DNA from: Pseudopyrenochaeta lycopersici
Lineage: Eukaryota; Ascomycota; Dothideomycetes; Pleosporales; Pseudopyrenochaetaceae
Assembly (NCBI GenBank): GCA_003313425.1
Contig: NHZP01000004.1
Coordinates: forward strand, 1 to 64,000
DNA length: 64,000 nt
Reading direction: 5' to 3'
Shown piece after piece: positions 1 through 64,000 of the stretch. The position numbers and the translations under genes are program-made. The notes under the pieces were generated by a model. It did no database searches. It saw only the letters and a program-made list of their open reading frames with translations, and was not told the DNA's origin. Numbering within the stretch: position 1 is the stretch's first letter; the number at the start of each line of letters is the position of its first letter.

Positions 1-293
1 AATAGTAGAAGTATTAGATAGTAGTATACTTATAGATTGTCTTAAGTTAATTATAATATGCTATAGGGCCACATTATGCGAGTCTATATATATAATTATC
101 TTATAGGATTCCTATAAGGCCCCCTCTAGGATTTCTAGGTTTGTCTCCGTCCTATGGGACATAGTCCGTCTTGGCGTGGGATTACGTGACCCTAGCGTTA
201 TCAGTTGGTTTAGAGGCTCGGTCTCTTCGTTGGTCGTCCGTGCCTCCTCCCTCATCCTCATAACCGCCGCCTTCCCACTTCCTGTTCGTAACA
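1..293 (-). repeat. Partial LTR of the Gy-A family, inverted, cut by window edge
   Basis: On the minus strand this matches the 396-bp LTR found at 1433-1828 and 7571-7966. The LTR 5' end (TGTTACGAAC on the minus strand) lies at 293, and the sequence runs off the left edge of the window, so at least 293 of 396 bp are present. It has fewer RIP-type changes than the 7571 copy: the short minus-strand frame over 112-294 is still open, while the other copies have TAG/TAA in it. It could be a solo LTR or the 5' LTR of an element lying to the left. Confidence 0.85.
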
Positions 294-1432
294 CTATCCT
301 TAGGAAGTAAGGTAACTAGTAGGTACTTACTATATATAGTATAGAAAGGAGTTAATTTTATTAACTTATAGACTAAATTATTGTACGCAAATTAAGCTGT
401 ACTTAAAAGCTTAACCTAGTTATCTTAAGCTGCTAATATAAAGACTTAAAGGTACTATTTAAGCGTTTAATTCTAGCGTTCTATTTACTTATCTGTCTAT
501 AGATAGAAAGCTGTACTTAGCTTACGCTTTACCTGTAGTTAGTAGTAAATCTCTGCCTAAAAGTTAGAGGTAAAGATAAGGCCTCTATCTAATATAATAC
601 TTTTCTATACTCTAAACTTTAAAATTATATAGTTAAAGTAAGCTTTTATAAACTATTTTACGTCCTATATCTTTAAAGTAAGTATATAAAGTACTATCTT
701 TAAGAAGTAATTAATAATTATAAGGATTATATTAAACACGTAACCTAAACTATTTTTTACTAGGAGTAACCTAGAAATAAAGTCTAGTATAACTTCCTTA
801 AATATATCTCTAAGAACTAGTAGAGGTACTAGCTTTCTATATTAACTATACTTTAGAGCTTTACTCCTTTAGTAAACAGTATATATTCTTACGTACTCTT
901 AAATATTATAACTAAGCGTTAGCTAATAGTATAGCCTTCTAATTAGCTTAAGCGTTCTACGTATACTAAAGTAGCCTACTATACGCGTGTTATAGTTCTA
1001 GAATAAAATCTCTTACTTAATAGCTAGTTCTTTTAGAATATATATTCTACTATTATATTTTAAGACTTTTCTTTTATTACGACGCTAAATAGGCGCCTCT
1101 CTACTACTTTAAGTGCGTTCTACGCGCGTAGAGTCTGTAATCTGCTACTAGGTAAAGGCGTCCTCTTACTATAGTTAGTATAGGGTCTCTATCTATATTT
1201 TAGACTCTACTATTACAGGTTCGCTACTAACTAATACCCTAGCTAGTAAGCGTAGTACGTATAGTATACATTCTATAGCGCTAGTAGTAGGGACCTTTAT
1301 AGTTCTATAAACTATAGTAACGTACGTTTTATATACGCCTACTAAGCTAAGCCTAGTTATAGATTCTCTTACTTTACTATACTCTACTCTTACTAGTAGT
1401 TTATTCTATAAGGTAGGTAATAACTAGGTTAG
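294..1432 (-). pseudogene. RIP-degraded Gypsy relic (Gy-B), 3' part, left of the nested Gy-A
   Basis: This AT-rich stretch has no open frame. Removing Gy-A (1433-7966 plus one GTTAG copy) joins it to 7972-11160, where a minus-strand Gypsy RT/RNase H frame is readable. It should therefore be the integrase and 3' part of that element. I see integrase-like degenerate residues but cannot place catalytic residues with confidence. Nothing else is visible here. Confidence 0.5.
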
Positions 1433-1828
1433 TGTTACGAACAGGAAGTGGGAAGGCGGCGGTTATGAGGATGTAGGAGGAGGCACGGACGACTAATAAA
1501 GAGGCCGAGCCTCTAAACTAACTAATAACGCTAGAGTTACGTAATCCTAGGAAACCCACGCCAAGACAGACTATGTCCTATAGGACGGAGATAAACCTAG
1601 AAATCCTAGAGGGGGCCTTATAGGAATCCTATAAGATAATTATGTATATAGACTTATATAATATAGCCCTATAGCATATTATAATTAACTTAAGATAATT
1701 TATAAGTATACTACTATTTAATACTTCTACTCTTTAATCTAGCCTGCATATCTACAGAATACTCTAAAGATACTAACTAGTTAACACTAGTTACTTTATA
1801 TTATAACTACTTAATTAGATCTTTAATA
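1433..1828 (+). repeat. 5' LTR of Gy-A
   Basis: The 396-bp direct repeat begins TGTTACGAAC and ends ...TTTAATA, where the expected CA end has become TA. It is the same length as the 3' copy, and differences between copies are mainly C/T and G/A. Confidence 0.93.
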
Positions 1829-2579
1829 TTTTAATTACTCTTAAGATAAGCAGCCTTAGCGAATACGTAGCTACCTTTAACTCTTTAACTGTAACTACTA
1901 AAAGTCGCCTAATTAGTAAACTAACTACGTTTAGTAGTAACTAATAACACCTTAAAGAATAGTTACTCTAACTTAACCTATACTTTTACCTCTATAAGGA
2001 TATTACTAAAAGTAATAAAGTACCTATTATAATTACTTACCTTACGGGTAAGGCGCTAGACTAGGTTACGCTGTAATTAGAATAGTATATAGACTAGGAA
2101 GTTATTAATGTAGATAATATAGAGATGTTTAAGGATTAGGATAAGTTTAAAAAGTATATCTAATAAATCTTTAGAATATAGACTAAGAAAGTCGCAGTAG
2201 AAAGACATATACAGGAACTTAAGTAACATACTTCTATCGCTAACTATACTAATAAGTTTAAGTAGTACTCTATAATTATTAGATAAGATAATAAAGCTCT
2301 TAAATAAATATTCTAATAGAGCCTAAAACTATAGGTTAGAGAGGAACTTATAAGAACAGGATACGTTATTAAAGACCTTAATAACCTAATTAATAACTAT
2401 ATAAGAATTAATAATAACCTATATAAATTAAACTAAGAACTATAAAGCTATAAAAAAGAAAGAATAAGCTATATAGGTAAATAGAAAGGCTATATTTACT
2501 ACCTTAGAAACACTCACACTACTAGCTACTATACTTTTAATAAACTAGAACTAATATATCTAGATAACGTTAATAAAAA

Positions 2580-2700
2580 GTAAAGGAATAGGAAGGTAGG
2601 AAATTAGAAGATAGATATAGAGAAGATAAAAGGTAATTACTATAATTATAGGAAGAAGGGATACTTTATAAAAAATTATAGATAAAAGAATAAAGTTACC
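2580..2700 (+). pseudogene. Gy-A gag zinc knuckle, degraded
   Basis: The frame reads NYYNYRKKGYFIKNYR, the pattern of a CCHC knuckle (C-x2-C-x3-GH-x4-C) in which Cys and His codons became Tyr by G-to-A and C-to-T changes. It marks the end of gag, upstream of the protease and RT region. Confidence 0.6.
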
Positions 2701-4419
2701 TAACTTAAAGTTAATATAATTAAAAACTTTAATAACACCTAATTTAGGGACTAGGAGGTAGTTACTATACCTAACTATAGTACTAGACTCTTATTACTAC
2801 TACAGTAGGATAATAACTAGATTATAGGAACCTATAGATAGGTTCCCTTAAATACTTAGGAGATTAACTAGAATAATAAGGCTCTAGCAGAACTATATCT
2901 AGGGACCCTAGTTAACTAGGACTAACTACTACCTATAGAGAGTATTAAGGAAGTATAGGCACTAGATAACAAAATATAGAAGATATAGGGTATACTAGTA
3001 CTATAGAAAATATACAGCAGAAAATACGTATGTATGTAATACTAGGACTAGAAAATAAAGTATAAACTCTTAAACTAAAATAATATATGTTAGGAATACG
3101 TAATAGAGAATATTAAGTATATTAAATTCTCTATAGAGCGAGCTAAATAATAAATTAAATAAAAAGCCTTAGCCTAAGTAGAGAAAGGATAAAAACTCTT
3201 CTATTATAACTATAACTAGAGAAACCTAGAACACAGGCTACTATTATACCTCTATTATATATATAATTACTATAATTATTATTACGCTATTAAGCTATAA
3301 GAAGGATACTTCCTAATACTAAAAAGAGTATGTAAATAGTAATAGTATAATTATTAATAGGATAATTATATTAACTACTTATAAGATAAATAAATAATAA
3401 ATTACTTCTTAAGATATAATAATAAACACACTATAAACTAAAATATTATTATAAATAAGTAATATACTAATAAATTATAGCAGACCTATATAAATCTAGG
3501 ATATAAGCGCTATAAGCTAGAGAAGGAAGTAAATAGTTTTAAAGAAAATTCTTTTTTAGATAGAAACTAAAAACTAAACCTTCCTATAGTAAGAAGGCTA
3601 GAACTAGATAAAGGATTTGTCTATAACTAAACAGCACTAGAAAATAATACTAGGCTATCTAATAAAAGGAAGAGAGTCTCTTCTAACTTATAATAAAACT
3701 CTAAGGAGAGAAGCTAAGAGTACTAATAGATTCTAGATTATAAGTAAACTATATCTCTAAGGTAGCTATATTAAAAGTAAGGCTATAACCTATCTTAAAG
3801 AAAACACCCTACTAGATAATAGTAGTAAATAGAAAATTAGGAGGAATAGTAACCTATAAGGTTACTACTAGCCTTAGCCTAGCCTCTAAAATATACTAGG
3901 TAAGACTAGACGTCTTTAGGATAGCTACCTATAATATTATCCTAAGACTATTATAGTTAAGATACTATAATCTAGTAATTAACTAGATAAGATAAAAAGT
4001 ATCTATGCGTGTAAAAGAAAACGTAAGAATACCTACGTAATAGTTATATACCTTAGTAGATAAGAAGGTAATAATAAATATTAAACTTTCGTAAGAAGCT
4101 AAGAAACAGCTACTTTATTAGTAGCTAGTAAAGAATACTAAGAAGAATAAAGAGTTAGTTACTACTCCTAAAATCTTAGAAGAATATAAAGAATTTATAA
4201 ATATATTTATTAAAAAGGTAAGAAAGAAAGTACTACTAAAGTACTAAGAATAAGATTATAAGATAGAACTTATAGAAGGTAAGTAACCTAAGTTTATACT
4301 AATATACTACCTAAGTAATTATAAACTAGGTGTCCTAAAGAAATATATTAATAAAAATTTAGTAAAGAGTTTTATTAGAAAATCTAAGTCCTTAGTAAGA
4401 TATCTTATCTTATTCGCGC

Positions 4420-5560
4420 TAAAGAAAGATAGAGTATTAAGGTTATGCATTAACTATAGGAAGCTGAATAATATTACTAAGAAGAACTACTACCTGCTAC
4501 CTAATATATAAGAACTATACGACAGATTAATAGGAGCTTAATATTTTACTGCGCTAGACTTAAGAGGAGCGTATAACCTTATTAGAATAAAGAAAGGAGA
4601 GGAATAGAAAACTGCCTTTAGAATATAATATAGATATTATAAGTATATAGTAATACCTTTTAGCCTAACAAACGCACTAGTAACGTGTTAAGACTTAATT
4701 AATAATGTCTTAGTAGAATGTCTTAATATATATGCTATAGCCTACTTAGATAATATCCTAGTTTATTCTAGAAATATAGATAAATATAAAAAATATATTA
4801 AGGAAGTGCTATAATAACTAAGGAACTACTATCTTAAGTTAAAACTAGAGAAATACAAATTTTATAAAGAAGAAGTAGAATTCCTAGAATATATAGTTAG
4901 AAGATAAGGAGTACAGATTAGTAAATCTAAGGTTAAGATAATCTAAGAATAGAAGACACTATAAATAGTTAAAGATATCTAGTTATTCCTAGGATTTATT
5001 AACTTTAATTAATAATTTATTAAGGACTTTACTAAGATCGCAGCACCCTTAATAAGACTAACGAAAAAAGAGGAAAAATAAGACTAGAACGAAGAATAAT
5101 AATAAGCCTTTAAAACACTAAAAGAAGTATACGTAGCTAAACTAGTACTTATATTATTTACTAGTAGATAACTACTAAAGATTAAAACAGACGTATTAGA
5201 CCTCGTAATTAGAGTAGTAGCCTTATAAAAGAAGGATAGAAAATAGTACCCTATAGCGTATTACTCGCGTAAGTTCTTATAGATAGAAGAACGATATAAT
5301 ATCTATAATAAGGAACTAAAAGCTATTATTAACGCACTGCGATATTAGAGAGTATATACAGAAAGTTGCTTAGAACTTACTATTTATATAGACTACTAGA
5401 ATCTAATATACTTTATAATAATAAAATAACTAAACTAAAGATAAGTAAGATAGTTAGAACTTCTAGGATAATATAAGTTTAAGATTATCTATATACTAGG
5501 AAAAGAAAATAGAAGAGTAGATATACTAAGTAGAAGATATAATATAATAGGGAAGAAAAC
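4420..5560 (+). pseudogene. Gy-A reverse transcriptase and RNase H, degraded
   Basis: The plus-strand frame shows the Gypsy RT series: LCINYRKLNNITKKNYYLLP, then FTALDLRGAYNLIRIKKGEE, then AYLDNILVYS at about 4740. In the last motif the catalytic YLDD has become YLDN through a GAT/GAC-to-AAT change at 4743-4754. RNase H follows, with FYRKFIKD replaced by partly stopped codons and IAYYSRKFL at about 5260. Stops are mostly TAG/TAA where Gln or Trp is expected. The enzyme would polymerise cDNA from element RNA; this copy cannot. Confidence 0.85.
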
Positions 5561-5639
5561 TAAAGTTTATATAGTAATCCTAAAGATAAATAAGGACAGA
5601 ACTCTAGGACTTTTATAAGAATATTACGTAATCTTAAAA

Positions 5640-6930
5640 GTACAGGCAGAAGTTCCTAAGAACCTACACGAAGCTATTATCTAGTAATACTATAATAATC
5701 TAATATACAGACACCTAGGAATTACAAAAATAATAGAACTTATCTAATAAAACTATTATATTATAAACTTTAGGTAAAAAGTAGAAATATATATTAAAAA
5801 ATATGTACCCTACTAACAGAATAAACATGCTACTTATATACCCTACAGCGAGTCGCAGGTAATTAAGATACCTATAAAACTATAGGAAGATATAGTAATA
5901 GACTTTATTATAGATTTACCTAAGTCTATAGATAAAGTAACTAGATATAAGTATAATATAATATGTAACATAGTATACAGATATATTAAATACGCAGAGT
6001 TTATACTGTTTAGGAAGAATTTTACAGTACTATAACTTGCAGAAATAATAAAAGACTAAATATTCTAATACTATAGTATACTAAAAACTATTATCAGCGA
6101 TAGAGATAAGCTATTTACATCTAATTTCTAGTTAACCTTTGTAGCTAAGATAGGTACTTAAAGGAAACTATCTATAGTATACTACCTAGAAACTAATAGA
6201 TAAATAGAATAAATAAACAGAACCTTAAAATAATACCTACAAACATACTATAATAAATAATAGAATAACTAGGTATTATTATTACTTATAGTATAAATCG
6301 CGTTTAATAATAGCAAATCTAAAGTAATAGGCGAAACACTATTCTATACCTATTACAGGAAATACCTAAATCTATTTAAAAGAAACTTTCTAAGTATTAA
6401 AGTAGAAGCTATAGTTAGAATAGCAGAAGAACTATAAGTAACGCTAAAACAGTTATAAGAAAGACTTAAGAAAAGATAAGGATAATAAATTTTATATATT
6501 AATAAGAAAAGAAAAACAGCGCCTTAGCTAAAAAAAGAGGATAAAGTATATTTACTTATAAAAAATCTACGCACGAAATAACCCAATAAGAGATTAGACT
6601 ACGTTAAAGTTAGACTATTTTTAGTTAAATAATATAATAGACTAGTTATATATATATTAGAACTACCTAAAGACGTAAAAATCTACCTAAGGTTCTATAT
6701 TAAACTATTAGAACCTATATACTTAGTAACGCTACTACAGAAAACCTTTAGGTATAAGACTAAAGAGGAAACAGAGTATAAAGTTAAAAAAATCTTTAAT
6801 ATGCGATATTTTAAGATTATAGAAGATAAGTATAGAGAGGATAAGTACCTAGTTAAATAGAAAGGGTACCTTAACTCTAAGAATACTTAGGAACTAAAAT
6901 TAAACTTAGGAAACTATAAAGAATAAATTA
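5640..6930 (+). pseudogene. Gy-A integrase and C-terminal chromodomain, degraded
   Basis: The integrase zinc-binding region is seen at 5690-5830 (degenerate His-His then Cys region, YRHLGITKIIELI). The first catalytic Asp lies in DIVIDFIIDLPKS at about 5885-5930. At 6780-6905 the frame reads VKKIFNMRYFKIIEDKYRED and then a YLVK-stop-KGYLNSKNT segment, which is a chromodomain with its conserved Trp mutated to a stop. The chromodomain places the element among chromoviruses, which target heterochromatin. Confidence 0.8.
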
Positions 6931-7570
6931 GTAAATATAACTATAATAAGAAATAGAAAGAACTTAGATACTAGAATTATAACTAACCTAATCTAATAAC
7001 GTAATTCCTAGAGGAAGAGGATTACTTTTAAGCTAAAATAGAGTAAAAACGCTCTAGTTTAAGGCAGAACTACTAGGTATTAGCCTTTACTTAAGAATAT
7101 TAACCTTATAGTTAACATCCTTAATCGCCTCTAACGCTTTAATCTCTTCCGCGATATAACTAGAATTATCTACTTATTATTACTCGCGATGCTATAATAA
7201 TTTCTACTATTTATAAAGTTAATTCTTTTTCGCGCGAGCAGTAAGAAAGGTATTTAGCGCCTTCTCCTCTATATTATTAGCCTTAGCTTCCTACGCGTCT
7301 AACTAAGCTAATTCCTTATCTAGATAAGAAAAGTTTAGAACTAGCATATCTACTAGCTTATATAATAACACCCTATTATAATAATAATTCCTATACTTCT
7401 CTTTTAATAATAATATCCTATACTCTAACTTCTTTTTTAAATAATATTTATAAGAAACTATAGTAACCTAACTAATAGCGTTTATATAATCTCTAATAGA
7501 ATAATAATAGGTAGTACTATAAGAAGCTATAAGTTAGTTATAGGGACATAAACACTAGAGGAGAGGATAG

Positions 7571-7966
7571 TATTATAAACAGGAAGTAGGAAGGCGGCAG
7601 TTATAAGGATGTAGGAGGAGGCACAGACGACTAACGAAGAGGCTAAGCCTCTAAACTAACTAATAACGCTAGAGTCACGTAATCCTAGGAAACCTACGCT
7701 AAGACAGACTATGTCTTATAGGACAGAGATAAACTTAGAAATCCTAGAGGGGGCCTTATAGGAATCCTATAAGATAATTATGTATATAGACTTATATAAT
7801 ATAGCCTTATAGCATATTGTAATTAACTTAAGATAATTTACAAGTATACTACTATTTAATACTTCTACTCTTTAATCTAGCCTGCACATCTACAGAATAC
7901 TCTGAAGATACTAACTAGTTAACACTAGTTACTTTATATTGTAACTACTTGATTAGATCTTTAATA
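7571..7966 (+). repeat. 3' LTR of Gy-A
   Basis: This is the 396-bp partner of 1433-1828. Its first bases read TATTATAAAC instead of TGTTACGAAC, a RIP-type change of the LTR end. It is followed directly by the GTTAG target duplication. Confidence 0.93.
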
Positions 7967-7971
7967 GTTAG

Positions 7972-10900
7972 TAATAAGTTCTCTTATACGTAATCTACTC
8001 TTTATAAAAGGCTGTCTATAGGGTTTATTTTCTTTAGGTAGTGCTTTACTTTAAAATTAAAAGCTTTTAGATAGATTACCTAACGTGCTTAACGCAGGTT
8101 TAACTTCTATACTGCGCGTATAGAGCGCAGGTTATTATAGTTACTTAGGACCTATATAGTATACTGCGTACCTTAAAGGTAATACTACTACTACTTAAAG
8201 CTATATATAATTACTAAGAGCTCTAAATTATATATTTTATAATTTAGCTTAGCGCTCTAAAGCTTCCTTAATATAAAGGTAATTAGATACTATTTTTTAT
8301 CTTTAAATAACTGTAATAGAATACCTAAGATAGTAAAAGTAGACGTATCTATCTCTACGCGTATCGCGAGAGTAAGGTTAAAATAGCGCAGGATTAGCGC
8401 GCTTAGAAAGCGCTCTTTAAGCTTCTTAAATAATATATTTACTATATTATTCTAATAAAAATCCTAATTACTTTTAAGTAAATTAGTAAGAGGAGCTATT
8501 TTATAGGCGTATCCTTTAATAAAACGTTAATAAAAGTTAGTAAACTTAAGAAAGGACTAGAGTTCCTTAATATTTATAGGCTATAGCTATTAAGTAATAG
8601 TCTTAATACGCGCTAGATCTGCGCAGATTCTGCGCGTTATAATAATAAACCTAAGGAAGTAGACCTTACTTAATATAAAGGTATACTTTTTAAAGTTAGT
8701 AAAGAGCTCTACCTTTTATAAGGCTTTAAGTATAGAGCGTACTACGCGCTAGTGTATTATAATATCTTTACTATAGGTGTAGATAAGTATATTATTAAGG
8801 TAAACTACGTAAATATAGTCTAAATACTTACTAAGCGCCTTATTAATATAGGCTTAAAAGCTTACTAGAGCGTTAGTTAGCCTAAATAGTATAACTAAGT
8901 ACTTAAAGTAGCTATATTAAGTTTAAAAGGTAGTTTTCTACTCGTCTCTTAATTAAATTCTTAGGCAGTAGTACGTATTATAGAGATCTAGGGTAGTATA
9001 ATAACATGCGCCTAATAAGTAATCTAGTATCTCTCTAATTAATAGAAGCATGTAATAATTTTTAATTATAACAGCGTTTAATCCTTAATAGTTAATACAG
9101 AGGTAAAGCTTTCTATCCTTCTTAAGAATAAATAGTATAAGGGCTCCTATAAGACTTATACTATACTAAATTTAGCCTTTACGTAGCGCGTCCTCTATAT
9201 AGTTATAGAGTACCTTAAGCTTATATATAGAGAGGTTATATAGTAGACTATATAGAGGTTCTTTATTAGCTATAAGTAGGATAGTATAGTTAGAAGTTTT
9301 AAAATTTAGTAAGGCTTCTACCTTTTTATTATTAAATATATTACTATAGTTAGCTAATATATTAGGGATACGCGCTTCTAGCGCGACACGCGCTCTAAAG
9401 ATATAAGTATTATACTCTAAACTTTTACTTATAACCTATAGTACTCTTAGAAAGTATATATTAGAGCTAGTTTACTCTATATCTTTATAAAGTTCTATAG
9501 TAGTAATAAGCTTAATATTAGCTAAGGTATATTCCTAACACTATATTTAAGAGCTATAGTTAATATAAATATTCTACTGTTATAAAAAAGAGTTACTAAG
9601 TAAAAGAGGAACGCCCTCTTTATCTACTCTGTACGCTGTAACCTAAGCTTAGTAGTTAACGCTATTATTATTTATTAAACGCACCTAAAGCTTATATACT
9701 ATATAGGTGTTCTAACGTTAGGTACTAATCTAACCTAGTCTTAGGAGCTTTACTCCTTTAAGTAGTAGTAGTCCTATCTTAATAGCTAGCTTCTAACTAA
9801 TTAAGCTAATATTAGCTTAGGGGTTAAGGATAACTTAGAGTTCCTTCTTAGGGCCTATCTCTATAGCTGCGCTATACTTATACTTTATACTTAGTAAAAT
9901 ATTAATAGGTATACGCCTTACTATTTCTAGATTACTAGTAAGGCTTAACCTTTTCTTATCTAGTTAATGCGTACTAGAAAGTAGTTTAGATTACTACTTT
10001 AGTACTTATTAGCGTAGTATCTAACTTTCTTATAATTAAAGTAGGTAACCTTACTTTTATCTTATAGTCTATAAGAAGGCTTATTTAGTTTATATTTTAG
10101 AGTACTTTTCTAAGATTTTCCCTTAAATATATTACGCGTATACTAGTTTTACGTTAGTAAGGCTTAGTAAAGGTTCTACTTAAGTATAAAGCTTAATACT
10201 ATTAAATCTTCTCTAGTTATAGGAATCTAGTAGTAGTTAGTAATAGCCTTTTATAATTTAGGCCTTAACTTTAAGAAGAGATACTAAACTCTCTATACTT
10301 TAGTATAAGGTGTAAGTTAATCTTTAATAATATTAAGGTAAGTTATAAAGGACTAAATACTCTAGTCTTTCTACTATATAGCCTAAGCGTACGCTATAGC
10401 TACTTTAAGGCTATAATTAATTAGGTTAGATAGTAAATTAAGTATATATTACTTAAAGTATTCCTAAGTAAGTATTACTCTATTTACTTTAAATACACGC
10501 TTATAGTATATATACTAAAGGTCTCTTAAGTCTCCTTCTAAGTACTATATAGCCTAGATAACTTTATTATTATTAAGATAAAATTCTTATAGTAAGAGTT
10601 AAAATACTACTTTATATAAGTAAAAAAACTTATAATATTTTTTTAAGTTCCTTCTTTAGTATTTAGATAGATCTCTAGGTTTAAGCGTGCGTTTTACGTG
10701 TAGAGGTAGAGACGCGTTAAGTATACTCCTCTTACGCGCCTCTATAACCTAAACTTTAGGAGTTCTATCTACTAATAGAGCTAGAGTAAGGTTACGTTTA
10801 ATACTTTCTAGCTATATAATTTCCTCCTTAATTATAAATAAGCGTAGAAGCGCTTAGAGCTTATCGCGTCTCTTTTTAGTAGCTAGGATACGCTCCTTAA

Positions 10901-11160
10901 GAGTTAAAGACGTGCTCGCGCTAAGGGTTAGTAGTTCTTTATCTACCTACAGGTTAACTTTAATAAGGGGGTTAGGCGTCTTACTAGTAGAGGCGGCCTA
11001 TTTACTAGATTACGTAAAGGGAACTATCTCTAGACTATTATATAGAGAAGTATTATTATATAACGTATAGTTTTAGGTAATAGTACTTACTTTATACTAC
11101 AGATAATAGTAAAGGGATAGTTCTGTATTACTATTACTTAGCTATAGGAGAGAATAATAC
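7972..11160 (-). pseudogene. RIP-degraded minus-strand Gypsy relic (Gy-B), gag to RNase H
   Basis: On the minus strand the RNase H region reads from about 8560 down to 8290: FIKGYAYKIAPLTNLLKSN, then KLKERFLSALILRYFNLTLA, then RVEIDTSTFTILGILLQLF. These are Gypsy RT/RNase H signatures. The RT lies at about 9100-8600, and protease and gag lie toward 11 kb. It is a different family from Gy-A, judging by the diverged RT/RH residues. Its left continuation is 294-1432. No LTR pair was found for it. Confidence 0.7.
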
Positions 11161-11350
11161 TTATTATTTCTGCTCTGCGCAGCTAGCGCAGGTTTTAAGC
11201 AGGTCTGTTGCGGTGCGCGCTAGCCCCCGAAAAGGTCTAGCGCAACTATGCTGTAATACTAAGGTTCAAATTCACGATACTTCGTTACACGTGTTCTATT
11301 TTTCCTTAGACGCTCTACTAAAGCTCTGCTAGGCGTTACGTAATTAAATA
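11161..11350. other. Transition between RIP-ed relic and unmutated DNA
   Basis: Base composition changes from AT-rich, CpA-poor sequence to GC-richer sequence around 11165-11290. No gene is visible. It ends at the TA target site of the pogo-type transposon. Confidence 0.4.
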
Positions 11351-11352
11351 TA

Positions 11353-13195
11353 ACGTGTTCCACCAGTCAGTGGGCAACACCAGTCAGTGGGCCACCTCAT
11401 CAAAACAGGCGGATCTCAACGCACGATAATGCGACAACCACGCGGTAAGTTTACTAGTAAATATAGTAGTATTACTCTCTATCTTTGTTTACACGAAGTC
11501 CGATTGTGACCTTGAGTTCCGCATTTAGTGCAGGTTGGTGGTGCTCGTTGCCGAGGCCGAGAAGCCTCCTCCTCCACCCTCAAGTTTGAGGCTATTTCAC
11601 TAGCTACAGCCAACGCGCGACCTGCCTCAACCCGTAAGGCACCTCCAGCTACAATATATTGTTGCTGTTTGTCCTTCCTACGTCGTAAACGCGTGTTTAA
11701 GGCACGAAGTTTGCTGTTTTCCTCTATTAAGATTGTAGCTGAGTTCATAGCTAGCTGACAGCCTTTGACGAGCTGAGCGAGGGCCCGGCTTAAGGGGCTC
11801 TGTGATTGACGTTGAAGGAGCTCACGTATGAGGCGGGCCTGTTGATCAAGTTGATCAGTAGTGTGAGGCGTTTCTGTTGTCCAAACAGCCTCAGCCGTGG
11901 CTGCTGTCTGTGGAGGAGACGGTGTACGGACAACTGTCAATGTTGATAGGACACGTTCAGGACAAAACGGGACTAAGCCTGTCGCCCGAAAGCCTCTAAG
12001 GATGTTTGAGGCTGAGAAAACAGTTGTACGTATACGTGGATATATATAGAGAAATTCGTCCTTATCAATAAACTGCACCCGTTGGCGCGCAAGCCTGTCT
12101 ATCGCTTATCCGTACGCTGTCTTGAGAGGCGAGAAGCAACCAACATCAAGAGGCTATAGCTTGTGAGACGTATGAGGAGGCATGTAGAGGGTAATAATAT
12201 TCCTCTCTGCGCAGTAAGTATCGAACGCAGGCGTTGCGTAGCTGCTGTAGCCATCTAGTATAAGAAGGCGATAGCTTCCAATTGTACGTGAGGCCGTAAG
12301 GACGTCGAAATGCTTCAACCAGGCAAGGCCAAGGTCGTCAGTTGTCCATCCGTTGTCGCTCACACTAATACTCCAGTCCCTAGGCAGCTCAAGCTCAGGA
12401 CTATACCACGACGCCTGGTGGACCTTGCCCTTAAGGATAATAAAGGGAGGCAGTACAAAGCCTACAGCGCTCACACACTCGATTGTCGTCGTCCAGTCAC
12501 GGTTGCCAGGCTGTACAACAGTTGCTCGTCCGATAGTATCAGAGCTAGTAACAACCTTTGACGTTGAGGCGATACCCATCATAAACCCAGTCTCATCAAA
12601 GTTATACGTGTCCTCGTCTAATACCCCGTACGTCTGAATCGTGTCCCTCACAAGGCTATACCAGCTGTTTATCTTTATAGGATCCTCACATTTTGCGCGC
12701 TGTGAGTGGAATTTACGGTTCCACTTTGTTTGAAGCTCTGACTGAGCCCTAACAAAACGAGAGACCCAGTTTTTGCTAAGAGGAGGTGGAGGAGGCTGCT
12801 GGCCTCGTGCAGCGAGAAGAGCGTCTCCCATCTGACGTACGTCAATAATATGAGGCGGAAAGCCTCGTCGATCAAGCTCTAGTATCCATTGAACAAGGCT
12901 CTGTTCCTCAGTAGGCGTTAGCTTACGTTTCCGTGCGTTGGTGGTAGGTTGAGGCTGATAGCCTTTGAGGCGCCGTTGCAGCGTTGTTCGAGGGACACTA
13001 AACAGGTGCGCAGCCCTGCGCACACTTTTAATTTGTTGCAAATTAATTGCCTGAGACGCAAGAAGGACTCGGCCCTCCTTTTGAGCTACTAGAGGCTGTC
13101 GTTGCGTGGCCATTTGAGTTGTTGTGTGGGCAAGCGCGTTGGTGTTGATGAGGTGGCCCACTGACTGGTGTTGCCCACTGACTGGTGGAACACGT
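11353..13195 (-). mobile_element. Fot1/pogo-type Tc1-mariner transposon, 1,843 bp
   Basis: The element has nearly perfect 51-bp terminal inverted repeats (11353-11403 and 13145-13195) and a TA target duplication (11351-11352 and 13196-13197). Each TIR contains two direct copies of CACCAGTCAGTGGGC, 17 bp apart, likely paired transposase-binding sites. A single transposase gene fills the minus strand. Integration at TA, a TIR of about 50 bp and a DDE transposase with CENP-B-like DNA-binding region fit the fungal Fot1/Pot2 branch of pogo elements. The transposase has two premature stops, so this copy is probably non-autonomous, but its ends look competent. Confidence 0.93.
11479..13113 (-). pseudogene. 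Pogo/Fot1 transposase, broken by two RIP-type stops
   Basis: This DDE transposase would cut and paste the element at TA sites. I start it at the ATG at 13113; the frame is open from a GTG at 13161 inside the TIR. The order is an N-terminal helix-turn-helix (SVRRAAHLFSVPRTTLQRRL), a CENP-B/Tc5-type DNA-binding region (KLTPTEEQSLVQWILELDRRG ... SKNWVSRFV), then the DDE domain with first Asp in YNFDETGFMMGI and second Asp in LLILDGYSSYATP. Family members usually have DGHGSH there, so both His appear changed to Tyr by C-to-T. The third Asp is in PLDVGCF. TAG at 12154-12156 follows HTSHKL, where Gln is expected, and TAA lies at 12106-12108. The frame then stays open to 11479, ending in a zinc knuckle CTKCGTQGHNRTSC. 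Intact length would be about 544 residues. Confidence 0.9.
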
Positions 13196-13305
13196 TAATC
13201 TAAGTAGGCTCTGATTAGCTAAGGAGTTTACAGCAGTTTACAGAACTTATTACGTTAGCTGCTGCGGTCTAAGCTTTAAGCGGAGCGTCTGATTCATGAG
13301 ATAAT

Positions 13306-13620
13306 CTAGCTAAACCAAGTACATAATCCTACTGTCACGGGGTCGAAAACCCATTCTGCAGCCCATTCCTCCGTAGCCCGAGTTGCTTTCTCTGATGCGT
13401 TATTTTGACCCCAACTAGTATATTGATTGGTGTATTTAGTTCGGGTGGCGCTGGCAAAGGGGCGCAGGCCGCCCACTAACAATGGACGGAAACTTTGTGT
13501 CGGATATTGTAGTAGACCGTGACTGGAGACACGTTGCACAGTATGAGAAGCGGGCTCTAATCGCGTACCCATCAGGCGACTTATTGTTCTATCATTAGAA
13601 CGGCACTCTCGAGACTCCAC
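13306..13620 (-). CDS. Unrecognised small ORF, 104 aa, doubtful
   Basis: This is an ATG-to-stop frame on the minus strand, about 200 bp upstream of the divergently oriented HET gene. The product has Arg/Ser/Thr-rich composition, one pair of Trp near the C-terminus (EEWAAEWVF) and no signal peptide or motif that I recognise. It may be a fragment of a larger broken gene or a chance frame in GC-balanced DNA. Confidence 0.2.
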   Translation of the reverse strand: MESRECRSNDRTISRLMGTRLEPASHTVQRVSSHGLLQYPTQSFRPLLVGGLRPFASATRTKYTNQYTSWGQNNASEKATRATEEWAAEWVFDPVTVGLCTWFS

Positions 13621-13775
13621 CTAGAAATGTATGATTGATAAGTCGTACTAAAGCGGAAAAACGTGCAGATGTGCAAATAATAACATTAGGGACCGTGCTT
13701 ACTTTACACGAGCTACTTTAGTAGTGCGACCCTGTAGTATATTAGACAGTGGCCTTCCCAGCAAATAACTGTTTT

Positions 13776-13801
13776 CTTTCCGCGTACTTCTTTCCGCGTA
13801 C
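13776..13801 (+). promoter_or_regulatory. Direct repeat in the HET gene promoter
   Basis: Two perfect copies of CTTTCCGCGTAC (13776-13787 and 13790-13801) are separated by TT, 20 bp upstream of the HET gene ATG. The spacing suggests a paired protein-binding site or start-site element. No known factor is assigned. The close distance to the ATG also allows it to lie within the 5' UTR. Confidence 0.35.
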
Positions 13802-13821
13802 GATAATCTGGTCGGAGAGAA

Positions 13822-13878
13822 ATGGCTAACATAACGGAGGCTGATGTATCTCGAAACCGCAGTGACGACTATTTCCAG
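13822..13878 (+). CDS. Exon 1 of the HET gene
   Basis: The 57-nt exon starts at ATG with A at -3 (GAAATGG) and ends CAG followed by GTGAGT, a strong donor. It ends in phase 0, which sets the reading frame for every following three-nucleotide exon. Reading through the donor keeps an open frame only to about 14019, the unspliced form. Confidence 0.75.
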
Positions 13879-16800
13879 GTGAGTTTAGCGAAGGCTAGGA
13901 GTTGGAATATTGTTCCTGAGTATATTATTATTTTAGGAAGTAAGTGGGGTTCCTCACTAGAAAACGAAGTGACAGCTACTGTACTGATGCTGTTCTCTTG
14001 CGTCGCTATTAGCGAGTAAGTTAAGCCATGCATTCGAGACAGCAATAATTACTGATGCCGTTCTCTTGCGTCGCTATTAGGAGGTAAGTTGAGCCATGCA
14101 TTCAAGATGCAGCAATAGTTACTGATGCTGTTCTCTTGCGTCGCTATTAGGAGGTAAGTCGAGCCATGCATTTAAGATGCAGCGATGGTTACTAATACCG
14201 TTCTCTTTCGCCGCTATTAGGAGGTAAGTCGAGCTATGCATTTAAGGCGGAGCGATAGTTACTAATACCATTCTCTTTCGTCGCTATTAGCGAGTAAGTC
14301 GAGCTATACATTTAAGGCAGCGCAATGGTTACTAATGCCGTTCTCTTTCATCGCTATTAGCGAGTAAGTCGACCCATGCATTTAAGATGCAGTGATAGTT
14401 ACTTATGTCGTTCTCTTGCGTCGCTATTAGCGAGTAAGTCAAGCCATGCATTCGAGACAGCAATAGTGACTGATGCCGTACGCTCGCGTCGCTATTAGGG
14501 TGTAAGTCGGGTCATGCATTCAAGGCGGAGCGATGGTTATTAATGCAGTTTTCTTTTGTCGCTATTAGCGAGTAAGTTGAACCATGCATTCGAGACAGAG
14601 CGATGGTTACTGATACCGTTCTCTTGCGTCGCTATTAGGAGGTAAGTCGAGCCATGCATTTAAGATGCAGCGATGGTTACTAATACCGTTCTCTTTCGCC
14701 GCTATTAGGAGGTAAGTTAAGCTATGTATTTAAGGCGGAGTAATAGTTACTAATACTATTCTCTTTCATCGCTATTAGCTAGTAAGTCAAGCTATACATT
14801 TAAGGCAGCGTAATAGTTACTAATAGCGTTCTCTTTTACTGCTATTAGAAAGTAAGTCGAGCTATGCATTTAAGATGCAGCGATAGTTACTAATACTGTT
14901 CTCTTACGTCGCTATTAGTTAGTAAGTCGAGCCATACATTTAAGATGCAGCAATAGTTACTAATGCTGTTCTCTTTCATCGCTATTAGCTAGTAAGTCGA
15001 GCTATACATTTAAGGTAGCGCAATAGTTACTAATGGCGTTCTCTTTCGCCGCTATTAGCGAGTAAGTTAAGCTATGCCTTTAAGATAGAGCGATAGTTAC
15101 TAATGCTGTTCTTGCGTTGCTATTAGGAGGTAAGTTAAGCTATGCATTTAAGATGCAGCAATAGTTACTAATGCTGTTCTCTTTTATTGCTATTAGCTAG
15201 TAAGTTAAGCTATACATTTAAGGCAGCGCAATAGTTACTAATGCTGTTCTCTTTCGCTACTATTAGGAGGTAAGTTAAGCTATATATTAAAGGCGGAGCG
15301 ATAGTTACTAATACTATTCTCTTATATCGCTATTAGTTAGTAAGTTAAGCTATGTATTTAAGATATAGTAATAGTTACTAATACTGTTCTCTTTCATTAC
15401 TATTAGCTAGTAAGTTAAGCTATATATTTAAGGCAGCGTAATAGTTACTAATAGCGTTCTCTTTTACCGCTATTAGCAAGTAAGTTAAGCTATGCATTTA
15501 AGATAGAGTAATAGTTACTAATACTATTCTCTTACATTACTATTAGGAGGTAAGTTAAGCTATGTATTTAAGATACAGTAATAGTTACTAATGCTATTCT
15601 CTTTTATTACTATTAGCGAGTAAGTTAAGCTATATATTTAAGGCAGCGTAATAGTTACTAATAGCGTTCTCTTTTACTACTATTAGCAAGTAAGTTAAGC
15701 TATATATTTAAGATAGAGCGACAGTTACTAATACTGTTCTCTTACGTCGCTATTAGGAGGTAAGTTAAGCTATACATTTAAGATGTAGTAATAGTTACTA
15801 ATACTATTCTCTTTTATTACTATTAGCTAGTAAGTTAAGCTATGTATTTAAGGCAGAGCAATAGTTACTAATGCCGTTCTCTTTCGCCGCTATTAGCTAG
15901 TAAGTTAAGCTATATATTTAAGGCAGCGTAATAGTTACTAATGCCGCTCTCTTGCGTTGCTATTAGCGAGTAAGTTAAGCTATACATTTAATATGCAGTA
16001 ATAGTTACTAATACTGTTCTCTTTTATCGCTATTAGGAAGTAAGTTAAGTAATACATTTAAGGCGGAGTAATAGTTACTAATGCTGTTCTCTTTTATTAC
16101 TATTAGATAGTAAGTTAAGCTATAGATTTAAGACAGAGCAATAGTTACTAATGCCGTTCTCTTGCGTCGCTATTAGGAGGTAAGTTAAGCTATGCATTCA
16201 AGGTAGAGCGATGGTTACTAATGCCGTTCTCTTGCATCGCTATTAGTTTGTAAGTTAAGCTATACATTCAAGACAGAGCGATGGTTACTAATACTGCTCT
16301 CTTTTGCCGCTATTAGGAGGTAAGTCGAGCATGCATTCAAGATAGAGCAATAGCTACTGATGCCGTTCTCTTTCATCGCTATTAGTTTGTAAGTTGAGCC
16401 ATTCATTCAAACAGTAATGGTTACTGATACTGTTCTCTTGCGTCGCTATTAGCGAGTAAGTCAAGCCATTCATTTAAGACAGTAATAGTTACTGATGCTG
16501 TTCTCTTGTGTCGCTATTAGAATGTAAGTTAAGCCATGCATTCAAGGCGGAGTGATGGTTACTAATACCGCTCTCTTACGTCGCTCTTAGTATGTAAGTT
16601 AAGCCATGCATCTAAGACAGTAATAGTTACTAATGCCGTTCTCTTGCGTCGCTATTAGCGAGTAAGACAAGCCATGCATTCGAGATAGCAATAATTACTG
16701 ATGCCGTTCTCTTGCGTCGCTATTAGTTTGTAAGTTGAGCCATTCATTCAAGACAGTAATGGTTACTGATGCCGTTCTCTTGCGTCGCTATTAGCGAGTA

Positions 16801-19800
16801 AGTTAAGCCATGCATTCAAGGCGGAGCGGTGGTTACTAATGCCGTTCTCTTTCATTGCTATTAGCAAGTAAGTCGAGCATGCATTCAAGATAGAGCAATA
16901 GCTACTAATGCCGCTCTCTTTCATCGCTATTAGGAGGTAAGTTGAGCCATGCATTCAAGGTAGAGCGATAGTTACTGATGCCGTTCTCTTGCATCGCTAT
17001 TAGTTTGTAAGTTAAGCTATATATTTAAGACAGAGCGATAGTTACTAATACTGCTCTCTTTCATTGCTATTAGCAAGTAAGTCGAGTATGCATTCAAGAT
17101 AGTGCAATAGCTACTGATGCCGCTCTCTTTCATCGCTATTAGGGTGTAAGTTGAGCCATTTATTCAAGACAGTAATAGTTACTGATGCCGCTCTCTTGCG
17201 TCGCTATTAGCGAGTAAGTCAAGCCATTCATTTAAGACAGTAATAGTCACTAATGCTGTTCTCTTGTGTCGCTATTAGAATGTAAGTTAAGCCATGCATT
17301 CAAGGCGGAGTAATAGTTACTAATACCGCTCTCTTACGTCGCTCTTAGTATGTAAGTTAAGCTATGCATCTAAGACAGTAATAGTTACTAATGCCGTTCT
17401 CTTGCGTCGCTATTAGCGAGTAAGACAAGCCATGCATTCGAGATAGCAATAATTACTAATGCCGTTCTCTTTCGCCGCTATTAGGAGGTAAGTAAAGCCA
17501 TGCATTTAAGATGTAGTAATAGCTACTAATATTATTCTCTTTCATCACTATTAGCGAGTAAGTTAAGCTATACATTTAAGGCAGCGCAATAGTTACTAAT
17601 GCTGTTCTCTTTTATCGCTATTAGCGAGTAAGTTAAGCTATACATTTAAGATGCAGCGATAGTTACTAATACTGTTGTCTTTCGCCGCTATTAGGAGGTA
17701 AGTTAAGCTATATATTTAAGGCGGAGCGATAGTTACTAATGCTAATCTCTTTTATCGCTATTAGATAGTAAGTTAAGCTATACATTTAAGGCGGAGTAAT
17801 AGTTACTAATACTATTCTCTTACGTCGCTATTAGGAGGTAAGTTAAGCTATATATTTAAGATGCAGCGATAGTTACTAATCCCGTTCTCTTTCGCCGCTA
17901 TTAGGAGGTAAGTTAAGCTATACATTTAAGATGTAGTAATAGTTACTAATACTGTCCTCTTTCATTACTATTAGCTAGTAAGTTAAGCTATATATTTAAG
18001 GTAGCGCAATAGTTACTAATAGCGTTCTCTTTTACCGCTATTAGCGAGTAAGTTAAGCTATGCATTTAAGATGCAGTAATAGTTACTAATACTATTCTCT
18101 TACATCGCTATTAGCAAGTAAGTTAAGCTATATATTTAAGATAGAGCGATAGTTACTAATACTGTTCTCTTGCGTTACTATTAGGAGGTAAGTTAAGCTA
18201 TATATTTAAGATGCAGTAATAGTTACTAATATTATTCTCTTTCGCCGCTATTAGGAAGTAAGTTAAGCTATGCATTCAAGACAGAGTAATAGTTACTAAT
18301 GCTATTCTCTTTTACCGCTATTAGAATGTAAATCAAGCCATATATTAAAGACGCAGCAATATTTACTAATGCCGCTCTCTTTCGCCGCTATTAGGAGGTA
18401 AGTAGAGCCATAAATTTAACACAGAGCAATAGTTACTAATGCCGTTCTCTTTCATCGCTATTAGTTTGTAAGTGAAGCCATACATTCAAGACAGAGCGAT
18501 GGCTACTGATACTGCTCTCTCTCATTGCTATTAGTTTGTAAGCCGAGTCATGCAGTCAACAAGGAATGATACAACTGCTGACCTTGTTTTCCAAATCTTC
18601 GTAGTGGGTAAGTTAAGTCATGAAAGGTTTCCTCGCTCGGCGTTGATCGAAACTAAACAAGTACGCAAACAATCATTGGAAGTTTTCTAAGGACGATCTG
18701 TTCGCAACTCGCTTTTGCGAAAACCGTAGAAGATCCGGCATGCTCCCCGAGTATGGACAATCTCAAAACATATGCGAACGCTGCAGCAAAATCAACCTGA
18801 ATGACCCAATTAGTCTGTCTCAGTTGCAGGCCAGAGCAGGCCGTTGCGATCTATGCAACATGCTGTCTCGCTGCCTCGAGCGGCATGGAATAAGTGGGCA
18901 GCAAGAAATTCAGCTCCTCAACAGTCGGCATATTGTGAGAATTTGTGCTATTCCAGGTCGGTTAACAAAACCAGCGGAGCCGCGTATCGAGTTAGGGCTT
19001 CCAGTATTACCAGAGGCCAGCGGTCCATTTTATTTCGAATTACTCCGTGAGTGGCTGCAATCCTGCAATCATGATATAGGCCATAAGCGCTTGGGATGCG
19101 GCAACAATTCCAATGCCGAATTGCCCACTCGAGTCATTGATGTGGGAGATAATAACACCGGTTTTCTGCGCCTTTATCACCCCGACAAGCCTGAAGAGGC
19201 AGAATACATTGCTTTGTCCCATTGCTGGGGGAAACTCCCGCAGGTACTCAAAGACGAATTCTGCACCGTTTCAGCAAACGTCGACAAGAGGAAGCGTGAG
19301 GGAATCAGCATGGATGTCTTGCCGCAGACATTTAAAGATGCGGTTACAGTCACTCGAGAACTCGGCAAACGATACCTCTGGATTGACTCGCTGTGCATCA
19401 TTCAGGACGACCCAAATGACTGGGCCATTGAGTCCAAACGCATGGAGGCTGTCTTTACTAATGCCTACTGCACGATTGCCGCAGACTCGGCGGCAGATTC
19501 TACCGTGGGATTCCTCAAAGAACGGCAGCTGCCACAGTATGTTGAAGTCCCGGACTCTGCGCATGGTCGAATTTACATTTGCGAAGCGATTGATGACTTC
19601 CATCGTGACGTGGAGGAAGGGGTCCTGGCTCAGCGAGCGTGGGTACTACAAGAAAGAGCCCTGTCACGACGAACGATTCATTTCACTACAAACCAGTTAT
19701 ATTGGGAATGTGGTAACGGGGTGCGCTGCGAAACTCTTGCCCATATGCGCAAGTGAGTCCTCTACTATTTGATCTCCATTGATCTCCATTTGCTTGAGCT

Positions 19801-20565
19801 ATCCACTTTGATTCAAAGGTTTAATCGTCTCTAATCTTTAATATCAGTTCGAAATCGCTCTTTTTAAGCGACCCAAAGTTCCCAAAGACCCTCAGAGACC
19901 GTTCTGAGTCTTCTAAAATCGACCTTTTTCAGACTCTCTTTGCGAGCTACTCACGGTTAGGCATTACAAAGAGTGCTGACAGGACCATTGCGATTTCTGG
20001 GCTGGAAAAGCGGCTAGCAGACACCTTTCGAACACAGGGCAGGCACGGCGTCTTCGAAAACTATCTTCACAGAAGCCTCCTATGGGAGCGGTCCGAGGAT
20101 ACTAGGATGAAGCGGATACTGTACCTAACCGATCGGAGGGTACCGTCTTGGTCTTGGATGGCATACCAAGGAGTAATTGACTATGTCGACATTCCGTTTA
20201 ACCGCGTTGAATGGCATAAAGCCGTCCAACTTAGGGGAGACGTCTTAGAGGCTCGGGTGAGAGAGTTCCGGAGTTTGCAGTTAGAACAGAAGGATGGGAA
20301 ATGTGTTATACAGGATGGAACAGCCAGCTCCGGAAAATGGTGGCTGAAATACGACGGAGAAGATAGCGCAGATCTGCAGACGCTTCATGTCGCTGTTATT
20401 GGAAGGGAGAATGGTCAATCAGGCGATGGACGAAGATACTACATACTGGTTGTTAAGCCACGATGCTTGGAAGGATTCCGAACATTCGAGAGGGTTGCTG
20501 TTGGTTGTGTTCCGGAGAAGTTGATATCATTTGAGAGCCAAGAGGTTTGCGGCAAAATATTTTAG
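13822..20565 (+). CDS. HET-domain allorecognition protein with an array of single-codon exons
   Basis: The predicted product is 679 aa. Exons are 13822-13878 (19 codons, starting MANITEADVSRNRSDDYFQ), 68 three-nucleotide exons between 13937 and 18607, 18692-19752, and 19848-20565. All joins keep frame, and introns follow GT...AG with CTRAY branch sites; the last intron (19753-19847) has GTGAGT, CTAAT and CAG. In the protein, residues 20-87 come from the codon array, then two Cys pairs (C115-x2-C118, C139-x2-C142) typical of HET N-termini. The HET domain follows from about residue 259 (YIALSHCWG), with RYLWIDSLCIIQDD in the middle and AWVLQERALSRR near 404. The C-terminal PSWSWM motif is at about 540. 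HET proteins trigger incompatibility cell death after non-self recognition. The HET exons carry no disabling mutation. HET identity is firm; translation of the array is inferred. Confidence 0.8.
13879..13936 (+). other. Intron 1 of the HET gene (58 bp)
   Basis: Begins GTGAGT, has a T-rich tract, and ends TTTTAG directly before the first codon-exon GAA (13937-13939). It is not homologous to the tandem units and probably reflects the ancestral single intron. Confidence 0.65.
13937..18607 (+). repeat. Tandem mini-intron array with 68 hypervariable single-codon exons
   Basis: Every unit is GTAAGT, about 40 bp, TTACTAATG or TTACTGATG (branch site), TTCTCTT, then TATTAG; intron length is mostly 64-67 bp. 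Exactly three bases separate each TAG from the next GTAAG. Triplet start positions: GAG 14081, 14151, 14221, 14639, 14709, 15127, 15267, 15547, 15757, 16177, 16317, 16934, 17485, 17695, 17835, 17905, 18185, 18395; CGA 14013, 14291, 14361, 14431, 14569, 15059, 15617, 15967, 16453, 16659, 16795, 17211, 17417, 17555, 17625, 18045; CTA 14779, 14989, 15197, 15407, 15827, 15897, 17975; TTT 16247, 16386, 16727, 17004, 18465, 18535; CAA 15477, 15687, 16865, 17074, 18115; GAA 13937, 16037, 18255; AAT 16521, 17279, 18325; GGT 14499, 17143; ATA 16107, 17765; TTA 14919, 15337; TAT 16591, 17349; AAA 14849; TGG 18605. None is a stop. Encoded residues: 21 Glu, 16 Arg, 9 Leu, 6 Phe, 5 Gln, few others. Array residues 11-22 read EELKLLRELELL, coiled-coil-like. 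Confidence 0.85.
18538..18604 (+). other. Diverged penultimate array intron (67 bp)
   Basis: It starts GTAAGC and its first bases still resemble the unit (CGAGTCATGCA), but the rest is unrelated. It has CTGAC as branch site, a T-rich tract and CGTAG as acceptor, followed by the TGG codon at 18605-18607. It forms the right border of the homogeneous tandem repeat. Confidence 0.6.
18608..18691 (+). other. Last array intron (84 bp) before the HET-domain exon
   Basis: Begins GTAAGTTAAGTCATG, like the array units, then diverges. CTAAAC is a plausible branch site, and the acceptor is TTCTAAG at 18691. The exon from 18692 is in phase 0 with the codon array and joins the open HET frame 16 codons upstream of the Met at 18740. 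Confidence 0.65.
19753..19847 (+). other. Conventional intron in the HET gene (95 bp)
   Basis: Donor GTGAGT lies after ATG CGC AA, CTAAT is the branch site, and ATATCAG the acceptor. Splicing forms AA+T (Asn) and joins HMR to SKSLFLSDPKF, restoring an uninterrupted frame to the TAG at 20563-20565. Without splicing the frame stops at TGA within the donor. Confidence 0.8.
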
Positions 20566-22281
20566 GGTGTTGCGGCGGTTTAATACTGCTAAAAAGCTCT
20601 ATATGTTGGAGTATAAGCTATACTTTGAAGTGATTTATGTTGTTGATCGGATACTGTATGTGTGCAAAGCGGGGCATGGACGAGACAGGTTCGTAAGAAA
20701 AGCTGGCAAAGGTCTATTCCCTCCTTTAAAGCAGCAGCACTGAAGGTTGTGCAAATGCGGAGTGGCCTTGCTCCGTAAGCATGCTTACGAGCAATACTGA
20801 ACGGTAACAAAAGTGACTTCGCAGCGAACAAGCAGGGTGGCCGACCCGCTCCGGGCCATAACCTTTGCGCCGGAGGCGATGGAATGCAGATATGGCTGGG
20901 GAGAAGAGTGCTGTATACAGCTCTGGATAGTGTAGAATCTTGCCAAGCATGGCGACCATCACAGCGCCGCTAGAAATTTACTCATCCCTCACGAACATAA
21001 ACAACCCAACACTCCTCACGACCCTCACAAAGTCGAACTGAAGCACCTCTCTACGGCCCTAGAGACTGCAGTGCCCATGTAAGGAGCCGCTGGTTGTTTG
21101 ACCGTACGACAGCTGTATCACCAAAACATATCGAGCCCTTCCACCTTCGAATGCGCTTCCAACGACGGCGTTCCAGCAGCGACGCTCAGCCCACTTGCCG
21201 AAGCGTAGGCGCCAATTTCCAGGGCTACAGCACTCTGTCTTCTCTTATACCCCTCTTGTGTCATCGTATTCCCCCTCAACGAGCTGAGATTAGATCTCGG
21301 CTGTTGCTTGGTCTAGGAATCGGCTCGAGTGGGCTTGAGACATGGGCACATGGTGGGCCTAATTAGGTCTTTCGTTCGGTAAGCGGAGGGAACAATAGTG
21401 GGTTTCGGCCATCGAGGTCATCGTGCGTTGGACCGCATGTCAATGTGCGTAGGATAGCTGTGTTGACCGCTGGAAACACGTTGGCTGGCAAGCGCCGTGG
21501 CCGTGCGGATCTTGGCACTGCTCCCAATCCCAAGCCGGATTTAATCATAAACGGGCAATGTTATGTTAGCTTTGACAAAATTGCTCTGATTGGAGGGTTT
21601 TTAACGAAAGTACTGCTCTGGGTGGCGATCGCGCATGAATCCGCGCCTAGATCAGCCCTCACGGCTAATCATGGCTCCTAAGTGTTTCTATTGGATCCCT
21701 AGACGTATACAAAAGCTGCGCATGTGTTGCGATAGATGGAAACGATGGTGGTGGCTCTGTGTTGGGGGAGGTTCGTTATTGCTATGAAGAAGGTCTCCTC
21801 GCGGATCGGAAGGGCAAGCGACTATACGACTGTAATTTTTGTACAGATGCACGTGAATAGGTTCAGGGGTCATCTTAGTATGTAGGTTAAGAGGGGTTTC
21901 AGATTATTAACGGGCGTACAGATTTTTGTATTGCTGCAAAGTCTAAGTACCTACAATTTTGTCCGTTACGGCGGTTGTTCCGTTACGAAGGGATGTACGT
22001 AAGCATATTTGAAGGTGTTAGGGGTGTTTGTGGTTTTCCAAGTTGGATTAACTGTGACATGTTTTGCTAAGGGGTTAATTTTGTTGTAGTTGTAATAGAT
22101 GAAATAAAATGTTGTAAAGAAGCATTTCAATTCTTCAATTATTTGCAAAGACTTCTGTTTTATGTTGCGGCTTAAAATGGCGAGGCCCCTTAGTGCAACG
22201 CCTTTGGTATCAGTTCTTTGATGGCGCGCTTTGTTCTTCTTGTCTGTTGTGCATTTACGCGTCTTGCCCTTGCCTTTGTAA
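20566..22281. other. Intergenic, no supported gene
   Basis: About 1.7 kb of normal-GC DNA between the HET gene and the large RING gene. Several frames of 60-90 codons (for example 21094-21366 + and 21445-21681 +) have no recognisable motif or intron signals and overlap each other on both strands. A 14-bp palindrome GTAAGCATGCTTAC lies near 20775. It may hold the HET 3' UTR and the RING promoter. Confidence 0.4.
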
Positions 22282-22293
22282 TGCTACTTCGCC

Positions 22294-24843
22294 TTGAAAG
22301 AAAAGCTGTCTCTACTATTTTGTTCCTCAACAAAGCAATCTATTCTGTCTTTGCTCAATAAAGCTCATGTGAACGCCGAAACAGCTCAACTTCTCAATTG
22401 CTCTCGCCTCCCAACTTTCATCATAACCTTGTCACCCGGAAATCCATTGCCGCACACTATCCATTTGCCAGTCGATATGTATACAGCAGATGAAAGAACC
22501 CTTGTGCTGGTACGCAGCAAAATTACCGGTGAGATCGACATTCGCCGCACAAACAATTTCTTGAAATACCAGCCGTCTTCTCCCTCAATCAAACCGCGTG
22601 AACTTCACTACATCAGCAGAGATCGCACGCGTGTGTGCCGCTGTATAAAGCCATATTGTCACTATGAGAATCTGATTGCCGTCGCGTCCGAGGGGACTCA
22701 CTTCCACGCCAGCTTACTGCTCTATATGGAACGGAACGCCCTCGAATCCACCACCATCGCCCAATTCAATAGACATATGGAGCAGCGCAAATCCAAGTGG
22801 CGTGAAGATGGCGTAGATATTGACGATTTTCATTACGCAAGCAAAGATAAAAGTATCGTATGTCGGTGTTTCCTGCAGCACAAACATGACTATGGAGTTC
22901 CTCGAAACCCGCGGATCATCGAGCAGTGTGCTGAGTTCTTCATTTGCTGCAAGGATCGAAGTTTGTGCACAAGGAAGGAATGGCAAAGTATACACAACGA
23001 TTCGCCCCCAAAGTACGCATCATCCGCATCATACCCGCTGGAATTTAGGGAGGAGCCTTTCAAGTACGATTCACCATCGACACATGACCTTCTAGAAAGC
23101 CGAGCCGCTCAAATTGAGCGTTCGCCCATTTCGCCAGAGACGGAGTTGCATGAGACAACTAAGAGTTCTGCTCCTGTTAGTATGTGCCTTCCGCTCAGCG
23201 GACCGCAAAACGAGCCAGATATTCCTGAAGATGTTTGGCATAAAGCTCGCCCGTCTGTGTGGACCTCCCCCTGTCAGGACTGTGACTCGTCTGTGACCAC
23301 GCCTCTGGGCACTGCCTTTTCAACTATCGGTCTATCAAGCCAACCTATCGTGAAAATTAGAGACCTAACAGCTACACTACGTAACTGTTCAAGTCGTGTA
23401 TCGGCCGATATGCACTGCTCGAAGTTTCAGTGTGAGGAGGATGGTAGCGATAAGGATATTATGACAAATACCTCTAAGGCCCGTCAAGTCGACTCTTTCT
23501 TCGGCGTTACGCCTTTCGGAGGAGCAATCGAAAGTTCAGATATTCTATCGCACGAAGTGAGAAAGACTCGCATTCAATCAAGGGGAGCAGCTACCGTCGT
23601 AGGTTCAACAGCATCAAATAAGGGTTTCGACTCGCAAGCTTCAGTGATGAAGGCTGTGCCTAGTGCACCTCCATTGTACTTTGTACCATCAGCTAAGTGC
23701 CCTGCAGACTTTGAACAGGACAATTGTAAGCTCTCGGATGAGTATTCTGGACTCAGTACTGGCATTTCTATACCAATCAGAGATAACGACTATGAGCTGG
23801 AAGGTACACCGATGGCTGAGCTTCCCGTTCATCAGTGTGCAGCGGAACTGGATGTGAAACCCAAATACCGGCACATTGAGACTTTACACAATCTTGAAGG
23901 TCGTAATAGGGATAGAGCTTCCGACCTGGTAGAGAAGCTGCCCGTGTCGTTCATTGAAAAGAACCCCTGCCGTATGTTTACCATGGCCAAACCGTCAGTT
24001 GAACTAAGCTCACTTTTCGAGCAGGTTCATGGTGTTTCCAAACTTCCTAATCAGAACGATTTCATGCTGCGACACATAACAATATTTTCTAGAACAAATC
24101 CAGCACCACCACGAAATTGTCCGAGCTGCGGTGAACCTTGCCAAGACCATCGTAAACGCGCCATTATGCTGCCAGACTGCAGTCATATTCTTCATGAAAG
24201 ATGTCTTCTCACAGAGCTCTGGCGGCATGACCAGGAGGTCGGTAAGTGCCCTGTTTGTGATTTGGCATTGTGCGAGCGCACTTTGGCAGACCGCATCAAC
24301 ACCGACCGCATTGCTATTTTCGAAACACATTTCATTCCCCTACGAAGGGAGGTGCACATTAGCTTTCCGCAGCGTAGTGAATCAGTGGCTTGTGTTTCAG
24401 AAGAAGATATTGCAGTAGCCCAGCTTCGTCTTCTCAAGGACTACATTGATATCCACGCTGAAGAGAGCTACCGTCAATGGCAAGCCATCCGCACAGAGCC
24501 TGACTGGTATGCAGGCGTCATACGGCCGGCAACGGAGCTCTTCCAAGGCTGGAATACTATTCATAAAAGCTGCTACTTCGCGGGTGGTGAAGCATTTCTC
24601 AACCTCATTGCATGGGCAGAGCTGGTTCGTCTCATGAATACTCTACGGGTTGCAGTCAAGAAGACTCAAGGTGAGAAAGCACTTTCTCCCCAGCTCGGTG
24701 AGCTTCATCACAAGTTTATGTTGGCTAAAGAGCGGTATATAAAAGAAAAGAAAATATGGGAAATCAATCAATCAAGTGCTTTGAAGTGTGATGAGATGGC
24801 GCAGGACTCGATCGTACTTGCAATGAGCACGCATTGCACTTGA
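22294..24843 (+). CDS. Large RING-H2 finger protein, 788-849 aa
   Basis: A likely E3 ubiquitin ligase with the RING near the C-terminal third. The frame opens at 22282. The first in-frame ATG is at 22477 (788 aa); coding-like sequence before it suggests a start in an upstream exon that I cannot place. Numbered from 22294, the RING is C609-x2-C612, C629-x-H631-x2-H634-x2-C637, then C652-x2-C655, a complete RING-H2. The N-terminal part has two similar Cys/His stretches (CRCIKPYCHY and CRCFLQHKHDYG), perhaps a tandem zinc-binding module. The middle (about 230-580) is Ser/Pro/Glu-rich and probably disordered. The tail after the RING is helical and Trp/Tyr-rich. I do not recognise the full architecture. 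It lies convergent to a second RING gene. Confidence 0.75.
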   Translation: MKEKLSLLFCSSTKQSILSLLNKAHVNAETAQLLNCSRLPTFIITLSPGNPLPHTIHLPVDMYTADERTLVLVRSKITGEIDIRRTNNFLKYQPSSPSIKPRELHYISRDRTRVCRCIKPYCHYENLIAVASEGTHFHASLLLYMERNALESTTIAQFNRHMEQRKSKWREDGVDIDDFHYASKDKSIVCRCFLQHKHDYGVPRNPRIIEQCAEFFICCKDRSLCTRKEWQSIHNDSPPKYASSASYPLEFREEPFKYDSPSTHDLLESRAAQIERSPISPETELHETTKSSAPVSMCLPLSGPQNEPDIPEDVWHKARPSVWTSPCQDCDSSVTTPLGTAFSTIGLSSQPIVKIRDLTATLRNCSSRVSADMHCSKFQCEEDGSDKDIMTNTSKARQVDSFFGVTPFGGAIESSDILSHEVRKTRIQSRGAATVVGSTASNKGFDSQASVMKAVPSAPPLYFVPSAKCPADFEQDNCKLSDEYSGLSTGISIPIRDNDYELEGTPMAELPVHQCAAELDVKPKYRHIETLHNLEGRNRDRASDLVEKLPVSFIEKNPCRMFTMAKPSVELSSLFEQVHGVSKLPNQNDFMLRHITIFSRTNPAPPRNCPSCGEPCQDHRKRAIMLPDCSHILHERCLLTELWRHDQEVGKCPVCDLALCERTLADRINTDRIAIFETHFIPLRREVHISFPQRSESVACVSEEDIAVAQLRLLKDYIDIHAEESYRQWQAIRTEPDWYAGVIRPATELFQGWNTIHKSCYFAGGEAFLNLIAWAELVRLMNTLRVAVKKTQGEKALSPQLGELHHKFMLAKERYIKEKKIWEINQSSALKCDEMAQDSIVLAMSTHCT

Positions 24844-25412
24844 GAGTTTGTCGCCTTGGCCAAAGCATTGCGCCTGGGGCATAAATCAATGAATAAGTAA
24901 TCGGAATCTAGCCCTGGTTTACCTGAGTCGTGGTGCGGCCTGGTAGATCCCCGTATCTTGACTGAATCAAGGACCTGACTTGAGATTGAAAACAAACTGT
25001 TCATGCCTTGGCTTCCACACTGTACTCATCTGCCACACAATCGAAATATCACACCTACATTCCAGTTTGGCAATTTTCAACTTACCATATGAAAATGTGG
25101 CAGAGATATCTAATTTGAATACAAATATAATCACCCCAATTGTGTTTGAAGCTCCCTTGACTTACTCTCGAGATGATTGCCTGGAAATAACCCTCTTGTG
25201 GAGAATCATATTGCCTCAAGGGCATAAATCACTTAGATTTTCCATTTCTCTGTTGATGCTGAATCAAATTTAAAGGACTCGTAAACATGGATGAAGTTGA
25301 AAAGTCACCTGTGGGACGGTATTGAAAGTTATTCGCGAATGTACACGAAATGAACAACAACGCTACAGCTAGAATTGACGATAACGAGAGGTATTAAAGC
25401 CCAAAAAATGTG
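24844..25412. other. Intergenic between two convergent RING genes
   Basis: 569 bp between the stop codons of the two RING genes. The frame at 24980-25273 has no motif. It should contain both polyadenylation regions. No RIP-type decay is evident. Confidence 0.4.
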
Positions 25413-26177
25413 TCAGGAGATATTAAGCTCCGACAATTGGGTCAATATGGCACCTTCGTCAAGATCGCTGTCACTACTGCTCAAGCTTAGTGCCGCCAGC
25501 TCCCGTAAGCCTACAAACATGTAAGACTCCTCGATACTGCGTGTCTCCGCGTGCTCCTCGCAGTCATCGAAAGCGTCTAGGACTGCCTCAAGTTCGGAGA
25601 TATCGAAACCCTCCTCTTCCCAGCACTCCCTAAGGGAGTCGACGATGGCCTTGACCATGGCATACTCGATGATGCTACCAGGTGCAAGCGGTTGCACAGC
25701 ATTGGCATTTACTGCAGCAAGTACCTCGGATACGATTGCTGCCCACTCGTTACCATGCTCACCCTCCAGGCCGGAAGTCTGTTGCTCGTCGCGATCGGCC
25801 CAAACGCGACGCGTCAAGGAGTAAATACTGCTCAGATGCGCGCGAACCCAGTCAACAGCTGTATGAAACCCCTCCCAGCCCTCGCTTTCTGTTTGCCCCT
25901 GCTCCATCAAAATCCAGTCATACTCGCGCCAAGGAGTTTCAGATCGCATACAAAGCCCCAGCCGACAACATGGGCAAGTTACTAGCTGACCAACACCTTT
26001 TATCACCCATTGTTTGAGGCAGTCCTTGTGGAAGTAGTGAAGGCACGGCAAAGCCATGACCTCTGTTGGATCGTCGTGCCATGACACTGTGCAAATACTA
26101 CACTCATCGTTCATGTCTGTTGGTGTGTGAGGCGAGAGGCAGTCGACAACGGAAGTAGTGAAGCTTGGATAGGACAT
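25413..26177 (-). CDS. Small RING-H2 finger protein, 254 aa
   Basis: A probable E3 ubiquitin ligase with an N-terminal RING: C26-x2-C29-x15-C45-x-H47-x2-H50-x2-C53-x14-C68-x2-C71. The ring has the same cysteine/histidine spacing from the third cysteine onward as the large neighbour, and the same xCPxCxLxLC finish, so the two may be distant relatives. The C-terminal half is acidic and helical, ending in a Ser/Asp-rich segment (SLSSSDSDLDEG). The ATG at 26177 is preceded by an A at -3 on the minus strand. There is no signal peptide or membrane segment. No intron is needed. Substrate unknown. Confidence 0.8.
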   Translation of the reverse strand: MSYPSFTTSVVDCLSPHTPTDMNDECSICTVSWHDDPTEVMALPCLHYFHKDCLKQWVIKGVGQLVTCPCCRLGLCMRSETPWREYDWILMEQGQTESEGWEGFHTAVDWVRAHLSSIYSLTRRVWADRDEQQTSGLEGEHGNEWAAIVSEVLAAVNANAVQPLAPGSIIEYAMVKAIVDSLRECWEEEGFDISELEAVLDAFDDCEEHAETRSIEESYMFVGLRELAALSLSSSDSDLDEGAILTQLSELNIS

Positions 26178-27005
26178 GGTGGTTAATCGTGAAGATGTGG
26201 TTGCTTTATTGGTTGATTGATTCTATTTTCCGTCTGCAGGACTTGCAAGGGCGAAAATATGAAGTTGTGGTGAAAGTTCGACAAAATCGGTTGGTAAGTT
26301 GCGTGAGGTGGTTGCTGTTCAAATTGGGTGGCAGATTGTACAAATTTATAGGGACTCTGGAAATATGATTTCATCTATAATTCTGTAGTTATATTGATTT
26401 TACGTTTTGGGGTTCAAGTTTGGTGGTACTAGTCCCCAACGTGAACTGACCATGGAACAGGTTATGTAAACCAAGGTTTTAATTGACCTTCAAGTGAAAA
26501 TAAGGCAAATCTTTTGAAGGTTGTCTTCAAATTCAGGTAGTCGTGCGAAAATGAAAGCCAATTTTTCAATTGCCTTCCATTAAGGGAGAGGGATTTCGCT
26601 ACCGCCTGAAATGCTTCAACATGATTTACCACTTGCGCCACTATTTACAATCTTGAGTGGAAATACAGTAATTCATCCCAATAATACCTGAATAATTGCT
26701 TTTCTAGCAAAGAGGTGCCTCCCTGGGCCGTCATATCGTACCTATAGTCTGATATCGGCGTTTTATTTGCAATAATTGTGTCGGCACCAATGAATATATT
26801 TACTTTGATTGTGGGCGAGTTGATATTATGATTCAGACCCGATAATTTCCCCATATTTTGGTTTGTAATTTATTGATTCCAGCTTTAGTTCTCGTTGAAA
26901 TCAAATCAGAGCTAGATGAATGGCAGCCTATTAGAAGAAATTCCTCATAGCCACTCTGTGCAATCAAATTGAGCAATTCCTACGGTGGACTATTACGCCA
27001 CGAAG
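26178..27005. other. Intergenic, promoter of the small RING gene and edge of gene island
   Basis: No supported gene. Short frames on both strands lack motifs. Composition is AT-rich but not RIP-like (CpA is retained). At about 27005 the sequence changes abruptly to RIP-type DNA. Confidence 0.4.
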
Positions 27006-27289
27006 GTTAGAAACCAAAATCCGAAAACTAAAACCTCGAACCTAAATAATAATAACTATTTACCCGCCCTTGCGCTCTATAACAGAGTATAAATAATAAA
27101 GTAATAGACTGTAATAGTTTTTATTTATAAATTAAATTTATTAATAAATAGTATTATTATATAAACCTTTGTTACGTGTCGCACACTTAAGGATAAATTT
27201 ACCTTGCCTTTAGTTCTCTACTCTGTTCTATTATAGACTATTACTAGCGTCTATAAGCTATATATAAGACTATTATTAATTATTACTAG

Positions 27290-27682
27290 CATGCCTTAGT
27301 ATAGTAAAGTAACTAAGTAAAGACTTTATATATAATACTAATTAAGCTTAGAGAAAGGAGGTAAGCCTTATATAAACTTTACCCTCTACAAGAAAGAATT
27401 AAAGGCGCTTTTTAAAGAAGGTCTTATATTCTGTTAGCTATTAGATTAGCTGTATAAGGAGTATTATATTAAGTGTAGTATAACTACACTTAAAGATTAC
27501 TTTAAGAGATAGGAGGTTTAACGTTGTATTACGCCTAACGTAGAGTAACTCCTTAAGAACTAGATTATTATACTATTTTATTAGCTTAATCTAGATAACT
27601 CTAAGATTCTTTAGATACTCTATACTAAGGGCTATACTAGTCTTACAAAGGTAACTATTATAAGACTTTAGCTATTACTAGG
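27290..27682 (+). pseudogene. RIP-degraded transposon ORF with integrase core, 5' part
   Basis: The plus-strand frame reads KKELKALFKEGLIF, then LFY-stop-LNLDNSKIL, then TKGYTSLTKVTIIRL, with stops at expected Gln/Arg codons. It continues in frame after 39637 if the Gy-C unit and one CTAGG copy are removed. The start is uncertain: ATG at 27290 (ATGCCT) is possible. The N-terminal part resembles a helix-turn-helix region. Confidence 0.5.
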
Positions 27683-27928
27683 TGTAATAGGCTGCGCCCT
27701 TTAAGCAGGAGAGGCTTCGCTACTATCGCACGGGGAAAGAACTCCTTAATCTCCTCTGCCCCCTTTTCTTATTAGCTCGTACAAGTTAGCAGCTAGAGGA
27801 GCACGTTCCTCTTTACTCGTACGAACATATATATCCTCTAAGGAAACCTGTAACCTCTTCTCTATCTTTCTCCTTCTATAGTATAGGATAAATGCACACT
27901 CGTTAGTCAGGCCTCTTCGCCCATAATA
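27683..27928 (+). repeat. 5' LTR of Gy-C
   Basis: 246 bp, one of four LTR copies of this family in the window (39386-39631 plus; 41249-41498 and 52328-52577 minus). Confidence 0.92.
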
Positions 27929-27999
27929 TAAGGAGAAAGATTAACAACCTAAAAAATAATAGACGGACACTAAGGGCCCTTAAACTAACAAGCGTACAA

Positions 28000-30900
28000 G
28001 CTATAATAACAAGAGTACTAGATGCAGATAACAGGAGCCTTAGGACAGCAGTAACACTAGCTGCACTAGCACGCACCTTAGCAACACTAGTTGTATTAGC
28101 ATAACCCCTAATAACTACGTAATAACTAACCCTTAGTAGAAGATCTATTAGTAACAGTTAACTCCTTATAAGATAGCCTTAATAAGTTAGCTAGTTAATA
28201 GTAGAGCTAGCTATATAAGTTATTGCAGAACTAAGTTTAGGAGCTAAAGAACTTAGTTACTAAATTAAGCAGTGCACAGACAGCACGTATAGTCTCTACC
28301 TCCTTTTTAACAGAATAGTAAGACTCTCCTATATAAGAGACTAAGAAACTAAGACTACTAAATATAGAAGTCTTTAAGAAAGGCTTATATAAGTAATATC
28401 TTTAATAGAAAATAAAGGTCTAAGCAAAGCTGTACAAAGACTATATAGCTTACCTAGACAATAATAGTAGAGTAAATTACGTTATTACTTATATAACAGG
28501 CTAAGCGTTTAACGCCCTTAGCCTATATATAATAAACCTTATAAATAGGCTAGTAACACTATCTCTCCTTAAGCTATAGTCCTACCTTAATAACTTCTTT
28601 AAAGACCTTATAGTAAGAGAGAAAGCCCTTAAATACCTCTATATAACTAAGTAAAGAAGAATAGAATTTAACCCTTATATTTAAGCGTTTAACCTTAAGC
28701 TCCTTAAAGCTAGGTTAGATAACGTAAGCTACGTTTAGAAGATTAACTATCTTAAGAGCAGCTTAAATAGTAAGCTACTAAGGACTTAAACAGGTTATTA
28801 ACTACTATTTAGAGAAATATATAAAGAGTTTATATAATAGACTAGGGTAACCTAAGAAAATTTAAGAGCTATAGAAAGAATTACTATAAGTAAGAGCTAT
28901 ATAAGTAAAGCGTATAATACGCAGAGCTAACTAATAACTTAAAGAGATAATAATAAGATAGACTAGATAACTTCTATAAGAGCTTACTAGCTCTATATAA
29001 AACTTAGAAAAGAATTCTAGAGAATACGTAAATAGGTTTAAGAAAGAAAAGAGAACAGCGCCTATTTAAGGTACAGTCTGTATAACTACTAAGTAGCCTA
29101 GTATATAATAAAGTTATTAAATAGCTAAGAAGGCTATTATACGAGATAGGTTAATAAACCTATAAAACTTATAAAGATTATATCTATAACTACTAAATAA
29201 GTAATAGAATCCCTATTCTCCTTAGATAAGAGAAAAGAGTAGCTCTAGCACAAAGTTATGTGCTAGAGCCTGTATAAGTCTAAAACCCTATATAAATAAT
29301 AAGGTTACTTTTACTATAGCTAGTAACTATAAAACCTATATCTATAAATATTATTATTAATTCTATATAACTAGCTACTACTATAATTAATAATAGTTAC
29401 TATACTTACTATTTATTAAGTAAGAAACTTATAAGGGACTTAAACTTACTACGTATTAAGATCCTTCCTATTAAGATTAAAGAGGTAAATAAATAAAAGA
29501 GTATAGTATTATACGTTACTAAATTTTTATTAGACGTAGGAGGAATATAGTAGTACGCAGCTGCGTACGTTACCTTAACTACTTACTAATATAATATAAT
29601 CTTTAAGAAGACTTAGTTAGAGAGTATTAAAGGCGTTATTAACGTAGAGAAGAAACTTCTATACTTAAAAGTATATAAAGTTACTATACGTAGTATAGAA
29701 TACGCTACCTTAGACTTTAGCTATACCTTAGTATTAGCTATAGCTTTCTAATACTACGTATAATACTATAGATAAAGCTATAGTAAGACTTAAATCTTTA
29801 CTATAAGCCTAAGGGATATTAAGAAAGTACTATACTTAAAGGTCTAAAAAATACTATAAGAAATATATAACGCTTTACTAGCTTACGTATAACCTTATCT
29901 AAAGATATTCCTACTTAAGGAAGGAAATAAGCTACCTCTATAGTAAGGCCTATAATAAGACTATATAATAGAGTTAGAAGAGAAAGATAGATAGAAGCTA
30001 GAGATACTATACAGACCTCTCTACGTAATATTAAGAGATAAACTCTTAGTACTAAGGAAGACGCTATTAGACCTCTTAGATAAAGAGTTTATCTGTGTAA
30101 GTAGCTTACTAGCAGCCTTACCTATACTATTTGTACGTAAGCTAGGAGGAGGACTATAATTCTGTGTAGACTATAGAGCTCTTAACGCCCTAACTAAGAA
30201 GGACTGTTACCTACTACCTCTTATATATAAGACGTTAAACTAAATTAGATAAGCTATATAGTATACTAAGCTAGACGTTACTACAGTATTCTATAAGATA
30301 AGGATAAGTAAAAGATTAGAATAGATAACTACGTTTTAAACACAATTTAGATTATATAAGTAGCTAGTAATACCCTTTAGCTTAGTAAATATACTAAGTA
30401 CCTTCTAAAGGTATATTAACTAGGCCCTATAAGACTTCTTAGATAACTTTACCTCTATATACCTAGATAATATCTTTATCTTTACTAAAAGATCTCTCTC
30501 TTAGTACTACGCCTACGTATAAAAAGTATTAGATTACTTATAAGAAGTAAGACTATACTTAGAACTAAGTAAATATAAGTTTAATATTTAGTATATAAAG
30601 TACCTTAGCTTTATCCTAGAAGTATAGAAGAGTATATCTATAAACTTTAAGAAAGTCTAAGCTATTTAAGAATAAAAGGCCCTAATAATAGTTAAAGGCG
30701 TATAAAGATTCCTAAGGTTTACTAACTTCTATAAACGCTTTATCTTAAACTTCTCTTAACTAGTAAAGCCTCTTATATAGCTAATAAGAAAAGAAGAGAA
30801 ATTCTTATAAGATATAGAATAAGAGTAGAGTTTCTAAGCTCTTAAGGATATATTCTTAGTAAATAAAGTTCTTACTACTTTCTTACCTAAATAATAGATA

Positions 30901-32920
30901 ATAGTAGAATATAACTCTTTAGGCTTTACTATAGGCGGGGTACTATTATAAGAAGATAAGTAAGGAACTCTTTATATAGTAGCTTACCTCTTAAGGAAAT
31001 TTCTAGCGTATAAGAGTAACTACCTAATTTATAATAAGGAGTTACTAGTAGTTATTATATACTTAAATAAATAGGACGTAGAACTCTATAGCGTATAAGA
31101 ATTTAAAGTAATTACTAACTATAAGAACCTAGAGTACTTTATAAAGAAGTAAAAGATAATAGAATAATACGTATAATAGTTAGTCTACCTATTATAGTTT
31201 AATAATATAAAGCTATAGTACTATCTAGGTAAGAAGAACACCTAAGTAGACGCACTATCTAGAAGAGACTAGGACCTACTACAAGGAATAGATAACAGCT
31301 ACCTAGTAAGTAGAGAGTTTATTATATTAGTACTAGCCTAATAGTAAGATCTAACAGTTATAGGGGTCGTATAAACCCCTACGTTAACTCTTAACAGCTT
31401 AATTATAGCTAAGTCCCTACTAAAAGCTCTAATCCTTAAGGACTTAATTACTAAATACTAGGACTAAGCTATATAAGACAACTTAACCTATTAGAAAGTC
31501 TATAACGCTATAAAGCTAGGTGCTAGGTCGCTACCTAGTATAATAAAGAAACTTACTATATTACTAAGAGATTGCATAATTAACTTAGAGAGAAAGCTCT
31601 AATAGAGATCTAGGATCTAGGTGCCTAAAAATAAACCCCTTCGTATAGGAATTATCTAGTAAGCATATCTAGCTGTGCAAACAGGTCACCTAGGAAGAGA
31701 AGAAACGTACCGCACGCTAGCTAGTACCTAGTACTAGCTAGGTATAAGCAAAAACGTCTACTAATTCGTATAGAATTACAGCTTATATAGACAAAGCACC
31801 CTATAGAGAGATAGTAAGCACGGATACCTACGCCTGTTACTAGTACTTAGTTATATATAGCAAGACTTAACAGTTAACTTTATTACTAGTCTACTACTAT
31901 TATCTAGCTGCACTAACCTAATAGTAGTTAAAGACTGCCTAGGTAAAGGCGTAATACTAATCCTACTTAAGATAATTAAAGTAGATAATATAGCCTAGGC
32001 ATTTATATAAGAAGTCTTCCGCTACTATAGGCTCCCTAAGTCTATTATATTAGATAGAGGCACGTAATTTATAAGTAAACTATAGGGAAAAATCTATAAA
32101 CTCTTAGGAGTATAAAGAAACTTATTAATAGCCTACTACCTATAAACAGATAGTACTACAGAACGCGTAAATAGTAATATTAAAGCAGTTAGTTAAATCT
32201 TTTATAACTATAACTAGAATAACTAGGTAATACTATACCTAATCCTTAAGCTAATACTAAACACTCGTACAAACTCTTCTACAGGCGTTACTCCTTTCTT
32301 CCTTCTATACAGCTATCTAAACTCGCCCTTCCTAGAGCTACCTAAGAAATTAGCTAGTAGCGACCTACTTAATAGAGTAACACCTCCTAGTAAATAAGCA
32401 GAAAGTATTGTATAAACGCTAAAATAAGCTACTAACTAGGCTATCTTAGCTATAATACACGCTTAATAATAATAGGAAGTATAGGCGAATAAGACACGTC
32501 GCCTAGCTCCTAAGTATAAGGTTAGAGACTAGGTATAGTTAGACCTTAGGCACGTACAAACTATACGCAGAAGTAAGAAACTTAACTAGAAAAGTAAGAA
32601 GTACTAAGTCGCCTGCGTATAAGACTCCTATTAGGTTAAGCTTTATATACTATAGAGAACTAAATTATACTATATAGAGAAGCTAAGACTAGCTACTAAA
32701 GACCCCTTCCTATTACAACAAACTAACAACTTAAACCCTGCTGCTATTATTATATAAGATAACAACCTATAAGAAGACTACCTTAAATAAGTAATTAAAA
32801 ATATCTAAGATAAGCGCTTATAAAATTAATATAATAAGTTCTATATAAAATAGGAGGAGTACTATAACCTAACTTAGGAGCTAGAAGAGAATCTTATTAC
32901 TATAGAAGCTTATAAGAAAT
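28000..32920 (+). pseudogene. Gy-C gag-pol remnant
   Basis: Order on the plus strand: gag (about 28000-29550), protease, RT (30120-30600), RNase H (30700-31280), integrase (31650-32600), chromodomain (to 32915). Stops at former Gln codons occur throughout. A short block near 28390-28450 is nearly identical, reverse-complemented, to 51554-51609 in the inverted copy, which anchors the comparison of the two elements. Confidence 0.75.
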
Positions 32921-33199
32921 AGAGGACTTATACACAGCTTATATAGCTACTATCTAGGAAACTACTAAAAGGTTAAAGAAATAAGCTAGTATAAGCTAAC
33001 TAACCCTATATAAGGCCCTCTAACCTAAGATATCTAAGAAACGTTTATCCTCTTTAGGCTTAGTAAGGACTTAACTCTAACCTTAACTACGCTAAGGAAT
33101 AGAGACTTTGTTAGAAGGTAGGAGAGGTAGAGTACGCCTAGCTATATAAGACGCACTGTAATCCTACTACACGTAATTAGAGTAAGCCCTACTCTACTT

Positions 33200-33736
33200 A
33201 CTAGTAATAGAGACACACCTAGTAAAGGCTATAAACGTATAACGCTCTTATATAGCCTTAGTATAGTTATTAGAATAGAAGTTAGCGTTAAAGGAACTAC
33301 AGCTATAGATAAGGTAGGCTTTAAGGTAAGATTAATAACTAGAGAGGAGTTACTAAGCGTTAATTATATAATAAGTAATAACAGGAGAGAAATTATTAAG
33401 ACTATAGCCTTACTAAGTATTATACAAGGATTAATTAATAAGATAAAGGAAGAATTTAGTAATATAAACTAGCTTAGGCTAAATAACGTTAGATATAGAA
33501 AAGAAAAGAGGAATAAGACGTATAGAAGTAGTTATAAAGAGATAGTAAAACTTATCTATAACTAGAGTATCTAAGATATACTAGATTACGTAGTTAGTAA
33601 GGAGAAGAGACGTATTACCTTAAGTAGCAGGAATAATAATACTAGTAGGTTAAGTTTAGTTAGGAGTAGTTTAAGTAAGCTAAGCGTAAGTAACTTAGGT
33701 AATATTAGCCCTAGCAGCTGCGTGCGTAGATATAAT
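33200..33736 (+). pseudogene. Possible accessory ORF downstream of pol in Gy-C
   Basis: A sense frame with few stops runs through KVGFKVRLITREELLSVNY, then LRLNNVRYRKEKRNKTYRSS, into a Ser/Arg-rich segment, and is interrupted by the Copia at 33737. The inverted copy at about 41900-42420 (minus strand) has the same frame with fewer mutations. The product would be basic. I do not recognise it. It may be a pol C-terminal extension or a separate gene. Confidence 0.35.
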
Positions 33737-33910
33737 TGTCAGATTCAAGGACTGTTTAGCTTTATCTTTGATGAATTTTGATGATGAACGTGGTTGATTG
33801 ATTGTTCTGTGTTCCCTATTTCTCCTCTTATGGAGAGTGTGTGTGCCAAGTGGTTACACCCGAGCTTTGTACTACAATACAGTATCGCGTACCCTCGCTT
33901 GTATCTGACA
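33737..33910 (-). repeat. 3' LTR of the Copia element
   Basis: 174 bp, TGTCAGAT...ATCTGACA ends, no difference seen from 38788-38961. Confidence 0.96.
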
Positions 33911-34013
33911 CACCCCCTCAGCTTGGAAACCATTTCAAGCTGGACAAGAAATACTTCCGTTGTCTTCTAGTGAATCTAGAGGTCGTGTACAAGAAGCATC
34001 GATCACCGTCTAG

Positions 34014-37000
34014 CTACGCCTGTTCGATCTCTAGCTTCTCAATTTGGCTTTGGATCTCTTCAAGGGGTGCTGCTGTTAGATCTCTGCTTCCTGTGCGCTC
34101 TACAAGGCCCATTTGGCTTAGAAATCGTGCCCATTTATTTGCTGGCAGCGCCTTTGTAAAGCCATCAGCTAGCATGTCAGCCGATTGGACATAGATGACC
34201 CGAATACTTCTTCTTAACACTTCCTGTCTCAGCCAATGATTGTGAATGTCTACATGCCGGAGCTTAGTTTGCAACCGTGAGACCTCTTCATTGATTAGCC
34301 GGATGGTTTGAGTGTTATCGCATTGTATCGTGATTGTGTCCTCAGGCAGTTTGATTTGCAATTCCTTGAGTAGTCGTGATATGAATATAGCTTCTTTTGC
34401 AACTTGTGATAGCGCAAGAAGCTCAGCTTCTGTTGTCGAGGTTGTGACTGTATCTTGCTTGCTTGCTTTCCAAGCTATCAAGCCACCAAACAACTTGATT
34501 GTATATCCCTGTGAGCTCTTTCTGTCTAGTGTGTTATCGGCGAAAGAGGCGTCGCTCGCGATTTCAAGTCGACTATCTCCGCCAAGCTCAAGCGCTCGAT
34601 TTTTGGTACTCTGCAGGTAGAGGAGAACTCTATCAGCTGCATCATGATGCTCCTGTCCCGGATTCATCAGAAAGCGTGCGAGTCGTGACGTCGCGAATGC
34701 AACATCTGGACGAGTAGTCACAGCTGCAAACATTAGGGATCCAATCTTTCGCTGGTACTTGTTGATTTCTGAAAGAGTAGCCAGTCCTTCCCGAGGCTTG
34801 AGTTCAATGGCCGCCATTGGAGTGTCGTGTCGGATATCCTTTCTGTCGACTAAACGGCTGATCTTGTCCGCGTATGCTGCTTGTGATAGCTGGATCTTGT
34901 GCTGCTCTCGGCTCCTGATGACTTCAACTCCAAGAAACCATTGAAGATCATCTCCGCCAGTTATTGAGTACTTGTCTCTAAGATGTTGGATCGCTTGCTG
35001 GGCTTCAGTCTCCTTCTGCTTGCTGTATGCAAGAATGATATCGTCGACATAGAAGAATATGATAATTCCATCTTTAATCAAACAGCATGGCTCGTGAGGG
35101 ACGCTCTGAAAGCCCAGTTTCTGGAGGGTTGATGTGAATTCCTTCTGCCAGAGGATTGGTGATATTCGGAGCCCATATAAGGCCTTGTTGACTTGCAGCA
35201 CTGTCCTAGGCTTCCGATAGCCATGTGGCATTCTCATGTAGATCTCTCGGTCCATTGCTGCATGAACGAAAGCATTTGTGACGTCGTACTGTTTGAGCTC
35301 AAGATCTAAATGAGCAGCGATCGCCATCAGCATTCGAAACGACCGGCTCGCGAGAGTAGCTGCATAGGTTTCCTGAGAAGTAATATTTCTCTGTTGGTCT
35401 CCTCGGACGACTAATCGCGCCTTACAGCTCTTGAAGCGATAGTCCTTGTCGAGCTTGTAGGTATACACCCACATGCAGTCTAAGATCTGTTGACCCTTTG
35501 CTTTTACTTCCTTTACGGGCACTTCAGACCATGATTTCATCTGCTCATGACTCTTAAGATGCTCTCTCTGGGCTTCCTTCCAGTAGTCTCTGAGTGGATG
35601 TTCTTCTATCTGCCTCTGGGTTGACGGTGGCGGTGGAAGTTGGTTGAGATGAGGCCTTAGTCCTTGTGCCAGCATTCGGTTCATTTGAGCTTTATCCACT
35701 GGCTTGCCTTCGTACGTTCCAATGTTCCCAGCCTGTGTCCCAGCCATGAATGCGGCTTTCCATGGGACGGTCTTTGAAGAGGCATCTGAGTCCTGAGTGT
35801 CTTCCTGATAAGCGCCTGCTAGCAGATGCGCAAGCAGAGCTACCGGCGGTGGAGTCGCTGGTGGCGTAGGATAGCTGTACCCCGTCTTCCTCCCTTGGCG
35901 GTATCCTGGGCTATCATATTCTTGGGTTGGCTCGGTATCCTGTGTTGTATCATCTTCAAAGAACGTTTCAGTCTCTGGTTGATCGTGGGTAGGTTCTGGA
36001 AGCTCAGCGGATCTCACCCATGCAGCTATCTCGTTCAAGGTGCTGTGCATGAGATTGTCCATAATGTCTTCTGTCTTCCCGTTGAATATCGTGTCTTCGT
36101 CGAACACTACGTCTCGAGTGCTGATCACCTTGCCCATCGTTGGAATCCAGATCCTGTAGATACTGGACGATCGATATCCAACTAGGTATCCAATCCAAGC
36201 TCGCGGGTCAAGACGTTGGAGTCGTGATTTGCCTCGAAGAGTGTCATCAGTCAAGGCAAAGGCCTTGCAGCCATATGCTTTTAGGTGTGCCAGGTTCGGT
36301 TTTTGAGGTGTTGTGACGATACCGTTTCGGAGAGCTGCAAATGTGAAGAAGACTTTGTACGGTGACTTCCAATGATTCGAGTAGTTCGGCGTTCGATTGT
36401 ATAGATACACCGCTGCTCGTGTAATCTCTGGCCATAGCTCCCATGGCAAGTTTGCGTCTAGCCTCATCGCGCGAGATTTATCTTTGACTACACCCCCTGA
36501 GCGTTCAGCACCACCGTTTTGTGCTTGGGTATCTGGAGCTGAAGGCTCGAGTCGTATTGCTTGCGCGGTACACCATCGTGCTACCTCCGGCTTCGTAGTT
36601 GCAATCTCGCCGTCACATTCGATCACTTTAACAGTAATGTTGTACTGCTTCTTCAGGAACTGGACAATAATATCTAGTAACCTGATGATTGACTTCCCAA
36701 GTCGATTGTCCTTGAAGTAAAAGTCCCATAGGAAACCGGAGTATCGATCAGTGACGAGCATTTGACTCTTCTCCTTCGTTGAGCTTCCCTCCTCATAAGA
36801 ATGGAAGTCAATAGCTAGTCTTTCTCCTGGGCCTTCGTGGTTTGATCGAGACGCGCGTCGTATTTGACGCTTAGTTTTGGCTCTTCCGCACGCGTCGCAC
36901 TTGACTGTTGTAACTCCCTTAATGCGCACCCCCTCAGATTGCTGGACTAGGTGTTCGATAGCTGCCGGCCCTGGATGTCCCATGCGTTTATGCCAGCGCA

Positions 37001-37520
37001 TCGCGTCAGCTTTCTGTGGTGCTCGCTTTGATCGAGAATTGATTGTTCTTATGTGAAATGCTGCCTGCATCTCGTCTTCTTGCTCGAGTATCCATTGTCC
37101 ATGTGCTTCTTTTAGGCATGCGATTGTTGAGTCGTCTCGCTTCTTGAGAGTCGTAGGCTCATTCTTATTGTCCCACCACACGCCCTGTTGTCTAAGCAAT
37201 CTGAATGAGACTAGATTGCATAGGATCTCTGGACACCATGCCACATCGTTCAGCACGAGCCTTGTTGGTCCATATGGCCCTCTTAGGTTGAGCCACACTG
37301 TTCCATATCCTTGTATCAAAATTCGTGTGTTCCCAGCCAGTATGTAATCTGCCGTAACGGGAGGACGCAGGCTTCGAAGTCGAGATCGGTCGTTCGTGAC
37401 GTGGATCGTCGAGCCCGAGTCTAGGATGAAGGAGTGTCTTAGTGGGTAGTCTAAATGCTCGGCTTGGAAAGATGCAGCGTTGAACGCAGCACTAATGGTT
37501 GTAATCTTCCGACCTTCAAG
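34014..37520 (-). CDS. Copia Pol polyprotein (protease, integrase, RT, RNase H)
   Basis: Open from the codon after the gag TGA (37520) to 34014, 1,168 residues, in the same frame as gag. The segment 37520-37320 carries the protease active site LDSGSTIHV. Then come the GAG-pre-integrase motif MRWHKRMGHPGPAAIEHL, the integrase core (LAIDFHSYEEG, VIECDGEIATT, GGAERSGGVVKDKSRAM), RT (CKARLVVRGDQQ, KQYDVTNAFVHA, FFYVDDIILAYS with YVDD at 35040-35051) and RNase H (IASDASFADN, TSTTEAELLALSQ). The domain order integrase before RT defines Copia. All motifs are intact. There is no ATG at the start, so it is made as a Gag-Pol readthrough product or not at all. Confidence 0.95.
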   Translation of the reverse strand, partial: LEGRKITTISAAFNAASFQAEHLDYPLRHSFILDSGSTIHVTNDRSRLRSLRPPVTADYILAGNTRILIQGYGTVWLNLRGPYGPTRLVLNDVAWCPEILCNLVSFRLLRQQGVWWDNKNEPTTLKKRDDSTIACLKEAHGQWILEQEDEMQAAFHIRTINSRSKRAPQKADAMRWHKRMGHPGPAAIEHLVQQSEGVRIKGVTTVKCDACGRAKTKRQIRRASRSNHEGPGERLAIDFHSYEEGSSTKEKSQMLVTDRYSGFLWDFYFKDNRLGKSIIRLLDIIVQFLKKQYNITVKVIECDGEIATTKPEVARWCTAQAIRLEPSAPDTQAQNGGAERSGGVVKDKSRAMRLDANLPWELWPEITRAAVYLYNRTPNYSNHWKSPYKVFFTFAALRNGIVTTPQKPNLAHLKAYGCKAFALTDDTLRGKSRLQRLDPRAWIGYLVGYRSSSIYRIWIPTMGKVISTRDVVFDEDTIFNGKTEDIMDNLMHSTLNEIAAWVRSAELPEPTHDQPETETFFEDDTTQDTEPTQEYDSPGYRQGRKTGYSYPTPPATPPPVALLAHLLAGAYQEDTQDSDASSKTVPWKAAFMAGTQAGNIGTYEGKPVDKAQMNRMLAQGLRPHLNQLPPPPSTQRQIEEHPLRDYWKEAQREHLKSHEQMKSWSEVPVKEVKAKGQQILDCMWVYTYKLDKDYRFKSCKARLVVRGDQQRNITSQETYAATLASRSFRMLMAIAAHLDLELKQYDVTNAFVHAAMDREIYMRMPHGYRKPRTVLQVNKALYGLRISPILWQKEFTSTLQKLGFQSVPHEPCCLIKDGIIIFFYVDDIILAYSKQKETEAQQAIQHLRDKYSITGGDDLQWFLGVEVIRSREQHKIQLSQAAYADKISRLVDRKDIRHDTPMAAIELKPREGLATLSEINKYQRKIGSLMFAAVTTRPDVAFATSRLARFLMNPGQEHHDAADRVLLYLQSTKNRALELGGDSRLEIASDASFADNTLDRKSSQGYTIKLFGGLIAWKASKQDTVTTSTTEAELLALSQVAKEAIFISRLLKELQIKLPEDTITIQCDNTQTIRLINEEVSRLQTKLRHVDIHNHWLRQEVLRRSIRVIYVQSADMLADGFTKALPANKWARFLSQMGLVERTGSRDLTAAPLEEIQSQIEKLEIEQA

Positions 37521-38750
37521 TCAGTCAGCAGATATCTCAGGCGTAGGAGTGTGAGAGTTCTTGAAGCTTGGTGTTTGTGTTCGTTGTCTTTTCAATGCCC
37601 TTACTTGTTCCTGTACATCAGGATCGTATTGTAGGCGTAGCTTTACCAGCTCTGATATTGATTCCCTCGGCTTGAACCAGTCTGGGGCATTGTTATCATC
37701 AATATAGAGGCAGTTGGCTAGAAGATGGCGTAGTCCACAAGCAGGGCATTTTGTGCCTCCAGCTGCCGCTTTATCCCAATTCTGAGACTGCTTGGATATG
37801 GTCGAATGACCAGCTGGGCGTTTTTTTGACGAGGACTTCCTCCTTGACCCCTGTTTAGGTTGGTCAGATGATGCGCTATCGGGCACGAGAGAGGCGTCCC
37901 TGTCCGTGTCCTGGGTGGATTCACCACTGCCAGCGAGATATGAAGCTTCACTTGCAGCAAAAGCGCCCTTCTGCTGTCTCCCTTTTGGGTAGTATAAGCT
38001 CATGTGGTCTCGGAAGCGTTTCATCATTTCTTTTCGGTTCATTCCTGGCTCGCGTCTTCCTTGGTCTTGGAATGATGGCACCCAGTTAGGGCTGACCTTG
38101 CTGACTGCGTTCAGGAAGTCTTGTATTACATGATTGAGTTTTTGGACTTCTCCAATCTCTTCAGTCTCTGCGATAGTTGCTGCGTGATCGTACTCAGTCA
38201 GCCAGCTGTCCCAATGCGTTGGTTGTCTCATTGGCTTTAAGGCTGCAATGTATCGATCCCGAGCGCGCAGTTGTTCTTCTTCATCGTCGATGCCGACAGT
38301 GCTCTTTAGACTAGCTACCCATTCTCGGATTGAGAGCTTTGGTCTGCAGCATGTCTTCTTTAGGTGGACAGAGACTGTTGCTCGGATGTAGACCGACAGC
38401 TTATCTAACCTTGCATCTTCATCTTTATAGTTTGTTGCTGCGACTTTGTACGAGTCAAGTCGCGTCTTATAGTAATCAACATCGGTTTTAAAAGCGGTTT
38501 GTCCGCCATTCGTTAAATCAGATGGGTTCGCTGGAGGTCGGTCTCCGATCGCCGCTCGTTTCTCATACATTTCGATGTTTGGCTCGGTCGGAGGGGTCGG
38601 CTCTGTCTTCGGCGCAGCATCGCTCGAAGGGTCGACGAGGTGCCAGACCTTAAGAGATAGGCATCTTGTCTCCAGCTGCTCGTACCAAGGCTTCCAAGTC
38701 ATGTAATCTGTCAGGATAATATCGAAATCGCAGTTTGTTGCTTGCGCCAT
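37521..38750 (-). CDS. Copia Gag, 409 aa
   Basis: The capsid/nucleocapsid precursor starts at ATG 38750, 38 bp inside the 5' LTR border. It has an N-terminal Copia Gag region (WKPWYEQLETRCLSLKVWHLVD), a central helical region, a basic Ser/Lys-rich stretch (GSRRKSSSKKRPAGHS) and a CPACGLRHLLANC zinc knuckle (C-x2-C-x3-H-x4-C, one residue shorter than canonical). It ends ISAD then TGA CTT, after which the pol frame continues without shift. Confidence 0.93.
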   Translation of the reverse strand: MAQATNCDFDIILTDYMTWKPWYEQLETRCLSLKVWHLVDPSSDAAPKTEPTPPTEPNIEMYEKRAAIGDRPPANPSDLTNGGQTAFKTDVDYYKTRLDSYKVAATNYKDEDARLDKLSVYIRATVSVHLKKTCCRPKLSIREWVASLKSTVGIDDEEEQLRARDRYIAALKPMRQPTHWDSWLTEYDHAATIAETEEIGEVQKLNHVIQDFLNAVSKVSPNWVPSFQDQGRREPGMNRKEMMKRFRDHMSLYYPKGRQQKGAFAASEASYLAGSGESTQDTDRDASLVPDSASSDQPKQGSRRKSSSKKRPAGHSTISKQSQNWDKAAAGGTKCPACGLRHLLANCLYIDDNNAPDWFKPRESISELVKLRLQYDPDVQEQVRALKRQRTQTPSFKNSHTPTPEISAD

Positions 38751-38774
38751 TGCTCTAGCGCAAGGTTGAGGCAG

Positions 38775-38787
38775 TGAGACTCTTAAT
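38775..38787 (-). promoter_or_regulatory. Copia primer-binding site, anticodon-arm type
   Basis: The plus strand here reads TGAGACTCTTAAT, identical to the 5' anticodon stem and loop of a tRNA-Lys(CUU): stem TGAGA, loop CTCTTAA. The minus-strand element RNA would pair with that half of the tRNA, as Drosophila copia does with initiator tRNA-Met. The match is read from the sequence; the tRNA identity is from knowledge of tRNA-Lys anticodon arms. Confidence 0.65.
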
Positions 38788-38961
38788 TGTCAGATTCAAG
38801 GACTGTTTAGCTTTATCTTTGATGAATTTTGATGATGAACGTGGTTGATTGATTGTTCTGTGTTCCCTATTTCTCCTCTTATGGAGAGTGTGTGTGCCAA
38901 GTGGTTACACCCGAGCTTTGTACTACAATACAGTATCGCGTACCCTCGCTTGTATCTGACA
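38788..38961 (-). repeat. 5' LTR of the Copia element
   Basis: 174 bp, identical by eye to the other LTR. Carries the element promoter for minus-strand transcription. Confidence 0.96.
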
Positions 38962-39385
38962 ATAATATTACTAGTAGTTATATAAGTAAGATAGTTTACA
39001 CTACTGCTATAACTACTAGGACCCTACATACTATAATTAGGCTAACTAGCTAAGGGAGCTGCTTTAGGAGGTATATTAGTAATAATAGGAAGATAAGTTA
39101 TACGTAAGTAAGTTAAAGTTAAGTAGTAAAAGAAGAAAAAAGAGTTAGAGGAAAAGCTCTTTATATACGCATGAGCGAGTAAATAACTAACTTCTCCTCT
39201 ACTTTACGTTATTAGGTAATAATAATAAGTAAAGGAGGAAAATTACTTATAAATAAATAAGAAAAAGTACACGTAATATCTTTACTTTTATAGTATAATA
39301 ATATAACGCTACTTATATAAGTATAAAGTTAAGGTTAAACTACGTACAAAGAAGTAATATAGTTATTTAAGGAGGAGGAGGGTAT

Positions 39386-39631
39386 TATAATAGGCTGCGC
39401 CCTTTAAGTAAGAGAGGCTTTACTACTATCGTACGAGGAAAGAACTCCTTAATCTCTTCTACTCCCTTTTCTTATTAGCTCGTATAAGTTAGTAGCTAGA
39501 GAAGCATGTTCCTCTTTACTTATACGAACATATATATCCTCTAAGGAAACCTGTAACCTCTTCTCTATCTTTCTCCTTCTATAGTATAGGACAAATGCAC
39601 ACTCGTTAGTTAGGCCTCTTCGCCTATAACA
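39386..39631 (+). repeat. 3' LTR of Gy-C
   Basis: 246 bp, followed directly by the CTAGG duplication. It is more RIP-mutated than the 5' copy (for example CTTTACTACTATCGTACG against CTTCGCTACTATCGCACG). Confidence 0.92.
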
Positions 39632-39636
39632 CTAGG

Positions 39637-40560
39637 ACTAAAATGTTATATTTATAATAAGGATAACTAAGAGGTTACTAATATACTAGCCTATAGGCTT
39701 ATTAAAGAGGAGCTAAAGAAGGGTATTATTAATAGCTATAGGAAGCAGATGCTATAAGTCTACTTTAAGTAATAGTATATATTCTTTTTACGCGATTATC
39801 TTTTTAGAGTATACCGCTCTTTAAATCTAGAAGTAGTAGAGCGACGCTATAATAATTAGTAATAAAGAAGAGGTAAATATATTATGCCTAGCCTAAACTA
39901 GTGCTAGTCTATTAATAGCTATAATAAACTAAAACCCTTTAGAATCTAAATCTATAGCTATATTAACGCGTACTCTTAGTATATTATATAGGTATATATT
40001 AGAGTATCTGCAGCAACTGCGCTTAGCGTACTCTATTAATACTTATATACTATAGGAGATATAAAGGTGTTTTTGCAGTATCTTTACTCTAATTGTAGTA
40101 GTAAGACTAAGTAGATCTTATACGCATATTATATGCTCTTAAAGTTAGGCTAACTAGATATTATATAGGATAGGTGTTATATATATAGTATAAGCATAGT
40201 AAACTAACGTATTAAATCTTAGTAGTAACAGCTATTAAAGAGTCTGCTCTTTTAGTAGAGGGTAAGTAAAGCTCTAAGCTCTCTATTTAATATAGCTTTA
40301 GACTATTATACTAACTATTATAGGTGTACTTCTAAGACCTATAGACTACTAATTATTTCTTAAAGGACCGCCTCTCTAATATAGTAGTAATAGTTACTAT
40401 ATATCTCTTAGTCCTACGCTATAAAATAAAGTCCTTTATCTTCTTATAGAATTACTATTATATACAGAAGTAGAAAAACTATCTTAATATTATTACTAGA
40501 AAACCTAATATACTCTATATATATATACTAGTAGGAATAGTAGACTATAAGTAGACTCTA
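39637..40560 (+). pseudogene. RIP-degraded transposon ORF with integrase core, 3' part
   Basis: Continues the frame broken at 27682: LKCYIYNKDN, AYRLIKEELKKGIINS, DYLFRVYRSLNLEVVERRYN. A degenerate SINSYNKLKPFRI (expected SIDGY-like first Asp) lies at about 39915, and LYSNCSSKTK (expected SDxGSET-like second Asp) at about 40085. The Asp-to-Asn changes are of RIP type. This fits a fungal integrase-core (DDE) transposon protein; family not assigned. Confidence 0.5.
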
Positions 40561-41248
40561 CCTTAAGATAAGTACTAAAGAATCTGTTAAGAGGCACTAG
40601 TATAGGATATAGACACTATCCTTCCCTTACCTACTTAGAGATAGTGTAACGTCTAGTTATAAGATATAGGCTTTAATCTTTATACTAAAGACCTAGGCAG
40701 TATATATAAATAGAAACAGCTATTTAAGCGCTATTATTTAGAGCTGCGTTGTTGCGCTGCTCTCTATATTAAAATAAGGCAAGTGCCTATACTTTAACTT
40801 CTTAAGTTACTAACTAGTAGCTAGGATTTCTAGGTTAGTTTAAGTGCTATTATTTATAATAAGGTACTAACGCGATTACCTAGCTACTAGATATAGAAGG
40901 ATGCAACTTTATAACTAATAATATAGAAGGTTAATATAAGGAGAATTAGGAAGGGGTTTATATTTTAGGTAATAGTTAGTAATAGTTAGTAATAGTACTA
41001 TTTCTAGCTTAGTCCTAGCTACAGTGTTAGCTCGTATATAACTATTTAAAGTCTATTTATCTATTAATTAGTCTATCTATAATATACTCTTATTACTCTT
41101 CTAAATATAGCGGCTATATAGGGTCTATTCTATATAGATAATAGTAGACTACATAATAACATAGACATCCTAGTTAGTCGTTATTGTACCTACTACAGAA
41201 TTTAAAACCCTAGGCTAAATAGCAGAGATAGTAGGCTAGTAGAGATAA
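40561..41248. other. RIP-degraded DNA, unidentified
   Basis: AT-rich and full of stops in all frames. Probably the tail of the integrase-core transposon. It ends with the GATAA target site of the inverted Gy-C copy. Confidence 0.35.
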
Positions 41249-41498
41249 TGTTATGGGCGAAGAGGCCTAACTAACGAGTGTGCATTTGTCCTATACTACA
41301 GAAGGAGAAAGATAGAGAAGAGGTTACAGGTATCCTTAGAGGATATATATGTATGTTTACATAAGTAAAGAGGAACGTGCTCCTCTAGCTACTAACTTAT
41401 ATAAGCTAATAAGAAAAAGGGGTAGAGAAGATTAAGGAGTTCTTTCTCCGTGCGATAGTAGTAAAGCCTCTCCTACTTAAAGGGCGCAGCCTATTATA
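41249..41498 (-). repeat. 3' LTR of the inverted Gy-C copy
   Basis: 250 bp, four longer than the plus-strand pair; reads TGTTATGGGCGAAG to GCCTATTATA on the plus strand. Confidence 0.9.
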
Positions 41499-43402
41499 AT
41501 ACCCTCCTCCTCCTTAAATAACTATATTACTTCTTTGTACGTAGTTTAACCTTAACTTTATACTTATATAAGTAGCGTTATATTATTATACTATAAAAGT
41601 AAAGATATTACGTGTACTTTTTCTTATTTATTTATAAGTAATTTTCCTCCTTTACCTATTATTATTACCTAATAACGTAAAGTAGAGGAGAGGTTAGTTA
41701 TTTACTCGCTCGTACGCATATAAAGAGCTTTTCCTCTAACTCTTTCTTCCTCTTTTACTACTTAACTTTAACTTACTTACGTATAACTTATCTTCCTATT
41801 ATTACTAACATACCTCCTAAAGCAGCTCCCTTAGCTAGTTAGCCTAATTGCGGTATATAGGGTCCTAGTAGTTATAGCAGTAGTGTAAACTATCTTACTT
41901 ATATAACTGCTAGTAATATTATGTCTACGCACGCGGCTACTAGAGCTAATATTACTTAAGTTGCTTACGCTTAGCTTACTTAAACTGCTCCTAACTAAAC
42001 TTAACCTGCTAGTATTATTATTCCTGCTACTTAGGGTAATACGTCTCTTCTCCCTACTAACTACGTAATCTAGTATATCCTAGATACTCTAGTTATAGAC
42101 GAGTTTTGCTGTCTCTTTACGACTACTTCTGTACGTCTTATTTCTCTTTTCTTTTCTATGTCTAACGTTATTTAGCCTAAGCTAGTTCGCATCGCTAAAT
42201 TCTTCCTTTATCTTATTAATTAATCTCTGTATAATGCTTAGTAGGGCTATAGTCTTTAATAATTTCTCTCCTATTATCGCTCGTCATATAATTAACGCTT
42301 AGTAACTCCTCTCTAGTTGTTAATCCTACCTTAAAGCCTACCTTATCTATAGCTATAGTTTCCTTAACGCTAACTTCTATTCTAATAACTGTGCTAAGGC
42401 TATATAAGAGTGTTGTATGTTTACAGCCTTTACTAGGTGTGTCTCTATTGCTAGCGAGTAGAGTAGGGCTTACTCTAATTGCGTGTAGCAGGATTATAGT
42501 GCGTCTTATATGGCTAGGCGTGCTCTACCTCTCCTACCTTCTAACGGAGTCTCTATTCCTTAGCATAGTTAAGGTTAGGGTTAAGTCCTTGCTAAGCCTA
42601 AGGAGGATAAACGTTTCTTAGACGTCTTAGGTTAGAGGGCCTCGTACAGGGTTAGTTAGCTTGTGCTAGCTTATTTCTCTAACCTTTTAGTAGTTTCCTA
42701 GATAGTAGCTGTATAGGCTGTGTATAAGTCCTCTATTTCTTATAGGCTTCTGTAGTAATAAGATTCTCTTCTAGCTCCTAAGTTAGGTTATAGTACCCCT
42801 CCTATTTTATATAGAACTCGTTATATTAATTTTGTAAGCGCTTATCTTAGATGTTCTTAATTACCTATTCAAGGTGGTCTTCCTGTAAGTTATTGTCTCG
42901 TACGATAATAGCAGCGGGGTTTAAGTTATTAGTTTGTTGTAATAGGAAGGGGTCTTTAGCAGCTAGTCTTAGCTTCTCTATATAGTACGATTTAGTTCTC
43001 TATAGTATATAAAGCTTAACCTAATAGGGGTCTTATATGTAGGTAACTTAGTACTTCTTACTTTTCTAGTTAAGTTTCTTGCTTCTGCGTGTAGTTTGTA
43101 CGTGCCTAAGGTCTAACTATACCTAGTCTCTAACCTTATACTTAGGAGCTAGGCAACGTGTCTTATTCGCCTATACTTCCTATTATTATTAAGCGTGTGT
43201 TATAGCTAAGATAGCCTAGTTAGCAGCTTATTTTAGCGTTTATATAATACTTTCTGCTCGTTCGCTAGGAGGTGTTACTCTATTAAGTAGGTTGCTGCTA
43301 GCTAATTTCCTAGGTAGCTCTAGGAAGGGCGAGTTTAGATAGCTATATAGAAGGAAGAAAGGAGTAACGCTTGTAGAGGAGTTTGTATAAGTGTTTAGTA
43401 TT

Positions 43403-43607
43403 TGTTAGGGACTGTTGGTAGAGGTCGAGGTTAAGTGATAGGGGATAGTATTAAGACTAATCCTTAACCTCTGCTCCGAGGGGGTAGCTCTCGTTTATAT
43501 ACTAGCCCGTCTCCAGTGTAGTCCCGAGCCTTTCTAGGCTCTATCCAGTATAGGTCCGAGGGCCCTCCGCTAGGTCATCCCCCGCTAGGTCTAGTGTGTT
43601 CGTGATA
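43403..43607 (-). repeat. 3' LTR of E1
   Basis: 205 bp; contains a 9-bp inverted repeat GAGGTTAAG/CTTAACCTC about 25 bp apart. Confidence 0.9.
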
Positions 43608-44145
43608 ATTACCCTCCCCTTTTTTTTAAGGGTTGTCCCTAACCCGTATAGACGTTACGCGCACGCTGTTCGCGCTGCCCTAGTCCTGACGCGTCTCCAG
43701 TCGTTCGCTGGGTAACGTAATATGTTTCCTGTAGGCGGCTTTCACAGCTTTACCTGTAAATCTTTTTGCGTGAGGTGGCTGCCTTTACGACCGTTGTACG
43801 GTCGCCGTTTCCTAGCTGCCTTAGCGTGTTCCTTTCTTACAACTGCTGTTAGCTAGGGCCTTACGTGTTTAGCTTGTGAAGTTTGCGTGTGTAACGCTGT
43901 TACGTAGGCGGGTTATTATAGCCTGTCCCTACTAGCTGCTCGTTACCCCTTCACGTAGTTTGCCCTTCACAGGTAAGTTGCTGGCGAGCTGCTGCCTATA
44001 ACTGCCCTGGTAAGAGGCCGGGTTTCAGAGGGTCCGTGGGCGCAGAGGTGTATAAGTATACTGCTCCCCTTCTCTCTACTACCTACATCTACTTCCTTCT
44101 TTTAGGTAATTATACTACTCTTTAACTTGCTTAATAGGTTCCTAA
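43608..44145 (+). promoter_or_regulatory. Promoter-like region of the E1 antisense gene
   Basis: GC-rich stretch between the LTR and the accessory gene. At about 44050-44064 is GTGTATAAGTATACTG, a TATA-like palindrome, followed by CTCCCCTTCTCTCTAC, a CT-rich tract typical of fungal start regions, about 80 bp before the ATG at 44146. The same signals are kept in E2 at about 54869-54905. Confidence 0.5.
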
Positions 44146-45341
44146 ATGCCAACTAGCGTGAGTAACGCGCCTCTTCCTAGTTACATCTACAGTTTGCCCA
44201 GTAACATGCAGCCGCAGCCGTCGCTTACTTAGTTTTGGTGCGAGGCCTGCATCTCCGCTCTCTCTACGGTGTCCCGCAGGGACCCTAACAGCACAGTTTA
44301 GGGCATATTTTGCACGTTTTACTTAGGCGAAGGCTATTATGTCTGCAAGAATAACTTTAGTATGTGCAGCTATTATTCCTCCTAGAAGAAGGGGGGTTAT
44401 GTTAAGGTAAGTAACTTACCCTTACTTCTAGGTTTAGCTAACAGGTCTCCTAGATTAAACCTTCGTTTCAGCGTGCTGTTAATTTACTTAACTAGCTAAT
44501 TGCAGTTACGAATTACAAAACTGATGCAGCCTTGTCCCGTCTTTGACCTAGGGATTCGCTATCTAAGATCTTTATCGTTAACGATCGTGTTGCGCTTGCC
44601 TAGACGCGTGCTTACAATTATACTGTAGAGTTACGTTAGGCCTTCTCTACTGTATCGCAGGCCTATAATCGCCTTATTTGTTCCTATCCTAGAGGGGAGA
44701 TTAAGTTTAAGAAGGCCCGCTAGGTGTCTTAAGAGTTGAACGTTAAGCGATATAAAGTAACTTTCTTACTGCTTCCTTTAGTAATACATAGCTAATATGT
44801 GTAGTTAGGAATTAGTACGTCTGGTTTAAAGCGCCTAGAAAATATAGTTATAGATAAAGGCATTGAGCGTAACTTTTAGTCTACCGGGCATTACAGTAAC
44901 TATAAGCGTCACTAGTACTATTACAGAACTAACATTCCCGCTAAGTCTAACGTTAGTTTACCCTTTACCTCTTTGCCTGTTAAGAAGTCTATTCGTTTAG
45001 GTTCACCTCCTACCTTTAGTAGTTCTGTTAGTGGCCAGGCTTTAGCGCTTAAGATTATAGCTACGTTAGGTCCTAAGCGGGATTGTAATGCCTCTATGTC
45101 GCCTTCCTTTCAGCCTTCCGTTTCTTCTAGCGCTCGGTCTACCCGCCCTTAAGCTGCCCTTTATTCTACAGAGTCGCCCTTAAGTCCTGTTCTTATAAAT
45201 GCGTTTAACGAGGTCTTTTATGGTAGTCCCTCGCCCTTTACTAGTCCTCCTACTAGTAGTTATGCGTTGCGTTGTTCTAATCGCCTGCGTCGGGCGGATG
45301 CCAGTTAGCGTAGAGGTAGTAACGTAGAGATAAGGGACTGA
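44146..45341 (+). pseudogene. Antisense accessory gene of retroelement E1, RIP-broken
   Basis: A single plus-strand frame runs from ATG 44146 to TGA 45339-45341 if one 38-bp intron is removed (44407-44444: GTAAGT, branch CTAAC, acceptor CAG). Exon 1 is Cys-rich (FWCEACISALSTVSRRD, YYVCKNNFSMCSYYSS), possibly a zinc-binding module. Exon 2 starts helical and ends Ser/Pro-rich. In-frame stops are almost all TAG at positions where CAG (Gln) fits. The intact product would be about 385 residues. It lies opposite in direction to pol. The 38-bp intron is very short for a fungus, which is the main doubt. Function unknown; possibly a regulatory or silencing-counteracting protein, but that is speculation. 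Confidence 0.6.
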
Positions 45342-48300
45342 ACAGGTCTAGGGCGTGTTTCTAGTAGGCCTTATGCAGGGTGTATTAGTTTAGTTTGTAG
45401 GTATATAGTAATATTATAAATATCTTCCTATTCTCTTCTAAGCTTCTTCTAGGGCTAGCCCCGTCGTTATTCTAGTTATCTTCTAAGAGGTGCTTGGGGG
45501 TTACGCTCTAGGGATGCTAGGTAGTCTTGTAGGAGTTTGTTATAGTAGTTAAGATTCTCCTCTAGCTCCTAGGTCGCCTCTTCAATACTCCAACCTAGCT
45601 ACTTTACCTTAAGCTCGCGCCCCCTTATAAGAGTTTCCCTGTAATCTAAGATTCCTTCTACTTTATATTAATCTCCTACGGGGGCGTTTACTAGGTCCTG
45701 GACAGGGCCTAGTTAGAACCCTCTTTATGTTAGGGGTTCTACCTAGGGCTCTAATAGGGATACGTAGAAGACAGGGTAAATTCGCGCCATTAATAGCAGG
45801 AGGGCGAGCCTGTATACTAGCTTACTAATACGCTCTTTAATATAGAACAGCCCTAGGTATCTTACCGCGAACTTCTTTAAGGGTCTTAAGGTTACTATGT
45901 TCTTCGCCTGTAGCAGTACTAGGTCTCCAACAGAGAAGTGTTAGTTAGACTGTTTCGCATTATACTACTTTATATTACTTTGCTGCGCCTTTTCTAGGCG
46001 TGCCCTTGCCTCCTCCTATCGTTAGTACTATTTATTTAGTCTATTACTAACTTGCCGCCTGAGTTCTGGTACTCCTACAGGACCCTCCTAGGTTAGAGGC
46101 GGTTTACAGAGCTAGTAGCTGTTAGGGATTCTATTAAATCCCTTTAGGTCTGTCCCAAACGCCGCCTTAATAGGGCTCACGCTATATACTAAGTAGTTTT
46201 TTAAGTTATAGGCGTACTCCGCGTAGGGTAGTAGCTCTACTTAGTTATCTTACTAGTAGTTTATATAGATGCGGAGGTAGGTCTCTAGTTCCTAGTTCTA
46301 GCGTTCAGTTTGCCTATCTATTTAGGGGTGGAAAGTAGTGCTAAGCCTGTGTTTAATTTTAAGGTAGTAACAAATGTCTAACTAGAACTGGCTTATAAAT
46401 ACTAACCCTTAATTTAATAGAAGGGTGTCTAGTAGCCCCTGCTTAAGGAAGCATTATTTTAGTAGTAACTCTGCTACCTGCTAGGACGTGATCGTCTTTA
46501 TTGCGGGCAGGTACTAGATATATTTCGTAAAGCGATCTACTAGTACTAGTATAGCGTCGTACTTGTTCCCTTTATTGTCCGCTGACTTTAGTAGGTCCAT
46601 AACGAAGTCCAGGGAGTAGTGCCTCTATACTATCTTAGGAAGGGGTAGTAGTAATAACAGGCCCTAGGGCTTATGTCTCCAGATCTTGTTTAGTTAGCAC
46701 TGTAGGCACTAGCTAATATACTTCTAGGCATCTTTCCTAAGGTAGAGCTAAAAGTATTTTCTTTAGAAAACCTTAGTAGTTTTATCTACTCTATAATGCC
46801 CTCCTATAAGGTTATTATAGTTCCTCTAGAGTATGTTCGCGCAGAGTAAGGCGTCCTTAGGGATCTATACTTTCCTGCTCCTGCGCAGGAGGCCCTTAGG
46901 GTTAACTTCCTAAGTGCTAGCCTCCTTCCTTGCTTCGCCTACGTCCCGACCCGCTAGCGCTGTAAAGCTGGGACGGGCCCAATCCCGTGCTTGCACTAGC
47001 TAGACGTGTTCAAGGAGGCGTCCTAGAACTTCTAAGGCGTAGGCGGACTTTTCCTGCGTAGCTACTACTGTAAGGTAGTTAGGTGCTATTACTTAGAACC
47101 CTAGGCTGCGCAAAGGCCCTTTAGTAGCTAGTAAGTATAATAGCCTAGCTTATAGGTTTCCCTCCGTGCTAGCTTTATCACCTGTGGTTTAGCTACAGGC
47201 AGAGACAGGCGACGTATTACTAATAACTAACTACTTATTAGGGAATTCCTAAGCAGGTAGATTCTCTTTTAGGGGTTAACGCGGACCCGGCTAGGTTCCG
47301 TCCCTAGGGAGGTGTAGTTCCTGTGCTACCTGCGGGGCGGTTAGAGCTATAGACTCTTAAGGTGTCTACTATTAAAGCTTTTGTTAGAGCGTAGGAAGCA
47401 TCGCACCCCTTAATGCTTAAGGTTCTCCTGCTAGAAGTCTTTGCGCAAAGTTAGGCTTTTGAGAGGGCCCGTCAGCAGGGTTCTTAGGTCCTAGTTTGTA
47501 CTCTACTTTAAAGTTGAATTCTGCTAGCTCCTTAGCCTATTAGGCCTACTTAGGAGAGAGCTCCTTTATTAATATAAAGTATTAGAGGTTATTATAGTTA
47601 GAGAGTACCTAGATCGTTATTAGGGTGTGTTAGAGGTAGTGCCTCCACGTCCTGAATGCTTCTATAATAGCGCAGAGCTCCTTATTATAGGTGTGCTAAT
47701 TTAGGGATAGTCTAGAGAACTTCTTACTCTAGAACGCAACGGGCTTCTAGTAACGCTCTGTTACCTACCTAGTTAAGGCTAGTTATAAGAGGATAGCGGC
47801 TATTATAAAGTCCGAAGCGTTAGTAAGAACTATTACTAGTTCTACTAGGTTAAAGTACTGAAGCACGGGAGCTTCTAAGAACTTCTAACGCAGCGTAAGG
47901 AACGCGTTCTTTACGTAGTTGGGCTACGCCTACAGCCAGTACTATCTTATAGGTCCCTTGCGACTCTTTACAGCCTTGTTTGTAGCTTTGCCTGCAAGGG
48001 GCGTACTTGGGTCTGTTACTAGGTTCTGGGCGGTCGTTATATAGTCTACTAACAGACGTACTATAGCAGAGTAGTTAAAGATGAATCTTTAATAGAAGTT
48101 AGCGAACCTAAGGAACACTTAGATATCCTTATAGCCCTAGGGTTCTAGCCACTCTCTAATAGTCTGTACCCTTACAGAGTCTATTACTACGCCTCCTAGG
48201 GTTACTATAAACCCTAGGAATTCTACAGATCTAGTAGAGAAGGCACACTTGCTTACCTTATAGTACAGGCCCTATTCCATAAGTTAGTCTAAGACCTCCT

Positions 48301-51300
48301 CCACGTAGCCGTCGTAATCTTTCTTATTCTCCAAGTAGATTAGTATGTCGTCTAGATACACTACGCAAGTGCAGTCTACGAGCCCCCTAAGGGCTCTGTA
48401 GATATAGGACTAAAAGGTCGCTAGCGCGTTAGATAATCTAAAGGGTAGAACGAGGTACTCGAAGTGGCCGTACCGCGTCTTAAACGCTGTTTTCTACTTG
48501 TTACCCTCCTTAATCTAAAGTCTGTAATAGGCGTCTTAGATATCTAACTTTGTAAAGATTTACGCCTTTAAGAGGCAGTCCAGCATCTCGCTCACGAGGG
48601 GGATTAGGTACTAGTTCTTTACAGTTACTTTGTTCAGGCCTTAGTAGTCTACGTATAGCTAGAGCGTTCTGTCTAATTTTAGTACAAAAAGGATTAGGGC
48701 CCCTGCTAGCGACGTGCTAGGCCAGATCTATCCCTTCTCCTGCGCTGTGTTAAGGTATTCCTAGAGGATGTCTAGCTCTCAGCGCGAGAGGTTGTAAATA
48801 GGGAGGTTTGGGACTTTTTATCCCTCCTCTAACGTGATCGCGTGGTCGTACTCACCGTAGGGGCGCAGTACCTCCGTCTGATGCTTGCTAAAGGCGAGCC
48901 ACTTATAGTGCAGCTTCTAGGGGACGTGCCTCAATTCCTCTTCGTCTGGGCAGTCCCTGGCAGGGTTAACCCGCGGGGCATCCTCCTTAGCTAGGCTAGG
49001 GAGGATACGGGGTACTACTAGGAGGGTGGCGCGCTAATTAGAGTTCCCGTTGCGTATACTAGACACTACGCGCCTTACTATCTCTGCGGGCAGCTAGGCT
49101 AGCTAGAGTTCCCTTTAGACACACTCCTTTAGGTAGTCTGTAATACTAAGGACTAAGTTTCGCAGCTAGAGTAAGCCCTAGCAATAGAACCATTCTGCGT
49201 TATATTCTACATCTCTACTAGGCTTAGCAGGTTCTAACAGATTCGCGGCGGTTGCCCGACGCATCTCCTCTTAGACCGCTCTTTTAGCCTTGCTAGTTAG
49301 GGTGTTGCAGGTTAGGGCTCCTAGGTAGAGGATGTAGGCTGTCTCTCTAGGGCCGACATCGCCTAACAGGTCCGCAGCGGTGACGACTTAGACCCGGTCA
49401 GTATCTCGCGCGGCCTACTATTTAAATTCTCCTGTAGAGAATTAAATCTTAGGATTAGCTTCCCTTAGCTATAGGTATCCTAAGATAAGGTTGTAGCCTT
49501 TAATATTAGCAGACTAAAACGGTTATAGGCCTACCTGTTTTACTGTGCCTTTTAAGTCCTAGTACTAGATAGACAGATCGTATGTAGCTCCTAGTAGGAG
49601 TAGTTAATTATTAACCAGGCTTACCGTAGGCTTCTAGTAGTAGTTTGCTCTAGGCAGGAAGTAAAGCTGGGTAATCTCGCTTAATATAATATTAATCTCT
49701 GCGCCTGAGTCGTATAGGGCTTAGAGGGGGAGCGGGAGTCCATTAGCTACCTGTAGCTGGACTTCAATCGCTATCCAGAGTGCTTTCCCCTAGGTGTTAG
49801 GCCCTAGTAGTAGTTAGGATAGATTAGCGACTAGGGCGTTGCGTTTCCCAATTAAGGCCTAGGTCAAGTTTATTTATTAGCTCCGCCTCTTGCGTTTCCC
49901 TAATTACAATTCTTCTAGTAGGGTTAGGTTGTGCCCTGCTTAGCTAGGTCCTAGGAGTTTTCAGGCGTCCTCTAGTACCGCGGCGGGTTCTATGTAGGCT
50001 TTAGACAGGGCGATCTTTAGGAGTAGTTTATCTCTAAGGGTCTGTTGTCTTACTTCTTGCTAGTCCTCCGCGGGTTAGAGAAGGAGTTTAACGCTAGGCG
50101 TTTACCCTAAGAAGGGCCTTCAGCAGTAGCTTTTTAGGTGTTCTCTAGGAAGTAATTAGCGCGAGTTATAGTTTCTGCGTTACGTAGGGCCCTTTTAAAC
50201 TTAGGCTACGAGTTAATAGTCTTAAGGACCCTAGTGCGTATGATCTCCCTGCGGTATTCCTCTAGAAGTCTTAACTATACAAAGGCAATCTTTAGCTTAT
50301 AGTCGTCCTCCCTGTCCTCTAGCTTAAAGAAGTTATAAGTTAGAAGGGATTCCTTTTTTCCTAGCTAGAGGAGGAAGGTGTTAACGTTATTATCCCTCCG
50401 CTACTTAAAGTTAAAGAACTAGAGGTAGTTATCGTAGCGGGTAAAGATAGGATCTTAAACTAGCTTACGTTCCTCCTGTTTAAGGTAAGCCTATAAGGTA
50501 ATGCTCCCTTTATTAATGCGTTGTTAGAGGAGTTCTTAGTAGACGTGATACTAGATTGTCCCCAGAGCCTAATAGGTGCGGGTTACTGTGTCTTCTAGCA
50601 CCTAGGCGTACGCAAAGGCAGTTTCGACGTCCTTTACCTATTAGTCCACCTGCTGTGCTAATAGGGCTCAGGTTTCTAATCCTACTTTTAGTTTAGGTTA
50701 CACACTGTTTAGAGCCCTAATAAGCTTCCCTGCCTCGTTAAAGGCAGGCCGGGGGGGTTCTAGTAGCTTCCTAGCCTATCCTACCCCTAGTACTTATAAC
50801 GCGTAATTAATTTAGTCCTTTAGCTTTTTAATTGCTTCCTCTAAGGCTCTAGTCTCTTCCGCCTCAAAGAAGTCAGCTAATAGACCTTAGATAAACGTTT
50901 TATTTAAGATTCCCGTTGTTAGTTTTTTCCTAGCGGAAAGGGGTTAGGTTTCCGCTAGGACGTTAGCAGCACTAGACACCTCTGTTAGGGTTTCGCTAAC
51001 CTAGTTCAGTCTACTGCTGTAAGTGCGTTAGTCTGGGAGTAGTCCTAACCCTTACTGCAGGGTACCCGTTGTGTTAGAGTCCTGAGGGTTTTAGTTTAGG
51101 GCGTCTAACGTGTTTAATTATTAGGGGTCTTCTAATGTCCTTAGGTCTCTCTAGGCGTCTTTAGTACTTCCTTAGGGAGGCTCTAGGTTAGCGTCGCTCC
51201 TAGGTCTTCTATAAGTGCCTGCTATAATACTTCCTCTTTTTTTTTCTTCTTTTACTGTTAGGATGTGGGCGTGTTATCCCTAAGGTCTTAACAGTACTTC

Positions 51301-51348
51301 AGAGGAGAGTTTCTTAACTGCTACCTCTAGGGTGAGAAGGATTAGAAT

Positions 51349-51553
51349 TATTAGGGACTGTTAGTAGAGGTTAAGGTTAAGTAATAGGGGATAGTATTAA
51401 GACTAATCCTTAACCTCTGCTCTAAGGGGGTAGCTCTCGTTTATATACTAGCCCGTCTCTAGTGTAGTCCTGAGCCTTTCTGGGCTCTATCCGGTATGGG
51501 TCTAAGGGCCCTCCGCTAGGTCGTCCCCCGCTAGGTCTAGTGTGTTCGTAACA
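51349..51553 (-). repeat. 5' LTR of E1
   Basis: 205 bp, same length as the three other E LTRs in the window. Confidence 0.9.
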
Positions 51554-51609
51554 TAGGCTGTATAGTCTCTATACAGCTTTACTTAGACCTTTATTTTCTA
51601 TTAAAGATA

Positions 51610-51854
51610 TGTTGCAAACAACGCGCTGTGACCTAGGGTACAGTAGGCTCACGTGCGCGCTCACGTGCGCGATCACGTGCGCGCTCGCGCACGCGTACAC
51701 GCTGCTCACGCTCCTACCGTACAATGGCCCCTGTAATAGGCCGTGCTCAGCTCTCCTTTATATAGCTAGCTCTCAAAGCCTCCTAGACAAAACAGTGGTC
51801 CATCTCATAGATCACCTAGGTAACTGTTACCAAGCTCTCCCTTTTTCCTCTACA
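51610..51854 (-). repeat. Solo LTR of an unrelated element, not RIP-ed
   Basis: 245 bp inserted into the inverted Gy-C copy: TGTTGCAAAC to CCTCTACA on the plus strand, flanked by perfect AGATA duplications (51605-51609 and 51855-51859). The corresponding place in Gy-C (about 28400-28415) lacks it. It is GC-rich, with three copies of CACGTGCGCG, and has a TATATAAAGG box on the minus strand (51757-51772). No internal region remains, so it arose by LTR-LTR recombination. Confidence 0.88.
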
Positions 51855-52327
51855 AGATATTACTTGTATAAGCCTTTCTTAAAGACTTCTATATTTAGCA
51901 GTCTTAGTTTCCTAGTCTCTTATATAGGAGAGTCTTACTATTCTATTAAAAAGGGGGTAGAGACCGTGCGTACTATCTATACACTACTTAATTTAGCAAC
52001 TAAGTTCTTTAGCTCCTAAACTTAGTTCTGCAATAACTCGTATAGCTAGCTCTGCTATTAACTAGCTAACTTATTAAGGCTATCTTATAAGGAGTTAACT
52101 GTTACTAATAGATCTTCTACTAAGGGTTAGTTATTACGTAGTTATTAGGGGTTGTACTAATATAACTAGTGTTGCTAAGGTGCGTGCTAGTGCAGCTAGT
52201 GTTACTGCTGTCTTAAGGCTCCTGTTATCTACATCTAGTGCTCTTATTGTTATAGCTTGTACGCTTATTAGTTTAAGGGCCCTTAGTGTCCGTCTATTAT
52301 TTTTTAGGTTGTTAATCTTTCTCCTTA

Positions 52328-52577
52328 TATTATGGGCGAAGAGGCCTAACTAACGAGTGTGCATTTGTCCTATACTACAGAAGGAGAAAGATAGAGAAGA
52401 GGTTACAGGTATCCTTAGAGGATATATATGTATGTTCGCACGAGTGAAGAGGAACGTGCTCCTCTAGCTGCTAACTTGTACGAGCTAATAAGAAAAGGGG
52501 GCAGAGGAGATTAAGGAGTTCTTTCCCCGTGCGATAGTAGCGAAGCCTCTCCTGCTTAAAGGGCGCAGCCTATTACA
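52328..52577 (-). repeat. 5' LTR of the inverted Gy-C copy
   Basis: 250 bp, reads TATTATGGGCGAAG to GCCTATTACA on the plus strand, followed by GATAA. The least RIP-mutated LTR of the family here. Confidence 0.9.
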
Positions 52578-52582
52578 GATAA

Positions 52583-54221
52583 ACGTTAATACCTTACTAG
52601 AGCAGGACTAACTATCTTAGTAGTTAATAACTGTTACAGTCTCCTAAATATAACTATCTTAAAAAGTTAATTAGCTTACCCTACTTACCTCTACTGCACA
52701 GCGTGCCTATCTTAAGAATAAGGCAGCTCTTTAGCGACTTAAATTAATTAATAGGTAGATAGGCGCCTAAGCCTAGTAAGTAAGTACTAGTAGTATAATA
52801 ATAAAGTCTATATTAAGTTAGGCTTTAATTATTAAAGTTACCTTTAACGTTACTTTTATCTATCTAATTTAGAATAGCGGCACTATTATTAAGGCTATTA
52901 ATCTATATAGTATATAAATACTATTCCTTATAATAGCCTATAATAGTACTAACAGACCTAGGTAGTAATATTAGTGTTTAGATTATAAGCACTATTAAAT
53001 TCTCCTCCCTCTATAACTTTGTGTAGGACTTTCTTCTTTCTAAAGTTAGCTAAGTACGCCTATAAGATATACTTAACCTACCTTATATATATACTATTAA
53101 ACTAACTAGAATAACGCCTTAATATTTCCTAGAATCTACGTATAAATATACGTCTCTATAATTACTACTTAAAAAGATACTATAGAAAGAAAGCAAGGAT
53201 ACTAGATAATTTATAGTTTACTTTAAAGATTATATATAAGAGGAGGACTATAAGCTAGAGCTTATAACTCTAATACCTAAAAAGCTTAGATAAATTAGTT
53301 AGAGGCCTAAGATAAAATTAAAGTTATAAATTAAGGTAGAGAAGAGTAGCCTAGTTAAGAGTAAGGGCAAGGCTATTAGAGCTCTTAATACTATTAGCAG
53401 CTTTAAAGACTTTACTAATATTAACGTACTAGACCTTATAAGTAATAGGGCTATTACGCTTATAGTAGAGACTATTATACGTAAAAGGGGTGTTTTATAG
53501 GTAGAGTAACTATAAGTAAGTTAAACTATACTAATATATACTATCCTAGAAGATATAAGTAAAGCTAAACTAAGTCTAATAAGCTCTACGTTTATAGACT
53601 AAACTCTTATTAAGGATACGCTGCTAATAACTACTTATTATACTACTAGATAGAACCTAAAGGCTAAGTAAATATTTAATTAAATATACATTCTTTACTT
53701 AAATAATAACGTTACTTTCTTTTTAGCTACTCTTGCCTTTTAACAGCTTCTAGCGTGTATCTTGTTGTGTATGTAGCTAGTTATAGGTCTAGTACTCTGA
53801 AAGCTTAATGTTAAACGCTAGTAATCTACTAAACCTTGCTTTTAGTTAGAAGTTTATACGTTAGCTATAGGAAATACCCTCGTCTATAAGGATTTGATTA
53901 ATAGATAGCTAAGCCTTAGAGCTATTAATCTCCTTAGCCTTCTAAACCTAATAAATACTAGCGTAGATCCTGTAGCTATTAACAGCTATTACATAAGCTA
54001 TTACTCTGCGTCTATATATTAATAATATAAACTGTTGTCTAGAAAGCTTCTCTAGTTCTGCCTACGTAAGCCTACGTTCTTCTTTGTCTAGTAAGTATAG
54101 CTAATCTTCCTTTAGCTAAAAAAAGGGCAGCCTTTACTTTACTAATATATATATTATTTATAGATTATACCTAAGTAATAAGGAGTTTAAAGCTCTTAGC
54201 CTTATATAACTAGTCGTAATA
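52583..54221. pseudogene. RIP-degraded DNA, unidentified transposon relic
   Basis: About 1.6 kb of stop-filled AT-rich sequence. It is continuous with 39637-41248 (before Gy-C copy insertion) and with 62378 onward (before E2). A minus-strand stretch at 54120-53700 has transposase-like basic segments (KEERRLT, AELEKLSRQQF), not enough to name a family. Confidence 0.4.
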
Positions 54222-54426
54222 TATTAGGGACTGTTAGTAGAGGTCAAGGTTAAGTAATAGGGGATAGTATTAAGACTAATCCTTAACCTCTGCTCTAAGG
54301 GGGTAGCTTTTATTTATATACTAGCCCGTCTCCAGTGTAGTCCTAAGCCTTTCCGGGCTCTATCTAGTATAGGTCTAAGGGCCCTCTGCTAGGTCGTCCC
54401 CTGCTAGGTCTAGTGTGTTTGTAACA
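54222..54426 (-). repeat. 3' LTR of E2
   Basis: 205 bp, preceded by the TAATA duplication. Confidence 0.92.
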
Positions 54427-54964
54427 ATTGCCCTCCCCTTTTTTTTAAGGGTTGTCCCTAACCTATATAGACGTTACGCGTACGCCGTTCGCGCCGCCCC
54501 AGTCCTAACGCGTCTCCGGTCGTTCGCCGGGTAACGTAATATGTTTCCTGTAGGCGGCTTTCACAGCTTTACCTGTAAATCTTTTTGCGTGAGGTAGCTG
54601 CCTTCACGACTGTTGTACGGTCGCCGTTTCCTAGCTGCCTTAGCGTGTTCCTTTCTTGCGACTGCTGTTAGCCGGGGCCTTACGTGTTTAGCTTGTAAAG
54701 TTTGCGTGTGTAACGCTGTTGCGTGGGCGGGTCGTTATGGCCTGTCCCTACTAGCTGCTCGTTGCCCCTTCACGTGGTTTGCCCTTTACAGGTAAGTTAC
54801 TAGCGAGCTGCTACCTACGACTGCCCCGGTGAGAGGCCGGGTTTCAGAGGGTCTATAGGCGCAGAGGTGTATAAGTATACTGCTCCCCTTCTCTCTGCTA
54901 CCTACATCTACTTCCTTCTTCTAGGTAATTACACTGCTCTTTAACTTGCTTAATAGGTTCCTAA

Positions 54965-56160
54965 ATACTAACTAGCGTAAGTGACGCGCCTCTTCCTAGT
55001 TACATCTACAGTTTGCCTAGTAATATACAGCCGCAGCTGTCGCTTACTTAGTTTTAGTGCGAGGCCTATATCTCCGCTCTCTCTACGGTGTCCCGCAGGG
55101 ACCCCGACGGCACAGTTTAGGGCATATTTTGCACGTTTTGCTTAGGCGAAAGCTATTATGTCTGTAAGAACAACTTCAGTATGTGCGGCTATTATTCCTC
55201 CTAGAAGAAGGGGGGTTATGTTAAGGTGAGTAACTTACCCTTGCTTCTAGGTTTGGCTGACAGGTCTCCTAGATCAAACCTTTGTTTCAGCGTGCTGTCA
55301 ATTTGCTTAACTAGCTGATTGCAGTTACAAATCATAAAACTGATGCAGCCTTATCCCGTCTTCAACCCGGGGATTCGCCGTCCGAGATCTTTATTATTAA
55401 CAATCGTGTTACGCTTGCCTAGACGCGTGCTTACGATTATGCTGTGGAGTTGCGTTAGGCCTTCTCTGCTGTATCGCAGGCCTATAATCGCCTTGTTCGT
55501 TCCTATCCTAGGGGGGAGATTAAGTTTAAGAAGGCCCGCTAGGTGTCTTAAGAGTTGAACGTTAAGCGATATAAAGTAACTTTCTTACTGCTTCCTTTAG
55601 TAATACATAGCTAATATATACAGTTAGGAATTAGTACGTCTGGTTTAAAGCGCCTAGAAAATATAGTTGTAGATAAAGGTATTAAGCGCAACTTTTAGTC
55701 TACCGGGCATTGCAGTAACTATAAGCGTCGCTAGTACTATTACGGAACTAACATTCCCGCTAAGTCTAACGTTAGTTTGCCCTTTACCCCTTTGCCTATT
55801 AAGAAGTCTATTTATTTAGGTTTACCTCCTACCTTTAGTAGTTCCGTTAGTAGCTAGGCTTTAGCGCTTAGGATTGCAGCTACGTTAGGTCCTAAGCGGG
55901 ATCGTAATACCTCTATGTCGCCTTCCTTTTAGCCTTCCGTTTCCCCTAGCGCTTAGTCTGCCCGCCCTTAAGCTACCCTTCGTTCTACGGAGTCGCCCTT
56001 GAGTCCTGTTCCTATAAATGCGTTTAACAAGGTCTTTCGTAGTAGTCCCTCGCCCTTCACTAGTCCTCCTACTAGTAGTTATGCGTCGCGTCGTTCTAAT
56101 CGCCTGCGTCAGGCGGATGCTAGTCAGCGTGGAGGTGGTGACGTAGAGATAGGGGACTGA
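54965..56160 (+). pseudogene. Antisense accessory gene of retroelement E2, RIP-broken
   Basis: Second copy of the gene at 44146-45341, same length, stop TGA at 56158-56160. The ATG has become ATA (54965-54967). The 38-bp intron is kept with donor GTGAGT instead of GTAAGT and branch CTGAC instead of CTAAC, so both splice signals changed only within what splicing tolerates. Cys residues of exon 1 are mostly retained (one TGC-to-TAT). Several positions that are Gln-derived TAG here are shared with E1, so some RIP may predate the copies or hit the same CpA sites. Confidence 0.58.
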
Positions 56161-59100
56161 ACGGGTCTGGGGCGTGTTTCTAGTGGGCCTTGTGCGGGGT
56201 GTATTAGTTTAGTTTGTAGGTATATAGTAATATTATAAATGTCTTCCTATTCTCTTCTAAGCTTCTTCTAGGGCTAGCCCTGTTGTCGTTCTAGTTATCT
56301 TCTAAGGGGTGCTTGGGAGTTGCGCTCTAGGGATGCTAGGTAGTCTTGTAGGAGTTCGTTACAGTAGTTAAGATTCTCCTCTAGCTCCTAGGTCGCCTCT
56401 TTAATGCTCTAACCCAGCCACTTTACCTTAAGCTCGCGCCCTCTTATAAGAGTTTCCTTGTAATCTAGGATTCCTTCTACTTTATATTAATCTCCCACGG
56501 GGGCGTCTACTAGGTCCTGGACAGGGCCTAGTCAGAACCCTCTCTATGTTAGGGGTTCTACCTAGGGCTCCAATAGGGATACGTAGAAGATAGGGTGAAT
56601 TCGCGCTATTGATGGCGGGAGGGCGAGCCTATATGCTAGCTTACTAATACGCTCTTTAATATGGAACGGCCTTAGGTGTCTTGCCGCGAACTTCTTCGAG
56701 GGTCTTAAGGTTACTATGTTCTTTGCCTGCAGCAGTACTAGGTCTCTGACGGAGAAGTGTTAGTCAGACCGTTTTATATTATACTACTTTGCATTACTTT
56801 GCTGCGCCTTTTCTAGGCGTGCCCTTGCCTCCTCCTATTATTAGTGCTATTTGTTTAGTCTGTTACTAACTTGCCGCCTAAGTTCTAGTACTCCTGCGGG
56901 ACCCTCCTAGGTTAGAGGCGGTTTACGGAGCTAGTGGCTGTTAGGGATTCTATTAAATCCCTTTAGGTCTGTCCCGAACGCCGCCTTAATAGGGCTCACG
57001 CCGTGTGCTGAGTGGTTTTTTGAGTTGTAGGCGTACTCTGCGTAGGGTAGTAGCTCCACCCAGTTGTCTTACTAGTAGTTTATATAGATGCGGAGGTAGG
57101 TCTCTAGTTCCTAGTTCTAGCGTTCAGTTTACCTATCTGTTTAGGGGTAGAAAGCAGTGCTAAGCCTGTGTTTAATTTTAAGGTAGTAACAAATGTCTGA
57201 CTAGAACTGGCTTGTAAATACTAACCCTTAATCTAATAGAAGGGTGTCTAGTAGCCTCTACTTAAGGAAGTATTATTTTAGCAGTAACTCTGCCACCTGC
57301 TAGGACGTGATTGTCTTTATTATAGGCAGGTACTAGATATATTTCGTAAAGTAATCTACTAGTACTAGTATGGCGTCGTACTTGTTCCCCTTGTTGTCTG
57401 CTGACTTTAGTAGGTCCGTAACAAAGTCTAGGGAGTAGTGCCTCTATGCTGTCTTAGGAAGGGGTAGTAGTAATAACAGGCCCTAGGGCTTATGTCTCCG
57501 GATCTTATTTAGCTAGCACTGCAGGCACTAGCTAATATACTTCTAGGCATCTTTCCTAAGGTAGGGCTAAAAGTATTTTCTTTAGAGGACCTTAGTAGTT
57601 TTATCTACCTTATAATACCCTCCTATAGAGTTATTATAGTTCCTCTAGAGTATATTCGCGCGGAGTAAAGCGTCCTTAGAGATCTACACTTTCCCGCTCC
57701 TGCGCAGGAGGCCCTTAGAGTTGACTTCCTAAGTGCTAGCCTTCTTCCTCGCTTCGCCTGCGTCCTAACCCGCCAGCGCCGTAAAGCTGGGACAGGCCTG
57801 ATCCCGTGCTTGTACTAGCTAGACGTGTTTAAGGAGGCGTCCTGGAACTTCTAGGGCGTAGGCGGACTCTTCCTGTGTGGCTACTACCGCGAGGTAGTTA
57901 GGTGCTATTACTTAGAACCCTAGGCTGCGTAAAGGCCCTTTAGTAGCTAGTAAGTATAATAGCCTAGCTTGTAGGTTTCCCTCCGTGCTAGCTTCATCGC
58001 CTGTAGTTTAGCTACAGGCGGGGACAGGCGACGTATTACTAATAACTAACTGCTTGTTAGGGAATTCCTAGGTAGGTAGATTCTCTTTTAGGGGTTGACG
58101 CGGACCCGGCTGGGTTCCGTCCCTAGGGAGGTATAGTTCCTATGCTACCTGCGGGGCGGTTAGAGCTATAGACTCTTAAGGTGTCTACTATTAAAGCTTT
58201 TGTTAGAGCGTAGGGAGCATCGCACCCCTTAACGCTTAAGGTTCTCCTGCTAGGAGTCCTTGCGCAAAGTCAGGCCTTTAAGAGGGCCCGTCAGCGGGGT
58301 TCTTAGGTCCTAGTTTATACTCCACTTTAAAGTTAAATTCCGCTAGCTCCTTAGCCTATTAGGCCTGCTTAGGAGAGAGCTCCTTTGTTAATATAAAGTA
58401 TTAGAGGTTATTATAGTTAGAGAGTACCTGGATCGTCGTTAGGGTGTGTTAGAGGTAGTGCCTCTACGTCCTAAATGCTTCTACGATAGCGCAGAGCTCC
58501 TTATTATAGGTGTGCTAATTTAGGGATAGTCTAGAGAACTTCTTGCTCTAGAACGTAACAGGCTTCTAGTAACGCTCTATTACCTACCCAGTTAAGGCTA
58601 GTTGTAAGAGGATAGTAGCTATTATAAAGTCTGAAGCGTTAGTAAGAACTATCACTAGTTCCACTAGGTTAAAGTGCTGAAGCACGGGGGCTTCTAAGAA
58701 CTTCTAACGCAGCGTGAGGAACGCGTTCCTTACGTGGTTGGGCCACGCCCACAGCTAGTACTATCTTGTAGGTCCCTTGCGACTCTTTGCGGCCTTGTTC
58801 GTAGCCTTGCCTACAAGGGGCGTACTCGGGTCTGTTGCCAGGTTCTAGGCGGTCGTCATATGGTCCACTAACGGACGTACTATAGCGAAGTAGTTAAAGA
58901 TAAATCTTTAATAGAAGTTAGCGAACCTAAGGAACACTTGGATATCCTTGTAGCCCTAGGGTTCTAGCCACTCTCTAATAGTCTGTACCCTCACAGGGTC
59001 TATCACCACGCCTCCTAGGGTTACTATAAACCCTAGGAATTCTACAGATCTAGTAGAGAAGGCACACTTACTTACCTTGCAGTACAGGCCCTATTCCATA

Positions 59101-62100
59101 AGTCAGTCTAAGACCTCCTCTACGTAGCCGTTGTAATCTTTCTTATTCTCTAAGTAGATTAGTATGTCGTCTAGATACACTACGCAAGTGCAGTCTATAA
59201 GCCCCCTAAGGGCTCTGTAGATGTAGGACTAGAAGGTCGCTAGCGCGTTAGACAATCTAAAGGGTAGAATGAGGTACTTAAAGTGGCCGTACCGCGTCTT
59301 AAACGCTGTTTTCTACTCGTCGCCCTCCTTAATCCGAAGTCTGTAATAGGCGTCTCAGATATCCAACTTCGTGAAGATTTACGCCTTTAAGAGGCGGTCC
59401 AGCATCTCGCTTATAAGGGGGATTAGGTACTAGTTCTTTACAGTTACTTTATTTAGGCCTTAGTAGTCCACGCATAGCTAGAGCGTTCTGTCTAATTTTA
59501 GTACAAAAAGGATTGGGGCTCCCGCTAGCGACGTGCTGGGCTAGATCTATCCCTTCTCCTGCGCCGTGTTAAGGTATTCCTAGAGGATGTCCAGCTCTCG
59601 GCGCGAGAGGTTGTAAATAGGGAGGTTTAGGACTTTTTATCCCTCCTCTAACGTAATCGCGTAGTCGTACTCCCCGTAGGGGCGCAGTACCTCCGTCTAA
59701 TACTTACTAAAGGTAAGCCACTTATAGTGCAGCTTCTAGGAGACGTGCCTTAATTCCTCTTCGTCTGGGCGGTCCCTAGCGGGGTCAACCCGCGGGGTAT
59801 CCTCCTTAGCTAGGCTAGGGAGGATACAGGGTGCTACTAGGAGGGTGGCGCGCTAATTAGAGTTCCTGTTGCGTATACTGGATACTACGCGCCTTACTGT
59901 CTCTGCGAGTAGCCAGGCTAGCTAGGGTTCCCTTTAGACACACTCCTTTAGGTGGTCTGCGATACTAAGGACTAGGTTTCGCAGCTAGAGTAAGCCCTAG
60001 CGATAGAACCATTCTGCGTTATATTCTACATCTCTACTAGGCTTAGCAGGTTCTAACAGATTTACGGCGGTTGCCTGACGCATCTCCTCTCGGACCGCTC
60101 TTTCGGCCTCGCTAGTTAGGGTGTTGCAGGTTAGGGCTCCTAGGTAGAGGATGTAGGCTGTCTCTCTAGGGCCAACATCGCCTAATAGGTCTGCGGCAGT
60201 AACGACTTAGACCTAGTCAGTATCTCGCGCGGCCTACTATTTAAATTCTCCTATAGAGAATTAAATCTTAGGATCAGCTTCCCTTAGCTATAAGTATCCT
60301 AGGATAAGGTCGTAGCCTTTAATATTAGCAGACTAAAACAGTTATAGGCCTACCTGTTTTGCTGTACCTTTTAAGTCCTAGCACTAGATAGACAGATCGT
60401 ATGCGGCTCCTAGTAGGAGTAGTCGATTGTTAACCAGGCTTGCCGTGGGCTTCTAGTAGTAGTTTGCTCTAGGCAGGAAGTAAAGCTAAGTAATCTTACT
60501 TAATATAATATTAATCTCTACGCCTAAGTTATATAGGGCTCAGAGGGGGAGCGGGAGTCTATCAGCTACCTGTAGCTGGACTTTAATCGCTATCCAGAGT
60601 GCTTTCCCCTAGGTGTTAGGCCCTAGTAGTAGTTAGGACAGATTAGCGACTAGGGCGTTGCGTTTCCTAATTAAGGCCTAGGTCAAGTTTGTTTATTAGC
60701 TCCGCCTCTCGCGTTTCCCTAATTACGATTCTTCTAGTAGGGTTAGGTTATGCCCTGCTTAGCTAGGTCCTAGGAGTTTTTAGGCGTCCCCTAGTACCGC
60801 GGCGGGTTCTATATAGGCTTTAGACAGGGCGATCTTCAGAAGTAGTTTGTCTCTAAGGGTCTGTTATCTTGCTTCTTACTAGTCCTCCGCGGGTTAGAGA
60901 AGGAGTTTAACGCTAGGCGTTTACCCTAAGAAGGGCCTTTAGTAGTAGCTTTTTAGGTGTTCCCTAGGAAGCAATTAGCGCAAGTTACGGTTTCTGCGTT
61001 ACGTAGGGCCCTTTTAAACTTAGGCCACGAGTTAATAGTCTTAAGGACCCTAGTGCGCATAATCTCCCTGCGGTATTCCTCTAGAAGTCTTAACTATATA
61101 AAGGTAATCTTTAGCTTGTAGTCGTCCTCCCTATCCTCTAGCTTAAAGAAGTTATAGGTTAGAAGGGATTCCTTTTTCCCTAGCTAGAGGAGGAAGGTGT
61201 TAACGTTATTGTCTCTCTGCTACTTGAAGTTAAAGAACTAGAGGTAGTTATCGTAGCGGGTGAGGATAGGATCTTAAACTAGCTTACGTTCCTCCTGTTT
61301 AAGGTGAGCCTATAAGGTAATGCTCCCTTCGTTAATGCGTTGTTAGAGGAGTTCTTAGTGGACGTAATACTAGATTATCCCTAGAGCCTAATGGGTGTGG
61401 GTCACTGTATCTTCTAGTACCTGGGCGTACGCGAAGGCAGTTTCAACGTCCTTTACCTATTAGTCCACCTGCTGTGCTGATAGGGCTTAGGTTTCTAATC
61501 CTACTTTTAGTTTAGGTTGCACACTATTTAGAGCCCTAATAAGCTTCCCTACCTTATTAAAGGCGGGCCGGGGGGGTTCTAGTGGCTTCCTAGCCTATCC
61601 TACCCCTAGTGCTTATAACGCGTAATTAATTTAGTCCTTTAGCTTTTTAATCGCTTCCTCTAAGGCTCTAGTCTCTTCCGCCTTAAAGAGGTTAGCTAAT
61701 AGACCTTAGATAAACGTTTTATTTAAGATTCCTGTTGTTAGTTTTTTCCTAGCGGAAAGGGGTTAGGTTTCTGCTAGGACATTAGCGGCACTGGACACCT
61801 CCGTTAGGGTTTCGCTAACCTAGTTAAGTCTACTACTATAAGTGCGTTAGTCTAGGGGTAGTCTTAACTCTTACTGCAGGGTACCTGTTGTGTTAGAGTC
61901 CTAGGGGTTTTAGTTTAGGGCGTCTAACGTGTTTAATTGTTAGGGGTCTTCTGATGTCCCTAGGTCTCTCTAGGCGTCTTTGGTACTTCCTTAGGGAGGC
62001 TCTAGGTTAGCGTCGCTCTTAGGTCTTCTACGAGTGCCTGCTATAATACTTCCTCTTTTTTTTTCTTCTTTTACTGTTGGGATGTGGGCGTGCTGTCCCT

Positions 62101-62167
62101 AGGGTCTTAACGGTACTTTAGAGGAGAGTTTCTTAACTGCTACCCCTAGGGTAAGAAGGATTAGAAT

Positions 62168-62372
62168 TGTTAGGGACTATTAGTAGAGGTTAAGGTTAAG
62201 TAATAGGGGATAGTATTAAGACTAATCCTTAACCTCTGCTCTAAGGGGGTAGCTCTTATTTATATACTAGCCCGTCTCTAGTGTAGTCCCGAGCCTTTCC
62301 GGGCTCTATCCGGTATGGGTCCGAGGGCCCTCCGCTGGGTCGTCCCCCGCTAGGTCTGGTGTGTTCGTGACA
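62168..62372 (-). repeat. 5' LTR of E2
   Basis: 205 bp, followed by the TAATA duplication. Confidence 0.92.
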
Positions 62373-62377
62373 TAATA

Positions 62378-64000
62378 TCTATTATTCTTCTATATAAATT
62401 TATTCCTAGACTTATAGTATCGTGTAAATAGGTCTAATAGAGAGGGTAGAGCGTAGGGTAATATTACGTTAGTAGCTATTAACGCTATAATAAGATTAGA
62501 ACTTATTAAATAAGTACTTTAAGTAGGTAATAATACTTATATAGATACGTCCTTATAGGATATTTACTATAGTAGTAATAGTCTTATAATAGTAGGTGTA
62601 GAGGCAGACGTATAGATAAGTAGACAGGGCCCTACGTGTAAAATTAACTAAAGCTAATCTAGTAAGCTGTACGCAAGAGTAGAATATTACGTAAGTATTT
62701 TTAAGTAAAGTGTTATTATTAGTAGAAATAGAGACAGAGGTAATAGTATATATTAACTAGAAAACTATCTAGTTATATAGTCTAGAGGCATCCTAATATG
62801 CTAAAGTACTACAGCATTATCTACGTAAAAGCGCCTTAAAGCGCCTAGGTATTATGCAAACTTAAGGCTATTATAGAGAATACTTAGACTATTATAATCT
62901 AAAATTATAGTAAGCTTATATTCTTTATCTATCTAAAGAATTAAAGAATATATTAATATATTTCTTTAAAGGTGTATTGCTAGTTTTACAGGTAACTATA
63001 TTAATAAATTATTTAGCCTTTTCTCTATTAAAGTACTTAAGGGGGAACCTATTAAAGGAGCTTATATATATTAGTAATAGTCTAGTAATAGTCTATAACT
63101 CTGCTTACTAAGTGTTAATAAGAGTATAGTAATAGTATAGCCTAGGGAGAGATATTAGTAGCCTATCTCTTACTAACTAGATCTTAGATATTATAAATAT
63201 TCCCTTAAGCTAGTAAGTATAGAATATAGCTAGAATAGTGCGTTCTAGTTTTATAAATAGCTGCTAGAAAGGAAGTATTAGAAGCCTAGAATAACTGTTA
63301 TACTTAAGACTACCTTATTTTGCGTAGTTAAGTACTAATACACCTAGTAAAGGATACTATACTATATTATAGTTAATATTTATATCTAGTCTCTAAAAAA
63401 TAAGGTCTTACCTTATCTCTTAGGCGTATATATAGCTAGGCTCTATTAAATATTTATATAGACCTTAGTAGAAGAAGGTAGAGGATTATCTATCTATATA
63501 TTAGCCTATATAATAGTTAATATATTAGTTAACTCTTACTTTATACTGCCTATTATTTATACAGCGCACGTAGGCTTTAAAGGAGTATTTCTCTAAATAC
63601 TCTAATTTCTCTAAAGCTAATAGGATAGCTTTAGACTAATATCCTTATACGTATTCTTAGGAATAAGATATATAGAGTTTTAGTATATTAAACTTAGTCT
63701 CTCTAATAATTTTATTATTAAGATCTAAGAGCTATAGATTAATCTTATTATCTTTAGGACTAGGATCTATAATCTTTATTATAGTATCTTTATCTTACAC
63801 TTTAAGATTTAGGAGGCTAGATATAATAGTACCTATAATAGTTAAAGAAGAAGTAAAGGCGTAAGTAGGTAGTATAAAGTCTAGTCTTAGTTAAAAGATA
63901 TAACCTTATACTATAATAAAGTAACTTATTAGTAGAGTTAGCTCTATAGGAAACTTATATAGTAGTATTTATAACTAATACTTATTTATAGTAAACCTAA
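62378..64000. pseudogene. RIP-degraded DNA to the window edge, unidentified
   Basis: AT-rich, no open frame above noise, no LTR pair. It is the right continuation of 52583-54221 before E2 inserted. I cannot name the parent element. Confidence 0.4.

Follow-up and report, generated by a model that had tools for sequence, protein, structure and literature searches.

A tandem array of predicted single-codon exons precedes the HET domain in a gene family of Pseudopyrenochaeta lycopersici

In the genome of Pseudopyrenochaeta lycopersici, a first exon and a HET-domain exon are separated by a tandem array of short units, each with one triplet between an acceptor and a donor. The locus, referred to as C4, lies in the window analysed here, a stretch of 64,000 nt of contig NHZP01000004.1. 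Is the array a repeat inside one large intron, or are its triplets exons that are spliced into the HET protein codon by codon? The features of the gene model are listed below.

13822..13878, + strand: exon 1 with the start codon, MANITEADVSRNRSDDYFQ, ending in phase 0 at CAG/GTGAGT; homologous to exon 1 of paralog C27
13879..13936, + strand: intron 1, 58 nt, read from the sequence
13937..18607, + strand: 68 predicted single-codon exons and 67 introns of 64-67 nt (one of 73 nt), from counts, repeat finder and segmentation
18608..18661, + strand: last array intron, 54 nt, from TGG to the HET exon, by segmentation; 54 nt in paralog C27 too
18662..19752, + strand: HET exon, YANNHWKFSKDDLFATRF..., phase-0 start, picked by homology
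19205..19654, + strand: Pfam HET domain PF06985, E 7.4e-31
19753..19847, + strand: ordinary intron of 95 nt, read across in public protein P0001
19848..20565, + strand: last exon, to the stop codon TAG

In a Pfam search the C4 gene scored 107.9 bits against PF06985 (gathering cut-off 22.5) and is a member of the HET-domain protein family by that score. Exon 1 was set by eye and by homology, as the segmentation had wrongly split it; its phase-0 end agrees with the preliminary description, and the homologous exon 1 of C27 is likewise 57 nt long (MSSITETNISPNHDNNYFK). Three acceptors are possible for the HET exon, at 18661 (first segmentation), 18682 (revised segmentation) and 18691 (preliminary description), each in phase 0. 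The phase of the HET exon given earlier was retained, and its start at 18692 was replaced by 18662 (TAC GCA AAC AAT CAT TGG), the most likely start, because C27 segments at the corresponding place and public homologs have W-x4-D-N-x-F-A there. The 23-nt exons given for C27 by the first segmentation were false, acceptors having been permitted too near the branch site. With the start at 18662 the predicted protein has 689 aa, and the model contains the 70 introns proposed earlier, 69 up to the HET exon and that at 19753-19847.

The array was then read directly. Between exon 1 and the HET exon, from 13937 to 18607, 68 triplets were counted, and they contain, as first described, neither a stop nor a Pro codon; joined, they translate to EREEERRRGREELKLLRELELLQERQELLREIEFEFRNYRFRQEFQGRNYRERREIEELRQEENEFFW. 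All 68 are 3 nt long and in phase 0 in the gene model, as sequence features rather than transcripts. The donors are of GTAAGT type, and the GTAAG said to bound each triplet on the right is present in 67 of 68 cases, the exception being GTAAA after the AAT at 18325. The left border had been given as (T/C)TTAG; TTAG is usually preceded by A (mostly TATTAG), and a literal [TC]TTAG pattern finds only three. Introns between the triplets are 67 nt (51), 65 nt (11), 66 nt (3), 64 nt (1) and 73 nt (1) long, so that the earlier range of 64-67 holds for all but the last. Tandem Repeats Finder reports a period of 70 with 65.4 copies. The pattern TAG-N(k)-GTAAG within 13822-18740 occurs 67 times at k=3 and at no other k from 0 to 12.

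The same plan of exon 1, 3-nt-exon array and HET exon recurs in paralogs, with other units and other codons. In the 62.7-Mb genome, arrays lie upstream of the HET exon at 15 of the 20 HET loci examined first and at two further loci (C64 and C46b), at 17 separate places altogether. The coiled-coil-like, Pro-less character noted earlier applies to the C4 gene only; other arrays differ in composition and encode Gly/Gln-, Asp/Arg/Tyr- or Pro/Ile-containing segments. Segmentation of 19 loci, in which exons of 1-40 nt were permitted and the weights were not trained on the arrays, gave 455 internal exons, 418 of exactly 3 nt and none of these a stop; as sites with good splice signals are picked, the presence of signals is partly by construction, whereas exon length is not. 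By our reading, most of the 37 exons of other length lie outside arrays, in array-less loci or in C68, or arise where another AG within the unit is used; two exons of other length, 26 and 28 nt, stand within the C13 array. The segmentation chain absorbed exon 1 in the C78/C2/C64 group, and this exon was then set by eye. C68 is decayed, and C46b has one unit with a GC donor and a chain that is not clean.

Reverse-complement controls gave short chains of mixed exon length, except for the C4 and C13 repeats. When four stretches were dinucleotide-shuffled, 68 of the 2563 exons obtained were 3 nt long, at most two per shuffle, against 67 of 68 in the real stretches. Genome-wide, a pattern of two successive 3-nt exons gave 273 overlapping matches, the reversed pattern none and a 4-nt version one. 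These pattern counts and shuffles exclude a chance origin of the 3-nt pattern. A looser pattern gave 86 matches, a few of which (C28, C49) do not resemble the HET arrays, and one control match.

A coding constraint on the triplets is evident in several measures. Across 12 non-redundant loci, none of 372 triplets is a stop; column shuffles expect 17.4, and none of 5000 fell below 7. In C13, 16 introns of 61-77 nt have a core identity of 0.54 (0.49 when shuffled), and the exons that they flank are still 3 nt long. Codon positions 1 and 2 are within the four most variable repeat columns in all eight arrays tested, and introns are homogenised within arrays. In C51, where two units have introns with 0-1 differences over 65 sites, their codon positions 1, 2 and 3 differ in 59, 64 and 31% of cases. 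The dN/dS values of the HET exons (0.34 and 0.22 for the two exons of C4 vs C27; 0.21 for C54 vs C2) indicate purifying selection, which was not seen over the 19 codons of exon 1 between C4 and C27 (dN/dS 1.47). The near-identical pair C78/C46, which has no statistical power, has one synonymous change in 90 triplet sites vs 10 in 2220 others. The common plan of the paralogs, the absence of stops, the 3-nt exons amid drifted introns, the variable codon columns and the purifying selection on HET exons together strongly support codon-by-codon splicing. Thus, as had been proposed and as paralog comparison suggests, the N-terminal segment of the C4 protein is very probably encoded by 68 one-codon exons.

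Public proteins bear on this in different ways. When exon 1, array and HET start of C78 were used together as the query, no protein matched at E<=1, a weak negative because even the conserved HET start went unmatched. The exon 1 of C78, MENKWSFT, also opens protein P0097 of Phaeosphaeriaceae sp. PMI808. Two further searches listed 120 matches each, of 2996 and 2034. Among the matches listed, P0001 shares 98% identity with the C4 gene, runs across the 95-nt intron and has no 5' part, and P0124 (619 aa on a 2106-bp contig) has MVQDRDRVVRYEER ahead of YNNW. Both are presumed to be cDNA-like entries, 'lgn' being taken to denote assembled SRA contigs. In the gene models of relatives (P0072, P0002, P0097, P0101) no proven array codons were seen. 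P0097 and P0101 read through array units.

The other two models would fit an intron-derived minisatellite with non-coding triplets within one large intron, where exon 1 joins the HET exon or transcription starts there: in P0072 of Lepidopterella exon 1 and the HET exon are annotated as directly adjoining (MGAEKWKDSSFQ to YDGWEHTFDNNFA), and P0002 begins at a Met that lies within the HET exon. The first donor and last acceptor are present in any case. This explanation is improbable and was set aside as the main reading because the triplets avoid stops (0 of 418), exons remain 3 nt where introns are nearly unalignable (C13), and the hypervariable columns are those of the codons, not neighbouring ones; dead repeats would not be expected to behave in this way. 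It is highly improbable that the introns are themselves the product, as hosts of small RNAs. Tandem introns of one size do recall SNHG14 with SNORD115/116 (PMC11608373), but an Rfam search of 13800-18800 gave nothing at E of up to 1, leaving no known RNA family in these introns, and the folds of three consensus introns are no better than those of shuffled sequences (z 0.87, -0.60, 0.53); moreover, introns differ between paralogs whereas codons avoid stops. An assembly or repeat-collapse artefact is scarcely credible: the copy number of long, near-identical repeats as in C51 could be mis-sized, but among 43 units of C4 the introns differ on average at 11.7 of 67 sites, arrays occur at 17 places, and translated units are present in proteins annotated in another strain.

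An alternative that concerns only the origin of the array is that mobile introns (introner-like elements) invaded a formerly uninterrupted stretch of coding sequence, one at each codon boundary, leaving old codons between young intron copies. Such elements, near-identical full introns multiplied in fungal genes, are described from Dothideomycetes and other Pezizomycotina (PMC4457414, PMC9860276). Introns within arrays are likewise nearly identical copies (in C51 they differ at a mean of 3.8 of 65 sites among 63 units), and the codons are diverse and only weakly linked to intron variants. In a test of codon-to-intron linkage, it was clear in C4, C13 and C54, limited to the upstream intron in C51 and C2, and absent in C78, C43c and C27. 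In Zymoseptoria, tandem duplication within genes is reported to account for under 1% of single intron gains (PMC4457414). Invasion is nevertheless unlikely, as it leaves insertion at exactly every 3 nt unexplained. Introner copies sit in unrelated genes, whereas the copies here lie in tandem within a single gene family, with one codon between neighbours. Among the best candidates scored, a search with the C4 unit found only C4, C27 and a relic in C42, and one with the C51 unit found C51, C64, C46 and C43 at HET loci, and C68:150074; among the hits inspected, all except this last, no copies in other, unrelated genes were found. Of pairs with the same residue, 1297 of 1464 share the codon when both lie in one array and 1941 of 4837 when they lie in different arrays, which fits copying of codon and intron as a unit. 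A CGA AAT TAT CGA block with like introns occurs twice in C4, its codon string alone being within shuffles. C115 shares exon 1, the array ends and the HET start with C78, yet has 8 triplets vs 30 in the segmentation chains.

The array has partial parallels. HET-domain/NWD2-type incompatibility genes carry WD40-type repeat arrays in which exchange of units diversifies recognition; they resemble the C4 family in HET domain and repeat units, but their repeat is a protein domain of about 40 residues, and the unit here is one residue. Schistosome micro-exon genes have many short symmetric exons in a row, skippable in frame, and their products are fast-evolving and act at the host interface. The C4 gene, with most internal exons predicted to be very short and symmetric, would match micro-exon genes in this aspect of exon structure. 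It shares with these genes the consecutive exons and possible in-frame skipping; schistosome exons are longer than one codon and, to our knowledge, have no tandem copies of a single intron between them, whereas every array exon here is one codon. Exons of up to 36 bp are usually called microexons (PMC11121469). Among filamentous fungi very short exons are described in Trichoderma Xlr2 and in Dactylellina lipS, which has two of 3 nt (PMC5639578, PMC11121469); the accounts cited give one or two per gene and no arrays. Aphid bicycle genes have numerous microexons (about 17 exons on average; megacycle genes more than 100), with internal exons almost all in phase 2; these insect proteins are unrelated, and the cited part of that report mentions no single-codon array (PMC9168663).

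How might such an array work? Each intron of 64-73 nt carries a donor, a branch site and an acceptor of its own, and intron definition is the probable mode of its removal. Splicing would most likely proceed 5' to 3', exon 1 gaining one codon per event, because two spliceosomes should not fit at once on a 3-nt exon. The array would expand and contract through duplication and loss of the codon-plus-intron unit; as each unit holds three coding nucleotides in phase 0, gain, loss or skipping keeps the frame. Intron homogenisation and codon diversity would give each paralog its own segment ahead of the conserved HET domain, best read as fast-evolving and of low complexity.

HET-domain proteins are linked to self-recognition, and the segment may have a role in self/non-self recognition or in the specificity of the death trigger. 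Tentatively, cassettes could be gained, lost, shuffled and possibly alternatively skipped residue by residue, so that each HET paralog, allele or transcript has its own low-complexity recognition or oligomerisation segment; if so, as many as 68 independent in-frame choices would in principle exist for each transcript. No earlier case of splicing across dozens of 3-nt exons came to light, and we know of no finer partition of a coding sequence than one codon per exon, dozens consecutively, throughout a gene family. Should RNA bear out the splicing, the gene architecture would be of a new kind, making testable how the spliceosome handles consecutive 3-nt exons, whether a 5'-to-3' order is obligatory, and how introns arise by tandem duplication. 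The array structure also hints at why gene prediction goes wrong for these genes in relatives, and such segments may have been overlooked elsewhere. In this fungal family the introns could act as a DNA-level repeat through which a protein segment changes in length and sequence without loss of frame.

All 68 triplets claimed in the preliminary description of the HET gene C4 were present at 13937-18607, as judged from the sequence and from counts. The donor was GTAAG after 67 triplets, as had been proposed for the right-hand boundary, and GTAAA after one. In 61 of the 66 introns counted, the proposed branch site (CTAAT or CTGAT) sat uniformly at position 29, measured from the intron end. The joined triplets were free of stops, again as described. 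In the interval originally analyzed, TAG and GTAAG were separated by 3 nt 67 times and by 0-2 or 4-12 nt never. Every triplet was preceded by an AG acceptor; this had been given as (T/C)TTAG and is actually mostly TATTAG (CTATTAG in 63 of 67 counted). The start of the HET exon, placed earlier at 18692, has also to be revised. Candidate acceptors at 18661 and 18682 (from two segmentations) and 18691 (from the preliminary description) are all in phase 0, and the exon most likely starts at 18662, because 18662-18691 is open (YANNHWKFSK), segmentation of the paralog C27 cuts at the corresponding place (NANDEWDFSK) and public HET proteins show W-x4-DNxFA there. With this start, the last intron would be 54 nt in both C4 and C27.

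Features upstream of C4 exon 1.
12154-13194, reverse strand: transposase-like ORF (DDE_1, E 7e-25; HTH_Tnp_Tc5)
13774-13801: TTCTTTCCGCGTAC, two tandem copies 20-48 nt before the start codon, with one copy before exon 1 of C27 (L033); a possible promoter element

A genome search with one C4 repeat unit (codon plus intron) identified another array, located on contig C27, together with a relic of two units on C42. C27 is 72% identical to C4 over the HET exon and is organized alike: its exon 1 is 57 nt long and 26 triplets follow. The first triplet, GAA, and the last, TGG, are as in C4, and the remaining codons differ (ERLNRWKRGGKRGKLKEWEVKRRRLW). Pattern searches and HET paralogs revealed further arrays with a distinct 68-bp unit, or a 71-bp unit in C13. 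Among 122 HET matches listed for the genome, arrays accompanied 15 of the 20 loci whose flanks were read; none was present within 1.5 kb of flank at C41, C25, C58, C34 and C18. The C64 and C46b arrays turned up by pattern or unit matches; C46b is mixed, with 6 of 9 segmented exons of 3 nt and a GC donor in one unit.

Array remnants in the genome.
G000:C42:344744-344865 (L034), reverse strand: two C4/C27-type units, with no HET exon in the flanking sequence read
G000:C68:176105-176857: HET paralog with the remnant of an array, its HET match interrupted by 18 stops; judged a decayed family member

Segmentation was carried out as a dynamic-programming chain that allowed introns of 45-95 nt and exons of 1-40 nt and scored donor, branch and acceptor sites by generic fungal weights. 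Across 19 loci, 418 of 455 exons were exactly 3 nt.

Number of 3-nt exons per locus by segmentation (array lengths hinge on the assembly).
31-68: C4 68, C51 66, C13 65, C2 35, C54 31
26-30: C78 30, C46 30, C27 26, C43c 26
3-9: C43a 9, C115 8, C12 8, C63 5, C43b 4, C68 4, C64 3
Zero: C41, C25, C58

Reverse-strand segmentations gave low scores and mixed exon lengths except at C4 and C13, where periodic false exons of 4, 5, 21 or 26 nt arose from the repeat itself; the C4 reverse strand scored 244 versus 725 forward. When four stretches were dinucleotide-shuffled 100 times each, 3-nt exons made up 18/609, 26/815, 15/484 and 9/655, with a maximum of 2 in any one shuffle; the real stretches gave 17/17, 15/16, 9/9 and 26/26. 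Genome-wide, a pattern of 3-nt exons, two in a row and bounded by GTAAGT donors, gave 273 overlapping matches, some of which may lie outside HET genes, compared with none for the reversed pattern and one for a 4-nt version. A looser two-unit pattern gave a similar pair of single matches, at G000:C28:330231 and C49:347744, both unlike the HET arrays.

The 418 triplets contained no stop. In a 12-locus set, from which copies (C46, C115, C43b), the decayed C68 and three array-free loci were dropped, 372 triplets held 0 stops against 17.4 expected when columns were shuffled within arrays, and each of 5000 shuffles gave at least 7. In C13, the 16 introns adjoining the HET exon vary in length (61-77), retain a core identity of 0.54 versus 0.49 shuffled and carry GTAAGT donors in 9/16 and variants in 7/16; their exons are still 3 nt, and the 3-nt structure therefore outlasts the intron sequence. 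Codon positions 1 and 2 were within the four most variable columns in all eight arrays tested. Intron columns varied chiefly through transitions (the minor purine/pyrimidine class averaged 0.004-0.071 and reached 0.48 in single columns), whereas codon position 1 showed transversions too (0.36-0.49). Among 241 C51 unit pairs with introns differing at 0-1 of 65 sites, codon positions 1, 2 and 3 differed in 59, 64 and 31%. HET-gene exons are under purifying selection, with dN/dS of 0.34 and 0.22 (C4 versus C27) and 0.21 (C54 versus C2); it was not found for exon 1 between C4 and C27 (1.47 over 19 codons).

This decoupling of codons from intron divergence points either to strong diversifying selection or to homogenization of introns combined with selection that preserves the codons. 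In the eight larger arrays, unit pairs encoding the same residue shared the codon in 1297/1464 cases within arrays versus 1941/4837 between arrays, and codon types thus seem to spread by copying of units. The block CGA AAT TAT CGA, found with like introns at C4 triplets 37-40 and again at 48-51, supports such copying, though the codon string alone does not recur beyond shuffles. A competing account of the origin has mobile introns invading a coding stretch that already existed. C115 equals C78 in exon 1, array ends and the first 121 HET-exon residues; their segmentation chains hold 8 versus 30 triplets, and of 410 sites aligned between their array tails, 38 are different. C78, C46 and C115 are copies of a single array gene.

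Several paralogs share related motifs in their exon 1 peptides, which finish in phase 0; those of C12 (MSKGEIA) and C13 (MK) are unlike the others, and C4 and C27 lack the W.

Exon 1 peptides (WSFT group assigned by eye).
C78, C46, C115: MENKWSFT, WSFT group
C2: MEKKWSFT, WSFT group
C64: MEEEWSFT, WSFT group
C54: ...EDNWSFT, WSFT group
C51: ...TWEDYMFT
C43c: MGQEMWEDGLFQ
C43a: MSQEGWDDSMFE

The public protein P0097 (Phaeosphaeriaceae sp. PMI808) starts with MENKWSFT and continues with repeated EAAANASVLGGVAV-like strings, the translation product of the 68-bp unit. P0101 from the same strain has similar strings; by visual comparison, P0070 (Macroventuria) and P0150 (Decorospora) resemble them. 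Other fungi thus seem to have such units, and gene callers read into them. These four HET annotations appear to include translated intron units and are apparently mis-modeled arrays. P0072 (Lepidopterella) joins exon 1 straight to the HET exon. The closest named protein is P0002 (Pyrenochaeta sp., 88-94% to C27), and the window therefore probably belongs to Pleosporales. No protein matched C78 exon 1, array and HET start together at E<=1, a weak negative, the conserved HET start itself being unmatched.

No description of an array of single-codon exons was recognized in the portions of the open-licence PMC literature consulted. Two 3-nt exons are reported for Dactylellina lipS (PMC5639578), and a 2024 paper gives functional microexons as previously undescribed in filamentous fungi (PMC11121469). 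Under intron definition, efficiency tracks intron length, not exon length (PMC8624252), and tiny exons are therefore not precluded. The array introns would be removed in 5'-to-3' order, and the resulting HET protein would carry a variable segment of low complexity ahead of the HET domain. By analogy with the HET family, this segment may act in recognition or assembly specificity.
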